Shown here: one piece after another, positions 1 through 53,665 of the stretch
Position numbering within the stretch: the stretch's first letter is position 1
Layout of the letters: every line of letters begins with the position of its first letter
Assembly: GCA_020049515.1 (NCBI GenBank)
Contig: JAIFKQ010000017.1
Location: 1 to 53,665, forward strand
DNA length: 53,665 nucleotides
Source of the DNA: Paludibacter sp.
GTDB taxonomy: Bacteria > Bacteroidota > Bacteroidia > Bacteroidales > Paludibacteraceae
Direction of reading: 5' to 3'
The notes under the pieces: generated by a model
What the model was told of the DNA's origin: nothing
The model's database searches: none
Seen by the model: the letters and a program-made list of their open reading frames with translations, nothing else
Translations under genes and position numbers: made by a program

Positions 1-1970
1 TTCATCGAAGCGATCGATAATTATTTCATTATTCAACTTACTATTTTCGGACTTCAATTCGTCAACCAAGGTTGCGTAATAATTAAAATCGCTGGAATAG
101 AATGAGCTATGTGGTTTTTCAAAAATTTTGTCTTCAGGAATTTTATTTTCCAGGATATTTTCAATTTCAGCCCAATCTACTTCATCATCTTCTTGTTTGT
201 TATCCAATATTTCCACATCACCTTTGATAAAAGCCTTGGTTATCAGCTTTTCTTCCTTGGTAGTATCATAAAGCTTCCACAAGCTGGCAGCATCCCCCAG
301 CGTTTTATATACTTCTTCCTCTTTCTCTTTTCTTTTATCGTTGGGTTATCCGATTTTGAAATTAGGTAGTAAATGTAGGGCGTATTTGTTTGCCCAAAAC
401 GGTCGATACGTCCATTGCGCTGTTCGAGGGTAATGATAGACCACGGAATATCATAGTTGAACATAGTGTGGCAATGATAATGCAGGTTTACGCCCTGACT
501 ACCAGCATCAGACGCAAGGAAAAGACGAATACTGCTGTCTTCTTTTGAAAAATTATCAATAATAGCTTGTTGTTCCGTATCCGATAAGCTACCATTGAAT
601 TGAACTATGGCTGAAGCATCGATATTGAAAGTGGTTTTAAGTTGGTCTTCCAAATAATCGAGCGTTTTTCTTCGTTCTGCAAAAATGATAATGCGTTCGT
701 CTTGTTTACTTCCTTTCCAACCTTTTGCTTTCAGGTGTTTAATAAGTTCATTGAGTTTCCCGTCCTCTTTTGTATTCAGTATATTTTCAATTTGCAACTT
801 TAAATCCAATAGAAAATCAGTAGTAATTTCTTCATCTCTTTCTTTTGCCAGACGGTTTTTAATAGTTTCCAGACAAGCAGCCGGTGACGACATATAAGCT
901 TTGAATAAACCAATGGTAAAGAGAAGTGTACCATTGGTCATGTCGCCATTTGCTTCCGAAAAAGCTTCATTTCGTGCGTTTTGAATTTGTTCGAGAACAG
1001 CTTCTTCCGCATTAAATAATTGGCTGTGAAGACTTATAGTGATACGGTCGCGAAACGAATCACCCACTTCATTTTCTACATCTTTCTTGAAACGTCGTTC
1101 AAAAAGTGGACGTATATCTTCTGGCGTAAATTCACCGTTATAGGGTATGGCAGTTGGGTCCAAAAGTGTAATCAGGTTGGCAAAGTTTTTCTTTTTACCG
1201 TTGTGAGGTGTAGCCGAAGTTAGTACCAATGCTTCAGTTCTATGCGAAAGGAAATCAGCAAGTTCACCACGTTGACTACCTGCATTGGCCACATTGTGAC
1301 ATTCGTCAATAGCCACAATATCCCATTTGATTTTTTCAAGATGGTGACGAAATTGAGCATTGTTTTTCAATGTGTCGATAGAAACGATTACCTTGTCGTA
1401 ATAATCCAACGGATTTTTGTTTGAAGGAATAGTGGCATTAATCCGAGCTACTCCCTGACTATCCAACCGCACCAACGGAATAGAAAATCGTGACCAAATT
1501 TCCTGTTGAAACTGCGAAAGGATAGATTTTGGAGTAACCACCAAAATACGTTGCCCTTTTCCACGACGAATCATTTCGGTAAGGAAAATTCCTACTTGTA
1601 TGGTTTTTCCCAATCCCACACCATCGGCAATAAGTATGCGTGGTTTGGGCAATGACAAAGCCTTTATGGTGGGTATAAATTGGTAATTGCTTGGGCGAAT
1701 GGCTGCTTTATTGGCTATTTCTATGCCTTCGGAATAAAATGACGAATTGCGAAGTATGGTTTCAATAAACAATTTTGATTTGCGATAACCATTTGAAGTG
1801 TCTGCCACCAATTGAGTTGATTCTGGAGTAATCACCTCATAATCTTCCAAGCTTAGGTCAAAAGTAAACCGCATACCTTTTACCAGCTCCGTAATACCTT
1901 CAACCTCAATAATATCTTTCTTTACATCAGTAACCAAAAAGTCTGCAATGTTGTGCTTTTTATCAGTCAT
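1..1970 (-). CDS. SNF2/HepA-type DEAD/DEAH helicase, frameshifted, runs off left edge
   Basis: ATP-dependent superfamily 2 translocase of the SNF2/RapA type. Motif I (GVGLGKT, about residues 117-123), DECH (222-225), SATPH (252-256) and the late QRNGRIDRFGQ motif (about 515-525) are all present, so both RecA-like lobes are complete. The starting frame ends at a stop at 243. In the -1 frame, coding continues cleanly from about 335 to the window edge (for example VYKTLGDAASLWKLYDTTKE). The frame change lies in a purine-rich run on the minus strand, about 312-345, and fits one missing base. Such helicases occur in defence loci (DISARM DrmD, BREX- and Dpd-associated helicases) as well as in RapA-like housekeeping roles. 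The downstream genes that would decide are outside the window. Helicase identity is firm; the role is unknown. Confidence 0.85.
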
Positions 1971-2243
1971 TTTAAATGGGAAAGTATCAGATTAGGACAA
2001 TAAAATTTAAAAGGTCAAAAATAGTCATTATTCTTCAGATAATGTTTAGTGAAATTTATTAATATAGAATAAAATTGAAAATAAATAGAAGTTTATCTCT
2101 TTGGAATTTAATTTCATGTAGTTTTCTTAGGAAGTATTTTGTTGTCAATTGGCACTATTTTGGAGATATTGGATTTTAAGTAGATGTAATAAAAGAATGA
2201 AAATTAAAAGATTGAAAATTAAAATGACACAAAAAACCTTATT

Positions 2244-2347
2244 CATTTTGATATTTGTACTGTCCCAAATAATAAAAATTCATTTTTACCAAAATGATTT
2301 TTACCATAGTGCGTAAACAGACTAAAATTTTCGGTGATGCGTGAAAA
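2244..2347. repeat. 105-bp direct repeat, copy A
   Basis: This is the first of two near-identical segments. The shared core runs from a motif reading ttgtactgtcccaaataa to ttcggtgatgcgtgaaaa, with only a few substitutions and one indel against copy B. Inside it lies a small inverted repeat (TCATTTT-tacc-AAAATGA). No coding role is convincing. Confidence 0.85.
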
Positions 2348-2413
2348 TTGTAGTAAAGGAAAAAATAATTCAATATTTATTCAAATTAAAAATAACAGAA
2401 ATTTAATCTCACT

Positions 2414-2518
2414 CATTTTCATTATTTGTACTGTCCCAAATAATAAAAATTCATTTTTACCAAAATGATTTTTACCTCAGTCCGTAAAGAGGCTAAAATT
2501 TTCGGTGATGCGTGAAAA
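2414..2518. repeat. 105-bp direct repeat, copy B
   Basis: This is the second copy, starting 170 bp after the start of copy A. The differences cluster near the start and in the stretch after the second ttttacc. The 66 bp between the copies are not repeated. Confidence 0.85.
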
Positions 2519-2535
2519 CCATATTAACATAAAAA

Positions 2536-2564
2536 AAAAAGAGCCTAGTGAATAAGCTCTTTTT
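2536..2564. terminator. Hairpin, terminator-like
   Basis: A 9-bp stem AAAAAGAGC/GCTCTTTTT with an 11-nt loop. The T tract on one side and A tract on the other would allow termination on either strand. There is no adjacent intact gene, so it may be left from a lost gene. Confidence 0.5.
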
Positions 2565-2751
2565 AAAATTGAGAGAAATTGAATTTCTCTGCTGTCGTAC
2601 ATTAGTCATTTCAGATTTCTCACACTTTGAAAGTTATTGAAAATTAGAGTGTTAAACTTAATCCCTCTATCATTGTCAAAAGTGCTGGATTTTTCGTGCC
2701 CATGGCGTTTAATAGTATATTATTTAACGCATTTCTGTCCTAAAGGAAAGC

Positions 2752-2802
2752 AAAAAGAAACGCTAATCGCCTGCAAATAGGTAATTAGCGTTTTTCTTTT
2801 TG
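2752..2802. terminator. Long hairpin, bidirectional terminator-like
   Basis: The arms AAAAAGAAACGCTAAT and ATTAGCGTTTTTCTTTTT pair over about 16 bp with a two-base bulge, leaving a 16-nt loop and flanking A/T tracts. It overlaps the 3' end of the ORF remnant read on the minus strand, so stem and coding sequence share bases. Confidence 0.55.
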
Positions 2803-2975
2803 GTTAATTGCTCCAAATTTGCACCACTTAGAATTTCAATCTCAAACGAGCCAATAACTTGTGCTTCGTCCCAAGCAACTGCTCCAGCCACTTGATTTCT
2901 ACTTTCCATGATTCTTGTAGTTGACATTACCAAAGGTTGGTTTGCTACATATAGATTAATTTTTGCTGCTTGCCC
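2763..2975 (-). pseudogene. Unidentified ORF remnant
   Basis: A 70-codon open stretch ends in TAG at 2763-2765. The first ATG is at 2927, giving a 54-residue product (begins MSTTRIMESRNQVAGAV, ends NYLFAGD). The amino-acid composition looks protein-like rather than random, with alternating hydrophobic and charged residues. A stop immediately upstream (2976-2978) and the lack of a clear start or promoter suggest the C-terminal end of a decayed gene. I do not recognise the family. The 3' end coincides with the hairpin at 2752-2802, so chance openness cannot be excluded. Confidence 0.3.
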
Positions 2976-3015
2976 TTAAACGTCTATTTTAGGGATTTTA
3001 GCTAATTACAGCGAC

Positions 3016-3147
3016 TCACTGCATCTCGTATTTATAAACCTGCAATATCTGCAATTGCCTCAATACACATAATAGTTGTATAATGGTTGTAAGATTAGTG
3101 CTTTTGCGCTGTTCTAATAAACTTAACGTAATATTTTTGACACATCG
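3016..3147 (-). pseudogene. Remnant of an XRE-type helix-turn-helix regulator
   Basis: Forty-three open codons read ..TLSLLEQRKSTNLTTIIQLL.. and continue to ..RQLQILQVYKYEMQ before TGA at 3016-3018. The LSLLEQRKSTNLTTIIQLL pattern is the recognition-helix half of XRE/HipB-like regulators that accompany HipA-type toxins in Bacteroidota. The preceding helix is only recognisable in another frame (RNKNLGMT), with a stop between at 3148-3150. This is a frameshifted fragment. No HipA kinase remnant was found nearby. Confidence 0.5.
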
Positions 3148-3481
3148 TCATTCCCAAATTTTTGTTGCGACATACTCTGCTGCAAACGGTGCCATCGGAT
3201 AAATAAACTAATACTTTTCACAATGGTAAGATTACTAATGGCTGTCCAATAAATGTTTAGTATCTATCATTGTTGTTTGTATTTATTATTAATGTTAGAT
3301 TTAAACAGCAAAAACAGTGTATTCTGAATTTAAAACCAGGAAAAATCATACGAAAAGTTGACCCTTAAATATTCGGTTAAGCAAACGTCGAAGCCTAAAG
3401 AGGGATAAGGTTAGCATAGATTTGATATATTATTCTTCAAATTTGGCAATAAAACCAATTGAAAAAAATCAATTGAATGTA

Positions 3482-3511
3482 TTGTATATCAAATTTATAT
3501 TGCTACTTTTG
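3482..3511 (+). promoter_or_regulatory. Bacteroidota-type promoter for the lipoprotein gene
   Basis: TTG at 3482-3484, 19 nt, then TACTTTTG at 3504-3511 match the TTG/TANNTTTG consensus. Transcription would begin near 3518, which rules out the upstream in-frame start at 3477. Confidence 0.65.
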
Positions 3512-3557
3512 CAAGTATAATTATTTACAAATGAAAATTAATAAAAAATTTATCCGT

Positions 3558-4907
3558 ATGAAAAAAAACTTCTTATTTAGCGCAAGTGCAATAGTATTGT
3601 TGCTTGGCATGAACTCGTGTAAAACAGCTGTAGTAGAGCCAGATGCACCATTAGTATTTTCAACTCAAACAGTGGAACAACAAAAAAAGAACATTGAACA
3701 GAGTGGTTTAGATTTGGCCGACAAAATGACTGGCTTGCAACAAACTCCTGCTTTTGAAGCTCTCAATTACTTATCTAGTGGACAGCTAAATGCGCCGGCA
3801 TTAGTAGCGCCGTTGAAGCAATTACGTGCTAGTCTATTAAGAAACGATGTCAATGCACTTCAAACATTCACCAACCAGATGAGAGTAGCTGCTAATGCTG
3901 GTGACGAGATTTGGGGTACTTGGATTTGGAACAAATCAACAGAGGATTTTGATAAATCTTTTGGATCTGTAAATAAAGCAATATATTACTTTCCAACTTC
4001 GGCTGCTTCCAGCACTAACGATGGCGTGGTTACCATTACTTACACCGAATCAAATGTGAAAGTTCCCGAAGTTACGCCAGCTGAATTCTATCCAAAGAAT
4101 TTGTCTGTTGTATTTACAATTGGAGGTGCAGAAGCATTAAAAGCTGAGTTTGCGGGTGAATATCAATCAGACGGTACGCCAACATCTGTAGCACAAAGCC
4201 TGATAATTGGGGCATATAACTGGACTACTTCCATGACAAACAAAAGCACAGAAGTTTCGGCTAGTTTCTCATTTAACTACAATACGCAAGTTATGTTGAA
4301 ATACGAAATGGGAGCTACTGGCACTTTTACTGCCAATCAGATTCAAACAGCTATGGGCGAAGAGTTAAGTCCAGAAGACGTTCTAACTAGTGGATTCATG
4401 AGTTTTCAAGTGATGAATGTGGCCATTTATGGTGGAATTACAGATGTGAAAAATTTAATGGCTGAGGGCAATGCACTTTCAAGTACAGATAAAACATATT
4501 CTGATCAGAGTGTGGAAATACTCAACAAATACTTGAAATTTTACGGATACTTTGCCGACCCAAAGGAAAAGTTTGCTGATGTAGAATTTTTTACTGCTGA
4601 AGAATTAGGAAGTGATAACAGTAAACCTGCTACATTGGTTTATACTCAAACTTCTACAAGTTGGCAACCAAATCCACCTTCTACATTAAAGTATGATTAT
4701 TACAATAGTGATTATAACTATAATCAAAGCACTCAAGAATCCGAAGTAACATATAATTTTTATGCTTACCCAACAAAAACTTTTTACAATCCTCAGCCTC
4801 GTTTAATAATGAGTGACGGCTCAAAAGTTTCTGATTTTGAAAAATTTGCAAATGATAACTTTATTACGGTATTTGAAAAATTTGAATCAATGCTGCCTAA
4901 TAATTAA
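3558..4907 (+). CDS. Secreted lipoprotein of unknown function
   Basis: A 449-residue protein. It begins MKKNFLFSASAIVLLLGMNSC, a lipoprotein signal peptide with the acylated cysteine at residue 21, so it is predicted to be anchored in the outer membrane or at the surface. An in-frame ATG at 3531 would add nine residues; both starts lie downstream of the promoter at 3482-3511. The mature part has an N-terminal helical stretch (about 35-110), then a beta-rich region, and a tyrosine/asparagine-rich segment near the C-terminus (YDYYNSDYNYNQ). I do not recognise a family. It is a single-gene unit: promoter upstream, terminator immediately downstream, and the next gene convergent. Confidence 0.8.
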   Translation: MKKNFLFSASAIVLLLGMNSCKTAVVEPDAPLVFSTQTVEQQKKNIEQSGLDLADKMTGLQQTPAFEALNYLSSGQLNAPALVAPLKQLRASLLRNDVNALQTFTNQMRVAANAGDEIWGTWIWNKSTEDFDKSFGSVNKAIYYFPTSAASSTNDGVVTITYTESNVKVPEVTPAEFYPKNLSVVFTIGGAEALKAEFAGEYQSDGTPTSVAQSLIIGAYNWTTSMTNKSTEVSASFSFNYNTQVMLKYEMGATGTFTANQIQTAMGEELSPEDVLTSGFMSFQVMNVAIYGGITDVKNLMAEGNALSSTDKTYSDQSVEILNKYLKFYGYFADPKEKFADVEFFTAEELGSDNSKPATLVYTQTSTSWQPNPPSTLKYDYYNSDYNYNQSTQESEVTYNFYAYPTKTFYNPQPRLIMSDGSKVSDFEKFANDNFITVFEKFESMLPNN

Positions 4908-4923
4908 GTAATAAATCAACACT

Positions 4924-4957
4924 AAAAAAGGTGAAGAGCAATCTTCACCTTTTTTTA
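4924..4957. terminator. Bidirectional terminator
   Basis: A 14-bp stem AAAAAAGGTGAAGA/TCTTCACCTTTTTT with a 4-nt loop and T tracts on both strands. It sits between the convergent lipoprotein gene (+) and DUF4249 gene (-) and overlaps the latter's last codon. Confidence 0.9.
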
Positions 4958-5839
4958 TGGAATAATGTAGCTGTAGTGGCTGGTGGCTTTTCCACACCAA
5001 ATTCCAAATCCAGGATAGCTTATATTTGATTTTAGTGCTTCCTTTTCGCCCAAAAACAATTCGCTACCAATTCCAGCGTTAGATGAAAAAATGGATAACT
5101 CTTTGAAAAAAAGAGTTGAAGTACTATCAATTGTACAAAACTGAATATCAACAAGATCGCCTTTTCTAAAATAACCACCTTCCGAGAAGCTAGGATCGTT
5201 TTTACCCCTATTGGGATCAATAAGAAAGGTATTCTCACCTACCAGTGTAAAATCTGAATTGAGTATCGGACTTTGCTTATAATATCTATCTCTTTTCATT
5301 CTAGTGTAAACAAGGAAACTATTTTTCTGAAGCGAATCTATTTCAACTTTTACATATAAGTTGCGCAAATATTCGTTGGTAGGTGCTGCCACAATCTCTT
5401 TAATACTCGTTTTAAATGGAATACTCGTTTTGGCATTCATAGTATATCCCCCATAACTTACTGTTAGATAATAAATTTTCCCCTCCTCTCCTATTAATTC
5501 TGTGCCATAATAACTGTGCGGGGGAAATCTTGAAGTATTCCAAGTAGAAGTAAGAATTTCAGTTTTTGCACCAACGGCCTGGGAATTAATATTGTCTGAA
5601 ACAGTCACTTTTGCATTGCTAATAATATATTTTTGAATGTAATTAGTGTCTAATTGTCCCGAAAGTGGGACGTTTAAAGACAAACTAACTTTTGGGTACT
5701 CTCCATTAACAATATATCCTTCCACAATTACTTTTTGGGTGTATCCACTTATCTTAAAATCCAAATCAGGTTTACACGAAAGCAAACATATTAGAAGTAG
5801 GAAAACTGTAATTTTATTCAAAACAAATATTTTATTCAT
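4955..5839 (-). CDS. DUF4249 family lipoprotein
   Basis: A 294-residue lipoprotein with signal peptide and lipobox (LLICLLSC, cysteine about residue 22). The N-terminal motif (VIVEGYIVNGEYPKVSLS) followed by beta-strand-rich sequence is typical of DUF4249. These proteins are almost always encoded beside a TonB-dependent receptor and are presumed surface partners in substrate capture. Here the gene lies 94 bp downstream of such a receptor on the same strand. The substrate is unknown. Family assignment rests on the N-terminal pattern and the neighbour. Confidence 0.8.
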   Translation of the reverse strand: MNKIFVLNKITVFLLLICLLSCKPDLDFKISGYTQKVIVEGYIVNGEYPKVSLSLNVPLSGQLDTNYIQKYIISNAKVTVSDNINSQAVGAKTEILTSTWNTSRFPPHSYYGTELIGEEGKIYYLTVSYGGYTMNAKTSIPFKTSIKEIVAAPTNEYLRNLYVKVEIDSLQKNSFLVYTRMKRDRYYKQSPILNSDFTLVGENTFLIDPNRGKNDPSFSEGGYFRKGDLVDIQFCTIDSTSTLFFKELSIFSSNAGIGSELFLGEKEALKSNISYPGFGIWCGKATSHYSYIIP

Positions 5840-5933
5840 ACGTTTTCGTTGGCTATCAGATTCATTAAATGAATAATTATTTTAAAAATTAGGATTCAAG
5901 TTTTCAAAGATGTATAATCGAATGTTCATTTTA

Positions 5934-8138
5934 CTAAATTCTAAAGGTCCAAGATACAGATGGAATTATTGGCAACAAATAGACCATATTGATATAAAAA
6001 TCAAAGCTCTTATTCACAAAAGCGCTGGTGCTCAAATAGATTTGAAATGGGTTAGAACGGTTATAAACATTGTAAATAGAAAAATTCAGTTCCGACTTTA
6101 TACCTCGCCACGACTTTAGCTTATAAGTGGCTGAAATATCCAACCGGTGATAGGCTGGCATTTGAAAAGCATTGTAATTTCCATATTCAAGTATTACTTT
6201 ATTGTCAACCACAAAGAAACTTACTGGTAAATTGAGCCTGGTACCTGTGGCATAAACAAATACAGCCGAAAAATCCCAACGATCATTCAGTTTGTACATC
6301 CCTACCACCGAAATATCATGGCGTCTATCGTTGCGAGCCAAAAAAGGTTTTCCACCATTTAGCTGGTCGAATTGACGGTAACTCCATGCTAAATTATACG
6401 AAACCCACCCTGAAAAATTTCCGTCGTTTTTACTCAATTTCCATTCTGCACCGTAAGTCCAACCTTTGCCAAGTAACAAATCTTTTTCGAACATGCTATT
6501 TGAAAAAGTAGATTCAATACCATTTTTATATTCCAACTGATTTTCTAATGTTTTATAGTATAACTCGGCACTTACCTCCCACTTGTTTTCCAATAAATTT
6601 TGAAAATATCCACCCGAAAAATGCCAGGATGCTTGTGGCTGAACATAGAGAGAAGCTGGAATTTGCAAATCGGTAGGTATGCCAAAAGAGAAAACTGGAA
6701 TTTGATTTAAATACTGATAATGTCGCGTGGCCGAAAGCTTGAACGATGATTGAGGATCGATTAAATACCGAGTAAAAAAGCGAGGCTCCAGGCTTATTGG
6801 AAAAGTTTTCACAATGCTATTTAAGGAAAAAACTTCATTTCCATCTGTTATATAATCAGTATATGGACCTAGTTGAGCATACAAATTAGTACGTATTCCC
6901 ACATTAAAAAGCCAATCATTCCAAGTCCATTCATCCCTAAAATAAACTGTAGCTTGAGTTGAATTTATATTATTACGCTGGCTATTGTTTTGAAATGGTA
7001 TAATTGAATCACTGTTAAGTGTTTGTGGAATGGCTGCATTGTATGAAAATTCTAAACCGTACTTGATTTTATGAATGCCTTTTAAATGAAAAAAATCTAT
7101 TTTATAATCAAGGTTTGAAAACTGGGATTGTAAGTTGAAGTCTGTGTTATGCCAATCTATCGACGATTTTATCTTAAAATTTGAATAATTTAAGGAATGG
7201 TTCATGCTCCAATTTTCGTCAAAAATATGGTTAAGCTGAAGTCCTGCCAAGGTATTTCCCCAAAAAGTTGAATTATCATTCAATTCAGCTTTCCGAAGAG
7301 ATTTAATTTTCAAATCATCATTGCCGGTATAGTAATGTCCTGTTAATTTTGTACGATTGGCTATTTTAAAAACAAAACCTGCATTTACATCCAAAAAATC
7401 ATACTCACTCTGTGTTAATGCACTGTCAACACCAAGCATAGACACCAAAGGAAGGACAAAGGAACTTATATAACTTGCACGCAATGAGGAATATATATAA
7501 AATTTTGGACTTAATGGAATGTGAACTGCCAAACGCGAAGAAATAAGCCCAATAGAGCCTTTCACATCCATTTTCTCAGGAATTGTATTTACAGTATTTA
7601 TATCAACTATTGAAGATAAGCGTCCGCCATATTCGGCTGGCATTCCAGATTTTATAAAACGCATCTGACCAATAATGTCGGGATTAAATACCGAAAATAA
7701 GCCCAAAACATGGGTTGGATTTTGAATTAATGCTCCATTCAGCATCACCAAGTTCTGATCATTATTGCCACCTCTAACGTAAAATCCCGAATTGGCTTCA
7801 CCAGCTTGCGAAACTCCTCCCATGTATTGCAAAGCTTTATAAATATCATTTTCGCCCATAAATTTGGGTAAAAGTTTAAGCTTTTTAAGATCAATTTCAA
7901 GTCCCAACGAACCACTTTTCAAATTTTCATCTTTCAATCGACCTTTCACTTCTATTTCCTGAATATTAAATTCTTTCTGAGTTATTGACTGAGCATTTGA
8001 ACTGTCGGAAACAAGAAACTGTTTGTCCTGAGCTACAAGACATTGAGCAATACTAAGAAGCATTAGCAAGAAAAACCTCCACCAACGGGCGAAGGTAAAA
8101 CTTAGGTTTTGTTGCTTTAACGACTTATTTATTGCCAA
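5934..8138 (-). CDS. TonB-dependent outer-membrane receptor
   Basis: A 734-residue outer-membrane receptor that would import a substrate using TonB/ExbBD energy. The N-terminal hydrophobic segment (FFLLMLLSIAQCLVAQ) is the signal peptide. The plug domain follows (about 75-190), with GGNNDQNLVMLNGALI and SGMPAEYGGRLSSIVD. The rest alternates beta strands of the barrel and ends SVSWTFRI, with a C-terminal aromatic residue close to the end as expected. Many phylum relatives carry a carboxypeptidase-like domain before the plug; here only about 40 residues separate signal peptide and plug, so it is absent. The start is uncertain within the first 30 residues. It is probably co-transcribed with the DUF4249 gene. 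Confidence 0.9.
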   Translation of the reverse strand: MAINKSLKQQNLSFTFARWWRFFLLMLLSIAQCLVAQDKQFLVSDSSNAQSITQKEFNIQEIEVKGRLKDENLKSGSLGLEIDLKKLKLLPKFMGENDIYKALQYMGGVSQAGEANSGFYVRGGNNDQNLVMLNGALIQNPTHVLGLFSVFNPDIIGQMRFIKSGMPAEYGGRLSSIVDINTVNTIPEKMDVKGSIGLISSRLAVHIPLSPKFYIYSSLRASYISSFVLPLVSMLGVDSALTQSEYDFLDVNAGFVFKIANRTKLTGHYYTGNDDLKIKSLRKAELNDNSTFWGNTLAGLQLNHIFDENWSMNHSLNYSNFKIKSSIDWHNTDFNLQSQFSNLDYKIDFFHLKGIHKIKYGLEFSYNAAIPQTLNSDSIIPFQNNSQRNNINSTQATVYFRDEWTWNDWLFNVGIRTNLYAQLGPYTDYITDGNEVFSLNSIVKTFPISLEPRFFTRYLIDPQSSFKLSATRHYQYLNQIPVFSFGIPTDLQIPASLYVQPQASWHFSGGYFQNLLENKWEVSAELYYKTLENQLEYKNGIESTFSNSMFEKDLLLGKGWTYGAEWKLSKNDGNFSGWVSYNLAWSYRQFDQLNGGKPFLARNDRRHDISVVGMYKLNDRWDFSAVFVYATGTRLNLPVSFFVVDNKVILEYGNYNAFQMPAYHRLDISATYKLKSWRGIKSELNFSIYNVYNRSNPFQIYLSTSAFVNKSFDFYINMVYLLPIIPSVSWTFRI

Positions 8139-8183
8139 GAAAATAGATTTAATACATTGTTAAAAAAAATGAATTTTAGAGAT

Positions 8184-9257
8184 TTATTTTACCACCACAG
8201 CCTCCAAACTCTTTGCTCTAATTTTAATGTAAATTGAACTTCCTGTTTTAGTATAAGCAGTTTGTACATAACCCATTCCAATGCCAACTTTGGTATCGGG
8301 TAGCATACAGCCAGAAGTCACGAGGCCAATAACTTCATCTATTTCGTTTACTATTTCGTATCCGTGACGAGGAATACCTCGCTCTTTCAATTCAAACCGA
8401 ACCAATTTGCGAGAAACGCCTTCCGTTTTTTGTTTTTCGAGCAGTGGTCGGTCGATAAAGTTTTTGCCATAAACAAACTTGGTAATCCAGCCTAAACCAG
8501 CTTCTATGGGCGAAGTTGTATCGTCAATATCATTGCCATACAAACAGAAACCTTTTTCTAGTCGCAAGGAATCTCTAGCTCCCAACCCAATAGGCTTAAT
8601 GCCATATTTTGCTCCAATTTTGAAAAGTGTATCCCAAATTTTTTGTCCGTATTCATTGTAGAAATACAATTCGAAACCTCCCGCACCCGTATAGCCAGTA
8701 TTAGAGATAATTACCTCATGAACATCGGCAATTTTTCCTACAGTAAAACCATAATATGGAATTTCTGATAGATTTATATCGGTAAGTTCTTGCAGCATCT
8801 CGGTAGCTTTTGGTCCTTGCACAGCAAGTTGTGCTATATGGTTGGATGCATTTTCAAGTATAGCACCTTCGGTATTATTAACCATGCACCAGTTCCAGTC
8901 TTTTTCAATATTGGAAGCATTAACAACAAGGAGGTATTTATTTTCCTCATAATGATAAACCAATAAATCGTCTACAATTCCGCCTTTACCGTTTGGGAAA
9001 CATGAGTATTGCGCTTTGCCAATAGGAATTACGGAAATATCATTGGAAGTAATTTTTTGCAGAAAAGGAAAAGCATGCTCGCCTTTTACCCAAAATTCAC
9101 CCATGTGCGAAACATCAAACACACCAACGCCATTGCGAACAGTTAAATGTTCAAGACTAATTCCTGTTGGATATTCAATAGGCATATTATAGCCTGCAAA
9201 TTCATGCATTTTAGCTCCTAAAGCTATGTGTGTGTTCGTAAATGGTGTAGTTTTCAT
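8184..9257 (-). CDS. gcvT: Glycine cleavage system T protein (aminomethyltransferase)
   Basis: A 357-residue tetrahydrofolate-dependent aminomethyltransferase. It releases ammonia from the aminomethyl group held on GcvH and forms methylene-THF. Diagnostic stretches are the start ([20 protein letters not shown]), [10 protein letters not shown], the glycine-rich [15 protein letters not shown], and [16 protein letters not shown]. The length is normal. The other subunits (gcvH, gcvP) are not in the window, so the gene is unlinked here. It lies 84 bp downstream of pepT on the same strand; co-transcription is possible. Confidence 0.95.
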
Positions 9258-9341
9258 TTTCTTTGGTCAAATGTCAAATGACTTTCTTGTATGTTTATTT
9301 CTTATTTTTTAATATAATTAACTAATCATATAATTATCAGA

Positions 9342-10565
9342 TTATTTCTGCGCTACCTTTTCTACAATTTTGATGATAACCTGCATGGCTTTTTCCATTG
9401 ATTGTACTGGCACAAACTCAAAACGGCCATGAAAATTATGTCCACCAGCAAAAATGTTGGGGCAAGGCAGACCCTCGTACGAAAGTCGTGAACCATCTGT
9501 TCCGCCACGTATTGGACGGACGTTTGGAGTTACTCCTACTTCGGTCATGGCTTCGAATGCTAAATCGATAATGTGCATCACTGGTTCAATTTTTTCGCGC
9601 ATGTTATAATACTGGTCGCGAAGTTCAAGTGTAGCTGTATTTTCGCCAAACTCGGAATTGATTTTATTTACCAAATGGGTAAATTCTTTTTTGCGACGGT
9701 CAAAACGATCACGGTCGTGGTCGCGAATGATATAGCTGAGTGACGATTTTTCTACCGTACCCTCCATGTTGGTTAAGTGGAAAAAACCTTCGTAACCTTC
9801 TGTATGTTCGGGTGTTTCGTGGCGTGGTAGCATACCGGCAAATTGCTGAGCCACTCGCATGGAATTCAACATTTTATGACGCGCATAGCCTGGATGAACA
9901 TTGGTACCTTTAAAAGTAACTTTGGCCGAAGCAGCATTGAAGTTCTCATATTCCAGCTCGCCAATTTCTCCGCCATCCATTGTGTAAGCCCAATCGGCTG
10001 CAAACTTTGGTACATCAAAATGGTCGGCACCTTGTCCTATTTCTTCGTCGGGAGTAAAACCCACGCGGATTTTTCCATGCTTAATTTCGGGATGGGCAAC
10101 CAAGTATTCCATGGCAGTTACAATTTCGGCCAACCCCGCTTTATCATCTGCACCGAGCAAAGTTGTTCCATCAGTAACAATAATATCCTGACCTTTATAT
10201 TGTAATATCTCAGGATATTTTGCTGTATCAAGTATTATCTGTTGTACTTCGTTGAGCAAAATATTATTTCCATCGTAATTATATACAACACGAGGTTTTA
10301 CATGCTTAGCAGTCATGTCCGGGCTGGTATCGATATGAGAAACAAAACCAATGGTTGGTAGGTTTTTATCCACATTGGCAGGTAAAGTAGCCATGATATA
10401 GCCATTTTTATCCAAATCTACGTCTTGTAAACCAATGGATTTGAGCTCATCTGCCAAAAATTTTGCAAAAATTAGTTGTCCAGGGGTGCTGGGAGTCATA
10501 TTTGTATTTTCGTCGGACGTAGTTGTAAAACTTACATATTTGAGAAATCTATCTGTGATATTCAT
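9342..10565 (-). CDS. pepT: Peptidase T (tripeptide aminopeptidase)
   Basis: A 407-residue cytosolic M20-family zinc aminopeptidase that removes the N-terminal residue from tripeptides. Metal and catalytic signatures are in place: [11 protein letters not shown] (about 78-88), [21 protein letters not shown], and the late [17 protein letters not shown] with [10 protein letters not shown]. The length matches E. coli PepT (408). A TATTTTTG -7 box lies 28 bp upstream of the ATG, so the leader would be short. It is divergent from the radical SAM gene. Confidence 0.95.
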
Positions 10566-10592
10566 AAGGAAATTGTTTTATTTAATTGAACG

Positions 10593-10600
10593 CAAAAATA
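10593..10600 (-). promoter_or_regulatory. Probable -7 box of pepT
   Basis: On the minus strand this reads TATTTTTG, matching TANNTTTG. A TTTG lies only 16 nt further upstream, shorter than the usual 19-21, so the -33 part is doubtful. Confidence 0.4.
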
Positions 10601-10694
10601 CTCAAAATTTAGTTTACAAATCGGTTTTTTAGACATTTATTATAGACGAAAATTTCTTTAAAATAATATTTCGTGATTTGGGGTAATTAATTTG

Positions 10695-10702
10695 TATTTT
10701 TG
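10695..10702 (+). promoter_or_regulatory. Probable -7 box of the YgiQ-type gene
   Basis: TATTTTTG matches TANNTTTG and lies 58 bp before the ATG at 10761. No good -33 element at the expected distance was seen. Confidence 0.4.
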
Positions 10703-10760
10703 TGCTTGAAATGAACTATATCCTACAATTAATGATTATAGGAATTAAACTTGCACTTAC

Positions 10761-12635
10761 ATGATTAATTATATAAAATCTCAACCTCAAAAAGCACCCT
10801 CGAAAGGTGTTTCTGAAAATAAATATCAGCTAACCGATTTTTTGCCCACAACCAAAAAAGAACTCGAACTGCGTGGTTGGGACGAAGTGGACGTGGTTAT
10901 TTTTAGTGGAGATGCCTACATAGACCATCCTGCTTTTGGCACAGCCGTAATTGGGCGTATCCTCGAGGCTCAAGGTTTGAAAGTAGCCATTGTGCCGCAG
11001 CCTAACTGGCAAGACGATTTACGTGATTTCAAAAAAATGGGTAAGCCGCGCCTGTTTTTTGCCATTTCGGCCGGAAACATGGATTCGATGGTGAATCATT
11101 ATACTGCCAATAAACGCTTGCGGTCTGACGATGCTTACTCGCCAGACAGCCGAGCACACATGCGACCAGATTATGCCACCATTACTTATTCTAATATACT
11201 CCGAAAACTTTTCCCCCAGGTGCCCATTGTCATTGGCGGAATTGAAGCTTCATTGCGACGGTTTACGCATTACGATTATTGGTCGGACAAACTGATGCCG
11301 AGCATTTTGGTGGATTCAAAAGCCGATTTGCTTGTGTACGGAATGGGCGAAAAACCAATCAGAGAAGTGGTGCGACAACTTTTGGAAGGAAAAACATTTG
11401 CCGATATGAACGACATTCCGCAAACGTCAATCCTCTCCAAAGAAGTGCCAAAACATCCCAAATGGAAAGATATTACCTTGGTTCCGCATGATGTTTGCAT
11501 CCAGGACAAAAAACTATATTCCTCTAATTTTAAACATATAGAGCAGGAATCCAATAAATATGAAGCCGCACGCTTGCTTCAAAAAACGGGCAATCGCTGG
11601 GTGGTGGTCAATCCTCCCTACAACCCGCTGAATGAGGAAGAGCTCGATGCTTCGTTCGATTTACCATACACCCGTGTGCCGCACCCCAAATACAAAGGAA
11701 AACCCATTCCGGCGTACGAGATGATTAAGTTTTCGGTCAATATGCATCGCGGATGTTTTGGGGGTTGTTCATTTTGTACCATTTCGGCGCATCAGGGCAA
11801 GCACATTGTTTCTCGTTCCAAAGAATCTATTCTGAAAGAAGTGAAAAATATTACCGAAATGCCTGATTTTAAAGGCTACTTGAGCGATTTGGGCGGTCCG
11901 TCGGCAAACATGTATGGCATGAAGGGCAAGAAAATGCACATTTGTCGCCAGTGCCGAAAACCGTCCTGCATTTTCCCAAAAGTTTGCTTTAATTTGGATA
12001 CCAACCACAGTGCCCTGTTGGACATTTATCGGTCGGTGGATAAAGTTCCAGGTATCAAAAAGTCATTTATTGGCAGTGGCGTTCGTTACGATATGTTGCT
12101 GAGTGATGCCAAAGATGCGGCTATCAATGAAAGCCACACCGAATACATGAAAGAGTTGGTGACCAACCACGTGTCGGGGCGGTTGAAAGTTGCTCCCGAG
12201 CATACCTCTGATGAGGTGTTGAACATGATGCGAAAACCAAGTTTTGCGTATTTTGGTGAGTTCAAGAAACAATTTGAGCGTATCAACCGCGAGGCCGGTC
12301 TGAACCAGCAATTGATTCCATACTTTATTTCCAGTCACCCTGGTTGCCACAACGAGGATATGGCAGATTTGGCCATTCAGACCAAGAAGTTCGATTTTAA
12401 GCTGGAGCAAGTGCAGGATTTTACGCCCACACCCATGACTCTGGCAACGGAGATTTATTATTCGGGCTATCATCCCTACACGCTCGAACCCATCTTTACT
12501 GCCAGAGGAAAAGAAGAAAAACTGGAGCAGCGCAAATTCTTTTTCTGGTACAAAGGCGAGTACAAAAATCAGATTATTCGAGATTTGAACAAGGCAAAAA
12601 GACCAGATTTATTGAAAAAATTGTTTGATAAATAA
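10761..12635 (+). CDS. YgiQ family radical SAM protein
   Basis: A 624-residue radical S-adenosylmethionine enzyme of unknown substrate. The N-terminal YgiQ domain (about 25-320) includes DVVIFSGDAYIDHPAFGTA and GGIEASLRRFTHYDYWSD. The 4Fe-4S cluster motif is CFGGCSFC (cysteines near residues 332, 336 and 339). A second cysteine cluster follows (CRQCRKPSCIFPKVC, about 393-410). The C-terminal domain (PHPYTLEPIFTARG-like) is complete. Slightly shorter than E. coli YgiQ (about 740). It is a single gene, divergent from pepT and convergent with DUF4293. Confidence 0.9.
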   Translation: MINYIKSQPQKAPSKGVSENKYQLTDFLPTTKKELELRGWDEVDVVIFSGDAYIDHPAFGTAVIGRILEAQGLKVAIVPQPNWQDDLRDFKKMGKPRLFFAISAGNMDSMVNHYTANKRLRSDDAYSPDSRAHMRPDYATITYSNILRKLFPQVPIVIGGIEASLRRFTHYDYWSDKLMPSILVDSKADLLVYGMGEKPIREVVRQLLEGKTFADMNDIPQTSILSKEVPKHPKWKDITLVPHDVCIQDKKLYSSNFKHIEQESNKYEAARLLQKTGNRWVVVNPPYNPLNEEELDASFDLPYTRVPHPKYKGKPIPAYEMIKFSVNMHRGCFGGCSFCTISAHQGKHIVSRSKESILKEVKNITEMPDFKGYLSDLGGPSANMYGMKGKKMHICRQCRKPSCIFPKVCFNLDTNHSALLDIYRSVDKVPGIKKSFIGSGVRYDMLLSDAKDAAINESHTEYMKELVTNHVSGRLKVAPEHTSDEVLNMMRKPSFAYFGEFKKQFERINREAGLNQQLIPYFISSHPGCHNEDMADLAIQTKKFDFKLEQVQDFTPTPMTLATEIYYSGYHPYTLEPIFTARGKEEKLEQRKFFFWYKGEYKNQIIRDLNKAKRPDLLKKLFDK

Positions 12636-12712
12636 CACACTAGTATTATGTAAGCAAAGTTTTTCTCATTATTTCTGAAAATATACAATTCACAGTTGAA
12701 AATGAAAAAACT

Positions 12713-13180
12713 CTATCTAATTCTATTTAATGATTTCACCAACTTTTCATCTTTGCCAATAGCTCCCATAGCCAAATAATTGAGAATAAGATTTATAAGC
12801 GGAAAAGCAATCACAAAACGGAGCGACCAATCTGCATTAAGTCGTACGCTAGCAAACCAAACAAAAATAAGCAATAAAATATAGTAACCTATCATCAAAA
12901 ACATATTTATAACAGATAATCGAATTTGATTAATTCTATTTTTGTATAAAAAAATGCTAATAAATGAAATTATAGGAACTAGTGTAGCAATTGCAGATAA
13001 GGCCCAGGTACTTGATTCAAAAATGGAACCTGTTTCTTGAACCAAATAAATACCTTTGAACCCCAACAAATAATGTAACCCCTCTGCGGCATTAACAAAA
13101 TCGACCACTGGCAACAACAGTGTAAATCCAGATAGAATTACAATAACTAATAAGTACAGAGATTGAATTCGTTGTATCAT
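12713..13180 (-). CDS. DUF4293 family membrane protein
   Basis: A 155-residue integral membrane protein with four predicted transmembrane segments (about 8-27, 57-78, 90-110 and 123-142). The start MIQRIQSLYLLVIVIL and the arrangement match the Bacteroidota-specific DUF4293 family, whose function is unknown. It follows the wbpB-like gene on the same strand after 115 bp that contain a small CCTC-aaaa-GAGG hairpin, so it may be a separate or partly coupled unit. Confidence 0.85.
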   Translation of the reverse strand: MIQRIQSLYLLVIVILSGFTLLLPVVDFVNAAEGLHYLLGFKGIYLVQETGSIFESSTWALSAIATLVPIISFISIFLYKNRINQIRLSVINMFLMIGYYILLLIFVWFASVRLNADWSLRFVIAFPLINLILNYLAMGAIGKDEKLVKSLNRIR

Positions 13181-13295
13181 AATGAATTAGTATGTCCCCC
13201 GAATCCCCTCAAAAGAGGATTTAAAAGGCAGTTTATAATTTTGAAAACAAATTTTAAGTACTAACTTATCCCCCTAATTGGGAATAAATTTGTTT

Positions 13296-14315
13296 TTATT
13301 TCTTCCATTGAGCATCTCGCACTGCATATATTCTTTCAATAATATCCACCACCTTCAAGCCTTCAAGCACATTAGTTGTAATAGTTCCTTTGTCTGTAAG
13401 CTTTTCTAAAACATTCTGAATCACATAATGATGATTCTGAGCAGAACCTTTGTACATCCCATAATCATTAGGGGGATTAGAAGGAGCCAAAACGGGCATT
13501 TCATAATCTTTTATATGACAATAAGTTACTTCATTCATATATTGACCTGCCACCTTTACAGTGCCTTTTGAGCCAATAATAGTAATACTACTTTCCAAAT
13601 TTGTATCCCATACAGCGGTAGAATAATTCAAACAGCCCATTCCGCCATTCACAAAATCGAAAGTAACAACTCCGCTATCTTCAAAATCGGTTAACGTTTT
13701 GTGACTAAAATCAGCAAAATTTCCTCGTATATTCTGAACATCACCAAAAAGCCAATACATTATATCAATGAAATGCGAAAACTGGGTAAATAATGTTCCA
13801 CCATCTAACTTTGCATCTCCATGCCAATTACCTTTTTTATAATAACGGTCATCACGGTTCCAATAGCAATCTAATTTCACCATGTAAACATCTCCAAGTA
13901 TATTATTGTCAGCCAATTCTTTAAGCCATACAGATGGTGGAGAATATCGGTTTTGCATTACACTAAAAACGTGATGGGACATTTCCAAAGATTTAAATAA
14001 TATCTTTTCGGCATCATTTTTAGTTAATGCAATTGGTTTTTCAAGTACCACATGCTTTTTTGCTTGCAATGCTTTAATAGCATACTCGGCATGAAAACCA
14101 TTGGGAGTGCAAATATTAATGACGTCAATTTTTAAATCGGATGCCAATAAATCATCAATACTAGTAAAGTAAGCTTCTTTTAAATCTGCTAACCCTATTT
14201 GCTCTTTGGGCAATACATCACATACAGCCACTAATTCCGAATCAGGATTAAGACGAATCATTTCTGCATGTCGTTTTCCAATATGTCCCTGTCCTATTAC
14301 TGCAAAATTTATCAT
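13296..14315 (-). CDS. wbpB: Gfo/Idh/MocA oxidoreductase, WbpB/WlbA-like
   Basis: A 339-residue NAD(H)-dependent sugar-nucleotide oxidoreductase. The Rossmann start (INFAVIGQGHIGKRHAEM) and the EKPIALT motif define the family. By neighbourhood with a WbpE-type aminotransferase and a WbpD-type acetyltransferase it should oxidise C3 of UDP-GlcNAc uronic acid, coupled to the aminotransferase, on the route to UDP-GlcNAc(3NAc)A. Family is certain; the exact substrate is inferred from context. It is 19 bp downstream of the acetyltransferase. Confidence 0.8.
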   Translation of the reverse strand: MINFAVIGQGHIGKRHAEMIRLNPDSELVAVCDVLPKEQIGLADLKEAYFTSIDDLLASDLKIDVINICTPNGFHAEYAIKALQAKKHVVLEKPIALTKNDAEKILFKSLEMSHHVFSVMQNRYSPPSVWLKELADNNILGDVYMVKLDCYWNRDDRYYKKGNWHGDAKLDGGTLFTQFSHFIDIMYWLFGDVQNIRGNFADFSHKTLTDFEDSGVVTFDFVNGGMGCLNYSTAVWDTNLESSITIIGSKGTVKVAGQYMNEVTYCHIKDYEMPVLAPSNPPNDYGMYKGSAQNHHYVIQNVLEKLTDKGTITTNVLEGLKVVDIIERIYAVRDAQWKK

Positions 14316-14334
14316 TTTGGTTACTCTTTTATTG

Positions 14335-14907
14335 TTATTTAACTCGTTTCACTTCATTATTCATTAGAACATATTCTTGATTTGTTTCTGGGCAAATAGC
14401 TTTACCATCAGCTTCAAACAACAATTTATGTCCATTTTCACTTACCCATCCAATTTGCTTGGCTGGATTTCCCACTACCAGAGCAAATTGTTTTACGGGT
14501 TTTGTAATAACTGCTCCCGCACCAATTAGTGCATATTCACCTATTTCATTTCCGCAAACCACTGTAGCATTGGCACCTATGCTAGCCCCTTTACGAACTA
14601 TTGTTTCAGCATATTCACTTTTCCTATTTACATGACTGCGTGGATTTATGACATTGGTAAAAACCATAGAAGGGCCCAAAAAAACATCATCCTCGCAAAT
14701 TACGCCCGTATAAACAGATACATTGTTTTGAATCTTTACATTGCGACCCAAAACCACAGATGGTGATATAACTACATTTTGACCAATATTACAAGCCTCG
14801 CCAATGCTGCAGCCTGACATAATATGAGAAAAATGCCAAATTTTTGTTCCATTTCCAATTTCGCAATTGTCATCAACAATAGCAGTTTCGTGAGCAAAAT
14901 AATTCAT
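14335..14907 (-). CDS. wbpD: UDP-3-amino-sugar N-acetyltransferase, WbpD/WlbB-like
   Basis: A 190-residue left-handed parallel beta-helix (hexapeptide) acetyltransferase. The start (MNYFAHETAIVDDNCEIGNG) and IGQNVVISPSVVLGRNVKIQ show the hexapeptide pattern. The IGANATVVCGNEIGEYALIG block and the NPAKQIGW ending are typical of WbpD/WlbB, which acetylates the C3 amino group of UDP-GlcNAc3NA using acetyl-CoA. It lies between the hypothetical membrane protein (14 bp) and the WbpB-like gene (19 bp) in one unit. The length is normal. Confidence 0.88.
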   Translation of the reverse strand: MNYFAHETAIVDDNCEIGNGTKIWHFSHIMSGCSIGEACNIGQNVVISPSVVLGRNVKIQNNVSVYTGVICEDDVFLGPSMVFTNVINPRSHVNRKSEYAETIVRKGASIGANATVVCGNEIGEYALIGAGAVITKPVKQFALVVGNPAKQIGWVSENGHKLLFEADGKAICPETNQEYVLMNNEVKRVK

Positions 14908-14921
14908 TGTAAATAGGTGTG

Positions 14922-15467
14922 TTATTTTTTAAAATTAAAAAATCTCAAGAATGACTTATTGAAATTGATATAATATACAGTAATTGAGCACAATATAATT
15001 GCCACAATTAATTTCAAAATTAAATTTGGAGAAGCATTTATAAAGAAGGTACCCATAATGGTTACTATAAGCCCTCCTAAAATGACAATACTGAATATTA
15101 GAGTCAATAGGTTTTTAGCCCATTTTTTTCCAGCCAAAATGGCTATAAAATTAATAGTATTAAGTAATACAGCTAGCAAACCTACAATTATTAGGTTGCT
15201 AAAAGACTTTGTAAAAAACAAGGAAGCAACAAGCAACAACTCGACAGCTATTATAATGGAAAACACCATAATGGTTTTTTGATGAGCTCCTTTTACGGCT
15301 AAAATTTCTGAATGATTTCTTGAGTATTTATTTTCATCCCAAAAATCGGGACATTGTGATTCAAAATCAGCAGGCATATTTGTCAAATTACAAAGCAAAC
15401 CCCTTTGTACATCAAATTTTTTGAATCGACATTTCAAGCAAAATTTTATTTTTTCTTCTTGTGTCAT
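14922..15467 (-). CDS. Hypothetical membrane protein with N-terminal Cys cluster
   Basis: A 181-residue protein. The N-terminal 45 residues hold four cysteines (CLKC at about 9-12, then one near 27 and one near 39), which could bind zinc or a cluster. A linker with HQKT follows, then about four hydrophobic segments (about 66-84, 91-110, 116-138 and 147-165). No family recognised. The gene sits inside the sugar cassette, 28 bp after the aminotransferase and 14 bp before the acetyltransferase, so it is co-transcribed with them. It is not a known step of the UDP-GlcNAc3NAcA pathway. Confidence 0.75.
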   Translation of the reverse strand: MTQEEKIKFCLKCRFKKFDVQRGLLCNLTNMPADFESQCPDFWDENKYSRNHSEILAVKGAHQKTIMVFSIIIAVELLLVASLFFTKSFSNLIIVGLLAVLLNTINFIAILAGKKWAKNLLTLIFSIVILGGLIVTIMGTFFINASPNLILKLIVAIILCSITVYYINFNKSFLRFFNFKK

Positions 15468-15495
15468 AATCTTAAGCCTTTTAAAATAACTTGAT

Positions 15496-16629
15496 TTATT
15501 TATTTACAAATGCCAATACATTGGAAGTAATGTATTCTAATTGTTCATCTGTCAACTCAGTATGCATTGGGAGTGAAAAAACACATTCGCTTAGTTTTTC
15601 GGCCACTGGAAAAGCACCAGCATTATATCTATCATCTTGATACGCCTTTTGCAAATGCAATGGTACTGGATAGTAAACCATGGCTGGAATACCCTTTTCG
15701 GCCAAATATTTTATCAATTCAGCCCTATCAACGTCAACCAATTTAAGTGTATATTGATGAAATACATGCGTCGAATTTTGAGTTTGAGCTGGCACTATTA
15801 ACTTTTCATTTTTTGCAAATGCAGCTCCATAATAAGCAGCAGCAGTCTGCCGTTGAGCACTATACTCATTCAAATGTTTTAATTTAACTACCAATACGGC
15901 TGCTTGAATACTATCCAAACGTGAATTAACTCCTACTATATCATGATAATATCGCACTACCATACCATGATTAGAGATTGCACGCATTTTAGCTGCCAAT
16001 GCATCATCGTTCGTAAAAATGGCTCCACCATCACCAAAACAGCCTAAATTTTTTGATGGAAAAAACGAGGTACAACCAATATCTCCCATACATCCCGATT
16101 GTACTTTTTTGCCATCCGAAAACGTATATTCAGACCCAATAGATTGGCAAGCATCTTCTACTACATAAAGATTATATTCCTTGGCTAAAGCTAAAATTCC
16201 TTCCATATTGGCATTTTGACCAAAGAGGTGTACTGGAACAATGGCTTTCGTTTTAGGTGTAATGGCTTTTTTCAAAGATTCCAAAGAAATATTGAAAGTA
16301 TCAAAATCAACATCTACTACCACAGGAGTTAAGCCAAGCAAAGCAACTACTTCGGCAGTAGCAATAAACGTAAAAGTAGGTGTAATAACCTCATCGCCAG
16401 GCTTAAGTCCCAATGCCATTAAAGCTATTTGCAATGCATCCGTGCCATTACCTACAGGGATAACATGTTTCACATTCAGATACTTCTCCAAATCGTGTTG
16501 AAAATCAGTTACTTTACTACCCTTAATGAACGATGTAGTATCAATAACATCCTGTATTCCAGCATTTACGTCTGTTCTAATTTTAAGATATTGACTCTGC
16601 AAGTCAACCATTTGGATATTTTTCATCAA
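15496..16629 (-). CDS. wbpE: DegT/DnrJ/EryC1 aminotransferase, WbpE/WlbC-like
   Basis: A 377-residue PLP-dependent sugar aminotransferase. The PLP lysine is in FFPSKNLGCFGDGG (K193). IQMVDLQSQYLKIRTDVNAG, VGNGTDALQIALMALGLKPG and ITPTFTFIATAEVVALLG are family signatures. With the WbpB-like oxidoreductase it would aminate C3 of the UDP-GlcNAc uronic acid using glutamate. It is first in the sugar cassette and 76 bp downstream of ybbR on the same strand. No promoter was seen in that gap, so read-through from the nusB unit is possible. Specificity is inferred from the three neighbours. Confidence 0.88.
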   Translation of the reverse strand: MMKNIQMVDLQSQYLKIRTDVNAGIQDVIDTTSFIKGSKVTDFQHDLEKYLNVKHVIPVGNGTDALQIALMALGLKPGDEVITPTFTFIATAEVVALLGLTPVVVDVDFDTFNISLESLKKAITPKTKAIVPVHLFGQNANMEGILALAKEYNLYVVEDACQSIGSEYTFSDGKKVQSGCMGDIGCTSFFPSKNLGCFGDGGAIFTNDDALAAKMRAISNHGMVVRYYHDIVGVNSRLDSIQAAVLVVKLKHLNEYSAQRQTAAAYYGAAFAKNEKLIVPAQTQNSTHVFHQYTLKLVDVDRAELIKYLAEKGIPAMVYYPVPLHLQKAYQDDRYNAGAFPVAEKLSECVFSLPMHTELTDEQLEYITSNVLAFVNK

Positions 16630-16705
16630 ATATATTTGTTGTAGTTCTATTCCTTATTTTAAAAGAAAATAATATAAACCAAACAGCAATTTAACCAATA
16701 TGCTA

Positions 16706-17698
16706 TTATTTCTCTTCTAATAAAAAGTCAACCTCTTCGGGTGATATGCGCACATTAGAAATATAGGTACTGTTATTAATTATTTTAAGTTTCTTTCTAT
16801 CGTTGTTGCCCATTTTCAAATCATCAAAATCTAAAAAAACCTGTACTTCATCGGTAACTACTGAGTTGAAATGACTTAACCCTACGTTGTACTTTAAAGT
16901 AACTACGGCAGGAAATGCCCGAATAGTTAAATTACTAGGACAGTTAATGTATTTCACAGGGACTTTTATACTCTTCTCTGTAAATTGTTCAACAAAAAGA
17001 TTTACCTTAGTTTCACTAGTACCAAAACGAACCGTTTTATTTGGTTTTATTTTAACCGTTAATTGTTTTGACTCATTCAAACCTTTCAACTCAACATACT
17101 CTGTTCTAACTATTTGCATAGTGTCTAGGATATTTTTGGGTCCAAACACAGTAACCATCGATGGGCTCAATTGAATTTTATTACTCAACATAAACTGTGG
17201 TGCCAATTCTATTTTGGAAACAAATTGAACAGGCAAATTTTTGACGCTTAATTTTTGATACTTAATAAATATCGAATCGGGTTGAATTTGCAAAACAGTA
17301 GTACTCGGCATTAAATTCGGATACTTCTTAATGTTTTCACTTATTTGCTCGGATGTAAATAAAATTTCTCCTTTTTGATAAAAAACCCTATTTAAGTCAA
17401 AAGTAATAGGTGTTAAACGGTGTTCTGAATACGAAAAAAGCTTCAAGCCTTGATCCTTTACATTTAGTACAATTCTCGTTGGAATTTGATTAATTATAGC
17501 AACGTTTTGAGGAATACCAACATAACGAATAGGAATAGAAATGGTGGTCTCTCTCTCTTTTCCGAGTGCATTTACAAACCAAAAAGCGGCTGCAAGTACA
17601 AGAAAAAGCAAAAAGCTTAAAATATCTTTTGAAAAAAAAAATGATTTAAGCTTTTGCGTATAATACCTAAGAAACTTTCTGCCGCTGTCTTCAGCCAT
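16706..17698 (-). CDS. YbbR/CdaR-like domain protein
   Basis: A 330-residue membrane-anchored protein. One transmembrane segment lies near residues 26-45 (ILSFLLFLVLAAAFWFVNAL). The rest contains YbbR-type beta repeats (for example QFVSKIELAPQFMLSN..SMVTVFGP at about 180-215). In Firmicutes such proteins regulate the cyclic-di-AMP synthase; in Bacteroidota the gene usually follows yajC, as here (8 bp), and its role is undefined. The usual downstream neighbour in this phylum, coaE, is missing; the wbp cassette is there instead. Confidence 0.85.
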   Translation of the reverse strand: MAEDSGRKFLRYYTQKLKSFFFSKDILSFLLFLVLAAAFWFVNALGKERETTISIPIRYVGIPQNVAIINQIPTRIVLNVKDQGLKLFSYSEHRLTPITFDLNRVFYQKGEILFTSEQISENIKKYPNLMPSTTVLQIQPDSIFIKYQKLSVKNLPVQFVSKIELAPQFMLSNKIQLSPSMVTVFGPKNILDTMQIVRTEYVELKGLNESKQLTVKIKPNKTVRFGTSETKVNLFVEQFTEKSIKVPVKYINCPSNLTIRAFPAVVTLKYNVGLSHFNSVVTDEVQVFLDFDDLKMGNNDRKKLKIINNSTYISNVRISPEEVDFLLEEK

Positions 17699-17706
17699 AA
17701 AATGGT

Positions 17707-18033
17707 TTATTTTGCCAACGTTTGAATGTCTTCAGCAGTTGCAAAAACTGAGTTTTTATCTACTTTAACACGTACATTATCAGCAATTTCCACAGTAACT
17801 GTGGTTTCCTTAATGTCTTTGACTTTTCCATAAATGCCACCAGAGGTTACTACAGAGTCACCTACTTTCATTTCGTCGCGTTGCTTTTTAATTTCTTTTT
17901 GACGTTTAGATTGTGGACGAATCATAAAGAAATAGAAAACTGCAAAGATTAACACCATCATCAATATTCCAGTGTAACTACTTGCACCACCAGCTGGAGG
18001 CGCTGCTTGTAACAGAATGCTTAATAAATTCAT
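17707..18033 (-). CDS. yajC: Preprotein translocase subunit YajC
   Basis: A 108-residue small membrane protein of the SecDF-YajC complex. One transmembrane helix (about 21-40, ending FYFFMIRPQSKRQKE) is followed by the conserved cytoplasmic part (MKVGDSVVTSGGIYGKVKDI). Length and topology are typical. It is located between nusB (41 bp) and ybbR (8 bp), the standard Bacteroidota order. Confidence 0.95.
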   Translation of the reverse strand: MNLLSILLQAAPPAGGASSYTGILMMVLIFAVFYFFMIRPQSKRQKEIKKQRDEMKVGDSVVTSGGIYGKVKDIKETTVTVEIADNVRVKVDKNSVFATAEDIQTLAK

Positions 18034-18074
18034 ATTTTTAATTTTTAATTATTTATATTTGGAAGAAAAATGCT

Positions 18075-19034
18075 TTATTTATTTTTGGATTTACTATCGG
18101 TAAACATGACTACTTTAATTAACTTATTTTCTTTTTTCAGTTCTCCAACAATATTATCAAGAACACCATTAACAAAAGTACCACTTTTTTCGGTACTATA
18201 CATTTTGGCAATTTCTATATATTCATTGAGTGTAACATTTACAGGTATTGTAGGAAAGTTAAGTAATTCTGCTAAAGCCACTTCCATGATTACAATATCC
18301 ATAAAAGCAATCCGATCTAGTTCCCAATTTTTTGTATTTTTGTCAATCATTTCGCGAAATGACTCACCTTTTGTCAACACATTTTGAATCAGTTTACGAG
18401 CAAATTCAGCATCCTCTTCATCCTTAAACATGGGTAATAAAGGTTGCTCATCTGCATTAATTATATCAAATCTTTTAATGGTTTTAATAATAAAACTTAC
18501 TACCATTTCAATATCATCTGTCCAATAAATATTTTGGTCCTGAATGGAATCATCTAGCTCTTCGCTTTGCAAAATTATTTTATTAAATATCTTTCTCCAA
18601 ATATCCTTATCCGATGCATAATCTACCACAGAGGCAGACATATAGTCAGAATAATAAGTGCTAGAAGTAATCTGTTCAAAAAGAAGTTTAATTATTTCTG
18701 AATTATTTACCCAAGATAGTTTATGTTCGGCTAAATAGTCAGTAAACTGATTATTTTTAGATAGTTGGCCTACAAAAGCATTATCAACAAATCGGGTGTT
18801 AGGCTTCAAGTCTTCAGCTGAAGGACGCAGTCTATTGCGCTTTATTTCTAATTGATTTGCTGCATATTTTGTTATTTCCACGGGCAATTGTAGCAGATGA
18901 AAATACAAATCGTAAGTTTTTTCAATGCTATGAAACAATTCTTTTTCAGCAACGGGAATTGATTTGCTGCCGCTTTTATAATAGGAATATAAAATCTGGA
19001 CAATCTTAGTGCGTAATAATACTCTATTTATCAT
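18075..19034 (-). CDS. nusB: Transcription antitermination factor NusB, long form
   Basis: A 319-residue protein. The NusB fold occupies the C-terminal half (about 180-310), with FARKLIQNVLTKGE, NWELDRIAFMDIVIMEVALAEL and VNVTLNEYIEIAKMYSTEKSG. The first part starts like NusB (VLLRTKIVQILYSYYKSG) and carries an insertion that is normal for Bacteroidota; E. coli NusB has 139 residues. It binds boxA RNA with NusE (S10) during rRNA transcription. First gene of the nusB-yajC-ybbR unit; a likely promoter is at 19168-19194. Confidence 0.93.
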   Translation of the reverse strand: MINRVLLRTKIVQILYSYYKSGSKSIPVAEKELFHSIEKTYDLYFHLLQLPVEITKYAANQLEIKRNRLRPSAEDLKPNTRFVDNAFVGQLSKNNQFTDYLAEHKLSWVNNSEIIKLLFEQITSSTYYSDYMSASVVDYASDKDIWRKIFNKIILQSEELDDSIQDQNIYWTDDIEMVVSFIIKTIKRFDIINADEQPLLPMFKDEEDAEFARKLIQNVLTKGESFREMIDKNTKNWELDRIAFMDIVIMEVALAELLNFPTIPVNVTLNEYIEIAKMYSTEKSGTFVNGVLDNIVGELKKENKLIKVVMFTDSKSKNK

Positions 19035-19167
19035 ACAATTCAGTGAGCGCTTTGTTTATTGAAAAATTTTAATATTATATGAAAAGTTGATAGTTGGGGT
19101 TGACCATTACAAAATCAAATGAATGAACTAGTGTAACAAGAAACATCCTATTTTTCGTTTTAGGGTG

Positions 19168-19194
19168 CAAAGGTATGAAATTATTCTTTATCAA
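19168..19194 (-). promoter_or_regulatory. Probable promoter of nusB
   Basis: Read on the minus strand, TTG (19192-19194), 16 nt, then TACCTTTG (19168-19175). The -7 box is exact; the spacing is a little short. The leader to nusB would be about 125 nt. Confidence 0.5.
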
Positions 19195-19231
19195 CATTGC
19201 CGAATATATCAAAATTACTATTTAATCAAAT

Positions 19232-19627
19232 TTATTTTAGAAGCCACGGAAATCGAAAACAAGGCTCGTTATACAAAAAATAATCAGCCATTCCATTTAC
19301 AGCCAACGTTTTAACATTACTGGCTTCGGATAATAATTCCTTTGCAAAAGTTAATGTAGTTCCAGTTTTCACTCTATCATCAACCAATAATATTCGTTTA
19401 CCCTTAAAATTGAACTCAATTTCTTGGAGTAATTTGGGTTTATCATACAATTTATTTTGCATTGCATCCCTCAAATTGAGTTTCAAAATATAAAATTCGC
19501 AGCCCAACCGTTGATTAATCATTGCTGCCGGAATAATACCACCATTTGCAATAGCTACAACCAGATCAAACTCTTCATTTATGCAAATGTTACTTATTCG
19601 CTCAATTATATCCTCAAATGACTTCAT
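19232..19627 (-). CDS. Phosphoribosyltransferase family protein
   Basis: A 131-residue protein with a type I PRTase fold. The PRPP loop is ILLVDDRVKTGTTL (about 77-90) and the PPi loop lies near VVAIANGGIIPA (about 23-34). The family includes hypoxanthine, orotate and xanthine transferases; the hood region that decides specificity is too short to assign. It lies 197 bp upstream of nusB on the same strand as a probable separate unit. Confidence 0.8.
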   Translation of the reverse strand: MKSFEDIIERISNICINEEFDLVVAIANGGIIPAAMINQRLGCEFYILKLNLRDAMQNKLYDKPKLLQEIEFNFKGKRILLVDDRVKTGTTLTFAKELLSEASNVKTLAVNGMADYFLYNEPCFRFPWLLK

Positions 19628-19787
19628 TGCACTGTATTAATATTTTATTTTTAGAATGTAAAGATAACACACTGAGCGTAATAATAAAAGGAATAACAAT
19701 TGCGCAGTAATGAATTGATAGTTTTTATAGCTCTAATTATACTTTCATAAAGAAAAACCAAGTTGTTTTTTAGCTTTAGAAAGGAAT

Positions 19788-20294
19788 TTACTTATCAATG
19801 AATCTCAATAATAGGTATCCACCTACCAACTGAAGAAGTATGCCCGGAATGCCTACACGTACATCTTGCAATGCTGCGTAAATACTACCTGTCATTGCCC
19901 ATTCGGCCAACATTCCAAAACCTTGATAAAAAAGAATGATAAAAAGTAGGTTTTGCAATTTCAAATTCTGAGATTTATGAGCCATATAGGCTGCAGCTAT
20001 AGCTAATAAAATGGATTTGATGAGAATGGCAGTAAGCATTTCGGTACTTGGCATTCCAAAAAGAGCATGATTTATCAAAGGCGATGCTACCGCTGTGAGT
20101 AAGCCCGTAAAAAATCCATATTTATAGGCTGCAATAAGTGTGAAAAAATAAATAGGAAGTAAAATTGGTCCTCCCATTGGTATTAAATGACATAACTGAG
20201 GCAATAGTATGTTTCCGCTAATAAATAATGAAGCAAAAAAATATGACTTAATATCCACAATTTTAAGAGCGTAAAGTTTAATTGAAGTTTCCAT
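19788..20294 (-). CDS. ECF-transporter-type S component (substrate-binding membrane protein)
   Basis: A 168-residue integral membrane protein with five to six hydrophobic segments. The pattern GNILLPQLCHLIPMGGPILLPIYF, then YGFFTGLLTAVASPLINHALFGMP, resembles substrate-specific S components of energy-coupling factor vitamin transporters. The T and A components are not adjacent, consistent with a shared-module (group II) transporter. No riboswitch was recognised upstream, so the substrate cannot be named. It might instead be an unrelated small membrane protein; the call rests on topology and the glycine/proline pattern. Confidence 0.6.
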   Translation of the reverse strand: METSIKLYALKIVDIKSYFFASLFISGNILLPQLCHLIPMGGPILLPIYFFTLIAAYKYGFFTGLLTAVASPLINHALFGMPSTEMLTAILIKSILLAIAAAYMAHKSQNLKLQNLLFIILFYQGFGMLAEWAMTGSIYAALQDVRVGIPGILLQLVGGYLLLRFIDK

Positions 20295-21026
20295 GATTTG
20301 CGTTTTTATCTATTAGAGTTTATATTGATTAAATATATATTATGGTCAAAAACAAAGAATTAAGACTAACGATTAAACCTACCGAAAGCTAACAGGACGT
20401 ATTAATGTTCCTCAATAGACTTATTTATAGGCATTTAATTATTTTAATTGTAATGCAATTTTATCTATTTATAAGTCTATTTAATTTATTGTATATCAAA
20501 ACCATACTTCAATGATTGAAGTTGGCAAAATTTCATTTTCCTTAGAGGTTAAATTTAAATGCATAAATAACGAGCACAAAAATAACAAGATTTATTGTAA
20601 AAATGGAGCTTATAAAAATAAATAATCGACATTTTGATGAAATAGTAAAAACTGACACGAGTCAACCGTTAATAAAAGTTTAGAAAACGAATAGCATTAA
20701 ATTTTTACTTGGGCAATTGTTGGATAAAAAGTCTGTTATGCCTAGTTTTGTTAAATAAATAAGAAAATCTGATATTTATGCGATTCAATATAAAATTGTG
20801 ATTAACAGACACATTACACTTAATATCAGTGATGATATAAAAATAATTCATTCAAAATTGAGTAAATGTTTGATAAATTCAAAAAAAATACGGAAATTTG
20901 AGGGCTCAAAAGAGAAACGGGTCATATTAATGGTTGAGCGATTCAACGATTTTGAATTTTAAAATTAAATGCCTTCAATAAGACTTTATAATCATTTCAT
21001 TATAATTATTAAGAAACAACAGCATT
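20295..21026. other. Intergenic region with a long hairpin
   Basis: 732 bp between two divergently transcribed genes. It is very AT-rich with no open frame of interest. The only structure seen is the imperfect hairpin at 20414-20481. No exact TANNTTTG box was found near either gene start. Confidence 0.5.
20414..20481. other. Imperfect 68-nt inverted repeat
   Basis: The outer arms AATAGACTTAT and ATAAGTCTATT (11 bp) enclose a weaker inner pairing (GCATT..AATGC). It lies 120 bp upstream of the S-component gene, on the leader side. It could be an RNA structure or a protein-binding site; there is no T tract for termination. Confidence 0.5.
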
Positions 21027-21452
21027 ATGGAAGTAGAAAAACGAAAAATTGAAATTGAAAAAAAAGACAATGACATTATTTACTCTAAAGCAATAAAAGC
21101 AGGAAAACGCATTTATTATTTAGACGTTAAGAAAAGTAGAAATGAGGATTTATTTTTAGCCATTACCGAAAGTAAGAAAAAGGTAGTTGGCTCGGAAGAT
21201 GATGTACAAGTAACTTATGAAAAGCATAAAATATTTCTTTACAAAGAGGATTTTGATAAATTTGTTGAAGGATTGCAAGATGTAGTAAGTTTTATCAAGA
21301 ATGAACAGGGGGAAGCACCTCAAAGGGAAGTGAAAGAATATAGGGAAAAAGACACAATTGTAGTGGAAGAGTCTGAAAATGTTGAGAGTAAAGAAACAAC
21401 GCCTATTGAAGAAGTTAAACCAAAAAGCTTTTTTGATAAATTCAAGTTCTAA
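21027..21452 (+). CDS. DUF3276 (PUR-domain) nucleic-acid-binding protein
   Basis: A 141-residue protein. The first 95 residues match DUF3276, related to eukaryotic Pur-alpha and known as a DNA/RNA-binding fold in Bacteroidota: IIYSKAIKAGKRIYYLDVKK, then DLFLAITESKK and HKIFLYKEDFDKFVEGLQ. The last 45 residues are charged and glutamate-rich, ending in a short KSFFDKFKF motif. Single-gene unit. Its role in the cell is not established. Confidence 0.88.
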   Translation: MEVEKRKIEIEKKDNDIIYSKAIKAGKRIYYLDVKKSRNEDLFLAITESKKKVVGSEDDVQVTYEKHKIFLYKEDFDKFVEGLQDVVSFIKNEQGEAPQREVKEYREKDTIVVEESENVESKETTPIEEVKPKSFFDKFKF

Positions 21453-21683
21453 TAAACTAGAATGCAGCATTTTTTAATGGTTGAATAATGGTTGATTGTA
21501 TCCGCTAAAAGCGAATTTTTTGCCTAAAACAAAATTGCATTTATTAAATTTACTAGTTGATATATTTATTAATTTACTGGTATTTTTAACAATGGAAATA
21601 GTTCCTGCAATTTTTTAGACTCTAAAAATGATTAACGCAAAAAAAGTTGATATTAATGGCTAAACTGCTAACCTACTATTGAT

Positions 21684-22700
21684 ATGAAATCATTTGCCAG
21701 TGACAATTATTCGGGTATTCATCCTGAAATTCTCGAAGCCATTCAACTTGCTAATGGTCAACATCAGATTTCCTATGGTAATGATTCGCATACCAAAAAT
21801 GCACAAATCGTTTTTGAGAAACTATTTGGAGAAGTAACTGTACTGTACGCGTTTAATGGTACTGGTGCCAATGTTATTTGTCTTAAATGTTGTACTTTGC
21901 CATTTCAAGCAATTGTTTGTTCGGAATACGCCCATATTTTAGTGGATGAATGTGGTGCTCCTACTCAAAGCATTGGCTGTTCGTTACTACCTTTACCCAC
22001 GTCGGACGGTAAACTTACCTCAGAACTTATTTTACCATTATTGGGTAGAATTGGCAATGTACATAACTCTCAACCGAAGGTAATTTCTATCAGCCAAAGT
22101 ACAGAATTGGGAACAGTTTATTCAATTAAAGAACTGAAAGCATTGTGTCAATTTGCACATTCACATGATATGTTTGTGCATTTAGATGGTGCTCGTATTT
22201 CTAATGCTGTAGCTAGTTTAGGTGTGAGTTTAAAAGAGGCTACTGTTGATTGCGGTATTGACATTATGAGTTTTGGGGGGACAAAAAATGGTCTATTGAT
22301 GGGCGAAGCAGTATTGATATTCAATAAAAAGCTGAAGGAAAACGCCCCTTATTTTCAGAAACAAACTACACAATTGTTCTCCAAAAATCGTTTTATTGCA
22401 GCACAATTCACCGCTCTTTTAACTGATAATTTATGGTTACGAATGGCCTCTCATGCTAACTTAATGGCACATAAACTGGCCAAATCGGTTTCAACGCTTC
22501 CAGAAGTAAGAATTACTAGGAGCGTGGATGCTAATGCGGTTTTCGTAATTATTCCTTCACATTCCATCAAGCCGCTTCAAGCAGAATATCCTTTTTATGA
22601 ATGGAATGAACTTACGCACGAACTAAGGTGGATGTGTTCCTTTGACACCAAAGAGGAAGAGATAACTGACTTTGTGAATAAACTGAGAAGCCTGTTGTAA
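21684..22700 (+). CDS. Low-specificity L-threonine aldolase / beta-eliminating lyase family
   Basis: A 338-residue fold-type I PLP enzyme. The N-terminus (FASDNYSGIHPEILEAI) and QISYGNDSHTKNAQ are characteristic. The PLP lysine is in SFGGTKNGLLMGEAV (near residue 200), preceded by HLDGARISNA. It would cleave threonine or allo-threonine to glycine and acetaldehyde; some members act on other beta-hydroxy amino acids. Single gene, no operon partner. Confidence 0.88.
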   Translation: MKSFASDNYSGIHPEILEAIQLANGQHQISYGNDSHTKNAQIVFEKLFGEVTVLYAFNGTGANVICLKCCTLPFQAIVCSEYAHILVDECGAPTQSIGCSLLPLPTSDGKLTSELILPLLGRIGNVHNSQPKVISISQSTELGTVYSIKELKALCQFAHSHDMFVHLDGARISNAVASLGVSLKEATVDCGIDIMSFGGTKNGLLMGEAVLIFNKKLKENAPYFQKQTTQLFSKNRFIAAQFTALLTDNLWLRMASHANLMAHKLAKSVSTLPEVRITRSVDANAVFVIIPSHSIKPLQAEYPFYEWNELTHELRWMCSFDTKEEEITDFVNKLRSLL

Positions 22701-22940
22701 AACATCTCTTTCCTAAAATTAGCTGAATTAAATTTATAAGTTATTGATATAAGCTCATCTTCATTTCAATTTTAAAAAGCAAAACAACTTAAGCATTTTT
22801 TTAAATTTTGAAGCTATTAGTTTGTTTTTATGGTTGTGAATTGAACTCCTAAAACATATTTAATTGAGTTTTGCTTCTGAAACAGGCAGTATTTCATTAT
22901 TTTTAACCGCTTCAACGATAGCGATTGTGAATAAATGATG

Positions 22941-22948
22941 TACTTTTG
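22941..22948 (+). promoter_or_regulatory. Probable -7 box of the YfhO gene
   Basis: TACTTTTG matches TANNTTTG exactly. It lies inside the longer reading frame and 47 bp before the ATG at 22995, favouring that start. No clear -33 TTG was seen at 19-21 nt. Confidence 0.5.
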
Positions 22949-22994
22949 TACGACTTTTCCCAAAAACTGCACTAAGGCCACGAAACGTACAATT

Positions 22995-25487
22995 ATGAAT
23001 AAAAATACCTTTGCGAAATTTACTCCACACATTGCTGCTATTTTGTTATTTATTTGTATTTCATTTCTGTATTTCACACCAGTATTAGAGGGCAAACAAC
23101 TTATAGGGCACGACACCGAAAGTTGGATGTGCATGGCAAAAGAAACTATAGATTTTAATGACACTCATAGTGAACCCACTTTGTGGACTAATTCGTTGTT
23201 TGGAGGTATGCCCAACTTTCAAATTTCGATGATTCAGCCTAACAATATCATTCAATACTTAGAAAAAATCTTCAGTATTTTTCCGGCTACAATTTACAAT
23301 TTAATTTTGTATCTTATTGGTTTCTATATACTTCTACTTTCTTTTAAGGTTAATCCATGGTTGGCTATTGTAGGAGCCATAGCATTTTCGTTTGCTTCCT
23401 ACAATTTTATTATCATTGTTGCAGGTCACAATTCCAAAGCCATCAGTATTGCCTACATGGCACCATTGATAGGTGCTGTGTTTATGGCTTATCGTTATAA
23501 ACCATTGGCTGGCAGTCTGCTCACGGCCGTAATGCTCAGCTTGGCCATTCGTGCCAATCACGTTCAAATTTTATATTACACGCTCATAATTATATTGTTT
23601 TTGGCCATTGTAGAATTCATTTACAGTGTCAAACAAAAAACATTGCTTCCTTTCTTCAAATCCTCTGGACTATTACTAGCGGCTGCTGCATTGGCTATTG
23701 GCATGAATGCCACATCGTTAATGACCACTTACGAGTATGGAAAATATACCATGCGTGGCGATAGCAATGGGTTAACGGTAGATGCAAATAGTTCGCAGCA
23801 AGGCTTAAATAAAGATTATATTACCCAGTGGAGTTATGGCGTTGACGAAACTATGACTTTGCTAATACCAAACTTTAAAGGCGGCGCAAGTGGTGGAACA
23901 TTAACCGCTGATACAGAAACTGGCAAAAAACTTACCAGTTTTAATGTACCAAACGTGGAAAGCATGTTAAAAGAAATGCAGTTACCATTGTATTGGGGAA
24001 CGCAGCCAGGCACTTCTGGTCCAGTATATATTGGTGCAATAGTTTGTTTCTTGTTCGTGCTAGGTTTCTTTTTGGTTGAAAAACGCACATTGTGGTGGTT
24101 ACTGCCAATGATTGCACTTACACTAATGCTTTCTTGGGGTAAAAACTTTATGTGGCTCACGGATATTTTTATCGATTATGTGCCGTTATATAATAAATTC
24201 CGTACGGTATCCATGACGTTGGTGGCTACTGGTTTTGGGATGACATTGATTGCTTTACTAGCTTTGAAGGAAGTTTTTGAACCAAACACTGATAAGAAAA
24301 AACTGATGCGTTCCGTATTTATTAGCGCGGGTATCACGGGTGGTATTGCATTGATATTTATGATAATTCCATCGTTGTCGGGCAATTTTATTTCGGCTGG
24401 CGATGCTCAATTTACTGGTGATTATGCATTTTTGAAAGAAACCCTCCCACTGGACCGTGCAAACATGTTGCGCTCCGATGCGTTGCGCTCGCTAGGTTTT
24501 GTGCTGGCAGCGGCAGGATTAATTTTACTTTATGCCAAAGATTTATTAAAGAAAAAAGTGGCTTTAGTATTTTTCGCAATCGTTATTTTGGCCGATATGG
24601 TGCCTGTAGCAAAACGTTATTTGAATGATGATAATTTTAAACGTAAACGTAAAATTGAAACATTGGTACAACCAACTGTGGCAGATAACTACATTTTGCA
24701 GGACAAATCTCAATTTAGGGTACTGGATGCTACAGTGAATATATTCAATGACGCCACGCCTTCATATTTCCACAAAAACATTGGTGGATATAATGCGGCT
24801 AAGTTGCGTCGCTATCAGGAGTTGATTAACATGCAGTTAGAAAATGAAATGGGTCAATTGTTTGCAACTTTTGGTCGTGCTACTTCGCCCGAAATCATCA
24901 ATAATACGCTAGATTCGCTGGGAGTACTGAATATGCTAAACATGAAGTATCTTATTTACAACAAAGAATCAGCGCCACTTACAAACCCTCATGCTAATGG
25001 AAATGTATGGTTTGTAAAAAATATCCGAGTAGCCGCTAATGCCAATGAAGAAATGCAATTGGTAGGAGACATAAATACTAAAACAGAAATGGTGGTGGAC
25101 AAATCGTTTGCAGCTCAATTGCCCACAGCTATTACTCCCGATAGTACAGCGAAGATTTCTCTGAGTAATTATCAACCAAATAAGTTGATTTACAATTTTA
25201 TTTCCAATACCGACCAAGTGGCTGTATTCTCGGAAATTTATTATGACAAAGGTTGGAATGCATATATTAATGGCAAAATTACACCTTATGTGCGTGCCAA
25301 TTATTTGCTACGAGCCATGCCGCTTAAAGCTGGAAATTATGATATTGAATTCCGTTTCGAACCAAAATCTTACAGCACTGGAAATACCATTTCATTTATA
25401 TCTTCAATACTATTAGTGATATGTATTTTAGCTTTTGGATTTTGGCAATGGAAAAAGCCTACCGTAATTATTGATAAAAATAATTAA
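22995..25487 (+). CDS. YfhO family multispanning membrane protein
   Basis: An 830-residue membrane protein with about a dozen transmembrane segments in the first 560 residues. A large extracytoplasmic C-terminal domain follows (ending FSEIYYDKGWNAYINGK..) and a last helix (about 795-815). This is the YfhO architecture, related to GT-C-type glycosyltransferases of teichoic-acid/lipoprotein sugar modification. The start chosen (MNKNTFAKFTPHIAAIL) follows a -7 box; an upstream in-frame ATG at 22935 precedes that box. It is followed after 15 bp by ftsX, so it may lead the envelope operon. The substrate is unknown. Confidence 0.85.
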   Translation: MNKNTFAKFTPHIAAILLFICISFLYFTPVLEGKQLIGHDTESWMCMAKETIDFNDTHSEPTLWTNSLFGGMPNFQISMIQPNNIIQYLEKIFSIFPATIYNLILYLIGFYILLLSFKVNPWLAIVGAIAFSFASYNFIIIVAGHNSKAISIAYMAPLIGAVFMAYRYKPLAGSLLTAVMLSLAIRANHVQILYYTLIIILFLAIVEFIYSVKQKTLLPFFKSSGLLLAAAALAIGMNATSLMTTYEYGKYTMRGDSNGLTVDANSSQQGLNKDYITQWSYGVDETMTLLIPNFKGGASGGTLTADTETGKKLTSFNVPNVESMLKEMQLPLYWGTQPGTSGPVYIGAIVCFLFVLGFFLVEKRTLWWLLPMIALTLMLSWGKNFMWLTDIFIDYVPLYNKFRTVSMTLVATGFGMTLIALLALKEVFEPNTDKKKLMRSVFISAGITGGIALIFMIIPSLSGNFISAGDAQFTGDYAFLKETLPLDRANMLRSDALRSLGFVLAAAGLILLYAKDLLKKKVALVFFAIVILADMVPVAKRYLNDDNFKRKRKIETLVQPTVADNYILQDKSQFRVLDATVNIFNDATPSYFHKNIGGYNAAKLRRYQELINMQLENEMGQLFATFGRATSPEIINNTLDSLGVLNMLNMKYLIYNKESAPLTNPHANGNVWFVKNIRVAANANEEMQLVGDINTKTEMVVDKSFAAQLPTAITPDSTAKISLSNYQPNKLIYNFISNTDQVAVFSEIYYDKGWNAYINGKITPYVRANYLLRAMPLKAGNYDIEFRFEPKSYSTGNTISFISSILLVICILAFGFWQWKKPTVIIDKNN

Positions 25488-25502
25488 ATTAGTTATACTA
25501 TT

Positions 25503-26384
25503 ATGACAAAGAAAAAAAACAACACTAAAAAGAGACGTTTTAAAAATATACATGTTACTTCCACCATCAGCATGTCGTTGGTGTTGTTTTTGATTGGATT
25601 GGTGTCACTTCTTTTATTTATGGCGCGCGACATGAGCAACTATGTTAAAGAGAATATTAATTTGTCAATAATTCTGAACGATGAAATTGGGAAAGAATAT
25701 TCCAATAGGATTGAAAAGTATTTATTAGCTTCGCCATTTACAAAATCGGTAGAGTATATATCGAAAGAGGATGCACTGAAAGATCATATCAGTAGTTTAG
25801 GCGAAGACCCACAAGATTTTTTGGGATATAATCCCTTAATGGCATCACTTGAAGTTAAATTAAAAGCTAATTATGCCAATACAGACAGTGTAAACATGAT
25901 TGAAAAAAAATTGAAATCGTTTGAAAATATCAATCGCGTGGTTTATCAAAAAGATATGGTGAGTTTGGTAAACGAAAATGTTAGAAAAGTGAGTTTAATT
26001 CTATTTGGATTAGCCATAATACTACTAATAGTATCGATAACGCTGATAAACAACACTGTACGTATAGCACTTTATTCCAATCGGTTTCTTATTAGCACCA
26101 TGAAATTGGTAGGCGCAACGCATTGGTTTATTCGTAAACCTTATTTAAAAAGCAGTGTTATGAATGGTTTATTGGCATCGTTTATTTCGCTAATTTTATT
26201 GGTTGCAGTAGTTTATTTTGTTCAATATGAATTTGGTATGTCAGGATTGTCTATTGATCCGCTCACTGCTTTAATAATTACATTAATAGTTATTTCAATG
26301 GGTATATTGCTAACTGCTATTTCATCTTATTACGCCGTAGGGAGGTATTTGAAAATGAAAACAGATGACTTATATTTCATTTAA
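25503..26384 (+). CDS. ftsX: Cell-division permease-like protein FtsX
   Basis: A 293-residue protein with a transmembrane helix at about 22-42, a periplasmic loop (about 45-160, including YISKEDALKDHISSLGED) and three C-terminal helices with the FtsX motif STMKLVGATHWFIRKPYL. With the ATPase FtsE it controls septal murein hydrolases from the inner membrane. ftsE is not in the window, which is usual for this phylum. The gene is 15 bp downstream of YfhO and upstream of DUF3098. Confidence 0.9.
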   Translation: MTKKKNNTKKRRFKNIHVTSTISMSLVLFLIGLVSLLLFMARDMSNYVKENINLSIILNDEIGKEYSNRIEKYLLASPFTKSVEYISKEDALKDHISSLGEDPQDFLGYNPLMASLEVKLKANYANTDSVNMIEKKLKSFENINRVVYQKDMVSLVNENVRKVSLILFGLAIILLIVSITLINNTVRIALYSNRFLISTMKLVGATHWFIRKPYLKSSVMNGLLASFISLILLVAVVYFVQYEFGMSGLSIDPLTALIITLIVISMGILLTAISSYYAVGRYLKMKTDDLYFI

Positions 26385-26480
26385 ATAATCACAAAAATTT
26401 TATTACAATAGCATTAACACAAACAAAACTTGCTCCATTTTCCCTCAGTGGGTTTGGGGTAATTAAAAAAAAATAATTTC

Positions 26481-26708
26481 ATGGAAAACAGCACCCGATT
26501 TACTTTAGGAAAAATCAATATTATATTGATAGCCATTGGTTTTGCCATTATTGTATTGGGCTTTGTGCTCATGACTGGCTCTACAACTGGAACAGAATTT
26601 AATCCTGATATTTTCAGTTTTCGCAGAATAACGTTGGCTCCTGTTGTTTCATTTAGCGGCTTTATGTTTATCATCTTTGCCATATTATTCAAACCAAAAA
26701 GTAAATAA
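26481..26708 (+). CDS. DUF3098 small membrane protein
   Basis: A 75-residue protein with two transmembrane helices (about 12-31 and 51-70) and the loop [20 protein letters not shown] typical of DUF3098. In Bacteroidota it is nearly always found between ftsX and uppP, as here. The function is unknown; position suggests envelope biogenesis. It ends 2 bp before uppP. Confidence 0.88.
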
Positions 26709-26710
26709 TC

Positions 26711-27505
26711 ATGACCTTTTTGTCAACCATTATTATTGCCATTGTAGAGGGAATAACTGAATTTTTACCAGTTTCATCTACAGGTCACATGATTATTGCC
26801 CAAAAACTGTTAGGAATAAAAAGCGATGAATTTGTAAAAGCATTTACTATTATTATTCAATTTGGTGCAATTTTGTCGGTAGTAGTACTTTATTGGAAGC
26901 GTTTTTTTCAATCATGGGATTTTTATTACAAATTGCTAATTGCATTTATACCTGCAGCTATTATCGGTTTTGCACTTAGCGACTACATAGACAGCATGCT
27001 AGAAAGCGTTGAAGTAGTGGCAGTTATGTTGGTACTAGGCGGTATATTTATGTTGTTTGTAGATAAATGGTTCAATAAGCCCAGTGAAGACCAAACAATG
27101 GACTGGAAACGGTCGCTTAAAATTGGTTTCTTTCAATGTATAGCAATGATACCAGGTGTATCGCGGTCTATGGCTACTATTGTGGGTGGTACAACTACCG
27201 GATTAACTCGTAAAAATGCCGCAGAGTTTTCATTTTTCCTAGCTGTACCAACCATGGCAGCTGCTTCGGGATACAAATTGCTTAAGTTAGTAACTGACCC
27301 AGCTTCGGTTTCCATGTTGTCAGAAAATTTAGTTACTCTGTTAATAGGGAATGTTGTAGCCTTTCTGGTAGCCATTGCAGCTATCAAGTTTTTTATTGGT
27401 TTTCTCACAAAATATGGTTTCAAAGCCTTTGGTTATTATCGCATTATAGTAGGTGTTGTTATTTTGGTGTTGTTGTTTATGGGTGTTGATTTGAGTGTAA
27501 TGTAA
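26711..27505 (+). CDS. uppP: Undecaprenyl-diphosphatase UppP (BacA)
   Basis: A 264-residue inner-membrane phosphatase. It recycles undecaprenyl pyrophosphate to the monophosphate carrier used for peptidoglycan and O-antigen. Both catalytic motifs are visible: [14 protein letters not shown] (13-26) and [13 protein letters not shown] (about 148-160). It has multiple hydrophobic segments and normal length. Its TAA overlaps the truB start by one base (TAATG), showing translational coupling. It can confer bacitracin tolerance. Confidence 0.95.
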
Positions 27506-28227
27506 TGGATTATATAGCAGGAGAAGTGCTTTATGTAGCGAAACCTTTAAACTGGACTTCATTCAATTTAGTAAGCAAAGTACGTTGGAAATTACAACGA
27601 GCATTAAAAGTAAAAAAGTTGAAAGTGGGTCATGCAGGCACACTAGATCCTTTGGCTACTGGAGTTATGATTATTTGCACAGGTAAAGCTACCAAGCAAA
27701 TTGATATTTTTCAATACCAGACAAAAGAATACATTGCTACGTTAGAATTGGGAGCCACCACGCCATCATTTGATTTGGAATTGCCAATAGATGGTACATT
27801 TCCAACCGAGCATATTACACGCACACTAGTAGATGAAGTAATTCCGCGTTTTTTAGGTGAAATATGGCAAGTACCACCCGCCTATTCTGCTGTTAAAGTA
27901 GATGGCAAACGTGCTTATGATTATGCCCGCGATGGACAAGAAGTTGAACTAAAACCAAAGTTATTGGTTATAGATGAGATTGAAATCTTGGATTTTAGCC
28001 TTCCAGTACTTAAACTTCGAGTGGTATGTAGTAAAGGAACTTACATTAGGGCACTGGCTCGTGATATTGGACTAGCACTTGGTAGTGGAGCACATCTTAT
28101 TGCATTGGAACGAACCAAAATTGGGAAAGTAGGTTTAGAAGATTGTTGGCAAATAGATGATTTAGTGCTTAATATAGAGCAACTTGATAAATCAGAATCA
28201 AACAATGATGTTATCATCAAAGAATAA
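27505..28227 (+). CDS. truB: tRNA pseudouridine-55 synthase TruB
   Basis: A 240-residue enzyme making pseudouridine 55 in the T-loop of tRNAs. The catalytic aspartate is in GHAGTLDPLATG (D48), followed by the conserved YQTKEYIATLELG, PPAYSAVKVDGKRAYDYAR and CSKGTYIRALARD. It lacks the C-terminal PUA extension of longer TruB proteins, common in this phylum. It starts inside the uppP stop codon. The queA gene follows after 88 bp that hold a small inverted repeat (TCCTAG/CTAGGA). Confidence 0.95.
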   Translation: MDYIAGEVLYVAKPLNWTSFNLVSKVRWKLQRALKVKKLKVGHAGTLDPLATGVMIICTGKATKQIDIFQYQTKEYIATLELGATTPSFDLELPIDGTFPTEHITRTLVDEVIPRFLGEIWQVPPAYSAVKVDGKRAYDYARDGQEVELKPKLLVIDEIEILDFSLPVLKLRVVCSKGTYIRALARDIGLALGSGAHLIALERTKIGKVGLEDCWQIDDLVLNIEQLDKSESNNDVIIKE

Positions 28228-28315
28228 GTGACAATTAAAAAATAAAAAAACAGACAATACAATCCTAGTCAACTTTTAAAATCTAGGAGCTCACATTTCA
28301 CAAATAAAAAAGAAT

Positions 28316-29365
28316 ATGAAGTTATCAAAGTTTAAATTCAAGTTACCCGATGAGTTAATAGCTCAACATCCAGCAAAAAATCGTGATGAATCCCGTTTAA
28401 TGGTGTTGCATCGCAAAACTGGACAGATTGAACATCGTGTATTTAAAGATGTACTTGAATACTTCAACGAACATGACTTATTTGTTTTTAACGACACAAA
28501 AGTTTTTCCTGCCCGCTTATTTGGAAACAAAGAGAAAACGGGTGCTCAAATTGAGGTTTTTTTGCTTAGGGAATTAAACCACGAAATGCGCCTATGGGAT
28601 GTTTTGGTAGAGCCTGCTCGAAAAATTCGTATTGGCAATAAGCTTTATTTTGGAGATGATGATTCTATTGTGGCTGAGGTAATTGACAATACTACTTCTC
28701 GAGGACGCACATTGCGTTTTTTGTTTGATGGTACACACGAAGAGTTTAAGAAAGGTCTGTATGCTTTGGGTGAAACACCTCTTCCTAAAAATATTACACG
28801 GGAAGTAGAACCAGATGATGCTGATCGTTTCCAAACAATTTTTGCCAAAAACGAAGGTGCAGTTTCTGCCCCTGCCGCTGGCTTGCACTTTAGCCGTGAG
28901 TTAATGAAACGCATGGAAATTAAAGGTGTAAATACTGCATTTGTAACTTCTCACATGAGTTTGGGTAATTTTAGGGATATTGATGTTGAGGATCTTACCA
29001 AACACAAAATGGACTCGGAGCAAATGTCAATCACGGCTGAAGCGACTGAAATAGTTAACAATGCAAAAGATGAAGGTCGGAATATTTGTGCGGTAGGGGT
29101 TACAGTTATGCGTTCTTTAGAGACCGTAGTAGGTACTGAGGGCAAAATTAAACCGTACGATGGCTGGACAAACAAATTTATTTTTCCGCCTTATGATTTT
29201 ACCGTAGCCAATGCATTAATTACCAACTTCCATTTGCCATATTCTACACTTATAATGCTTACAGCAGCTTTTGGTGGGTATGACCAAATAATGAAAACGT
29301 ATGAAGTTGCTATAAAAGAGGGATACAAATTTGGTGTATATGGTGATGCGTTGTTGATTATTTAA
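28316..29365 (+). CDS. queA: S-adenosylmethionine:tRNA ribosyltransferase-isomerase QueA
   Basis: A 349-residue enzyme of queuosine synthesis. It transfers and isomerises the ribosyl group of SAM to 7-aminomethyl-7-deazaguanine in tRNA. The start [20 protein letters not shown], the block [26 protein letters not shown] and the C-terminal [20 protein letters not shown] are diagnostic. Complete. Last gene of the envelope/tRNA cluster, with a strong terminator directly after it. Confidence 0.96.
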
Positions 29366-29389
29366 CTACCAAAAGGAAACTTTAATATT

Positions 29390-29429
29390 AAAAAAGCCGA
29401 ATACTTATTGAATAGTATTCGGCTTTTTT
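29390..29429. terminator. Bidirectional terminator between queA and PBP1A gene
   Basis: A 16-bp perfect stem AAAAAAGCCGAATACT/AGTATTCGGCTTTTTT with an 8-nt loop. T tracts on both strands serve the two convergent genes. Confidence 0.93.
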
Positions 29430-29447
29430 ATATGGTCATATCTATAT

Positions 29448-31859
29448 CTATTCTTCAGGAACTACATCTATTACTTCTTGATTTTCATCAATTAATACCT
29501 CCTCAGAATCTACACTTGTAGAATCGCTTGCGGTTGTGTCGCGAGGAATATAGGTATGGCATGAAAAGTTACGAGAGATTTTCTCTTTTGGTTTTGTCGG
29601 AAATTTACCACGGTATTGTTTCAGGCTTTCGTCTTTCAACACTTTTTCCATAAACAATCCAAAAATAGGCAAAGCCGTCTTGCTTCCCTCACCCAATTGG
29701 CCAGTGCGGAAGTGAACACTCCTATGCTCCCCTCCTACCCATGCACCACCTACAAGCTTCTGAGTTACTCCTACAAACCAAGCATCGGAATGGTTGGACG
29801 AAGTACCTGTTTTTCCTCCAAAATCGGTATTGGAACGGAACAAATCCCATTCCCACAATGCTTGAGTAGTGGCACCAGGTTCTGTCATTCCACCTTTCAA
29901 TAATTCAGTAACCAAAAAAGCATCTTCATAAGGAATTTTGCGAGTTTGTTCAGTTTTGGGCTGATAAACAACATTGCCATCTTTGTCTTCTATTCGCGTT
30001 ACTAAAACTGGCTCATGATACATACCTTCGTTCACCACAGTACTAAAAGAATTAACTAATTCCAGCAATGAAACATCCGAAGAACCTAAACAAAGTGAGG
30101 GCTGTTCTTCCAAAGGCGTTTTAATACCGAGTAAATGAGCGTATTTAATAATTTCCTTTATGCCTACTTCTTGTGCTAATTGCACAGCCACAGTATTGAT
30201 GGAACGACCAAAAGCATGTTTTAAGGTTATTGTACGACCCGAAAAGCTTCCATTGGCATTATGCGGACTCCACGATTTATTTTCTCCTTTTTCTACATAA
30301 TTCCAAGTTACTGCTTTGTCGGTCATCATGTCACAAGGTGCTTTTCCATTCATGATGGCAGCTGTATAAACAAAAAGTTTAAAAGTAGAGCCTGGCTGTC
30401 TTTTAGCTTGTGCCACTTTGTCGTATTGCCAAAATCTGAAATCTATATCGCCCACCCATGCTTTTACCTGTCCAGTTTCCGACTCCATGGCCACAAAACT
30501 GCTGTGCATAAAGTGGTTCATATAGCGTATTGAATCCATGACACTCAAAGTGGTATCCTTTTCACCAAGCTTATAATCAAACACTTTAGTTCTATGGGGT
30601 TCATTCAAATACTTATCAATAGAGTCTTGGTTATTGTTGTATTTGTTTTTCAAGGAAGCATATCTTTTGGTTTTCTTAGCTTTGTCTTCTATAAAATTCA
30701 CTATGTCTTTGTGTTTTTCATCTTGCCATGGATTTTGACCTCGCCAATGTTCAAAAAAACGGCGCTGAATAGTACGCATTTGCTTGTTTACAGCCTCTTC
30801 GGCATATTTTTGCATCCGTGAATCTATTGTTACATAAATTTTCAATCCATCCGAGTAAATATCAAAACCAGTTACTTTTTGCCAATCAGTCAAGTATTTA
30901 TCCAAATAGGCACGAAAATAAAGTGCATTACCATCATAAGATTGCTCTACACTGTAATTTAGTTTAATTGGAATTTTCTTTAGCGAATCACATTCGTTGC
31001 GGGTTATTACATTGTGTTGAAACAAAATTTCCAAGACTACATTTCTTCGCTCCTTCGACCGTTTTGGATGAGCTATTGGACTATATGAAGTAGTGGCTTT
31101 CAACAATCCAACCAATGTGGCCGACTGCTCGTAGTTAAGTTTGGCAGGTGTAGTTTTAAAAAACGTTTTGGCAGCAGTATGTATTCCGAAAGAATTACTT
31201 CCAAAATCTACCGTGTTGAAATACATAGTCAGAATTTCTTTTTTACTGTAAAACGTTTCAATTTTTACAGCCGTAGTCCATTCCTTGGTTTTCATAATAA
31301 CCATTTTAATTCCAGGCACATAGCCAAATAAACCTGTAGAATACATGTTGCGGGTTTTGTACATATTCTTCACCAACTGCTGCGTGATGGTACTTGCCCC
31401 GCGACTTCTGCCCTGAGTCATATCTTTTAGGGCTGCAAAAACGCCCTGAAAATCAATGCCAAAATGTTGGTAAAAACGCTCGTCCTCTGTACTTATTAAA
31501 GTTTGAATTAGTTTGGGCGATATTTCTTCGTAAGTAACGGGTGTGCGGTTTTCGTGGAAGTATTTCCCAAGCACCTTTCCATCAGCAGTATAAATAATGG
31601 AAGCTTCGCTTTGGCTGGGATTTTTAATACTACTAAGACTGGGTGCCTTACCAAACAGCCATAAAAAGTTAATATCCACCAAGAGTAAAAAAATCAAAAA
31701 CAATACGATGGAAGTTATCAAAACATTGGCCATTTTTTTATACCAAACCAGTCCACGAAAACGAACTGTTCGAGCTTTACGCCAAGAAACAAATTTCACC
31801 CACCATACCTTAATAAACTCCCATACCAATGAAAGTTGATTCATGATTTTTTTCCACAT
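29448..31859 (-). CDS. Penicillin-binding protein 1A (bifunctional peptidoglycan synthase)
   Basis: An 803-residue class A PBP. A cytoplasmic N-terminus and one transmembrane helix (about 45-62) come first. The GT51 transglycosylase domain has the catalytic glutamate in ISTEDERFYQHFG (about 125) and GASTITQQLVKN (154-165). The transpeptidase domain carries SxxK in PGSTFKLF (about 490), SxN in RSINTVAVQL and KTGTSS (about 682). All catalytic residues are present. The acidic C-terminal tail (about 770-803) is disordered. A start five codons later (31844) is possible. It is 49 bp from convergent queA's terminator and 51 bp downstream of the DCC gene, the first to continue on this strand. Confidence 0.95.
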   Translation of the reverse strand: MWKKIMNQLSLVWEFIKVWWVKFVSWRKARTVRFRGLVWYKKMANVLITSIVLFLIFLLLVDINFLWLFGKAPSLSSIKNPSQSEASIIYTADGKVLGKYFHENRTPVTYEEISPKLIQTLISTEDERFYQHFGIDFQGVFAALKDMTQGRSRGASTITQQLVKNMYKTRNMYSTGLFGYVPGIKMVIMKTKEWTTAVKIETFYSKKEILTMYFNTVDFGSNSFGIHTAAKTFFKTTPAKLNYEQSATLVGLLKATTSYSPIAHPKRSKERRNVVLEILFQHNVITRNECDSLKKIPIKLNYSVEQSYDGNALYFRAYLDKYLTDWQKVTGFDIYSDGLKIYVTIDSRMQKYAEEAVNKQMRTIQRRFFEHWRGQNPWQDEKHKDIVNFIEDKAKKTKRYASLKNKYNNNQDSIDKYLNEPHRTKVFDYKLGEKDTTLSVMDSIRYMNHFMHSSFVAMESETGQVKAWVGDIDFRFWQYDKVAQAKRQPGSTFKLFVYTAAIMNGKAPCDMMTDKAVTWNYVEKGENKSWSPHNANGSFSGRTITLKHAFGRSINTVAVQLAQEVGIKEIIKYAHLLGIKTPLEEQPSLCLGSSDVSLLELVNSFSTVVNEGMYHEPVLVTRIEDKDGNVVYQPKTEQTRKIPYEDAFLVTELLKGGMTEPGATTQALWEWDLFRSNTDFGGKTGTSSNHSDAWFVGVTQKLVGGAWVGGEHRSVHFRTGQLGEGSKTALPIFGLFMEKVLKDESLKQYRGKFPTKPKEKISRNFSCHTYIPRDTTASDSTSVDSEEVLIDENQEVIDVVPEE

Positions 31860-31910
31860 AATTTTCAGATTTTAAGTTTAAAGTTAAAGCAAAAGATGGA
31901 ATTATTTTTT

Positions 31911-32321
31911 TTACTGATTTAAGTAAAATCTATTTTGAAGTGAAGAATTTGGAATCATGCATGATGCTTTACGTCCAAATAGTTTATATCTTCTTTTAGC
32001 AATTTGATTGTATAAAAAGTCACGAATTGATTTAGGAATCAGCTTAAATACTTTTGTCAACTTCCATACACCTCCTAAGTCGGACAATATTTCGATTACG
32101 GCATCAGAATGTGTAAACGATTTATTTTCTTTAATAAAAATGACCGTATCAATTTCATTTTCACTGAATCCATAGGTATTTATGACAGATATAGCCGCCT
32201 CCGATTGCAAAGAAGCAAACTTAAAGTTGGCCTTTTTGTCCAATTTAATAAGAAACATAACCCAGCCACAACATAAATTGCAAACGCCATCAAAAATAAT
32301 TAGCGGGTGTTTTAACTGCAT
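31911..32321 (-). CDS. DCC family thiol-disulfide oxidoreductase (DUF393)
   Basis: A 136-residue protein with the family motif FDGVCNLCC (D11, C14, C17) that gives DCC proteins their name, followed by FKFASLQSEAA and the late RRYKLFGRKASCM. The fold is thioredoxin-like and redox activity is proposed, not established. It follows the DUF4197 lipoprotein by 8 bp and precedes the PBP1A gene by 51 bp; the three probably form one unit. Confidence 0.88.
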   Translation of the reverse strand: MQLKHPLIIFDGVCNLCCGWVMFLIKLDKKANFKFASLQSEAAISVINTYGFSENEIDTVIFIKENKSFTHSDAVIEILSDLGGVWKLTKVFKLIPKSIRDFLYNQIAKRRYKLFGRKASCMIPNSSLQNRFYLNQ

Positions 32322-32329
32322 GTTAGCTC

Positions 32330-33088
32330 TTATTTTTTATCAAGTTGGCCAAAAACCCTTTTAAGCAAAGCACTCACACGTGCCATTGGGTCAATTCTGA
32401 TTGCCTTCTCCTCAGCTGCTACCTTTACAAACAGTGCATCCAATGCTTTTTCGGTCACATAATTTTCCAAACTTACATTCACCGTTTTCAAACCAGCTAT
32501 CATTCCTACTTGGGTTTTGGCTACCGAATTATAACCTGAGCTAAGCGTGTTCCAAGTATCATTAGTTGACACGTTGGCTACCAAAGGTTTACCTAGCGAG
32601 GCTTTTACTTTGGGAGCAAAAGCAGCTTTTAGTTGCGAATATGTATTTTGACGCAAATACTCTGTTGCAGCATTGTTTTTGCCAAATAATATTCCGACTG
32701 CATCCGTTATACTCATATTGGTAATGGCAGTTTTGAATATTGGAGTGGCCTCCTTTACAGCATCTTCCGCCGAACGGTTGAGCGATAACACCGCTTTATT
32801 TACCAAATCCTGCCCTCCTGGAACCATTTTTATATTGTCGATAATGGGCTTTGCCTCAGGTGGTAGCAACAATTTTAACGCTGCATCTTTAAAAAATCCA
32901 TTTTCTACGCCTAAATTGGTTACTGCATGCTCTATTCCAATATTTAACGAGCTTTTTAAACCCGAAATATTTTCTGCATTGCTCACAGGTAAAGTACTCG
33001 CTGTTCCATATTGAGTTGCCACTTGCATTAATTCTGCACAAGAACAAAATGACAAACAAATTAAACCCACATATAATATCTTTCTCAT
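32330..33088 (-). CDS. DUF4197 family lipoprotein
   Basis: A 252-residue protein starting MRKILYVGLICLSFCSC, a lipoprotein signal (cysteine 17). An in-frame start at 33121 would add 11 residues without signal character. The mature part is helical, with GLKSSLNIGIEHAVTNLG, LLPPEAKPI, SLNRSAEDAVKEATPIF and YVTEKALDALFVKVAAEEKA, typical of DUF4197. Function unknown. A TACTTTTG box on the minus strand at 33254-33261 may start transcription about 160 nt upstream. Confidence 0.88.
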   Translation of the reverse strand: MRKILYVGLICLSFCSCAELMQVATQYGTASTLPVSNAENISGLKSSLNIGIEHAVTNLGVENGFFKDAALKLLLPPEAKPIIDNIKMVPGGQDLVNKAVLSLNRSAEDAVKEATPIFKTAITNMSITDAVGILFGKNNAATEYLRQNTYSQLKAAFAPKVKASLGKPLVANVSTNDTWNTLSSGYNSVAKTQVGMIAGLKTVNVSLENYVTEKALDALFVKVAAEEKAIRIDPMARVSALLKRVFGQLDKK

Positions 33089-33253
33089 TTGATTAATTTT
33101 AGCTCCTAACCCCCGTCCCAATAGCTATCGTGGAGGGAAAAAGAGAAGTTAGTTTGATTTTTGTAAACGATTTCCTAAAGTGACTAAAAATTCGTATTAG
33201 TCATTGGAATTTATTAAAATTATAATTATAACATTGTATTTTTTATTGAAACA

Positions 33254-33261
33254 CAAAAGTA
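33254..33261 (-). promoter_or_regulatory. Possible -7 box for the DUF4197-DCC-PBP1A unit
   Basis: TACTTTTG when read on the minus strand. The nearest TTTG upstream is 25 nt away, longer than usual, so the promoter is tentative. It lies in the divergent region with eno. Confidence 0.4.
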
Positions 33262-33354
33262 GGCTTTTTTTCTATGATTTGTTACTCAAATTTACAAGAA
33301 TGTGCGAACAATTTTACTATTTGCGTGTTAATACCCTTAGAAAACCAATATTAA

Positions 33355-34659
<1,305 letters not shown>

Positions 34660-34713
34660 GTAATTCTGACAGGTCGATTTGTTTTCGGCTTACATATTTA
34701 CACTTCAATAATG

Positions 34714-34747
34714 AAAGCCACCTATCATATAAGGTGGCTTTTTTTTA
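34714..34747 (+). terminator. Terminator of eno
   Basis: A 10-bp stem AAAGCCACCT/AGGTGGCTTT with an 8-nt loop, followed by a run of T. Confidence 0.9.
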
Positions 34748-34980
34748 TGCATTATATTCAACGTTTTTAAAGAATAAACCTTAAGTGGTTAATGCGAGTT
34801 AAGTTCAAAAAACACATTCTTAAAACTTTTTAAAAGAGTTACAGTCATCGAGTTTAAGGCATGAGTTTTGTTTATTTTCGCAGCGTAAATCATACATACA
34901 AAATCTAAAATACTGATTGGATTATTATTAATTTCGAGTTCTACTTTAGCATATTAAAAAATGATAATATAATGTCAATT

Positions 34981-35092
34981 ATGAATTATGCTTTATGAAT
35001 TATGAATTATGAATTATGAATTATGCTTTATGAATTATGCTTTGTGAATTATGAATTATGAATTGTGAATTATAAATTGTGAATTATAAATT
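34981..35092 (+). repeat. Heptanucleotide tandem repeat, 16 units
   Basis: Sixteen consecutive 7-bp units occupy exactly 112 bp. Nine are ATGAATT or ATGCTTT-type variants interspersed in an irregular order, and the later ones drift to GTGAATT and ATAAATT. The array lies directly upstream of htrA, probably in its leader or promoter. Seven is not a multiple of three, but the array is outside the coding start chosen here. Confidence 0.9.
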
Positions 35093-35123
35093 ATTTATCC
35101 AACCAATTATAAATTTTAAAACA

Positions 35124-36620
35124 ATGAAAACAATGAATTTATCAAAAAGAATGCAAACACTCGGTTTTTTTGTTTTGGTAGTAGCAATAAGCGTAGCCAC
35201 AAATTTAACCACAAATCAAATCATCAAAAAACAACAAGAAAGCAAGGCTGAGCAAGGAATTGAAGTACCTGCTGGTTACGCAAGGTTTTCTAAAGCCACC
35301 AGCGCCATGGAAACAGATTTTACGGTTGCTGCTGAGCTTTCTGTGAATGCAGTAGTGCACGTTAAAACCAAATCGCCTGCACCACAAATGTCATTTCCAA
35401 ACAATCCGTTTTTTGAATACTTCTACGGTCAACCGCAATTTAAGCAAAACGAACGCCCCATGCAAGAGGGTTCGGGTTCGGGAGTAATTCTTACCAACGA
35501 TGGCTATATTGTAACCAACAATCACGTTATCGATAAATCGTCGGAAATAGAAGTTACTCTGAATGACAAAAGGACCTTCAAAGCTAAACTGATTGGTGCT
35601 GATCCCAGTAGTGATATAGCATTGATAAAAATTGAAGCCGATAATCTTCCTATTATCATATTAGGTAATTCCGATTCGCTTAAAGTAGGCGAATGGGTTT
35701 TGGCAGTTGGTAATCCATTTAACCTCACTTCAACCGTTACCGCAGGAATTGTAAGTGCGAAAGCAAGAAATATCAACATTTTGGGTGCTGCCATGAAAAT
35801 CGAATCATTTATTCAAACCGATGCTGCAGTAAACCCTGGCAATAGCGGCGGTGCGTTGGTTAATACACGCGGCGAACTTGTGGGCATAAATACTGCTATT
35901 GCCTCTCAAACAGGCTCGTACGCTGGCTATTCGTTTGCAGTACCTGTAAGCATTGTTAGCAAAGTGGTTTCGGATATTCGACAATTCGGCGTGGTGCAGC
36001 GTGCGGTGCTAGGTGTAGAAATTAGCGATATAAACGACCAATTGGCAAAAGAAAAGAAACTAAAAACAATGAGTGGGGCTTATGTGGGTAAAGTCGGCGA
36101 AGAAAGTGCAGCAAAAAAAGCGGGCGTAAAAGAAGGTGACATTATCAATAATGTGAATGGAGTAGCTGTTAAATCAGTAGCCGAATTACAGGAACAAATT
36201 GGCCGCTATCGTCCTGGCGACAAAATTACTATAAATGTGGTTCGAAACAATGAAGAATCCAAACTCAAAGTGGAACTTAAAAACAGACAAGGAAATACAG
36301 AGGTAGTTTCATCGAATTCAAACACCACAGATGTGCTAGGAGCTACATTTGAAGCATTGAATGAAAAAGAAAGAGCTAAACTTGAATTGGACTATGGTGT
36401 TGAAATTAAATCAATTACCAAAGGGAAACTGGCAGAACTGGGTATTAAACCTGGATTCATTATTTTAAAAATAAACAATCAGATTATTAAAGAGGCAGAC
36501 GATGTGCAAACGGCGGTGGACAATGCCATGAATAATGGTTTACAAGAAAAAGTACTATTCATTGCAGGAGTTTATCCAAATGGAAAAGTGACTTATTATG
36601 CTGTAAATCTGGCAGAATAG
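35124..36620 (+). CDS. htrA: Do/HtrA-type periplasmic serine protease
   Basis: A 498-residue trypsin-like protease/chaperone acting on misfolded envelope proteins. A membrane anchor or signal lies near residues 8-25 (TLGFFVLVVAISVAT). The catalytic triad is visible: H in VTNNHVID (about 134), D in DPSSDIALIKI (about 164), S in NPGNSGGALV (about 241). Two PDZ domains follow (about 300-385 and 410-490). The start MKTMNLSKRM was chosen because the longer frame begins with GTG inside the heptamer array. Typical length for Bacteroidota DegP-like proteins. Confidence 0.95.
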   Translation: MKTMNLSKRMQTLGFFVLVVAISVATNLTTNQIIKKQQESKAEQGIEVPAGYARFSKATSAMETDFTVAAELSVNAVVHVKTKSPAPQMSFPNNPFFEYFYGQPQFKQNERPMQEGSGSGVILTNDGYIVTNNHVIDKSSEIEVTLNDKRTFKAKLIGADPSSDIALIKIEADNLPIIILGNSDSLKVGEWVLAVGNPFNLTSTVTAGIVSAKARNINILGAAMKIESFIQTDAAVNPGNSGGALVNTRGELVGINTAIASQTGSYAGYSFAVPVSIVSKVVSDIRQFGVVQRAVLGVEISDINDQLAKEKKLKTMSGAYVGKVGEESAAKKAGVKEGDIINNVNGVAVKSVAELQEQIGRYRPGDKITINVVRNNEESKLKVELKNRQGNTEVVSSNSNTTDVLGATFEALNEKERAKLELDYGVEIKSITKGKLAELGIKPGFIILKINNQIIKEADDVQTAVDNAMNNGLQEKVLFIAGVYPNGKVTYYAVNLAE

Positions 36621-36647
36621 TTGCAATAGATTCAGAAAAAAAAAATG

Positions 36648-36693
36648 AAAGGAGGACAAATCCGATCCTAAGTGGATTTGTCCTTCTTTTTTT
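36648..36693 (+). terminator. Terminator of htrA
   Basis: A 16-bp stem AAAGGAGGACAAATCC/GGATTTGTCCTTCTTT with one G-T pair and a 10-nt loop, followed by T10. The A tract before it would also allow reverse function. Confidence 0.92.
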
Positions 36694-36965
36694 TTTATAA
36701 TATGGAAAACATTTTCAATTACTCAGCGTTTAAATGTGAGAATAGAAATAATTAATGCATTCTAATTGCAAAATCAAATTATAACACGCCGTTTTCTACT
36801 ATTTTGCGTTTTACTGTAACAGTTTATGCGTATAGTTTATAATTAAAACCATGATTTTTTACAATTATTGAATTAATTCAATAAACTATATTTTTTTATA
36901 CAAACTTACTCTTCAATATATTGTTAGAATATATACAAACAAAGCAATTCTTTCTGAACTTTTCG

Positions 36966-36997
36966 TTTTGCCATGTCAAAAAAAACAACTACTTTTG
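36966..36997 (+). promoter_or_regulatory. Consensus promoter of sigA
   Basis: TTTTG (36966-36970), exactly 19 nt, then TACTTTTG (36990-36997), a perfect match to the Bacteroidota consensus TTTG-N19-TANNTTTG. Transcription would start about 15 nt before the ATG at 37020. Confidence 0.8.
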
Positions 36998-37019
36998 CAA
37001 GCTAATTTTGATTCATTAA

Positions 37020-37883
37020 ATGAGACAATTAAAAATTACCAAATCAATCACGAATCGTGAAAGTGCATCTCTTGACAAATATTTGCAAGAGATTGGACGC
37101 GAAGACCTTATCACCGTAGAAGAAGAAGTCGAGTTGGCTCAAAGAATACGGAGTGGTGATAGAATAGCGTTGGAAAAACTTACACGTGCGAATTTACGTT
37201 TCGTTGTTTCGGTAGCTAAACAGTACCAAAATCAAGGCCTCAGTTTACCTGACTTAATAAACGAAGGCAACCTTGGACTTATAAAAGCAGCTGAGAAATT
37301 TGATGAGACACGTGGATTTAAGTTTATTTCTTACGCAGTTTGGTGGATTCGTCAATCTATTTTGCAAGCTTTGGCCGAGCAATCTCGTATCGTGCGTTTA
37401 CCTTTAAATCAGGTAGGATCGTTGAACAAAATAAACAAAGCTTTCTCCAAATTTGAGCAAGAAAACGAACGTCGCCCTTCACCAGAAGAGTTGGCAGAAG
37501 TATTGGACATTCCTGTTGACAAAATTGCAGATACAATGAAGGTTTCTGGCCGCCATATTTCGGTGGATGCACCTTTCGTTGAGGGAGAAGACAACAGCTT
37601 GTTGGACGTAATGATTAACGATGATTCTCCAAACGCCGATCGCGCATTGATAAACGAATCACTTTCTAAAGAAATTGAGCGTGTGCTTATTTTCACTTTG
37701 TCGGACAGAGAGCGTGACATTGTTAAGAAATTTTTCGGCCTTGGTATTCCAGAAATGACTTTAGAAGAAATTGGAGATGAATTTGGCTTAACACGTGAAC
37801 GCGTACGTCAAATCAAGGAAAAAGCCATTCGAAAACTCAGACCAACTGCCAAAAGCAAATTGTTAAAAAGTTTTTTAGGATAA
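37020..37883 (+). CDS. rpoD: Primary sigma factor (RpoD/SigA), Bacteroidota short form
   Basis: A 287-residue sigma-70 factor. Region 1.2 ([22 protein letters not shown]) is followed by region 2 ([52 protein letters not shown]), region 3 and region 4 with the helix-turn-helix [23 protein letters not shown]. Region 1.1 and the large non-conserved insert of E. coli RpoD are absent, as in all Bacteroidota housekeeping sigma factors, which read the TTTG/TANNTTTG promoters. Flanked by its own promoter and terminator. Confidence 0.95.
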
Positions 37884-37917
37884 CCCCAAAGATAGTAAGG
37901 TTATAATAAATGATATT

Positions 37918-37955
37918 AAAAGGAGTAACTTCAAGCAAGTTGCTCCTTTTTCTAT
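37918..37955 (+). terminator. Terminator of sigA
   Basis: A 14-bp stem AAAAGGAGTAACTT/AAGTTGCTCCTTTT with one T-G pair and a 5-nt loop, followed by T residues. Confidence 0.9.
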
Positions 37956-38250
37956 ATTATTGATTCAGAATCACTTTAGGCTTTAGAACAATATAACAAA
38001 AATAAGATATCTACTAAGAGCAAGTTGTTGGATTTTATAAATACTCAAAACCAACATATTGACTAAATAATCTGCTACGAGAAGTCCATTATTATTTTTT
38101 TGAAAGATGAAAACCCTAAGTTACAAAGACGCAAGGAGCTGATATTAACGATTTTCAGTTAGAATAACGAAAATATAGTTTTCTGTTAAAAAAACAATGT
38201 ATTCTGTCCCTTAAAAAACCCTTTTTTATATTTTAGGAGTTATTTGCTTG

Positions 38251-38281
38251 TTGAGTGGGTGAAATTATTTGATTATCTTTG
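38251..38281 (+). promoter_or_regulatory. Promoter of the parA operon
   Basis: TTG (38251-38253), 20 nt, then TATCTTTG (38274-38281). The predicted leader to parA is about 140 nt. Confidence 0.65.
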
Positions 38282-38429
38282 CAATCCTGTCAAATATAAG
38301 GTTGATTTCGGTTTAAATATTGAAACACAGAACTTTAACAAAAATAAAGATTATATATACTCAACTCGCAGAAAGATATTTATAAAAACAATAAGGCTAT
38401 AATTTTACAATTAATTAATTACTTACAAA

Positions 38430-39200
38430 ATGGGTAAAATAATTTCGCTAGCAAATCAAAAAGGTGGAGTAGGCAAAACTACAACTGCCATAAATTTAGC
38501 TGCTTCTTTGGCAACTCTAGGAAAGAAAGTGCTTTTGATTGATGCTGATCCACAGGCAAATGCGTCTTCTGGGCTTGGTATCGACATTCGTACACTGGAG
38601 TTTACAATATATGAATGTTTGATAGATGGTGTACCGTCAAAGCAGGCCATACATCCTACAGAAGTTGAGAATCTATTTGTGCTTCCTTCGCATATTGATT
38701 TGGTGGGCGCCGAAATAGAAATGCTAAATATGGATAATAGGGAACATGTAATGCGTAATTTTCTTACCCCTCTCAAAGAAGATTATGATTTCCTATTAAT
38801 TGATTGCTCGCCCTCTTTAGGATTAATTACTGTAAATGCACTTACTGCTTGCGATTCGGTAATTATCCCTGTACAATGCGAGTATTTTGCCCTCGAAGGA
38901 ATCAGTAAATTACTGAATACCATCAAAATAATCAAAAGCAAACTGAATACAGCATTGGAAATAGAAGGATTTTTGCTTACCATGTACGACAATCGGTTGC
39001 GATTGGCCAATCAAGTGTATGCAGAGGTTAAGAAACATTTTGAGGGCATGGTCTTCGAAGCAGTTATTACCAGGAATGTTCGCTTAAGCGAAGCCCCAAG
39101 TCATGGAAAACCAGTGTTGTTGTACGATGCAGAGTCCAAAGGGTCGTTAAACTACATGGATTTAGCCAAAGAACTGATAGCCAAACAACATGAAAATTAA
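38430..39200 (+). CDS. parA: Chromosome-partitioning ATPase ParA (Soj)
   Basis: A 256-residue ParA/MinD-type ATPase. The deviant Walker A is KGGVGKTTT (11-19), with LLIDADPQANASSGLG (Walker A' region) and YDFLLIDCSPSLG (Walker B). Without the N-terminal DNA-binding extension it is the chromosomal type. It binds DNA non-specifically when bound to ATP and is driven by ParB-parS. First gene of a unit with parB (48 bp), DUF5683 and the lytic transglycosylase, the standard order in this phylum. Confidence 0.95.
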   Translation: MGKIISLANQKGGVGKTTTAINLAASLATLGKKVLLIDADPQANASSGLGIDIRTLEFTIYECLIDGVPSKQAIHPTEVENLFVLPSHIDLVGAEIEMLNMDNREHVMRNFLTPLKEDYDFLLIDCSPSLGLITVNALTACDSVIIPVQCEYFALEGISKLLNTIKIIKSKLNTALEIEGFLLTMYDNRLRLANQVYAEVKKHFEGMVFEAVITRNVRLSEAPSHGKPVLLYDAESKGSLNYMDLAKELIAKQHEN

Positions 39201-39248
39201 ACTTCATACAACATTAAGTCAAAAGCTCCGTTTTTACAACACATAATT

Positions 39249-40127
39249 ATGGCAAAAAATATTACAGGTTTAGGAAGAGGTTTAGGTGCATTAATTGATA
39301 CAGAACACATTAGTACTAGTGGGTCTTCGTCAATCAGTGAGGTGGAAATGCATTTAATTTTTGCAAACCCGAATCAACCCCGTACTCATTTTGATGAAGA
39401 AGCATTGACCGAACTGGCTTCGTCTATTCGGGAGTTAGGTGTTATTTCGCCCATTACTTTACGCAAAAACGATGATGGAACTTACTTAATTATTGCTGGC
39501 GAAAGAAGATTTAGAGCATCAAAGTCAATCGGCTTAAAATCTATACCGGCTTATGTAAAAACTGCCGCCGATGAGCAAGTGATGGAGATGGCCTTGATTG
39601 AAAACATTCAACGGGAAGATTTGAATGCCATTGAAATTGCGCTTACCTTTTACCGATTGATGGAAGAATATAAATTGACGCAAGAACGATTGAGCGAAAG
39701 AGTGGGAAAGAAACGTGCCACTATAGCCAATTACCTACGCTTATTGCGTTTACCTGCCGAAATTCAAATGGGTATTAAGAATCAAAAAATAGACATGGGT
39801 CATGCGCGTGCTATTTTAGGTTTAAATGATCCTGCGGCACAATTGCATCTTTACGAAGCTATAATTATGAATAATTATACCGTTCGGAAAGTAGAAGAAT
39901 TAGTGAGATTGTACTTGGAAACAGGTAGCTTGGAAAATAAAACGAAATCAACTGATAATCCAATAAAAGAGTTGAAAGAATTTGGTGATTTGAAAGCACA
40001 ATTAAATTCCGTTTTTGGAAAAAATGTACAATTCACATGCAATCCAGATGGAAAAGGAAAGATATCTATCCCTTTTGCTAACGATGAAGAATTGGCACAT
40101 ATCATGGAATTATTTGATAAAATTTAA
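39249..40127 (+). CDS. parB: Chromosome-partitioning CTPase/DNA-binding protein ParB
   Basis: A 292-residue ParB. It opens with the conserved N-terminal motif GLGRGLGALI. The CTP-binding domain contains IFANPNQPRTHFDEEALTEL and GERRFRASK; then ENIQREDLNAIE, the helix-turn-helix around RLSERVGKKRATIANYLRLL and GHARAILGL. It spreads from parS and stimulates ParA. The length is normal. It is 48 bp after parA and 12 bp before DUF5683. Confidence 0.95.
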   Translation: MAKNITGLGRGLGALIDTEHISTSGSSSISEVEMHLIFANPNQPRTHFDEEALTELASSIRELGVISPITLRKNDDGTYLIIAGERRFRASKSIGLKSIPAYVKTAADEQVMEMALIENIQREDLNAIEIALTFYRLMEEYKLTQERLSERVGKKRATIANYLRLLRLPAEIQMGIKNQKIDMGHARAILGLNDPAAQLHLYEAIIMNNYTVRKVEELVRLYLETGSLENKTKSTDNPIKELKEFGDLKAQLNSVFGKNVQFTCNPDGKGKISIPFANDEELAHIMELFDKI

Positions 40128-40139
40128 CAGAATAATTGT

Positions 40140-40811
40140 GTGAATAAGTACCTAGGCCATTTGATAATTTTCATATTATTTATTTCACTGAACATTCAAG
40201 CTCAAGTCGTTATAGATTCAACTCGCTTGCAAACAGACACGTTGAAAAATCAAGCAAAATTGGTATTACAATCTCAAGGTGTGAAGAAATTTACGTCCAA
40301 ATCGCCAAGTAATTTTAAACCAGATCCGCTAAAAGTAGTGTGGATGGGTGCCATAATACCTGGTTATGGTCAGATATTAAATAAAAAATACTGGAAATTG
40401 CCGTTGGTTTATGGCGGTTTTTTGGGTTTTGCCTATGCTATTTCTATGAATTCTTCACGCTATTCTACTTATACAACAGCATACAAAGATATTAATGATG
40501 CCGACCCAACAACGAATAGTTATATTTCAATTATCCCTAAAGGATATACTATTGACAATTATGGTGGTATAAGTGGCTACACCAAAATTTTGAAATCGGC
40601 ACAAGATAATTACCGTCGATATAGGGACTTAAGTATAATTATGTCAATAGGTTACTATGCTATTACACTGGTGGATGCTTATGTGGATGCTCAGTTGTAC
40701 AACTTTGATATTAGTCCTGATTTATCCTTACGCTTCGAACCTACTTTAATTGACAAAACTTATGGAATGTCCAATTCGTTTGGTATTCAATGCAGATTGA
40801 GCATAAAGTAG
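40140..40811 (+). CDS. DUF5683 family membrane protein
   Basis: A 223-residue protein with signal-like N-terminus (LGHLIIFILFISLNIQAQ). The conserved DUF5683 core is DPLKVVWMGAIIPGYGQILNKKYWKLPLVYGG, here read as residues about 61-92, with further hydrophobic segments near 165-185. The only in-frame start is GTG at 40140, 12 bp after parB; the family normally lies between parB and a lytic transglycosylase. Function unknown; a link between chromosome and envelope upkeep is only positional. Confidence 0.85.
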   Translation: MNKYLGHLIIFILFISLNIQAQVVIDSTRLQTDTLKNQAKLVLQSQGVKKFTSKSPSNFKPDPLKVVWMGAIIPGYGQILNKKYWKLPLVYGGFLGFAYAISMNSSRYSTYTTAYKDINDADPTTNSYISIIPKGYTIDNYGGISGYTKILKSAQDNYRRYRDLSIIMSIGYYAITLVDAYVDAQLYNFDISPDLSLRFEPTLIDKTYGMSNSFGIQCRLSIK

Positions 40812-40841
40812 ATTAATTTTTAAAATGAAAATATTATAACA

Positions 40842-42119
40842 ATGCGCTTTATAACCTTTTTTTCTATTACTCTAATTTTCATGTTGAGTTTTTCATCTCT
40901 TTATTCTCAAAGACTGGAAAACAAAAACACAGAAAATGGGCTTCAAAAAAATGACAGTACTGTTTCAGTTCCTTTAGAATTTGATTATACGCTCGATTAT
41001 ATGCTCCACTCATGGGTGGTTTTGCGAGCCGATACTTCCAATTGTCAATCCAAAGAAGTTCCACCTTTGGCTTCCGACTCTGTAATAAAACTTCGGTTAT
41101 CCAAAATGCCATGTTTGATGGAAATGCCCTACAATGCTACAGTTCGTTCATTTATAGATATGTACACTGTAAGAAAAAGACATCAGGTGGAGCTAATGAT
41201 GGGAATGAGCACCTATTATTTTCCAATTTTTGAGCAGGTGTTGGGAGCAAATAATTTACCACTTGAACTAAAGTATTTACCTATTATTGAATCGGCACTT
41301 AACGCCACTGCAGTATCGAGGGCAGGTGCGGCAGGATTATGGCAATTTATGATTGCTACAGGCAGAATGTATGGCTTGGAAATTAGCAGCTTAGTTGACG
41401 AACGATTGTCTCCAGTAAAGGCGACCTATGCAGCTGCTCACTTTTTGAAAGATTTATATTCCATTTACGGCGATTGGCATTTGGTAATAGCAGCCTACAA
41501 TTGTGGTCCAGGAAATGTGAATAAAGCCATACGCCGTGCTGGTGGCAAACGCGATTATTGGGCTATTTATCCTTACCTTCCAAAAGAAACAAGGGGCTAC
41601 GTTCCTATTTTTATTGCTGCCAATTATACTATCCATTATGCTCCACAACATAATTTGTGTCCAGCCATTGTAAATATGCCTGTTATTGTAGATACAGTTA
41701 TGGTGCACGAACGGATTCATTTAGAGCAAATTGCATCTGTTTTAAATCTTCCAATAGAGGAGATACGGTTGCTAAATCCACAATATCGAAAAGATATTAT
41801 ACCTGGAAATATAAAACCTTATCCTTTGTGCTTGCCGTTAAATTTTGCCAATACTTTTATTGACAAACAACAAGAAGTGATTGCATACAAAGCTGATGAG
41901 TTAGTTAACACCCGTAGGAGTGAGATTAACATTTTACAAGTAGCCACTCCTTTAGCTTCAAGTGGCTCCGAAAGAGTTACTTATCATAAAGTGAAGCGGG
42001 GACAGAATTTGGGATACATTGCTGCTAAACATGGTGTATCGGTGGCCAAATTAAAAAAATGGAACCACATTAAAGGTTCAAAAGTAACTGTTGGCCAAAG
42101 ATTGAAAATATTGAAATAA
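40842..42119 (+). CDS. Membrane-bound lytic murein transglycosylase (MltD-like) with LysM
   Basis: A 425-residue secreted murein hydrolase. A signal peptide (residues 1-22) is followed by the SLT domain (about 100-250): the catalytic glutamate is in PIIESALNATAVSRAGAAGL, then GLWQFMIATGRMYGL and VIAAYNCGPGNVNKAI. A single LysM peptidoglycan-binding domain ends the protein (about 380-425, YHKVKRGQNLGYIAAKHGVS). Fewer LysM repeats than many MltD proteins. Fourth gene of the parA unit. Confidence 0.92.
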   Translation: MRFITFFSITLIFMLSFSSLYSQRLENKNTENGLQKNDSTVSVPLEFDYTLDYMLHSWVVLRADTSNCQSKEVPPLASDSVIKLRLSKMPCLMEMPYNATVRSFIDMYTVRKRHQVELMMGMSTYYFPIFEQVLGANNLPLELKYLPIIESALNATAVSRAGAAGLWQFMIATGRMYGLEISSLVDERLSPVKATYAAAHFLKDLYSIYGDWHLVIAAYNCGPGNVNKAIRRAGGKRDYWAIYPYLPKETRGYVPIFIAANYTIHYAPQHNLCPAIVNMPVIVDTVMVHERIHLEQIASVLNLPIEEIRLLNPQYRKDIIPGNIKPYPLCLPLNFANTFIDKQQEVIAYKADELVNTRRSEINILQVATPLASSGSERVTYHKVKRGQNLGYIAAKHGVSVAKLKKWNHIKGSKVTVGQRLKILK

Positions 42120-42193
42120 CAATTCTATTAACAACAATTTCAAATTACCAAAAACAGGCTGTCATCCAATTTCTTTATTTTTTATTAAGTAAC

Positions 42194-42514
42194 ATGGAAA
42201 AACTCTTCTATTCAATATCTGAAGTGGCCGAAATGTTTGGTGTAAATCAATCAAACTTACGTTTTTGGGAAAAAGAGTTTAAACAGCTGAAACCCAAACG
42301 AAACGATAAAGCCACAAGATTTTATTCTGCCAGTGACATTCAAATCATCAAGCAAATTATTTTTCTTGTAACTGAGCAAAAACTAACCCTAGACGGTGCC
42401 AAACGTAAAATGTCGCAACGAAAAGACACAGTGGTAAAACAACAAGAAGTGGTGGAGCGACTGAAATTAATTAGAAGCGAATTGCTGGGAATATCCAATG
42501 AATTAAACGTTTAA
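42194..42514 (+). CDS. MerR family transcriptional regulator
   Basis: A 106-residue protein. The winged helix-turn-helix occupies the first 70 residues (FYSISEVAEMFGVNQSNLRF, then RFYSASDIQIIKQI), followed by a coiled-coil (about 75-105). There is no effector domain, so it probably acts as a dimer without a sensed ligand or with a partner. This small form is common beside the LysM transglycosylase in Bacteroidota. Located 74 bp downstream of it on the same strand. Confidence 0.88.
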   Translation: MEKLFYSISEVAEMFGVNQSNLRFWEKEFKQLKPKRNDKATRFYSASDIQIIKQIIFLVTEQKLTLDGAKRKMSQRKDTVVKQQEVVERLKLIRSELLGISNELNV

Positions 42515-42581
42515 CTTTCTGGCAACAATCCTAAATTACTTTTACGCATCAATTTTTCATTTAAAACAGCTGTCAATAATA

Positions 42582-43652
42582 ATGAAAACTCAATCTATTC
42601 TCTATCTGATAATTTCCCTTTTCATTTTATCATTTCTGAGTGCTTCGGCTCAGAAAAAACCTAAAAATGTGATATTCTTAATTGGCGATGGGATGGGAAT
42701 TTCACAAATATACTCGGCCATGGTAGCCAATGGAAATAAACTTGCATTGGAACGCTGTACTTATGCTGGATTTTCTAAAACCTATTCTGCCAATAATTTC
42801 ACTACCGATTCTGGTGCTGGAGGTACTGCTTTGGCCTGTGGCGTAAAAACAAAAAACGGCATGATTGGCATGAGTGCTGATTCTGTGGCGGTAGAATCTA
42901 TTTTGACATTAGCCAAAAAAAACGAATTAGCTACAGGCATTGTAGTGGCTTGTGGAGTTACACATGCTACTCCTGCGGCATATATAGCACACCAAATTAA
43001 CCGAAATATGTATGATGAAATTGCAGCAGATTATCTTAAAACAGACATAGATGTATTTATTGGCGGAGGACGTAAATATTTTGAAAATAGAGCCGATGAC
43101 CGAAATTTAACTAATGAATTAAAGGTCAAAAATTATCAGATTGCTTATAATTTAGCCGATTTAAAAACAATTAGAAATGGAAAACTAGCGGGCTTACTTT
43201 ACGAAGATCATAATCCTGCCATGCCCGAAAGAGGTAATATGCTACCCGAAAGTACAATGGCAGCCCTAGACATTTTGGACAATAATAAAAAAGGCTTTTT
43301 TCTGATGGTAGAAGGGTCGCAAATTGATTGGGCTGCGCACGACAACAATGCAAAGCAAGTGATAAAAGAAATGCTCGACTTTGACAAAACCATTGAAGTG
43401 GCTCTCAATTTCGCTCAAAAAGACGGAAATACGTTGGTCATTATTACTGCCGATCATGAAACTGGGGGAATGACCATTTTGAATGGAACTTTTGGGACGG
43501 ACGAAATGAAAGCTGCTTTTTCTTCCAAAGATCATTCAGGAATTCCAGTACCAATATTTGCTTATGGGCCTGGTGCTGAAAATTTCTCTGGATTTATGGA
43601 AAATACCTGTTTTAAAGCAAAAATTGAAAAACTGCTCAAACTTAAAAATTAA
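42582..43652 (+). CDS. Alkaline phosphatase
   Basis: A 356-residue secreted phosphomonoesterase. A Sec signal (MKTQSILYLIISLFILSF, cleavage after SASA) is followed by the metal-binding IFLIGDGMG (D36) and the nucleophile motif TDSGAGGTA (S77). The late TADHETGGM provides further metal ligands. It is shorter than E. coli PhoA (about 470) but matches compact members of the family. No Pho box was recognised. Single gene. Confidence 0.93.
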   Translation: MKTQSILYLIISLFILSFLSASAQKKPKNVIFLIGDGMGISQIYSAMVANGNKLALERCTYAGFSKTYSANNFTTDSGAGGTALACGVKTKNGMIGMSADSVAVESILTLAKKNELATGIVVACGVTHATPAAYIAHQINRNMYDEIAADYLKTDIDVFIGGGRKYFENRADDRNLTNELKVKNYQIAYNLADLKTIRNGKLAGLLYEDHNPAMPERGNMLPESTMAALDILDNNKKGFFLMVEGSQIDWAAHDNNAKQVIKEMLDFDKTIEVALNFAQKDGNTLVIITADHETGGMTILNGTFGTDEMKAAFSSKDHSGIPVPIFAYGPGAENFSGFMENTCFKAKIEKLLKLKN

Positions 43653-43762
43653 CTACCCGGCTAATAGTGGCTAAAATGGCTTTGAACACAACTCAGAAAC
43701 GTTAAAGGATCTCACCATTAAAATCAGTTTTAACCGAGTAAGAATTGTATATTATTTAGATT

Positions 43763-44065
43763 ATGGGAAAAATAGAGTCCGAGAAAAGTACTGTAACTTA
43801 CATGATTGGTCTTTATTGCCGAAAAAAACATAAACAAAACAGCTTGTGTTTGAAGTGTGAAGAACTGAAAGCTTATGCTCTACAACGATTGGGAACATGT
43901 AGCTATGGCGAGCAGAAACCTGCATGCAAAGTATGTAAAACGCATTGCTACAAAGCTACTATGCGAGAACGAATTAGGCAAGTTATGCGATTTTCGGGAC
44001 CACGAATGATATATTATTATCCGCTCGATTATGTTAGGCATTGGCTAAAAAAAAGCCCTTTGTGA
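43763..44065 (+). CDS. Nitrous oxide-stimulated promoter family protein (YgbA-like)
   Basis: A 100-residue cysteine-rich cytosolic protein. Cysteine pairs occur at YCRKKH, CLKCEEL and CSYGEQKPACKVCKTHC, the pattern of the YgbA/NO-responsive family, which probably binds metal. In enterobacteria the gene is induced by nitric oxide. It ends KKSPL, and its stop codon lies inside the left arm of the terminator that follows. Confidence 0.85.
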   Translation: MGKIESEKSTVTYMIGLYCRKKHKQNSLCLKCEELKAYALQRLGTCSYGEQKPACKVCKTHCYKATMRERIRQVMRFSGPRMIYYYPLDYVRHWLKKSPL

Positions 44066-44087
44066 TTTATTCATAAAGGGCTTTTTT
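44049..44087. terminator. Terminator overlapping the end of the YgbA-like gene
   Basis: A 13-bp stem AAAAAAGCCCTTT/AAAGGGCTTTTTT with a 13-nt loop and T6. The left arm encodes the last codons of the gene, so transcription stops within a few bases of translation end. Confidence 0.9.
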
Positions 44088-44803
44088 CATCTGGTTTGTT
44101 GATTCAAATTAAGATTATCGACTTTTTATTTTATAACATTATTCTCTGAAATTTGTCTCAAACAAAAACTAGTGTAATGCTAGGTAATTTGTGACGTATT
44201 GAATAATTATTAAGTTGTTGCTGCACAAAATCTTCAACCCGATAGCTATCGGGTCTTCAAATCTTCAAATCTTCATCCTCGATAACTATCGGAACTTCAA
44301 ATTACCACAGCACTAGCATCAAATTCTTCATCAAACTCCAATAAATTCTAAAACGTCTTTATACCCAAATCGCAGTTTAATAAACATTGAAATTAACTTA
44401 GCATACACTCACCACAATACTAAAATTAACAGCTATCAACTTCCAACTTGTCAATTAGTTGGCCTAGAAATTATCAATTTCCATTACCCAGCATTAAGGG
44501 TTTACCTTCCCTACTAAAGTAACATTACCTAGTTCAATTCCTTAGTTGAACTATGGTTTTCACCTATCATAATACACTGATATTCAGCAATTACCCTATC
44601 AAATTTACTACTATTTGCTCTAATTTTGACGTTATGAAACTCGTAATGAAATTGGACAATTTACTGTATCTACCACCCTATAAAAAAAACTAAAAAGTTC
44701 AAGAACTCTAATTATTTTTAGGGATTTGGGAAATTTAGACTAAGGGTTTGATTTCAGCACCAAGCTAGACATGCATAAGTATTAACAATAAAAAACGGCA
44801 GTT
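44066..44803. other. Intergenic region with dispersed palindromic element
   Basis: 738 bp. After the terminator it holds copy 1 of the dispersed element (44169-44316), then about 490 bp of AT-rich DNA with one small inverted repeat TAGTTCAA/TTGAACTA (44530-44553). No gene or clear promoter consensus. Confidence 0.6.
44169..44316. repeat. Dispersed palindromic element, copy 1 (MITE-like)
   Basis: 148 bp, starting CTAGTG and ending CACTAG. The subterminal TAATTTG/CAAATTA are also inverted. The centre is the perfect 18-bp palindrome ACCCGATAGCTATCGGGT (44237-44254), followed by a degenerate second copy (TCGATAACTATCGG). Shared modules with copy 2 are TTAAGTTG(T/C)TGC, the palindrome and TTCAAATTA(C/A)CACAGCACTAG. 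Confidence 0.75.
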
Positions 44804-46600
44804 ATGAAAACACTTTTTTTCACTTTCGTTCTCTTTATTTCAGTATTAGTTAGCGCTCAGACAATTCCGATGAATAACCGAGTAGAATGGGATAAGGCTG
44901 GTAATCAAAAGCTCGTATCAGACCCACAAATGGTTGTGAATGTAATGGATTTTGGGGCTCAAGCCAATGGATTTTCGGATGACAAATCAGCAATCGAAAA
45001 TGCAATTACTTCATTAAATGGGCGCTATGGTGTAGTATATTTACCTGCGGGTAATTATTTGATTCTGTCTGGATTTACGCTGCCCGATTCAGTAATTTTG
45101 CGTGGAGACGGCTCAGAACTAACACATATAAAAATAAATAGCCTCGACGATTGCTTTACTATAAGTGGCTCATCATCAAGTAAATTTACACCCGTAATAG
45201 CTGGTTTTGAGATGAATTCAAAATCAATAGTAGTTAAGAATCCATCACTCTTTTCAGTGGATAGTTATGTCGAGATTCGTCAAACTAATAGTGACTGGGA
45301 TACAAAACAAGTTTCTTGGGCCAATAAAGTGGTTGGTCAGATTTCGAAAGTGATTGAAATTGAAGGCAATATACTTACTCTTGAAGATAAATTAAGAATT
45401 AGTTTTAACGCCTCATTAAATCCAGAAATTCAGAAAATAACTCCTAGAGAACATGTTCGGGTTGAAAACTTGAGCATAGAAAGAATTAATAATTCTATAG
45501 CATCCACATCCAATATTTTTCAATTCACTTATGCTGCAAACTGCTTAATTTCGGGAGTAGAAAGCATTAAAAGTGAGGGAAGTCATGCCAAAATAAGTCT
45601 AAGCTCCCACATTGAAATTACTGGGTCGTATTTTCATCACTCATTTATGTACGATGGTGTGGGAACAAAGGGCTATGGTGTTGTATTAGATTCACATAGC
45701 AATCTATGTTTAATTACCAATAATATTTTTAGGCATCTCAGACATGCCATGATGACTAAAGATGGTGCTAATGGTAATGTGTTGGCATACAACTACTCTA
45801 CAGAGGTTTTTAGAAATGGAAAAAACGAATTTCCATCCGATTTTGGCGGTGATATTTCATTACACGGACATTACTCTTTTGCCAATCTATTTGAAGGTAA
45901 TATAGTACAAACCATACTAATAGATGAGTACTGGGGTTCTTCAGGTCCTTACAATACTTTTTTTAGAAATAGAATGGAAAAATACGGGTTCTATATGAGC
46001 ACTTCATCCACCAATAATACCAATTTTGTAGGAAATGAAACTCTCGGTAGTTTTCCTTATGGATTTTATGCAATTAGGGGAAGTGGAAATTTTATTTTTT
46101 CAAACAATCGTAATGGCGTTATAAGCCCCTCTACATCAAGCAATTTAACTGACACATCTTATTATTACAAAACAACACCATCCTATTGGGATATTCCTGA
46201 CAGATGGCCAAGTATCGGAATTCCAAACGAACTAAATCAAGGAACTATTCCTGCCAAAAACCGTTTTAATGCTGGAATCTACACTGTAGCATCGCCAAAT
46301 TTCAACTCGGGTGCAAGCAAAATTCAAAGTAATAGTACAAAGGAACTTTACCATTTAGAAGTTATTCCGAATCCAGCCAGCCAGTATGTTTTTGTAGATA
46401 TAAATTCTTCTGGAAACATGGATGCCACACTCATTTTTAGCAACTTACATGGAGAAATAATAAAGCAGGGTAATTTTTATTTTACGGAAAAAGGTATTAT
46501 TAGAAAAACAATTGATATATCGAGTTTTTCTAATGGAGTGTATTTTATGAGATTAACGACTAAAAACGGCATATATTCTCAAAAATTAATTGTTCAATAA
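44804..46600 (+). CDS. Secreted pectate-lyase-like beta-helix protein with T9SS sorting domain
   Basis: A 598-residue exported protein. A Sec signal (MKTLFFTFVLFISVLVSA) is followed by a Pectate_lyase_3-type right-handed beta helix (about 40-460), opening VMDFGAQANGFSDDKSAIENAI, the classic start of such folds, and GVVYLPAGNYLI. The C-terminal 80 residues (VIPNPASQYVFVDI to the final QKLIVQ) are a type A T9SS sorting domain, so the protein is expected on the surface or released. It may be a polysaccharide lyase or hydrolase. No catalytic residues can be assigned from reading, and no carbohydrate transport genes lie beside it. Confidence 0.88.
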   Translation: MKTLFFTFVLFISVLVSAQTIPMNNRVEWDKAGNQKLVSDPQMVVNVMDFGAQANGFSDDKSAIENAITSLNGRYGVVYLPAGNYLILSGFTLPDSVILRGDGSELTHIKINSLDDCFTISGSSSSKFTPVIAGFEMNSKSIVVKNPSLFSVDSYVEIRQTNSDWDTKQVSWANKVVGQISKVIEIEGNILTLEDKLRISFNASLNPEIQKITPREHVRVENLSIERINNSIASTSNIFQFTYAANCLISGVESIKSEGSHAKISLSSHIEITGSYFHHSFMYDGVGTKGYGVVLDSHSNLCLITNNIFRHLRHAMMTKDGANGNVLAYNYSTEVFRNGKNEFPSDFGGDISLHGHYSFANLFEGNIVQTILIDEYWGSSGPYNTFFRNRMEKYGFYMSTSSTNNTNFVGNETLGSFPYGFYAIRGSGNFIFSNNRNGVISPSTSSNLTDTSYYYKTTPSYWDIPDRWPSIGIPNELNQGTIPAKNRFNAGIYTVASPNFNSGASKIQSNSTKELYHLEVIPNPASQYVFVDINSSGNMDATLIFSNLHGEIIKQGNFYFTEKGIIRKTIDISSFSNGVYFMRLTTKNGIYSQKLIVQ

Positions 46601-46706
46601 ATTTCAATTATAAATTTATATAATGCAACATTTTATTTATTGTTGAATTTAAAACAGAACAAGTTGCGGAATCTATGATATATCAGTTTTATTCGACATT
46701 TTCAAT

Positions 46707-46714
46707 TACCTTTG
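46707..46714 (+). promoter_or_regulatory. Probable -7 box of the DEAD-box helicase gene
   Basis: TACCTTTG, an exact TANNTTTG match, 40 bp before the ATG at 46754. No clear TTG at the -33 position. Confidence 0.45.
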
Positions 46715-46753
46715 CTAAATGAAAATTATGTCCATCAATAAATCTAAAACTAT

Positions 46754-47896
46754 ATGTCATTTTCCGCTCTTGGATTGTCTCCCTCTTTGTTAAAAGCATT
46801 GGTCAATCAAAATTATTCTGAACCTTATCCTATTCAAAATGAGGTAATTCCTGCAATTTTAAAAAAACGGGATGTGCTCGGAATTGCCAAAACTGGTTCT
46901 GGAAAAACGGCCGGTTATGTGTTACCCATTCTAATGAATTTGCAAGGGAAAACAGTTACCAAAAATCGCCATGTCAACGTGTTGGTTTTGGTGCCAACGC
47001 GCGAATTGGCCATGCAAGTGAGCGAAGTTTTCATTACTTTTAGTGCTGGACTGCCCGACAGAGTTAAAACAATGGCCGTATTTGGTGGTGTTTCCATAAA
47101 TCCCCAAATGATGGCTTTGCAGGGCGTAAATATATTGGTGGCAACTCCCGGCCGCTTGTTGGAATTGGTTGAATCAAAGGCTGTTCACTTATCCGAAATA
47201 GAAACATTGGTGCTCGACGAAGCGGACAAAATGCTCAATCTTGGCTTTAGAGAAGAAATGAGTCTTATTTTTAAACTATTGCCAAAAAAAAGGCAAAACC
47301 TCTTGTTTTCAGCTACTTTAAATGATGATGTAACGCGGATAAATCAGATTTTGCTCCAAAACCCAATCGTTATTAAAATTGAACAAGAAGAAGATACTTT
47401 TGATTTGATTTCTCAACTGGGCTATTTTGTGTGTGAAGAGAAAAAAGGCCCGCTCCTACGCTATCTGATTAAAACCAACAACATGCAACAAGTGTTGGTA
47501 TTTGCCGATTCGGTTTACAAAGTAGATAATATCTCCGATAAACTGCGCAAAAATGGGATCAAAGCAGCCGCCATTCACAGCAAAAAAAGTCAGGGAGCTA
47601 GAACCGAAGCATTAAAAAAGTTCAAATCTGGCGAAGTTAACGTGCTGGTGGCTACCGATTTAATTTCGCGCGGTATTGATATTCAGTTTCTTCCCTACGT
47701 TATTAACTACGAGTTGCCTCGTTCCCCCAAAGATTATATTCACCGAATTGGCCGAACAGGGCGCGCAGAATCGCCTGGAGAGGCCATATCGCTCATCTCG
47801 CTCGAAGAACAACATCATTTTAGGATTATTCAGAAAAAAATGGGCAAATGGGTAACCATGATTGATAGCGATAAACTTGATTTACAGGGATTTTGA
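46754..47896 (+). CDS. DEAD-box RNA helicase (RhlE-like)
   Basis: A 380-residue ATP-dependent RNA helicase. Q motif (PIQ, Q28), Walker A AKTGSGKT (45-52), PTREL, TPGR, DEAD in LDEADKM, SAT, RGID and HRIGRTGR are all present. It ends 25 residues after motif VI, so it lacks the basic C-terminal tail of long RhlE/CsdA proteins and is a minimal core. Likely role in ribosome assembly or RNA turnover, often cold-induced. Single gene. Confidence 0.92.
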   Translation: MSFSALGLSPSLLKALVNQNYSEPYPIQNEVIPAILKKRDVLGIAKTGSGKTAGYVLPILMNLQGKTVTKNRHVNVLVLVPTRELAMQVSEVFITFSAGLPDRVKTMAVFGGVSINPQMMALQGVNILVATPGRLLELVESKAVHLSEIETLVLDEADKMLNLGFREEMSLIFKLLPKKRQNLLFSATLNDDVTRINQILLQNPIVIKIEQEEDTFDLISQLGYFVCEEKKGPLLRYLIKTNNMQQVLVFADSVYKVDNISDKLRKNGIKAAAIHSKKSQGARTEALKKFKSGEVNVLVATDLISRGIDIQFLPYVINYELPRSPKDYIHRIGRTGRAESPGEAISLISLEEQHHFRIIQKKMGKWVTMIDSDKLDLQGF

Positions 47897-48027
47897 GTAT
47901 TTTTTAGTATGAAAAATTCTAGGTAAAAGTGAAACCATGTTACCATACTTTTTTCGCTTATATTTTTTAAAACCGAATTTCAAATTTGGAACACAACAGA
48001 CAATTAATAATTAAAACACATTTATTT

Positions 48028-48396
48028 ATGAAATTTCTTGGAAATATAATTTGGTTGGTTTTTGGTGGCATAATCATTTCTGCCGAATACCTCATATCCA
48101 GCATTTTAATGATGCTAACCATTATCGGAATTCCTTTTGGCATACAAACATTAAAACTGGCTGTTTTGGCTTTATGGCCATTTGGTAGCGAAATTCGTGA
48201 ATCACAACATAATATGGGATGTTTGTCCACAATTATGAATGTTATTTGGTTTTTCGTAGGTGGCATTTGGATTGCTTTGACGCATCTCCTTTTCGGCGTT
48301 TTGTTTGCCATAACCATCATCGGACTACCATTTGCTATGCAACATTTTAAACTGGCTGGACTGGCGTTGACACCATTTGGGCGAGAAATAATTTAA
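48028..48396 (+). CDS. YccF domain membrane protein
   Basis: A 122-residue inner-membrane protein made of two similar halves. Each contains a GNIIWLVFGGI-like and an ITIIGIPFG-like segment (FLGNIIWLVFGG, LTIIGIPFGIQTLKLA; MNVIWFFVGGIW, ITIIGLPFAMQHFKLA), the duplicated YccF domain. The start MKFLGNII is preferred over the in-frame ATG at 47986, because it puts the first helix at the N-terminus. Function unknown. Confidence 0.88.
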   Translation: MKFLGNIIWLVFGGIIISAEYLISSILMMLTIIGIPFGIQTLKLAVLALWPFGSEIRESQHNMGCLSTIMNVIWFFVGGIWIALTHLLFGVLFAITIIGLPFAMQHFKLAGLALTPFGREII

Positions 48397-48510
48397 CTTA
48401 TTCGCACATTCCAAATTTGCATAGCAGCAGTCAACTCTTACATAATTAGCTTATAATCAATACAGTAATCCCAACAGAAGAAGTCTTTAAGGAATTAGTA
48501 GAGCTTAATG

Positions 48511-48637
48511 CTTATTTAATGTTAGGCAATTTGCGACTTAGGTATTTTTATGATTAAGTTGCTGCTTCACCTTATTTTCAACCCGATAGCTATCGGGTTG
48601 AAAATTTTCTATTTTTTTCAAATTAACACAGCACTAG
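48511..48637. repeat. Dispersed palindromic element, copy 2 (MITE-like)
   Basis: 127 bp. It carries AACCCGATAGCTATCGGGTT with flanking TTCAA/TTGAA, extending the palindrome to TTCAACCC...GGGTTGAA. The right end CACTAG matches copy 1 and stops 6 bp before the ATG of the tocopherol-cyclase-like gene, so the element supplies most of that gene's upstream region. The left end is less conserved. Confidence 0.75.
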
Positions 48638-48643
48638 TTCAAT

Positions 48644-49612
48644 ATGGTTAAAAACATTCGGTCACTTTTTCATCCCGACGAATTTCAGGGCTGGGGAAAA
48701 ACAAAAAGATATTTTGAGGGTTGGTATTTCAAGGTTGTAAATGCTGATGAGACCAGAGCATTTGCTTTTATTCCTGGCGTAGCTATGGATGAAAATGGTT
48801 TGCATCAAGCGTTTATACAAGTGCTTGACGGAAATAAAGGAACGGCAGACTATCATAAATTTGACATTACAGCATTTAAAGCAAAATCGGGAGCTTTTGA
48901 AATTCAAGTTGTTCAAAACTTCTTTTCTAATCATAAAATGCAGCTCCATTTGCCAACTGTAAATGGTGAATTGACTTTCGAAAATCCAACTCCATGGCCC
49001 AACAGTTGGTACTCTCCTGGAATTATGGGTCCGTTTTCATTTGTGCCTTTCATGGAGTGTTATCATGGCATTTTGAGCATGGATCACGTTATTAAAGGAC
49101 AGCTTACGATACTGGGCGAAACAATTGATTTTAGCAACGGACGTGGTTATATGGAAAAAGACTGGGGACACTCGTTTCCAAGTGCCTATTTTTGGATGCA
49201 GACCAATCATTTTAGCACGCCCGGCATTTCCTTAAAAGCGTCTGTAGCCAAAATTCCGTGGCTCGGCAGTTCGTTTGTGGGATGCATTGCGGGAGTTTGG
49301 CTACATGATAGATTGATACAATTTACAACCTACAATGGGTCCAAGCTGCGGAAATCGTATGTGGACAAAGAAAAACTGGAATTGGTTATTGAAAATGCCA
49401 ATTATCGCCTCGAAATTTTAGCTCATCGCGAAAAAGTAACTGAATTGGCGTCTCCTATTTCAGGTTTTATGGATGGTAGAATTGAGGAAAGTATGACCTC
49501 TAGTATCGAAGTTTTATTGTTCGACAAAAAGAAGAAACTTGTTTTGTTGAAAGATATTGGCCGAAATGCAGGTTTGGAAGTGGCTGGAAAAGTGGCTGAA
49601 ATAATGTGCTGA
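48644..49612 (+). CDS. Tocopherol cyclase-like protein
   Basis: A 322-residue protein similar in layout to plant/cyanobacterial tocopherol cyclase. FHPDEFQGWGKTKRYFEGWY is the family N-terminal motif, and NGRGYMEKDWGHSFPSAYFW is the central one. The fold is beta-rich and lipocalin-like. Bacteria outside cyanobacteria lack tocopherol, so the real substrate is unknown; no prenyltransferase or quinone genes lie beside it. Its upstream region is largely the palindromic element at 48511-48637. Confidence 0.85.
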   Translation: MVKNIRSLFHPDEFQGWGKTKRYFEGWYFKVVNADETRAFAFIPGVAMDENGLHQAFIQVLDGNKGTADYHKFDITAFKAKSGAFEIQVVQNFFSNHKMQLHLPTVNGELTFENPTPWPNSWYSPGIMGPFSFVPFMECYHGILSMDHVIKGQLTILGETIDFSNGRGYMEKDWGHSFPSAYFWMQTNHFSTPGISLKASVAKIPWLGSSFVGCIAGVWLHDRLIQFTTYNGSKLRKSYVDKEKLELVIENANYRLEILAHREKVTELASPISGFMDGRIEESMTSSIEVLLFDKKKKLVLLKDIGRNAGLEVAGKVAEIMC

Positions 49613-49645
49613 AATACACTTTGGTAAGAAATAAACTTAAGATGA

Positions 49646-50206
49646 ATGATTGAAAATCAGATTTTTGAACGTATAGATTACACTACGAATAAAATTCCAA
49701 AAGGTGAATATGAGTGTTGTAAATTTTTGAACTGCAATTTTTATACTGCCGATGTATCAAATATTACGTTCAGAGAATGTGAGTTTGATGGGTGCGATTT
49801 CAGTTTAGCAAACCTTAAAAATACGGCATTAAACGATGTCAAATTTATTGGTTGTAAATTGCTAGGTGTTCAGTTTGAAGGCTGCAACTCGTTTTTGCTT
49901 TCATTCCAGTTTGAAAATAGTCTGTTAAAATTGGCTGTTTTTAGCAAATTAAAATTGAAGAAAACGATTTTTAAAAATTGTAATTTGCAAGAAACCGATT
50001 TTTCAGAAGCCGACCTCAGTGGCTCATCCTTTGATAATTGCGATATGGAACGGGCTATTTTTCACAAAACAATATTAGAGAAAGTGGATTTCAGAACAGC
50101 ATTCAATTATTCCATCGACCCCGAACAAAATAGAATTAAAAAAGCCCGATTTTCGAGCATGGGAGTGGTCGGATTGTTGGATAAATATGGGATTGTGATA
50201 GAATAA
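49646..50206 (+). CDS. Pentapeptide-repeat protein (Qnr/McbG-like)
   Basis: A 186-residue protein of right-handed quadrilateral beta-helix type. Pentapeptide repeats of A(D/N)LXX type run from about residue 22 to 155 (for example FRECEFDGCDFSLANLKN and CNLQETDFSEADLSGSSFDN). The C-terminal ARFSSMGVVGLLDKYGIVIE is conserved in Qnr- and McbG-like proteins, which mimic DNA and protect gyrase. Whether this one acts on gyrase is unknown. It begins 33 bp after the preceding gene and may be co-transcribed with it. Confidence 0.88.
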   Translation: MIENQIFERIDYTTNKIPKGEYECCKFLNCNFYTADVSNITFRECEFDGCDFSLANLKNTALNDVKFIGCKLLGVQFEGCNSFLLSFQFENSLLKLAVFSKLKLKKTIFKNCNLQETDFSEADLSGSSFDNCDMERAIFHKTILEKVDFRTAFNYSIDPEQNRIKKARFSSMGVVGLLDKYGIVIE

Positions 50207-50248
50207 AAAGCTCGCAATTAAGTACTGAGCTTTTAGCAGAATATTGAG

Positions 50249-50280
50249 TTTGTAGATTATGTCAAAATTCAGTACATTTG
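50249..50280 (+). promoter_or_regulatory. Consensus promoter of the AAA ATPase-TOPRIM operon
   Basis: TTTG (50249-50252), 20 nt, then TACATTTG (50273-50280), a full match to the Bacteroidota consensus. Transcription would start about 13 nt before the ATG at 50300. Confidence 0.78.
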
Positions 50281-50299
50281 TAACCAAATATAACATTTT

Positions 50300-51415
50300 A
50301 TGATTCAATCATTTGAAATAAATAACTTCCGTTGCTTCCATTCTACAAAAGCAACAGGTTTTACTAGAATAAACTTATTGGGAGGCAAAAATAATGCTGG
50401 AAAAACTGCATTGTTAGAAGCTCTATATTTAATGGGTAATCCTTCAAACCTGACAATCAACAATATACTTAGATTAAGAAATATAAATCCTGATAAAATG
50501 AAAGAATTTCCAGAAACGGCTTGGAATAATTTCTTTTATCAACAAGATAACAGTATTGAAATAACCATAGATTTCATTTTGGATAAAAAGAAAGGAACTG
50601 TTTTGATAACTTGTGATGAAATCATAGATGATTACGTTGATTATGTTGAAAATGAAAAAGATACGCAAGGCAAAGAGATATTAGATTTTGTAAAAACTCT
50701 TTCTGATACTGAAAAAATCAAATCGTCATTACACATAAATTCAAATTTTAACAACAAAGTTCAGTCTAATGTTTATGTAAGCAATACGAATGGAATTAAA
50801 GGGACAAATAATTCTAACGGCAATATCAATATTAACTTTATACCAGCAAACGCAAAACGCTCTGTGAGGCTCTTAACCACTGACTTTGCGAAAGCTAAAC
50901 TCAGTGGTAATTACCCACTTTTGCTGAAAGCATTTAGGATAATTGATAAAGATATAGAAAGCATAGAGACTTTAAAAACAGATGAAGCTAATTTGTATGT
51001 TACAAGAAAAGGTGAAAAACCATTGCAGTTATCGCTTTTTGGGGATGCAATGAATAAAATAACCGATTATATTCTTCAAATAGTGAACAATAAAAATTGT
51101 ATTCTTTTATTAGATGAAATTGAAAATGGTATTCATTATGAGAATCAGGAAGAAATTTGGGAAATTCTTTTTGAATTGGCTGAAATGAACAATGTTCAAA
51201 TTTTTGCTACTACCCACAGCAAGGAAATGATTGAAGCATTTAAAAATATAATTATTAAAAATAATTACCAAGATAGTGGGAGCTATTTTGAGATGCTTCG
51301 TCATAGAATATCGAATGAAATTCTGATAGAGAAGATGCCAATTTATTTGTTACAAGATAGAATTGAGAAGCAAGAACCAATTAGAGGAGAAGACTCGAAT
51401 AAAAGAAAAGCGTAG
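50300..51415 (+). CDS. AAA15/OLD-type ATPase
   Basis: A 371-residue SMC/ABC-like ATPase. The N-terminus MIQSFEINNFRCFHSTK is the hallmark of AAA15/AAA21/OLD ATPases. Walker A is LLGGKNNAGKTALLEAL (about 26-42), Walker B is ILLLDEIENGIHYENQEEI (D near 272) with the D-loop, and the switch histidine is in FATTHSKEMIEAF (about 304). The middle (about 95-240) is a less conserved insert. There is no nuclease domain in the chain. The next gene, 4 bp downstream, encodes a TOPRIM protein, so together they correspond to an OLD-type ATPase-nuclease split in two. Own promoter at 50249-50280. Confidence 0.9.
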   Translation: MIQSFEINNFRCFHSTKATGFTRINLLGGKNNAGKTALLEALYLMGNPSNLTINNILRLRNINPDKMKEFPETAWNNFFYQQDNSIEITIDFILDKKKGTVLITCDEIIDDYVDYVENEKDTQGKEILDFVKTLSDTEKIKSSLHINSNFNNKVQSNVYVSNTNGIKGTNNSNGNININFIPANAKRSVRLLTTDFAKAKLSGNYPLLLKAFRIIDKDIESIETLKTDEANLYVTRKGEKPLQLSLFGDAMNKITDYILQIVNNKNCILLLDEIENGIHYENQEEIWEILFELAEMNNVQIFATTHSKEMIEAFKNIIIKNNYQDSGSYFEMLRHRISNEILIEKMPIYLLQDRIEKQEPIRGEDSNKRKA

Positions 51416-51419
51416 CACT

Positions 51420-52157
51420 ATGAATATTCTAATTGTTGAAAGTGAAACTGATGAGTTTTTCATTCAAGCCCTTGTAAATAAGTTTTCTATTGATAATAAA
51501 GTTTGCTGCATAGATGAATTTAAACATAGTAGCTTAAGTAAGGAGAAGTTACAAATTCAGATTGCTAGTGCATTAAGAGATATAAATAGGGGAGCTGGAG
51601 TTTCGAAGATTGGGATAATTCTGGATCTAGATAATTCAAATCAAATGGATAGAATCAGCTTGATAAACAGTAGTATTACTCAAGCATTAATTGATTTGAA
51701 TTACGCTGTTCCCGATGTTTTGTTGGTAGATGTCAATACATTTATTTCAATACCTATCGATTCTGAATTGAACATTAAAATGGCTTGTTATTTTACAAAT
51801 GTTGATGGACAAGGTGAGCTAGAAACAATTTTGAAAGAAATATCGACACAGGAATCAATTTTTGCAGATTGCCTAGAGCACGGTTGGAGAAATTGTATCA
51901 CTCAAAAAGGAAAAAATATTGTTGGTCCAAATAAACAAGGTGATATAACTGAAAAAGAAATTCTAAAACTTTGGGTCGATTTTTATAAAAGATTTGACAC
52001 ACTCAAAAAGTCTGACAGAGATTATAAAAATACTAATTGGAAAGGCATAATGCTTGGTAATTCATCCAAAGATAATGTTGCAAGAGGGGAAAGTATATTT
52101 GATTTGGATGCTCCGATATTGTCTGAATTGAAATCGTTTTTGGGCTTATTTAATTAA
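51420..52157 (+). CDS. TOPRIM-type protein (DUF3226-like), partner of the AAA ATPase
   Basis: A 245-residue protein. The start MNILIVESETDEFFIQALVN carries the TOPRIM first-strand glutamate (E7), and GIILDLDNSN supplies the DxD pair (D69 and D71). Later regions, CLEHGWRNCITQKGKN and the last helix LDAPILSELKSFL, resemble DUF3226. The metal-binding acidic residues fit a nuclease or primase-like catalytic centre. An in-frame start at 51363 lies inside the ATPase gene; 51420 is preferred since it sits 4 bp after that gene's stop. Co-transcribed with it. Nuclease activity is inferred. Confidence 0.82.
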   Translation: MNILIVESETDEFFIQALVNKFSIDNKVCCIDEFKHSSLSKEKLQIQIASALRDINRGAGVSKIGIILDLDNSNQMDRISLINSSITQALIDLNYAVPDVLLVDVNTFISIPIDSELNIKMACYFTNVDGQGELETILKEISTQESIFADCLEHGWRNCITQKGKNIVGPNKQGDITEKEILKLWVDFYKRFDTLKKSDRDYKNTNWKGIMLGNSSKDNVARGESIFDLDAPILSELKSFLGLFN

Positions 52158-52174
52158 CACCCAAAACGCTCCCA

Positions 52175-53065
52175 TTACTCCCCTAAATCCATAGCTCCCG
52201 TAATTTCAGCCGATACTTCATTTGTCCATCCCGCTTGCTGAAAAACAGCTGTTTGCACTTTTATAAAACGGATGCTTGATAGTTTTACGGTATTTCCAGC
52301 ACTGTCCACGGCATTTGAAATGTCAAGTTTGTTGCCTCCAGAAGTTTTGCTGTAATCTATTCCGTGTATATTTTCGGCATATCCTTCTGTAAATCTGCCA
52401 CGAGGTACTGCCCATAATGTGACGCCCTCACTCGAATTATCATCGTAAGCATCTGGCAAACGCGTGCCAGCAAAGGTAATGCTATCGGCAGTTGTTGCTG
52501 GCCACCACCATTTTGCGGAATTATTAGCCCCGTAGCCACAAATAACTTCGCCCACGGCATTTTTGCTGTCCTTCCAAGTTATGTTTGTGCTGTCGGATGA
52601 GGCTTTATAGTAGCGAACCCAGTAATTTCGTTGGCTATTTTCAAATTGATTTCCTTTGAGCTCATACCAAGTTTCGTTGGGTTTTCCGTCAGCATTATCG
52701 TCTCGCATTACATACACTATGGCTGGTTCGGGTGATACGCCTGGCAATGCAAATACTTCAAAATCTGCACCTTCGTCATTCATTACATCATGATTGAAAC
52801 CTGCTATCACATAACCCCCAAATCCGCCCAAATATAACCACGATTTTTCGCTTGATGGTTTTCCTATCACGTTTTTTATATCAGTTGCAAATGCTTTTGT
52901 GGCATATTGACTTGGTGCAAAAACATACTCAAATACTTCCGAAATATAGGCCGAGTCATCTGTGGGTTCTTCGGCAGGCTCGGTTTTGCACGAAAAAAGA
53001 ATTATTGAGATAAAAACTGTAGCAATGAATTGAAACTGAGAACTATGTTTTTGACGGTAATGCAT
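52175..53065 (-). CDS. Surface lipoprotein of unknown function
   Basis: A 296-residue lipoprotein. The signal ends at a lipobox (ISIILFSC, cysteine about 26), followed by an acidic spacer (TEPAEEPTDDS). The body has GKPSSEKSWLYLGGFGGYVIAGF and DRDNADGKPNETWYELKG-like sequence with an acidic DDNADGK loop that may bind calcium. It resembles surface proteins with this fold found in several Bacteroidota transport loci. I cannot name the substrate. It is a single gene, convergent with the TOPRIM gene at 17 bp and 67 bp from the ABC-exporter gene. Confidence 0.7.
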   Translation of the reverse strand: MHYRQKHSSQFQFIATVFISIILFSCKTEPAEEPTDDSAYISEVFEYVFAPSQYATKAFATDIKNVIGKPSSEKSWLYLGGFGGYVIAGFNHDVMNDEGADFEVFALPGVSPEPAIVYVMRDDNADGKPNETWYELKGNQFENSQRNYWVRYYKASSDSTNITWKDSKNAVGEVICGYGANNSAKWWWPATTADSITFAGTRLPDAYDDNSSEGVTLWAVPRGRFTEGYAENIHGIDYSKTSGGNKLDISNAVDSAGNTVKLSSIRFIKVQTAVFQQAGWTNEVSAEITGAMDLGE

Positions 53066-53132
53066 GGTGTTAAATGTAGATATTTTAAGGTTTCTGAGCC
53101 TGTAAAGCTTTTTAAATTTAGCAGGTTAAACT

Positions 53133-53665
53133 TTATTCTTCAAAATGATTGGTACTGCGTTGAGAGTTAAAAATCTGCACATATTCTGGGCTGCTTTTCA
53201 TCATTTCGTCGTGGGTACCTCTGGCAAATATTTCACCCTCTTCTAGCAAAATTATTTGGCCGTAATGCATCACGGGTTCAATTTTTTGAGTCACCGATAG
53301 CAACGTAATTCCTGGATAATTTCGTTCCACATTTTCCAGTATTTTCTGTTCTGTTTGGTTATCAACCCGTGCTGTAAAATCATCGAGCAACAGTATTTTT
53401 GGGTTCAATGCCAATGCTCTTGCCAACATAATGCGTTGTTTCTGACCACCGGAAAGACTTGTGCCCCGTTCGCTTTCGCTTAGTTCGGCTGTGGCGATGG
53501 CTTTTTCGAGCAATTCGTCCGTTACCTTTTCATTGAAAGCTATATTTTCGCGCAAACTCATGTTAAACATCACGCTGTCTTGAAACACAAATCCTATCTG
53601 CTGCTGAAATAATGCTTTGTTGTAATCATTTATATTGATGTCGTCGAAAAATATTGATCCGCTAG
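53133..53665 (-). CDS. ABC exporter ATP-binding domain, C-terminal part, cut by right edge
   Basis: The visible 177 residues cover the nucleotide-binding domain after Walker A: Q-loop IGFVFQDSVMF, signature LSGGQKQRIMLARAL, Walker B ILLLDDFTARVD and the region SVTQKIEPV. The catalytic glutamate after Walker B is aspartate, and the H-loop histidine is glutamine (VTQ). This is the degenerate-site half of heterodimeric exporters. The stretch between the helical subdomain and the signature is about 15 residues shorter than usual. The coding frame stays open to the window edge, so the gene begins outside. Confidence 0.9.
   Translation of the reverse strand, partial: SGSIFFDDININDYNKALFQQQIGFVFQDSVMFNMSLRENIAFNEKVTDELLEKAIATAELSESERGTSLSGGQKQRIMLARALALNPKILLLDDFTARVDNQTEQKILENVERNYPGITLLSVTQKIEPVMHYGQIILLEEGEIFARGTHDEMMKSSPEYVQIFNSQRSTNHFEE

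Follow-up and report, generated by a model that had tools for sequence, protein, structure and literature searches.

A paired AAA_15 ATPase and DUF3226 gene in Paludibacter sp., a probable anti-phage cassette related to known split ATPase-TOPRIM systems

The stretch of DNA analysed here (53,665 nucleotides of Paludibacter sp., contig JAIFKQ010000017.1; hereafter the window) harbours two plus-strand genes 4 bp apart, encoding an AAA_15-type ATPase and a DUF3226 protein (Table 1). The pair is probably, though far from certainly, an anti-phage cassette of split ATPase-TOPRIM design (PADLOC candidate system PDC-M38) that was gained horizontally and works, like PARIS and AbiL, by abortive infection. 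The coordinates and spacing of the two genes given in a preliminary description of the window were confirmed, and defence, one of the two roles which that description named, is the likeliest one on our data: the pair is sporadic in its distribution, is inserted at its site, has relatives in many phyla and in one of these relatives lies inside an Hma operon.

Table 1. Positions in the window of the ATPase-DUF3226 pair, its conserved codons and neighbouring features
Feature	Position	Strand	Remarks
Gene with T9SS sorting tail	44804-46600		Same window
Pentapeptide-repeat gene (left flank)	49646..50206	+	Borders the empty site in relatives; outside the cassette
Promoter-like match, TTTG-N20-TACATTTG	50249..50280	+	In the 93-bp gap 5' of the ATPase gene
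ATPase gene	50300..51415	+	371 aa, AAA_15; ATG at 50300, TAG ends at 51415
Walker A, GKNNAGKT (residues 29-36)	50384..50407	+	G29, N31, N32, G34 and K35 invariant in 41 rows
Walker B (residues 268-273)	51101..51118	+	D272 and E273 invariant in 41 rows
ATTHS motif (residues 303-307)	51206..51220	+	T304, H306 and S307 invariant in 41 rows
R362 codon	51383..51385	+	R in 41/41 rows; low-confidence C-terminal tail of the ATPase
DUF3226 gene (likely TOPRIM-type nuclease)	51420..52157	+	245 aa; ATG at 51420, stop ends at 52157
E7 codon	51438..51440	+	First TOPRIM acid; E in 67/71 rows
DxD motif, D69-L70-D71	51624..51632	+	D69 in 71/71 rows, D71 in 70/71 rows
E135 codon	51822..51824	+	E in 63/71 rows, D in 8/71; corresponds to Bp OLD E508 by order and spacing
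K183 codon	51966..51968	+	K in 68/71 rows; corresponds to Bp OLD K562 by order and spacing
Convergent 296-aa gene (right flank)	52175..53065	-	Borders the empty site; outside the cassette

The gap 5' of the ATPase gene contains a match to the pattern TTTG-N20-TACATTTG, which we take to be the Bacteroidota promoter consensus. A match is thus indeed present where the preliminary description had given the pair a promoter of its own, while by itself it is weak, because the window contains 10 such matches versus 6.15 expected from shuffled sequence, and 10 or more turn up in 8 of 100 shuffles. A promoter is weakly suggested by one thing, i.e. the position of the match inside the gap, for which simple arithmetic from the shuffle figures gives about 0.004 expected matches. 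Sigma-70-like sites showed no excess over chance in the window (11 found versus 12.7 expected). The same window encodes a protein with a sorting tail of the T9SS, a marker of Bacteroidota.

The first protein matched AAA_15 in Pfam (E=1.2e-23, 84.8 bits against a cut-off of 32.1) and Pfam found no nuclease domain in it, in agreement with its earlier description as an AAA15-type ATPase lacking such a domain. Taken together, the Walker A motif, D272, E273 and H306 are invariant or nearly so across the 41 aligned rows. AlphaFold2 returned a confident model (mean pLDDT 89.9) that matched the heads of Rad50, SMC, PtuA, OLD and GajA in Foldseek, with Rad50 and SMC ranked at the top. At the sequence level, the ATPase alone (query P0002) matched no PDB sequence at 1e-3, while profile A6, built from 40 of 72 ATPases, matched PtuA, OLD, Rad50 and RecF, with AriA (3.4e-6) behind PtuA and OLD. 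Residues 86-185 of the ATPase change fast (mean identity 17 %), and residues 361-370, which include R362, are modelled with a mean pLDDT of 62.

The second protein exceeded the gathering cut-off of 27 for DUF3226 (PF11536; E=1.5e-14, 54.7 bits) and matched no other Pfam family at E<=1, neither DUF4435 nor RloB being among its matches. The three acidic residues that had been named as its TOPRIM core, i.e. E7, D69 and D71, proved correct in a 71-row alignment, in which they are joined by E135, K183 and D11, the latter forming an E-x3-D motif with E7 (D in 60 and E in 6 of the rows). Structure prediction, which had been proposed for both proteins, gave a confident model here too (mean pLDDT 90.7, pTM 0.88), with E7 just past strand 1, D69 at the end of the third strand (residues 63-69) and a strand and helix order that is presumably that of TOPRIM; in Foldseek, this model nevertheless matched no PDB or viral structure at E<=0.001, the PARIS-complex chain 8ux9_A following at rank 37 (E=0.16) and, in the viral library, an RloB-like phage protein at rank 11 (E=0.24). 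The two-metal site of Bp OLD is reported to consist of E400, E404, D455, D457, E508 and K562 (PMC6755086), and the window nuclease shares the order E, E/D, DxD, E, K of this OLD-type site, a correspondence based on order and spacing and not on superposition, whereas no residue clearly corresponds to T506 of Bp OLD.

Profile comparison by hhalign gave the nuclease a probability of 85.5 against OLD, 59.4 against DUF4435 and 40.7 against RloB, versus 0.4 for the negative control, i.e. the alignment of the ATPases, and E7 and the DxD motif were aligned in all three TOPRIM comparisons. OLD is thus the nearest of the three profiles compared, with modest differences among them and a DUF4435 profile of only four rows; the OLD and RloB profiles held 18 and 17 of 20 loci, respectively, after removal of contig-edge loci, one short ORF and two loci with internal stops. 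Against PDB sequences, profile A5 (60 of the 70 nuclease relatives aligned) matched one protein, PH0156 (2p62), at 3.4e-5, for which the smaller profile A1 gave only 0.87. Judged from sequence and motif rather than proved by fold search, the second protein is likely a TOPRIM protein.

The pairing of the two genes is strict across phyla, as borne out by the search of other genomes that the preliminary description had proposed. Scanning genome contigs with the ATPase alignment A2 confirmed at least 430 relatives, and among the best 80, which were kept, 75 have a DUF3226 gene directly 3' of the ATPase gene. The choice of these 80 was not blind, because A2 came from ATPases adjoining DUF3226, while the scan itself ignored the partner. 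In 71 of the 75 pairs the nearest nuclease start lies between -14 and +31 bp from the ATPase stop, gaps being measured to the start codon nearest to that stop and hence biased toward zero. As for the five relatives without a clean pair, L063 ends inside a recognisable partner gene, L074 ends inside the ATPase, the ATPase is interrupted in L035 with no partner within the stretch read, L072 is cut short next to what by eye appears to be the start of a transposase, and no DUF3226 partner was found beside the ATPase in L111.

Starting from the nuclease, a search of the phylum found an ATPase adjoining DUF3226 in 26 of 28 places, the remaining two being a 543-aa chain in which ATPase and TOPRIM are fused, detected by the DUF3226 Pfam model (L029), and a fragment (L020); nuclease frames are broken or partial in four of the 28 (L006, L020, L027 and L031). 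Distances in the ATPase and nuclease trees correlate (mirror-tree r=0.84 for 39 pairs, with a maximum of 0.44 in 1000 permutations), a value that fits co-evolution and shared descent alike and cannot separate them. Several pairs may also occur in one place: a Campylobacterales bacterium carries four successive and mutually diverged ATPase-nuclease pairs (L098:3756-9789; identities of 43-52 % among the ATPases and 24-56 % among the nucleases), and L099 and L088 carry two pairs each.

The pair is rare among relatives of its host. Only four of 198 genomes of the order, including the genome under study, match the query P0001, PF11536 occurs in 17 of 395 genomes of the phylum, and none of 23 same-genus genomes, some of them incomplete, has a full-length match to the ATPase (P0002), five having short and weak ones. 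Its site was analysed through the right-flank gene, whose product is without a Pfam family, in 10 of 14 relative loci. In four of these 10 (L138, L140, L143 and L147), the pentapeptide-repeat gene lies near the right-flank gene without the cassette, with fewer than 20 bases between the two flanking genes in L140 and L147. A DUF2442 gene occupies the gap in two same-genus loci (L138:6219-6464 and L143:3266-3511), and the site may therefore be open to repeated uptake of small accessory genes. In the other six loci the pentapeptide-repeat gene was not found within the stretch examined, and none of the 10 stretches contains a match to the ATPase or the nuclease.

In the ATPase tree the window groups with rows from Candidatus Halobeggiatoa (Pseudomonadota) and Desulfonema (Thermodesulfobacteriota) with a support of 100/99, so that its nearest rows probably belong to phyla other than its own, with the caution that genome bins can hold foreign contigs. 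Furthermore, the G+C content of the pair is 30.1 % versus 35.4 % for the window. Taken together, the sporadic occurrence, the empty site, the cross-phylum tree neighbours and the lower G+C content point to acquisition of the cassette by this lineage through horizontal transfer.

As to the vehicle, a phage origin was set aside: P0001 found no relative among viral contigs and A2 found eight loci, of which the one inspected (L152:5001-6192, a putative viral contig of IMG/VR) has a 238-aa ATPase ORF followed by an ORF that is nuclease-like at its start and divergent later. The query P0002 gave two matches among phage records, and the one inspected (L230, CAKLQH020000003.1, labelled Acinetobacter phage MD-2021a) looks like a bacterial chromosome, with glyQ and glyS adjoining the ATPase gene, which is followed after 5 bases by a small second gene. 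A plasmid origin was likewise set aside, the 149 plasmid records matching P0002 all being below 60 % identity (five cover at least 80 % of the length, and those listed have about 26 %) and P0001 matching a single one, a 4.09-Mb Acinetobacter record.

In other clades, the pair looks stably inherited rather than subject to fast turnover, because its neighbours stay constant in about 10 Microcoleaceae/Oscillatoriales and four to five Campylobacterota loci. By eye, the neighbours in L045, L047, L051, L052, L053, L055, L056, L058 and L062 resemble phosphoketolase, histidine phosphatase and acetate kinase. The constant cyanobacterial neighbours suggest a single old insertion that has been retained, and in nine cyanobacterial loci the two genes are under purifying selection (median dN/dS of 0.32 and 0.33, from 36 non-independent comparisons per gene).

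Counting the pair beside known defence genes, a check likewise put forward at the outset, gave no sign of enrichment, which speaks against a defence role. For 15 of the 28 places with DUF3226, i.e. those on longer contigs, 104 flanking ORFs (with the ORFs of the pair removed by hand) were compared with 122 ORFs drawn from 15 other stretches of these contigs at a PADLOC threshold of E<=1e-25, and 17 PADLOC families were found in the flanks versus 19 in the controls, the counts referring to families, nearly all with one member, and not to proteins. Some of the families listed, such as DpdF and PsyrT, may be just generic helicases, because the DEAD-box gene of the window itself also matches these models. 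When 10 large flank ORFs were checked again, two had PADLOC matches, namely HmaB and HmaC, both at G496:C35, and the other eight had none at E<=1e-20. This locus (L159:602-9980) contains an Hma defence operon in which HmaB and HmaC flank an ATPase-DUF3226 pair of the same orientation. Within the window, eight of 10 genes near the pair had no PADLOC match, and the remaining two, a DEAD-box helicase and an ABC transporter, gave partial matches that in our judgement are what generic members of these families give.

The precedent for the mechanism that we propose comes from PARIS, also classed as class 4 OLD, in which the ATPase and TOPRIM proteins are encoded by the separate genes ariA and ariB (PMC10568477, PMC12796447): AriA is reported to hold AriB until a phage protein frees it, whereupon AriB cuts tRNA (PMC12409363). 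AbiL and pairs of AAA and TOPRIM_OLD proteins are likewise treated among toxin-antitoxin and abortive-infection systems (PMC10440598). By analogy with PARIS, in which AriA forms a hexamer, and with AbiL, an oligomer of the window ATPase would sense infection and restrain its DUF3226 partner until a phage trigger releases or activates this nuclease, which would then cut nucleic acid by a two-metal mechanism and stop the infected cell. The substrate would be slightly likelier to be tRNA, as for AriB, than DNA. Speculatively, the invariant R362, whose tail shows little order when the ATPase is modelled alone, may serve in docking to the nuclease or to an adjacent subunit of the ATPase. A bolder version, in which we place little confidence, would make the AAA_15 and DUF3226 pairs a lineage of split ATPase-TOPRIM immunity in their own right, distinct from PARIS and AbiL and present in many phyla, with the C-terminal arginine tail of the ATPase holding the nuclease, residues 86-185 acting as the sensor and tandem diverged pairs such as those of L098 widening the range of triggers.

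The strongest competing explanation takes the two proteins as one stable DNA nuclease, i.e. a split equivalent of OLD and GajA in which the ATPase gates the cutting of phage or foreign DNA and no free toxin is involved. The rank of OLD among the three TOPRIM profiles, the match by order of the DNA-cutting residues reported for Bp OLD, T506 excepted, and the existence of the fused chain all fit this explanation, but the hhalign differences are modest, with the DUF4435 profile resting on four rows, and sequence does not separate an RNA-cutting from a DNA-cutting enzyme. Moreover, the TOPRIM protein of the likewise split PARIS, AriB, is reported to act on tRNA (PMC12409363), and an action on DNA, which the preliminary description mentioned for OLD and GajA, is left unsupported for the pair; we regard this alternative as possible but rather unlikely. 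Alternatively, the pair could be a toxin-antitoxin or addiction module, the ATPase neutralising a toxic nuclease for persistence only, without any gain in defence for the host, as would suit the compact two-gene unit, the lack of defence-gene enrichment in the flanks and the reported pairing of AAA antitoxins with TOPRIM_OLD toxins (PMC10440598). However, the same source itself speculates that AAA-neutralised pairs are abortive-infection systems, and one relative of the pair is embedded in Hma, and we consider a pure addiction function quite improbable. A RecF/Rad50-like housekeeping or repair function, although in line with the top Foldseek ranks of the ATPase, the constant neighbours in some cyanobacteria and Campylobacterota and the purifying selection on both genes, can be given hardly any credence in view of the few genomes of the order and phylum that carry the pair, the absence of a full-length ATPase from the same-genus genomes, the empty site in relatives and the matching of the ATPase model to PtuA, OLD and GajA heads too.

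If the anti-phage mechanism favoured here is true, DUF3226 would become an immune nuclease, and the pair would offer a third split ATPase-TOPRIM lineage in which to ask how an ATPase silences a nuclease and what frees the latter. Given its strict pairing, its conserved residues and its empty site, the cassette is compact and well defined enough to suit a plaque assay. The gain would be one of breadth and not a new principle, because this kind of system is already known.

Indeed, the split form, previously called poorly described, has published examples in PARIS/class 4 OLD, AbiL and pairs of AAA and TOPRIM_OLD proteins (PMC10568477, PMC12796447, PMC12409363, PMC10440598), and PADLOC already lists such pairs as PDC-M38. 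Both window proteins match the latter by HMM score, the ATPase with 1.7e-51 for PDC-M38A, next to 4.6e-53 and 1.5e-13 for the AbiLi models PDLC02336 and PDLC02335, and the nuclease more distantly with 4.1e-10 (37.8 bits) for PDC-M38B, over residues 2-99 only; a relative from Spirosoma (L104) reaches 1.7e-95 and 9.5e-58 for PDC-M38A and PDC-M38B, respectively. Such PADLOC candidates are reported to derive from guilt-by-embedding, with validation pending for most of the core set (PMC12988326), and we infer that both apply to PDC-M38 too; the pair inside the Hma operon is one instance of such embedding. No mention of DUF3226 or PDC-M38 was found in a literature search of partial coverage, and because of that coverage the silence only weakly suggests that the pair has yet to be tested.

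With AbiL, the window pair shares the two-gene arrangement and an AbiLi-type ATPase (PDLC02336), whereas its nuclease has no counterpart to the AbiLii/RloB partner (no Pfam RloB and no PADLOC AbiLii at E<=1), and AbiL proper was set aside for this lack. A distinct AbiL pair exists elsewhere in the genome of the window (L212, G000:C11, about 4270-6307), with AbiLi PDLC02335 at 6.8e-98 and an RloB-type AbiLii at 3e-32, as well as two further RloB matches on C21 and C165, the one on C165 below the cut-off. PARIS has separate, adjacent ATPase and TOPRIM genes like those of the window, while its TOPRIM protein AriB, which we take to be DUF4435, differs from the DUF3226 partner found here; PARIS proper was set aside, as no DUF4435 match was obtained at E<=1, the four-row DUF4435 profile giving an hhalign value of 59.4. 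OLD of class 1 and GajA (class 2) have the ATPase head and the order of TOPRIM residues in common with the pair, whereas OLD proteins of classes 1-3 are single chains and the window has two ORFs with a stop between them. Gabija, in which a GajB helicase stands beside the nuclease, was set aside as well, the genes directly beside the pair being the pentapeptide-repeat gene and the one for the 296-aa protein and not a helicase gene. Considering that the pair resembles systems already described, its placement as a divergent relative of the known split ATPase-TOPRIM anti-phage cassettes, and not as a new kind, is well supported.
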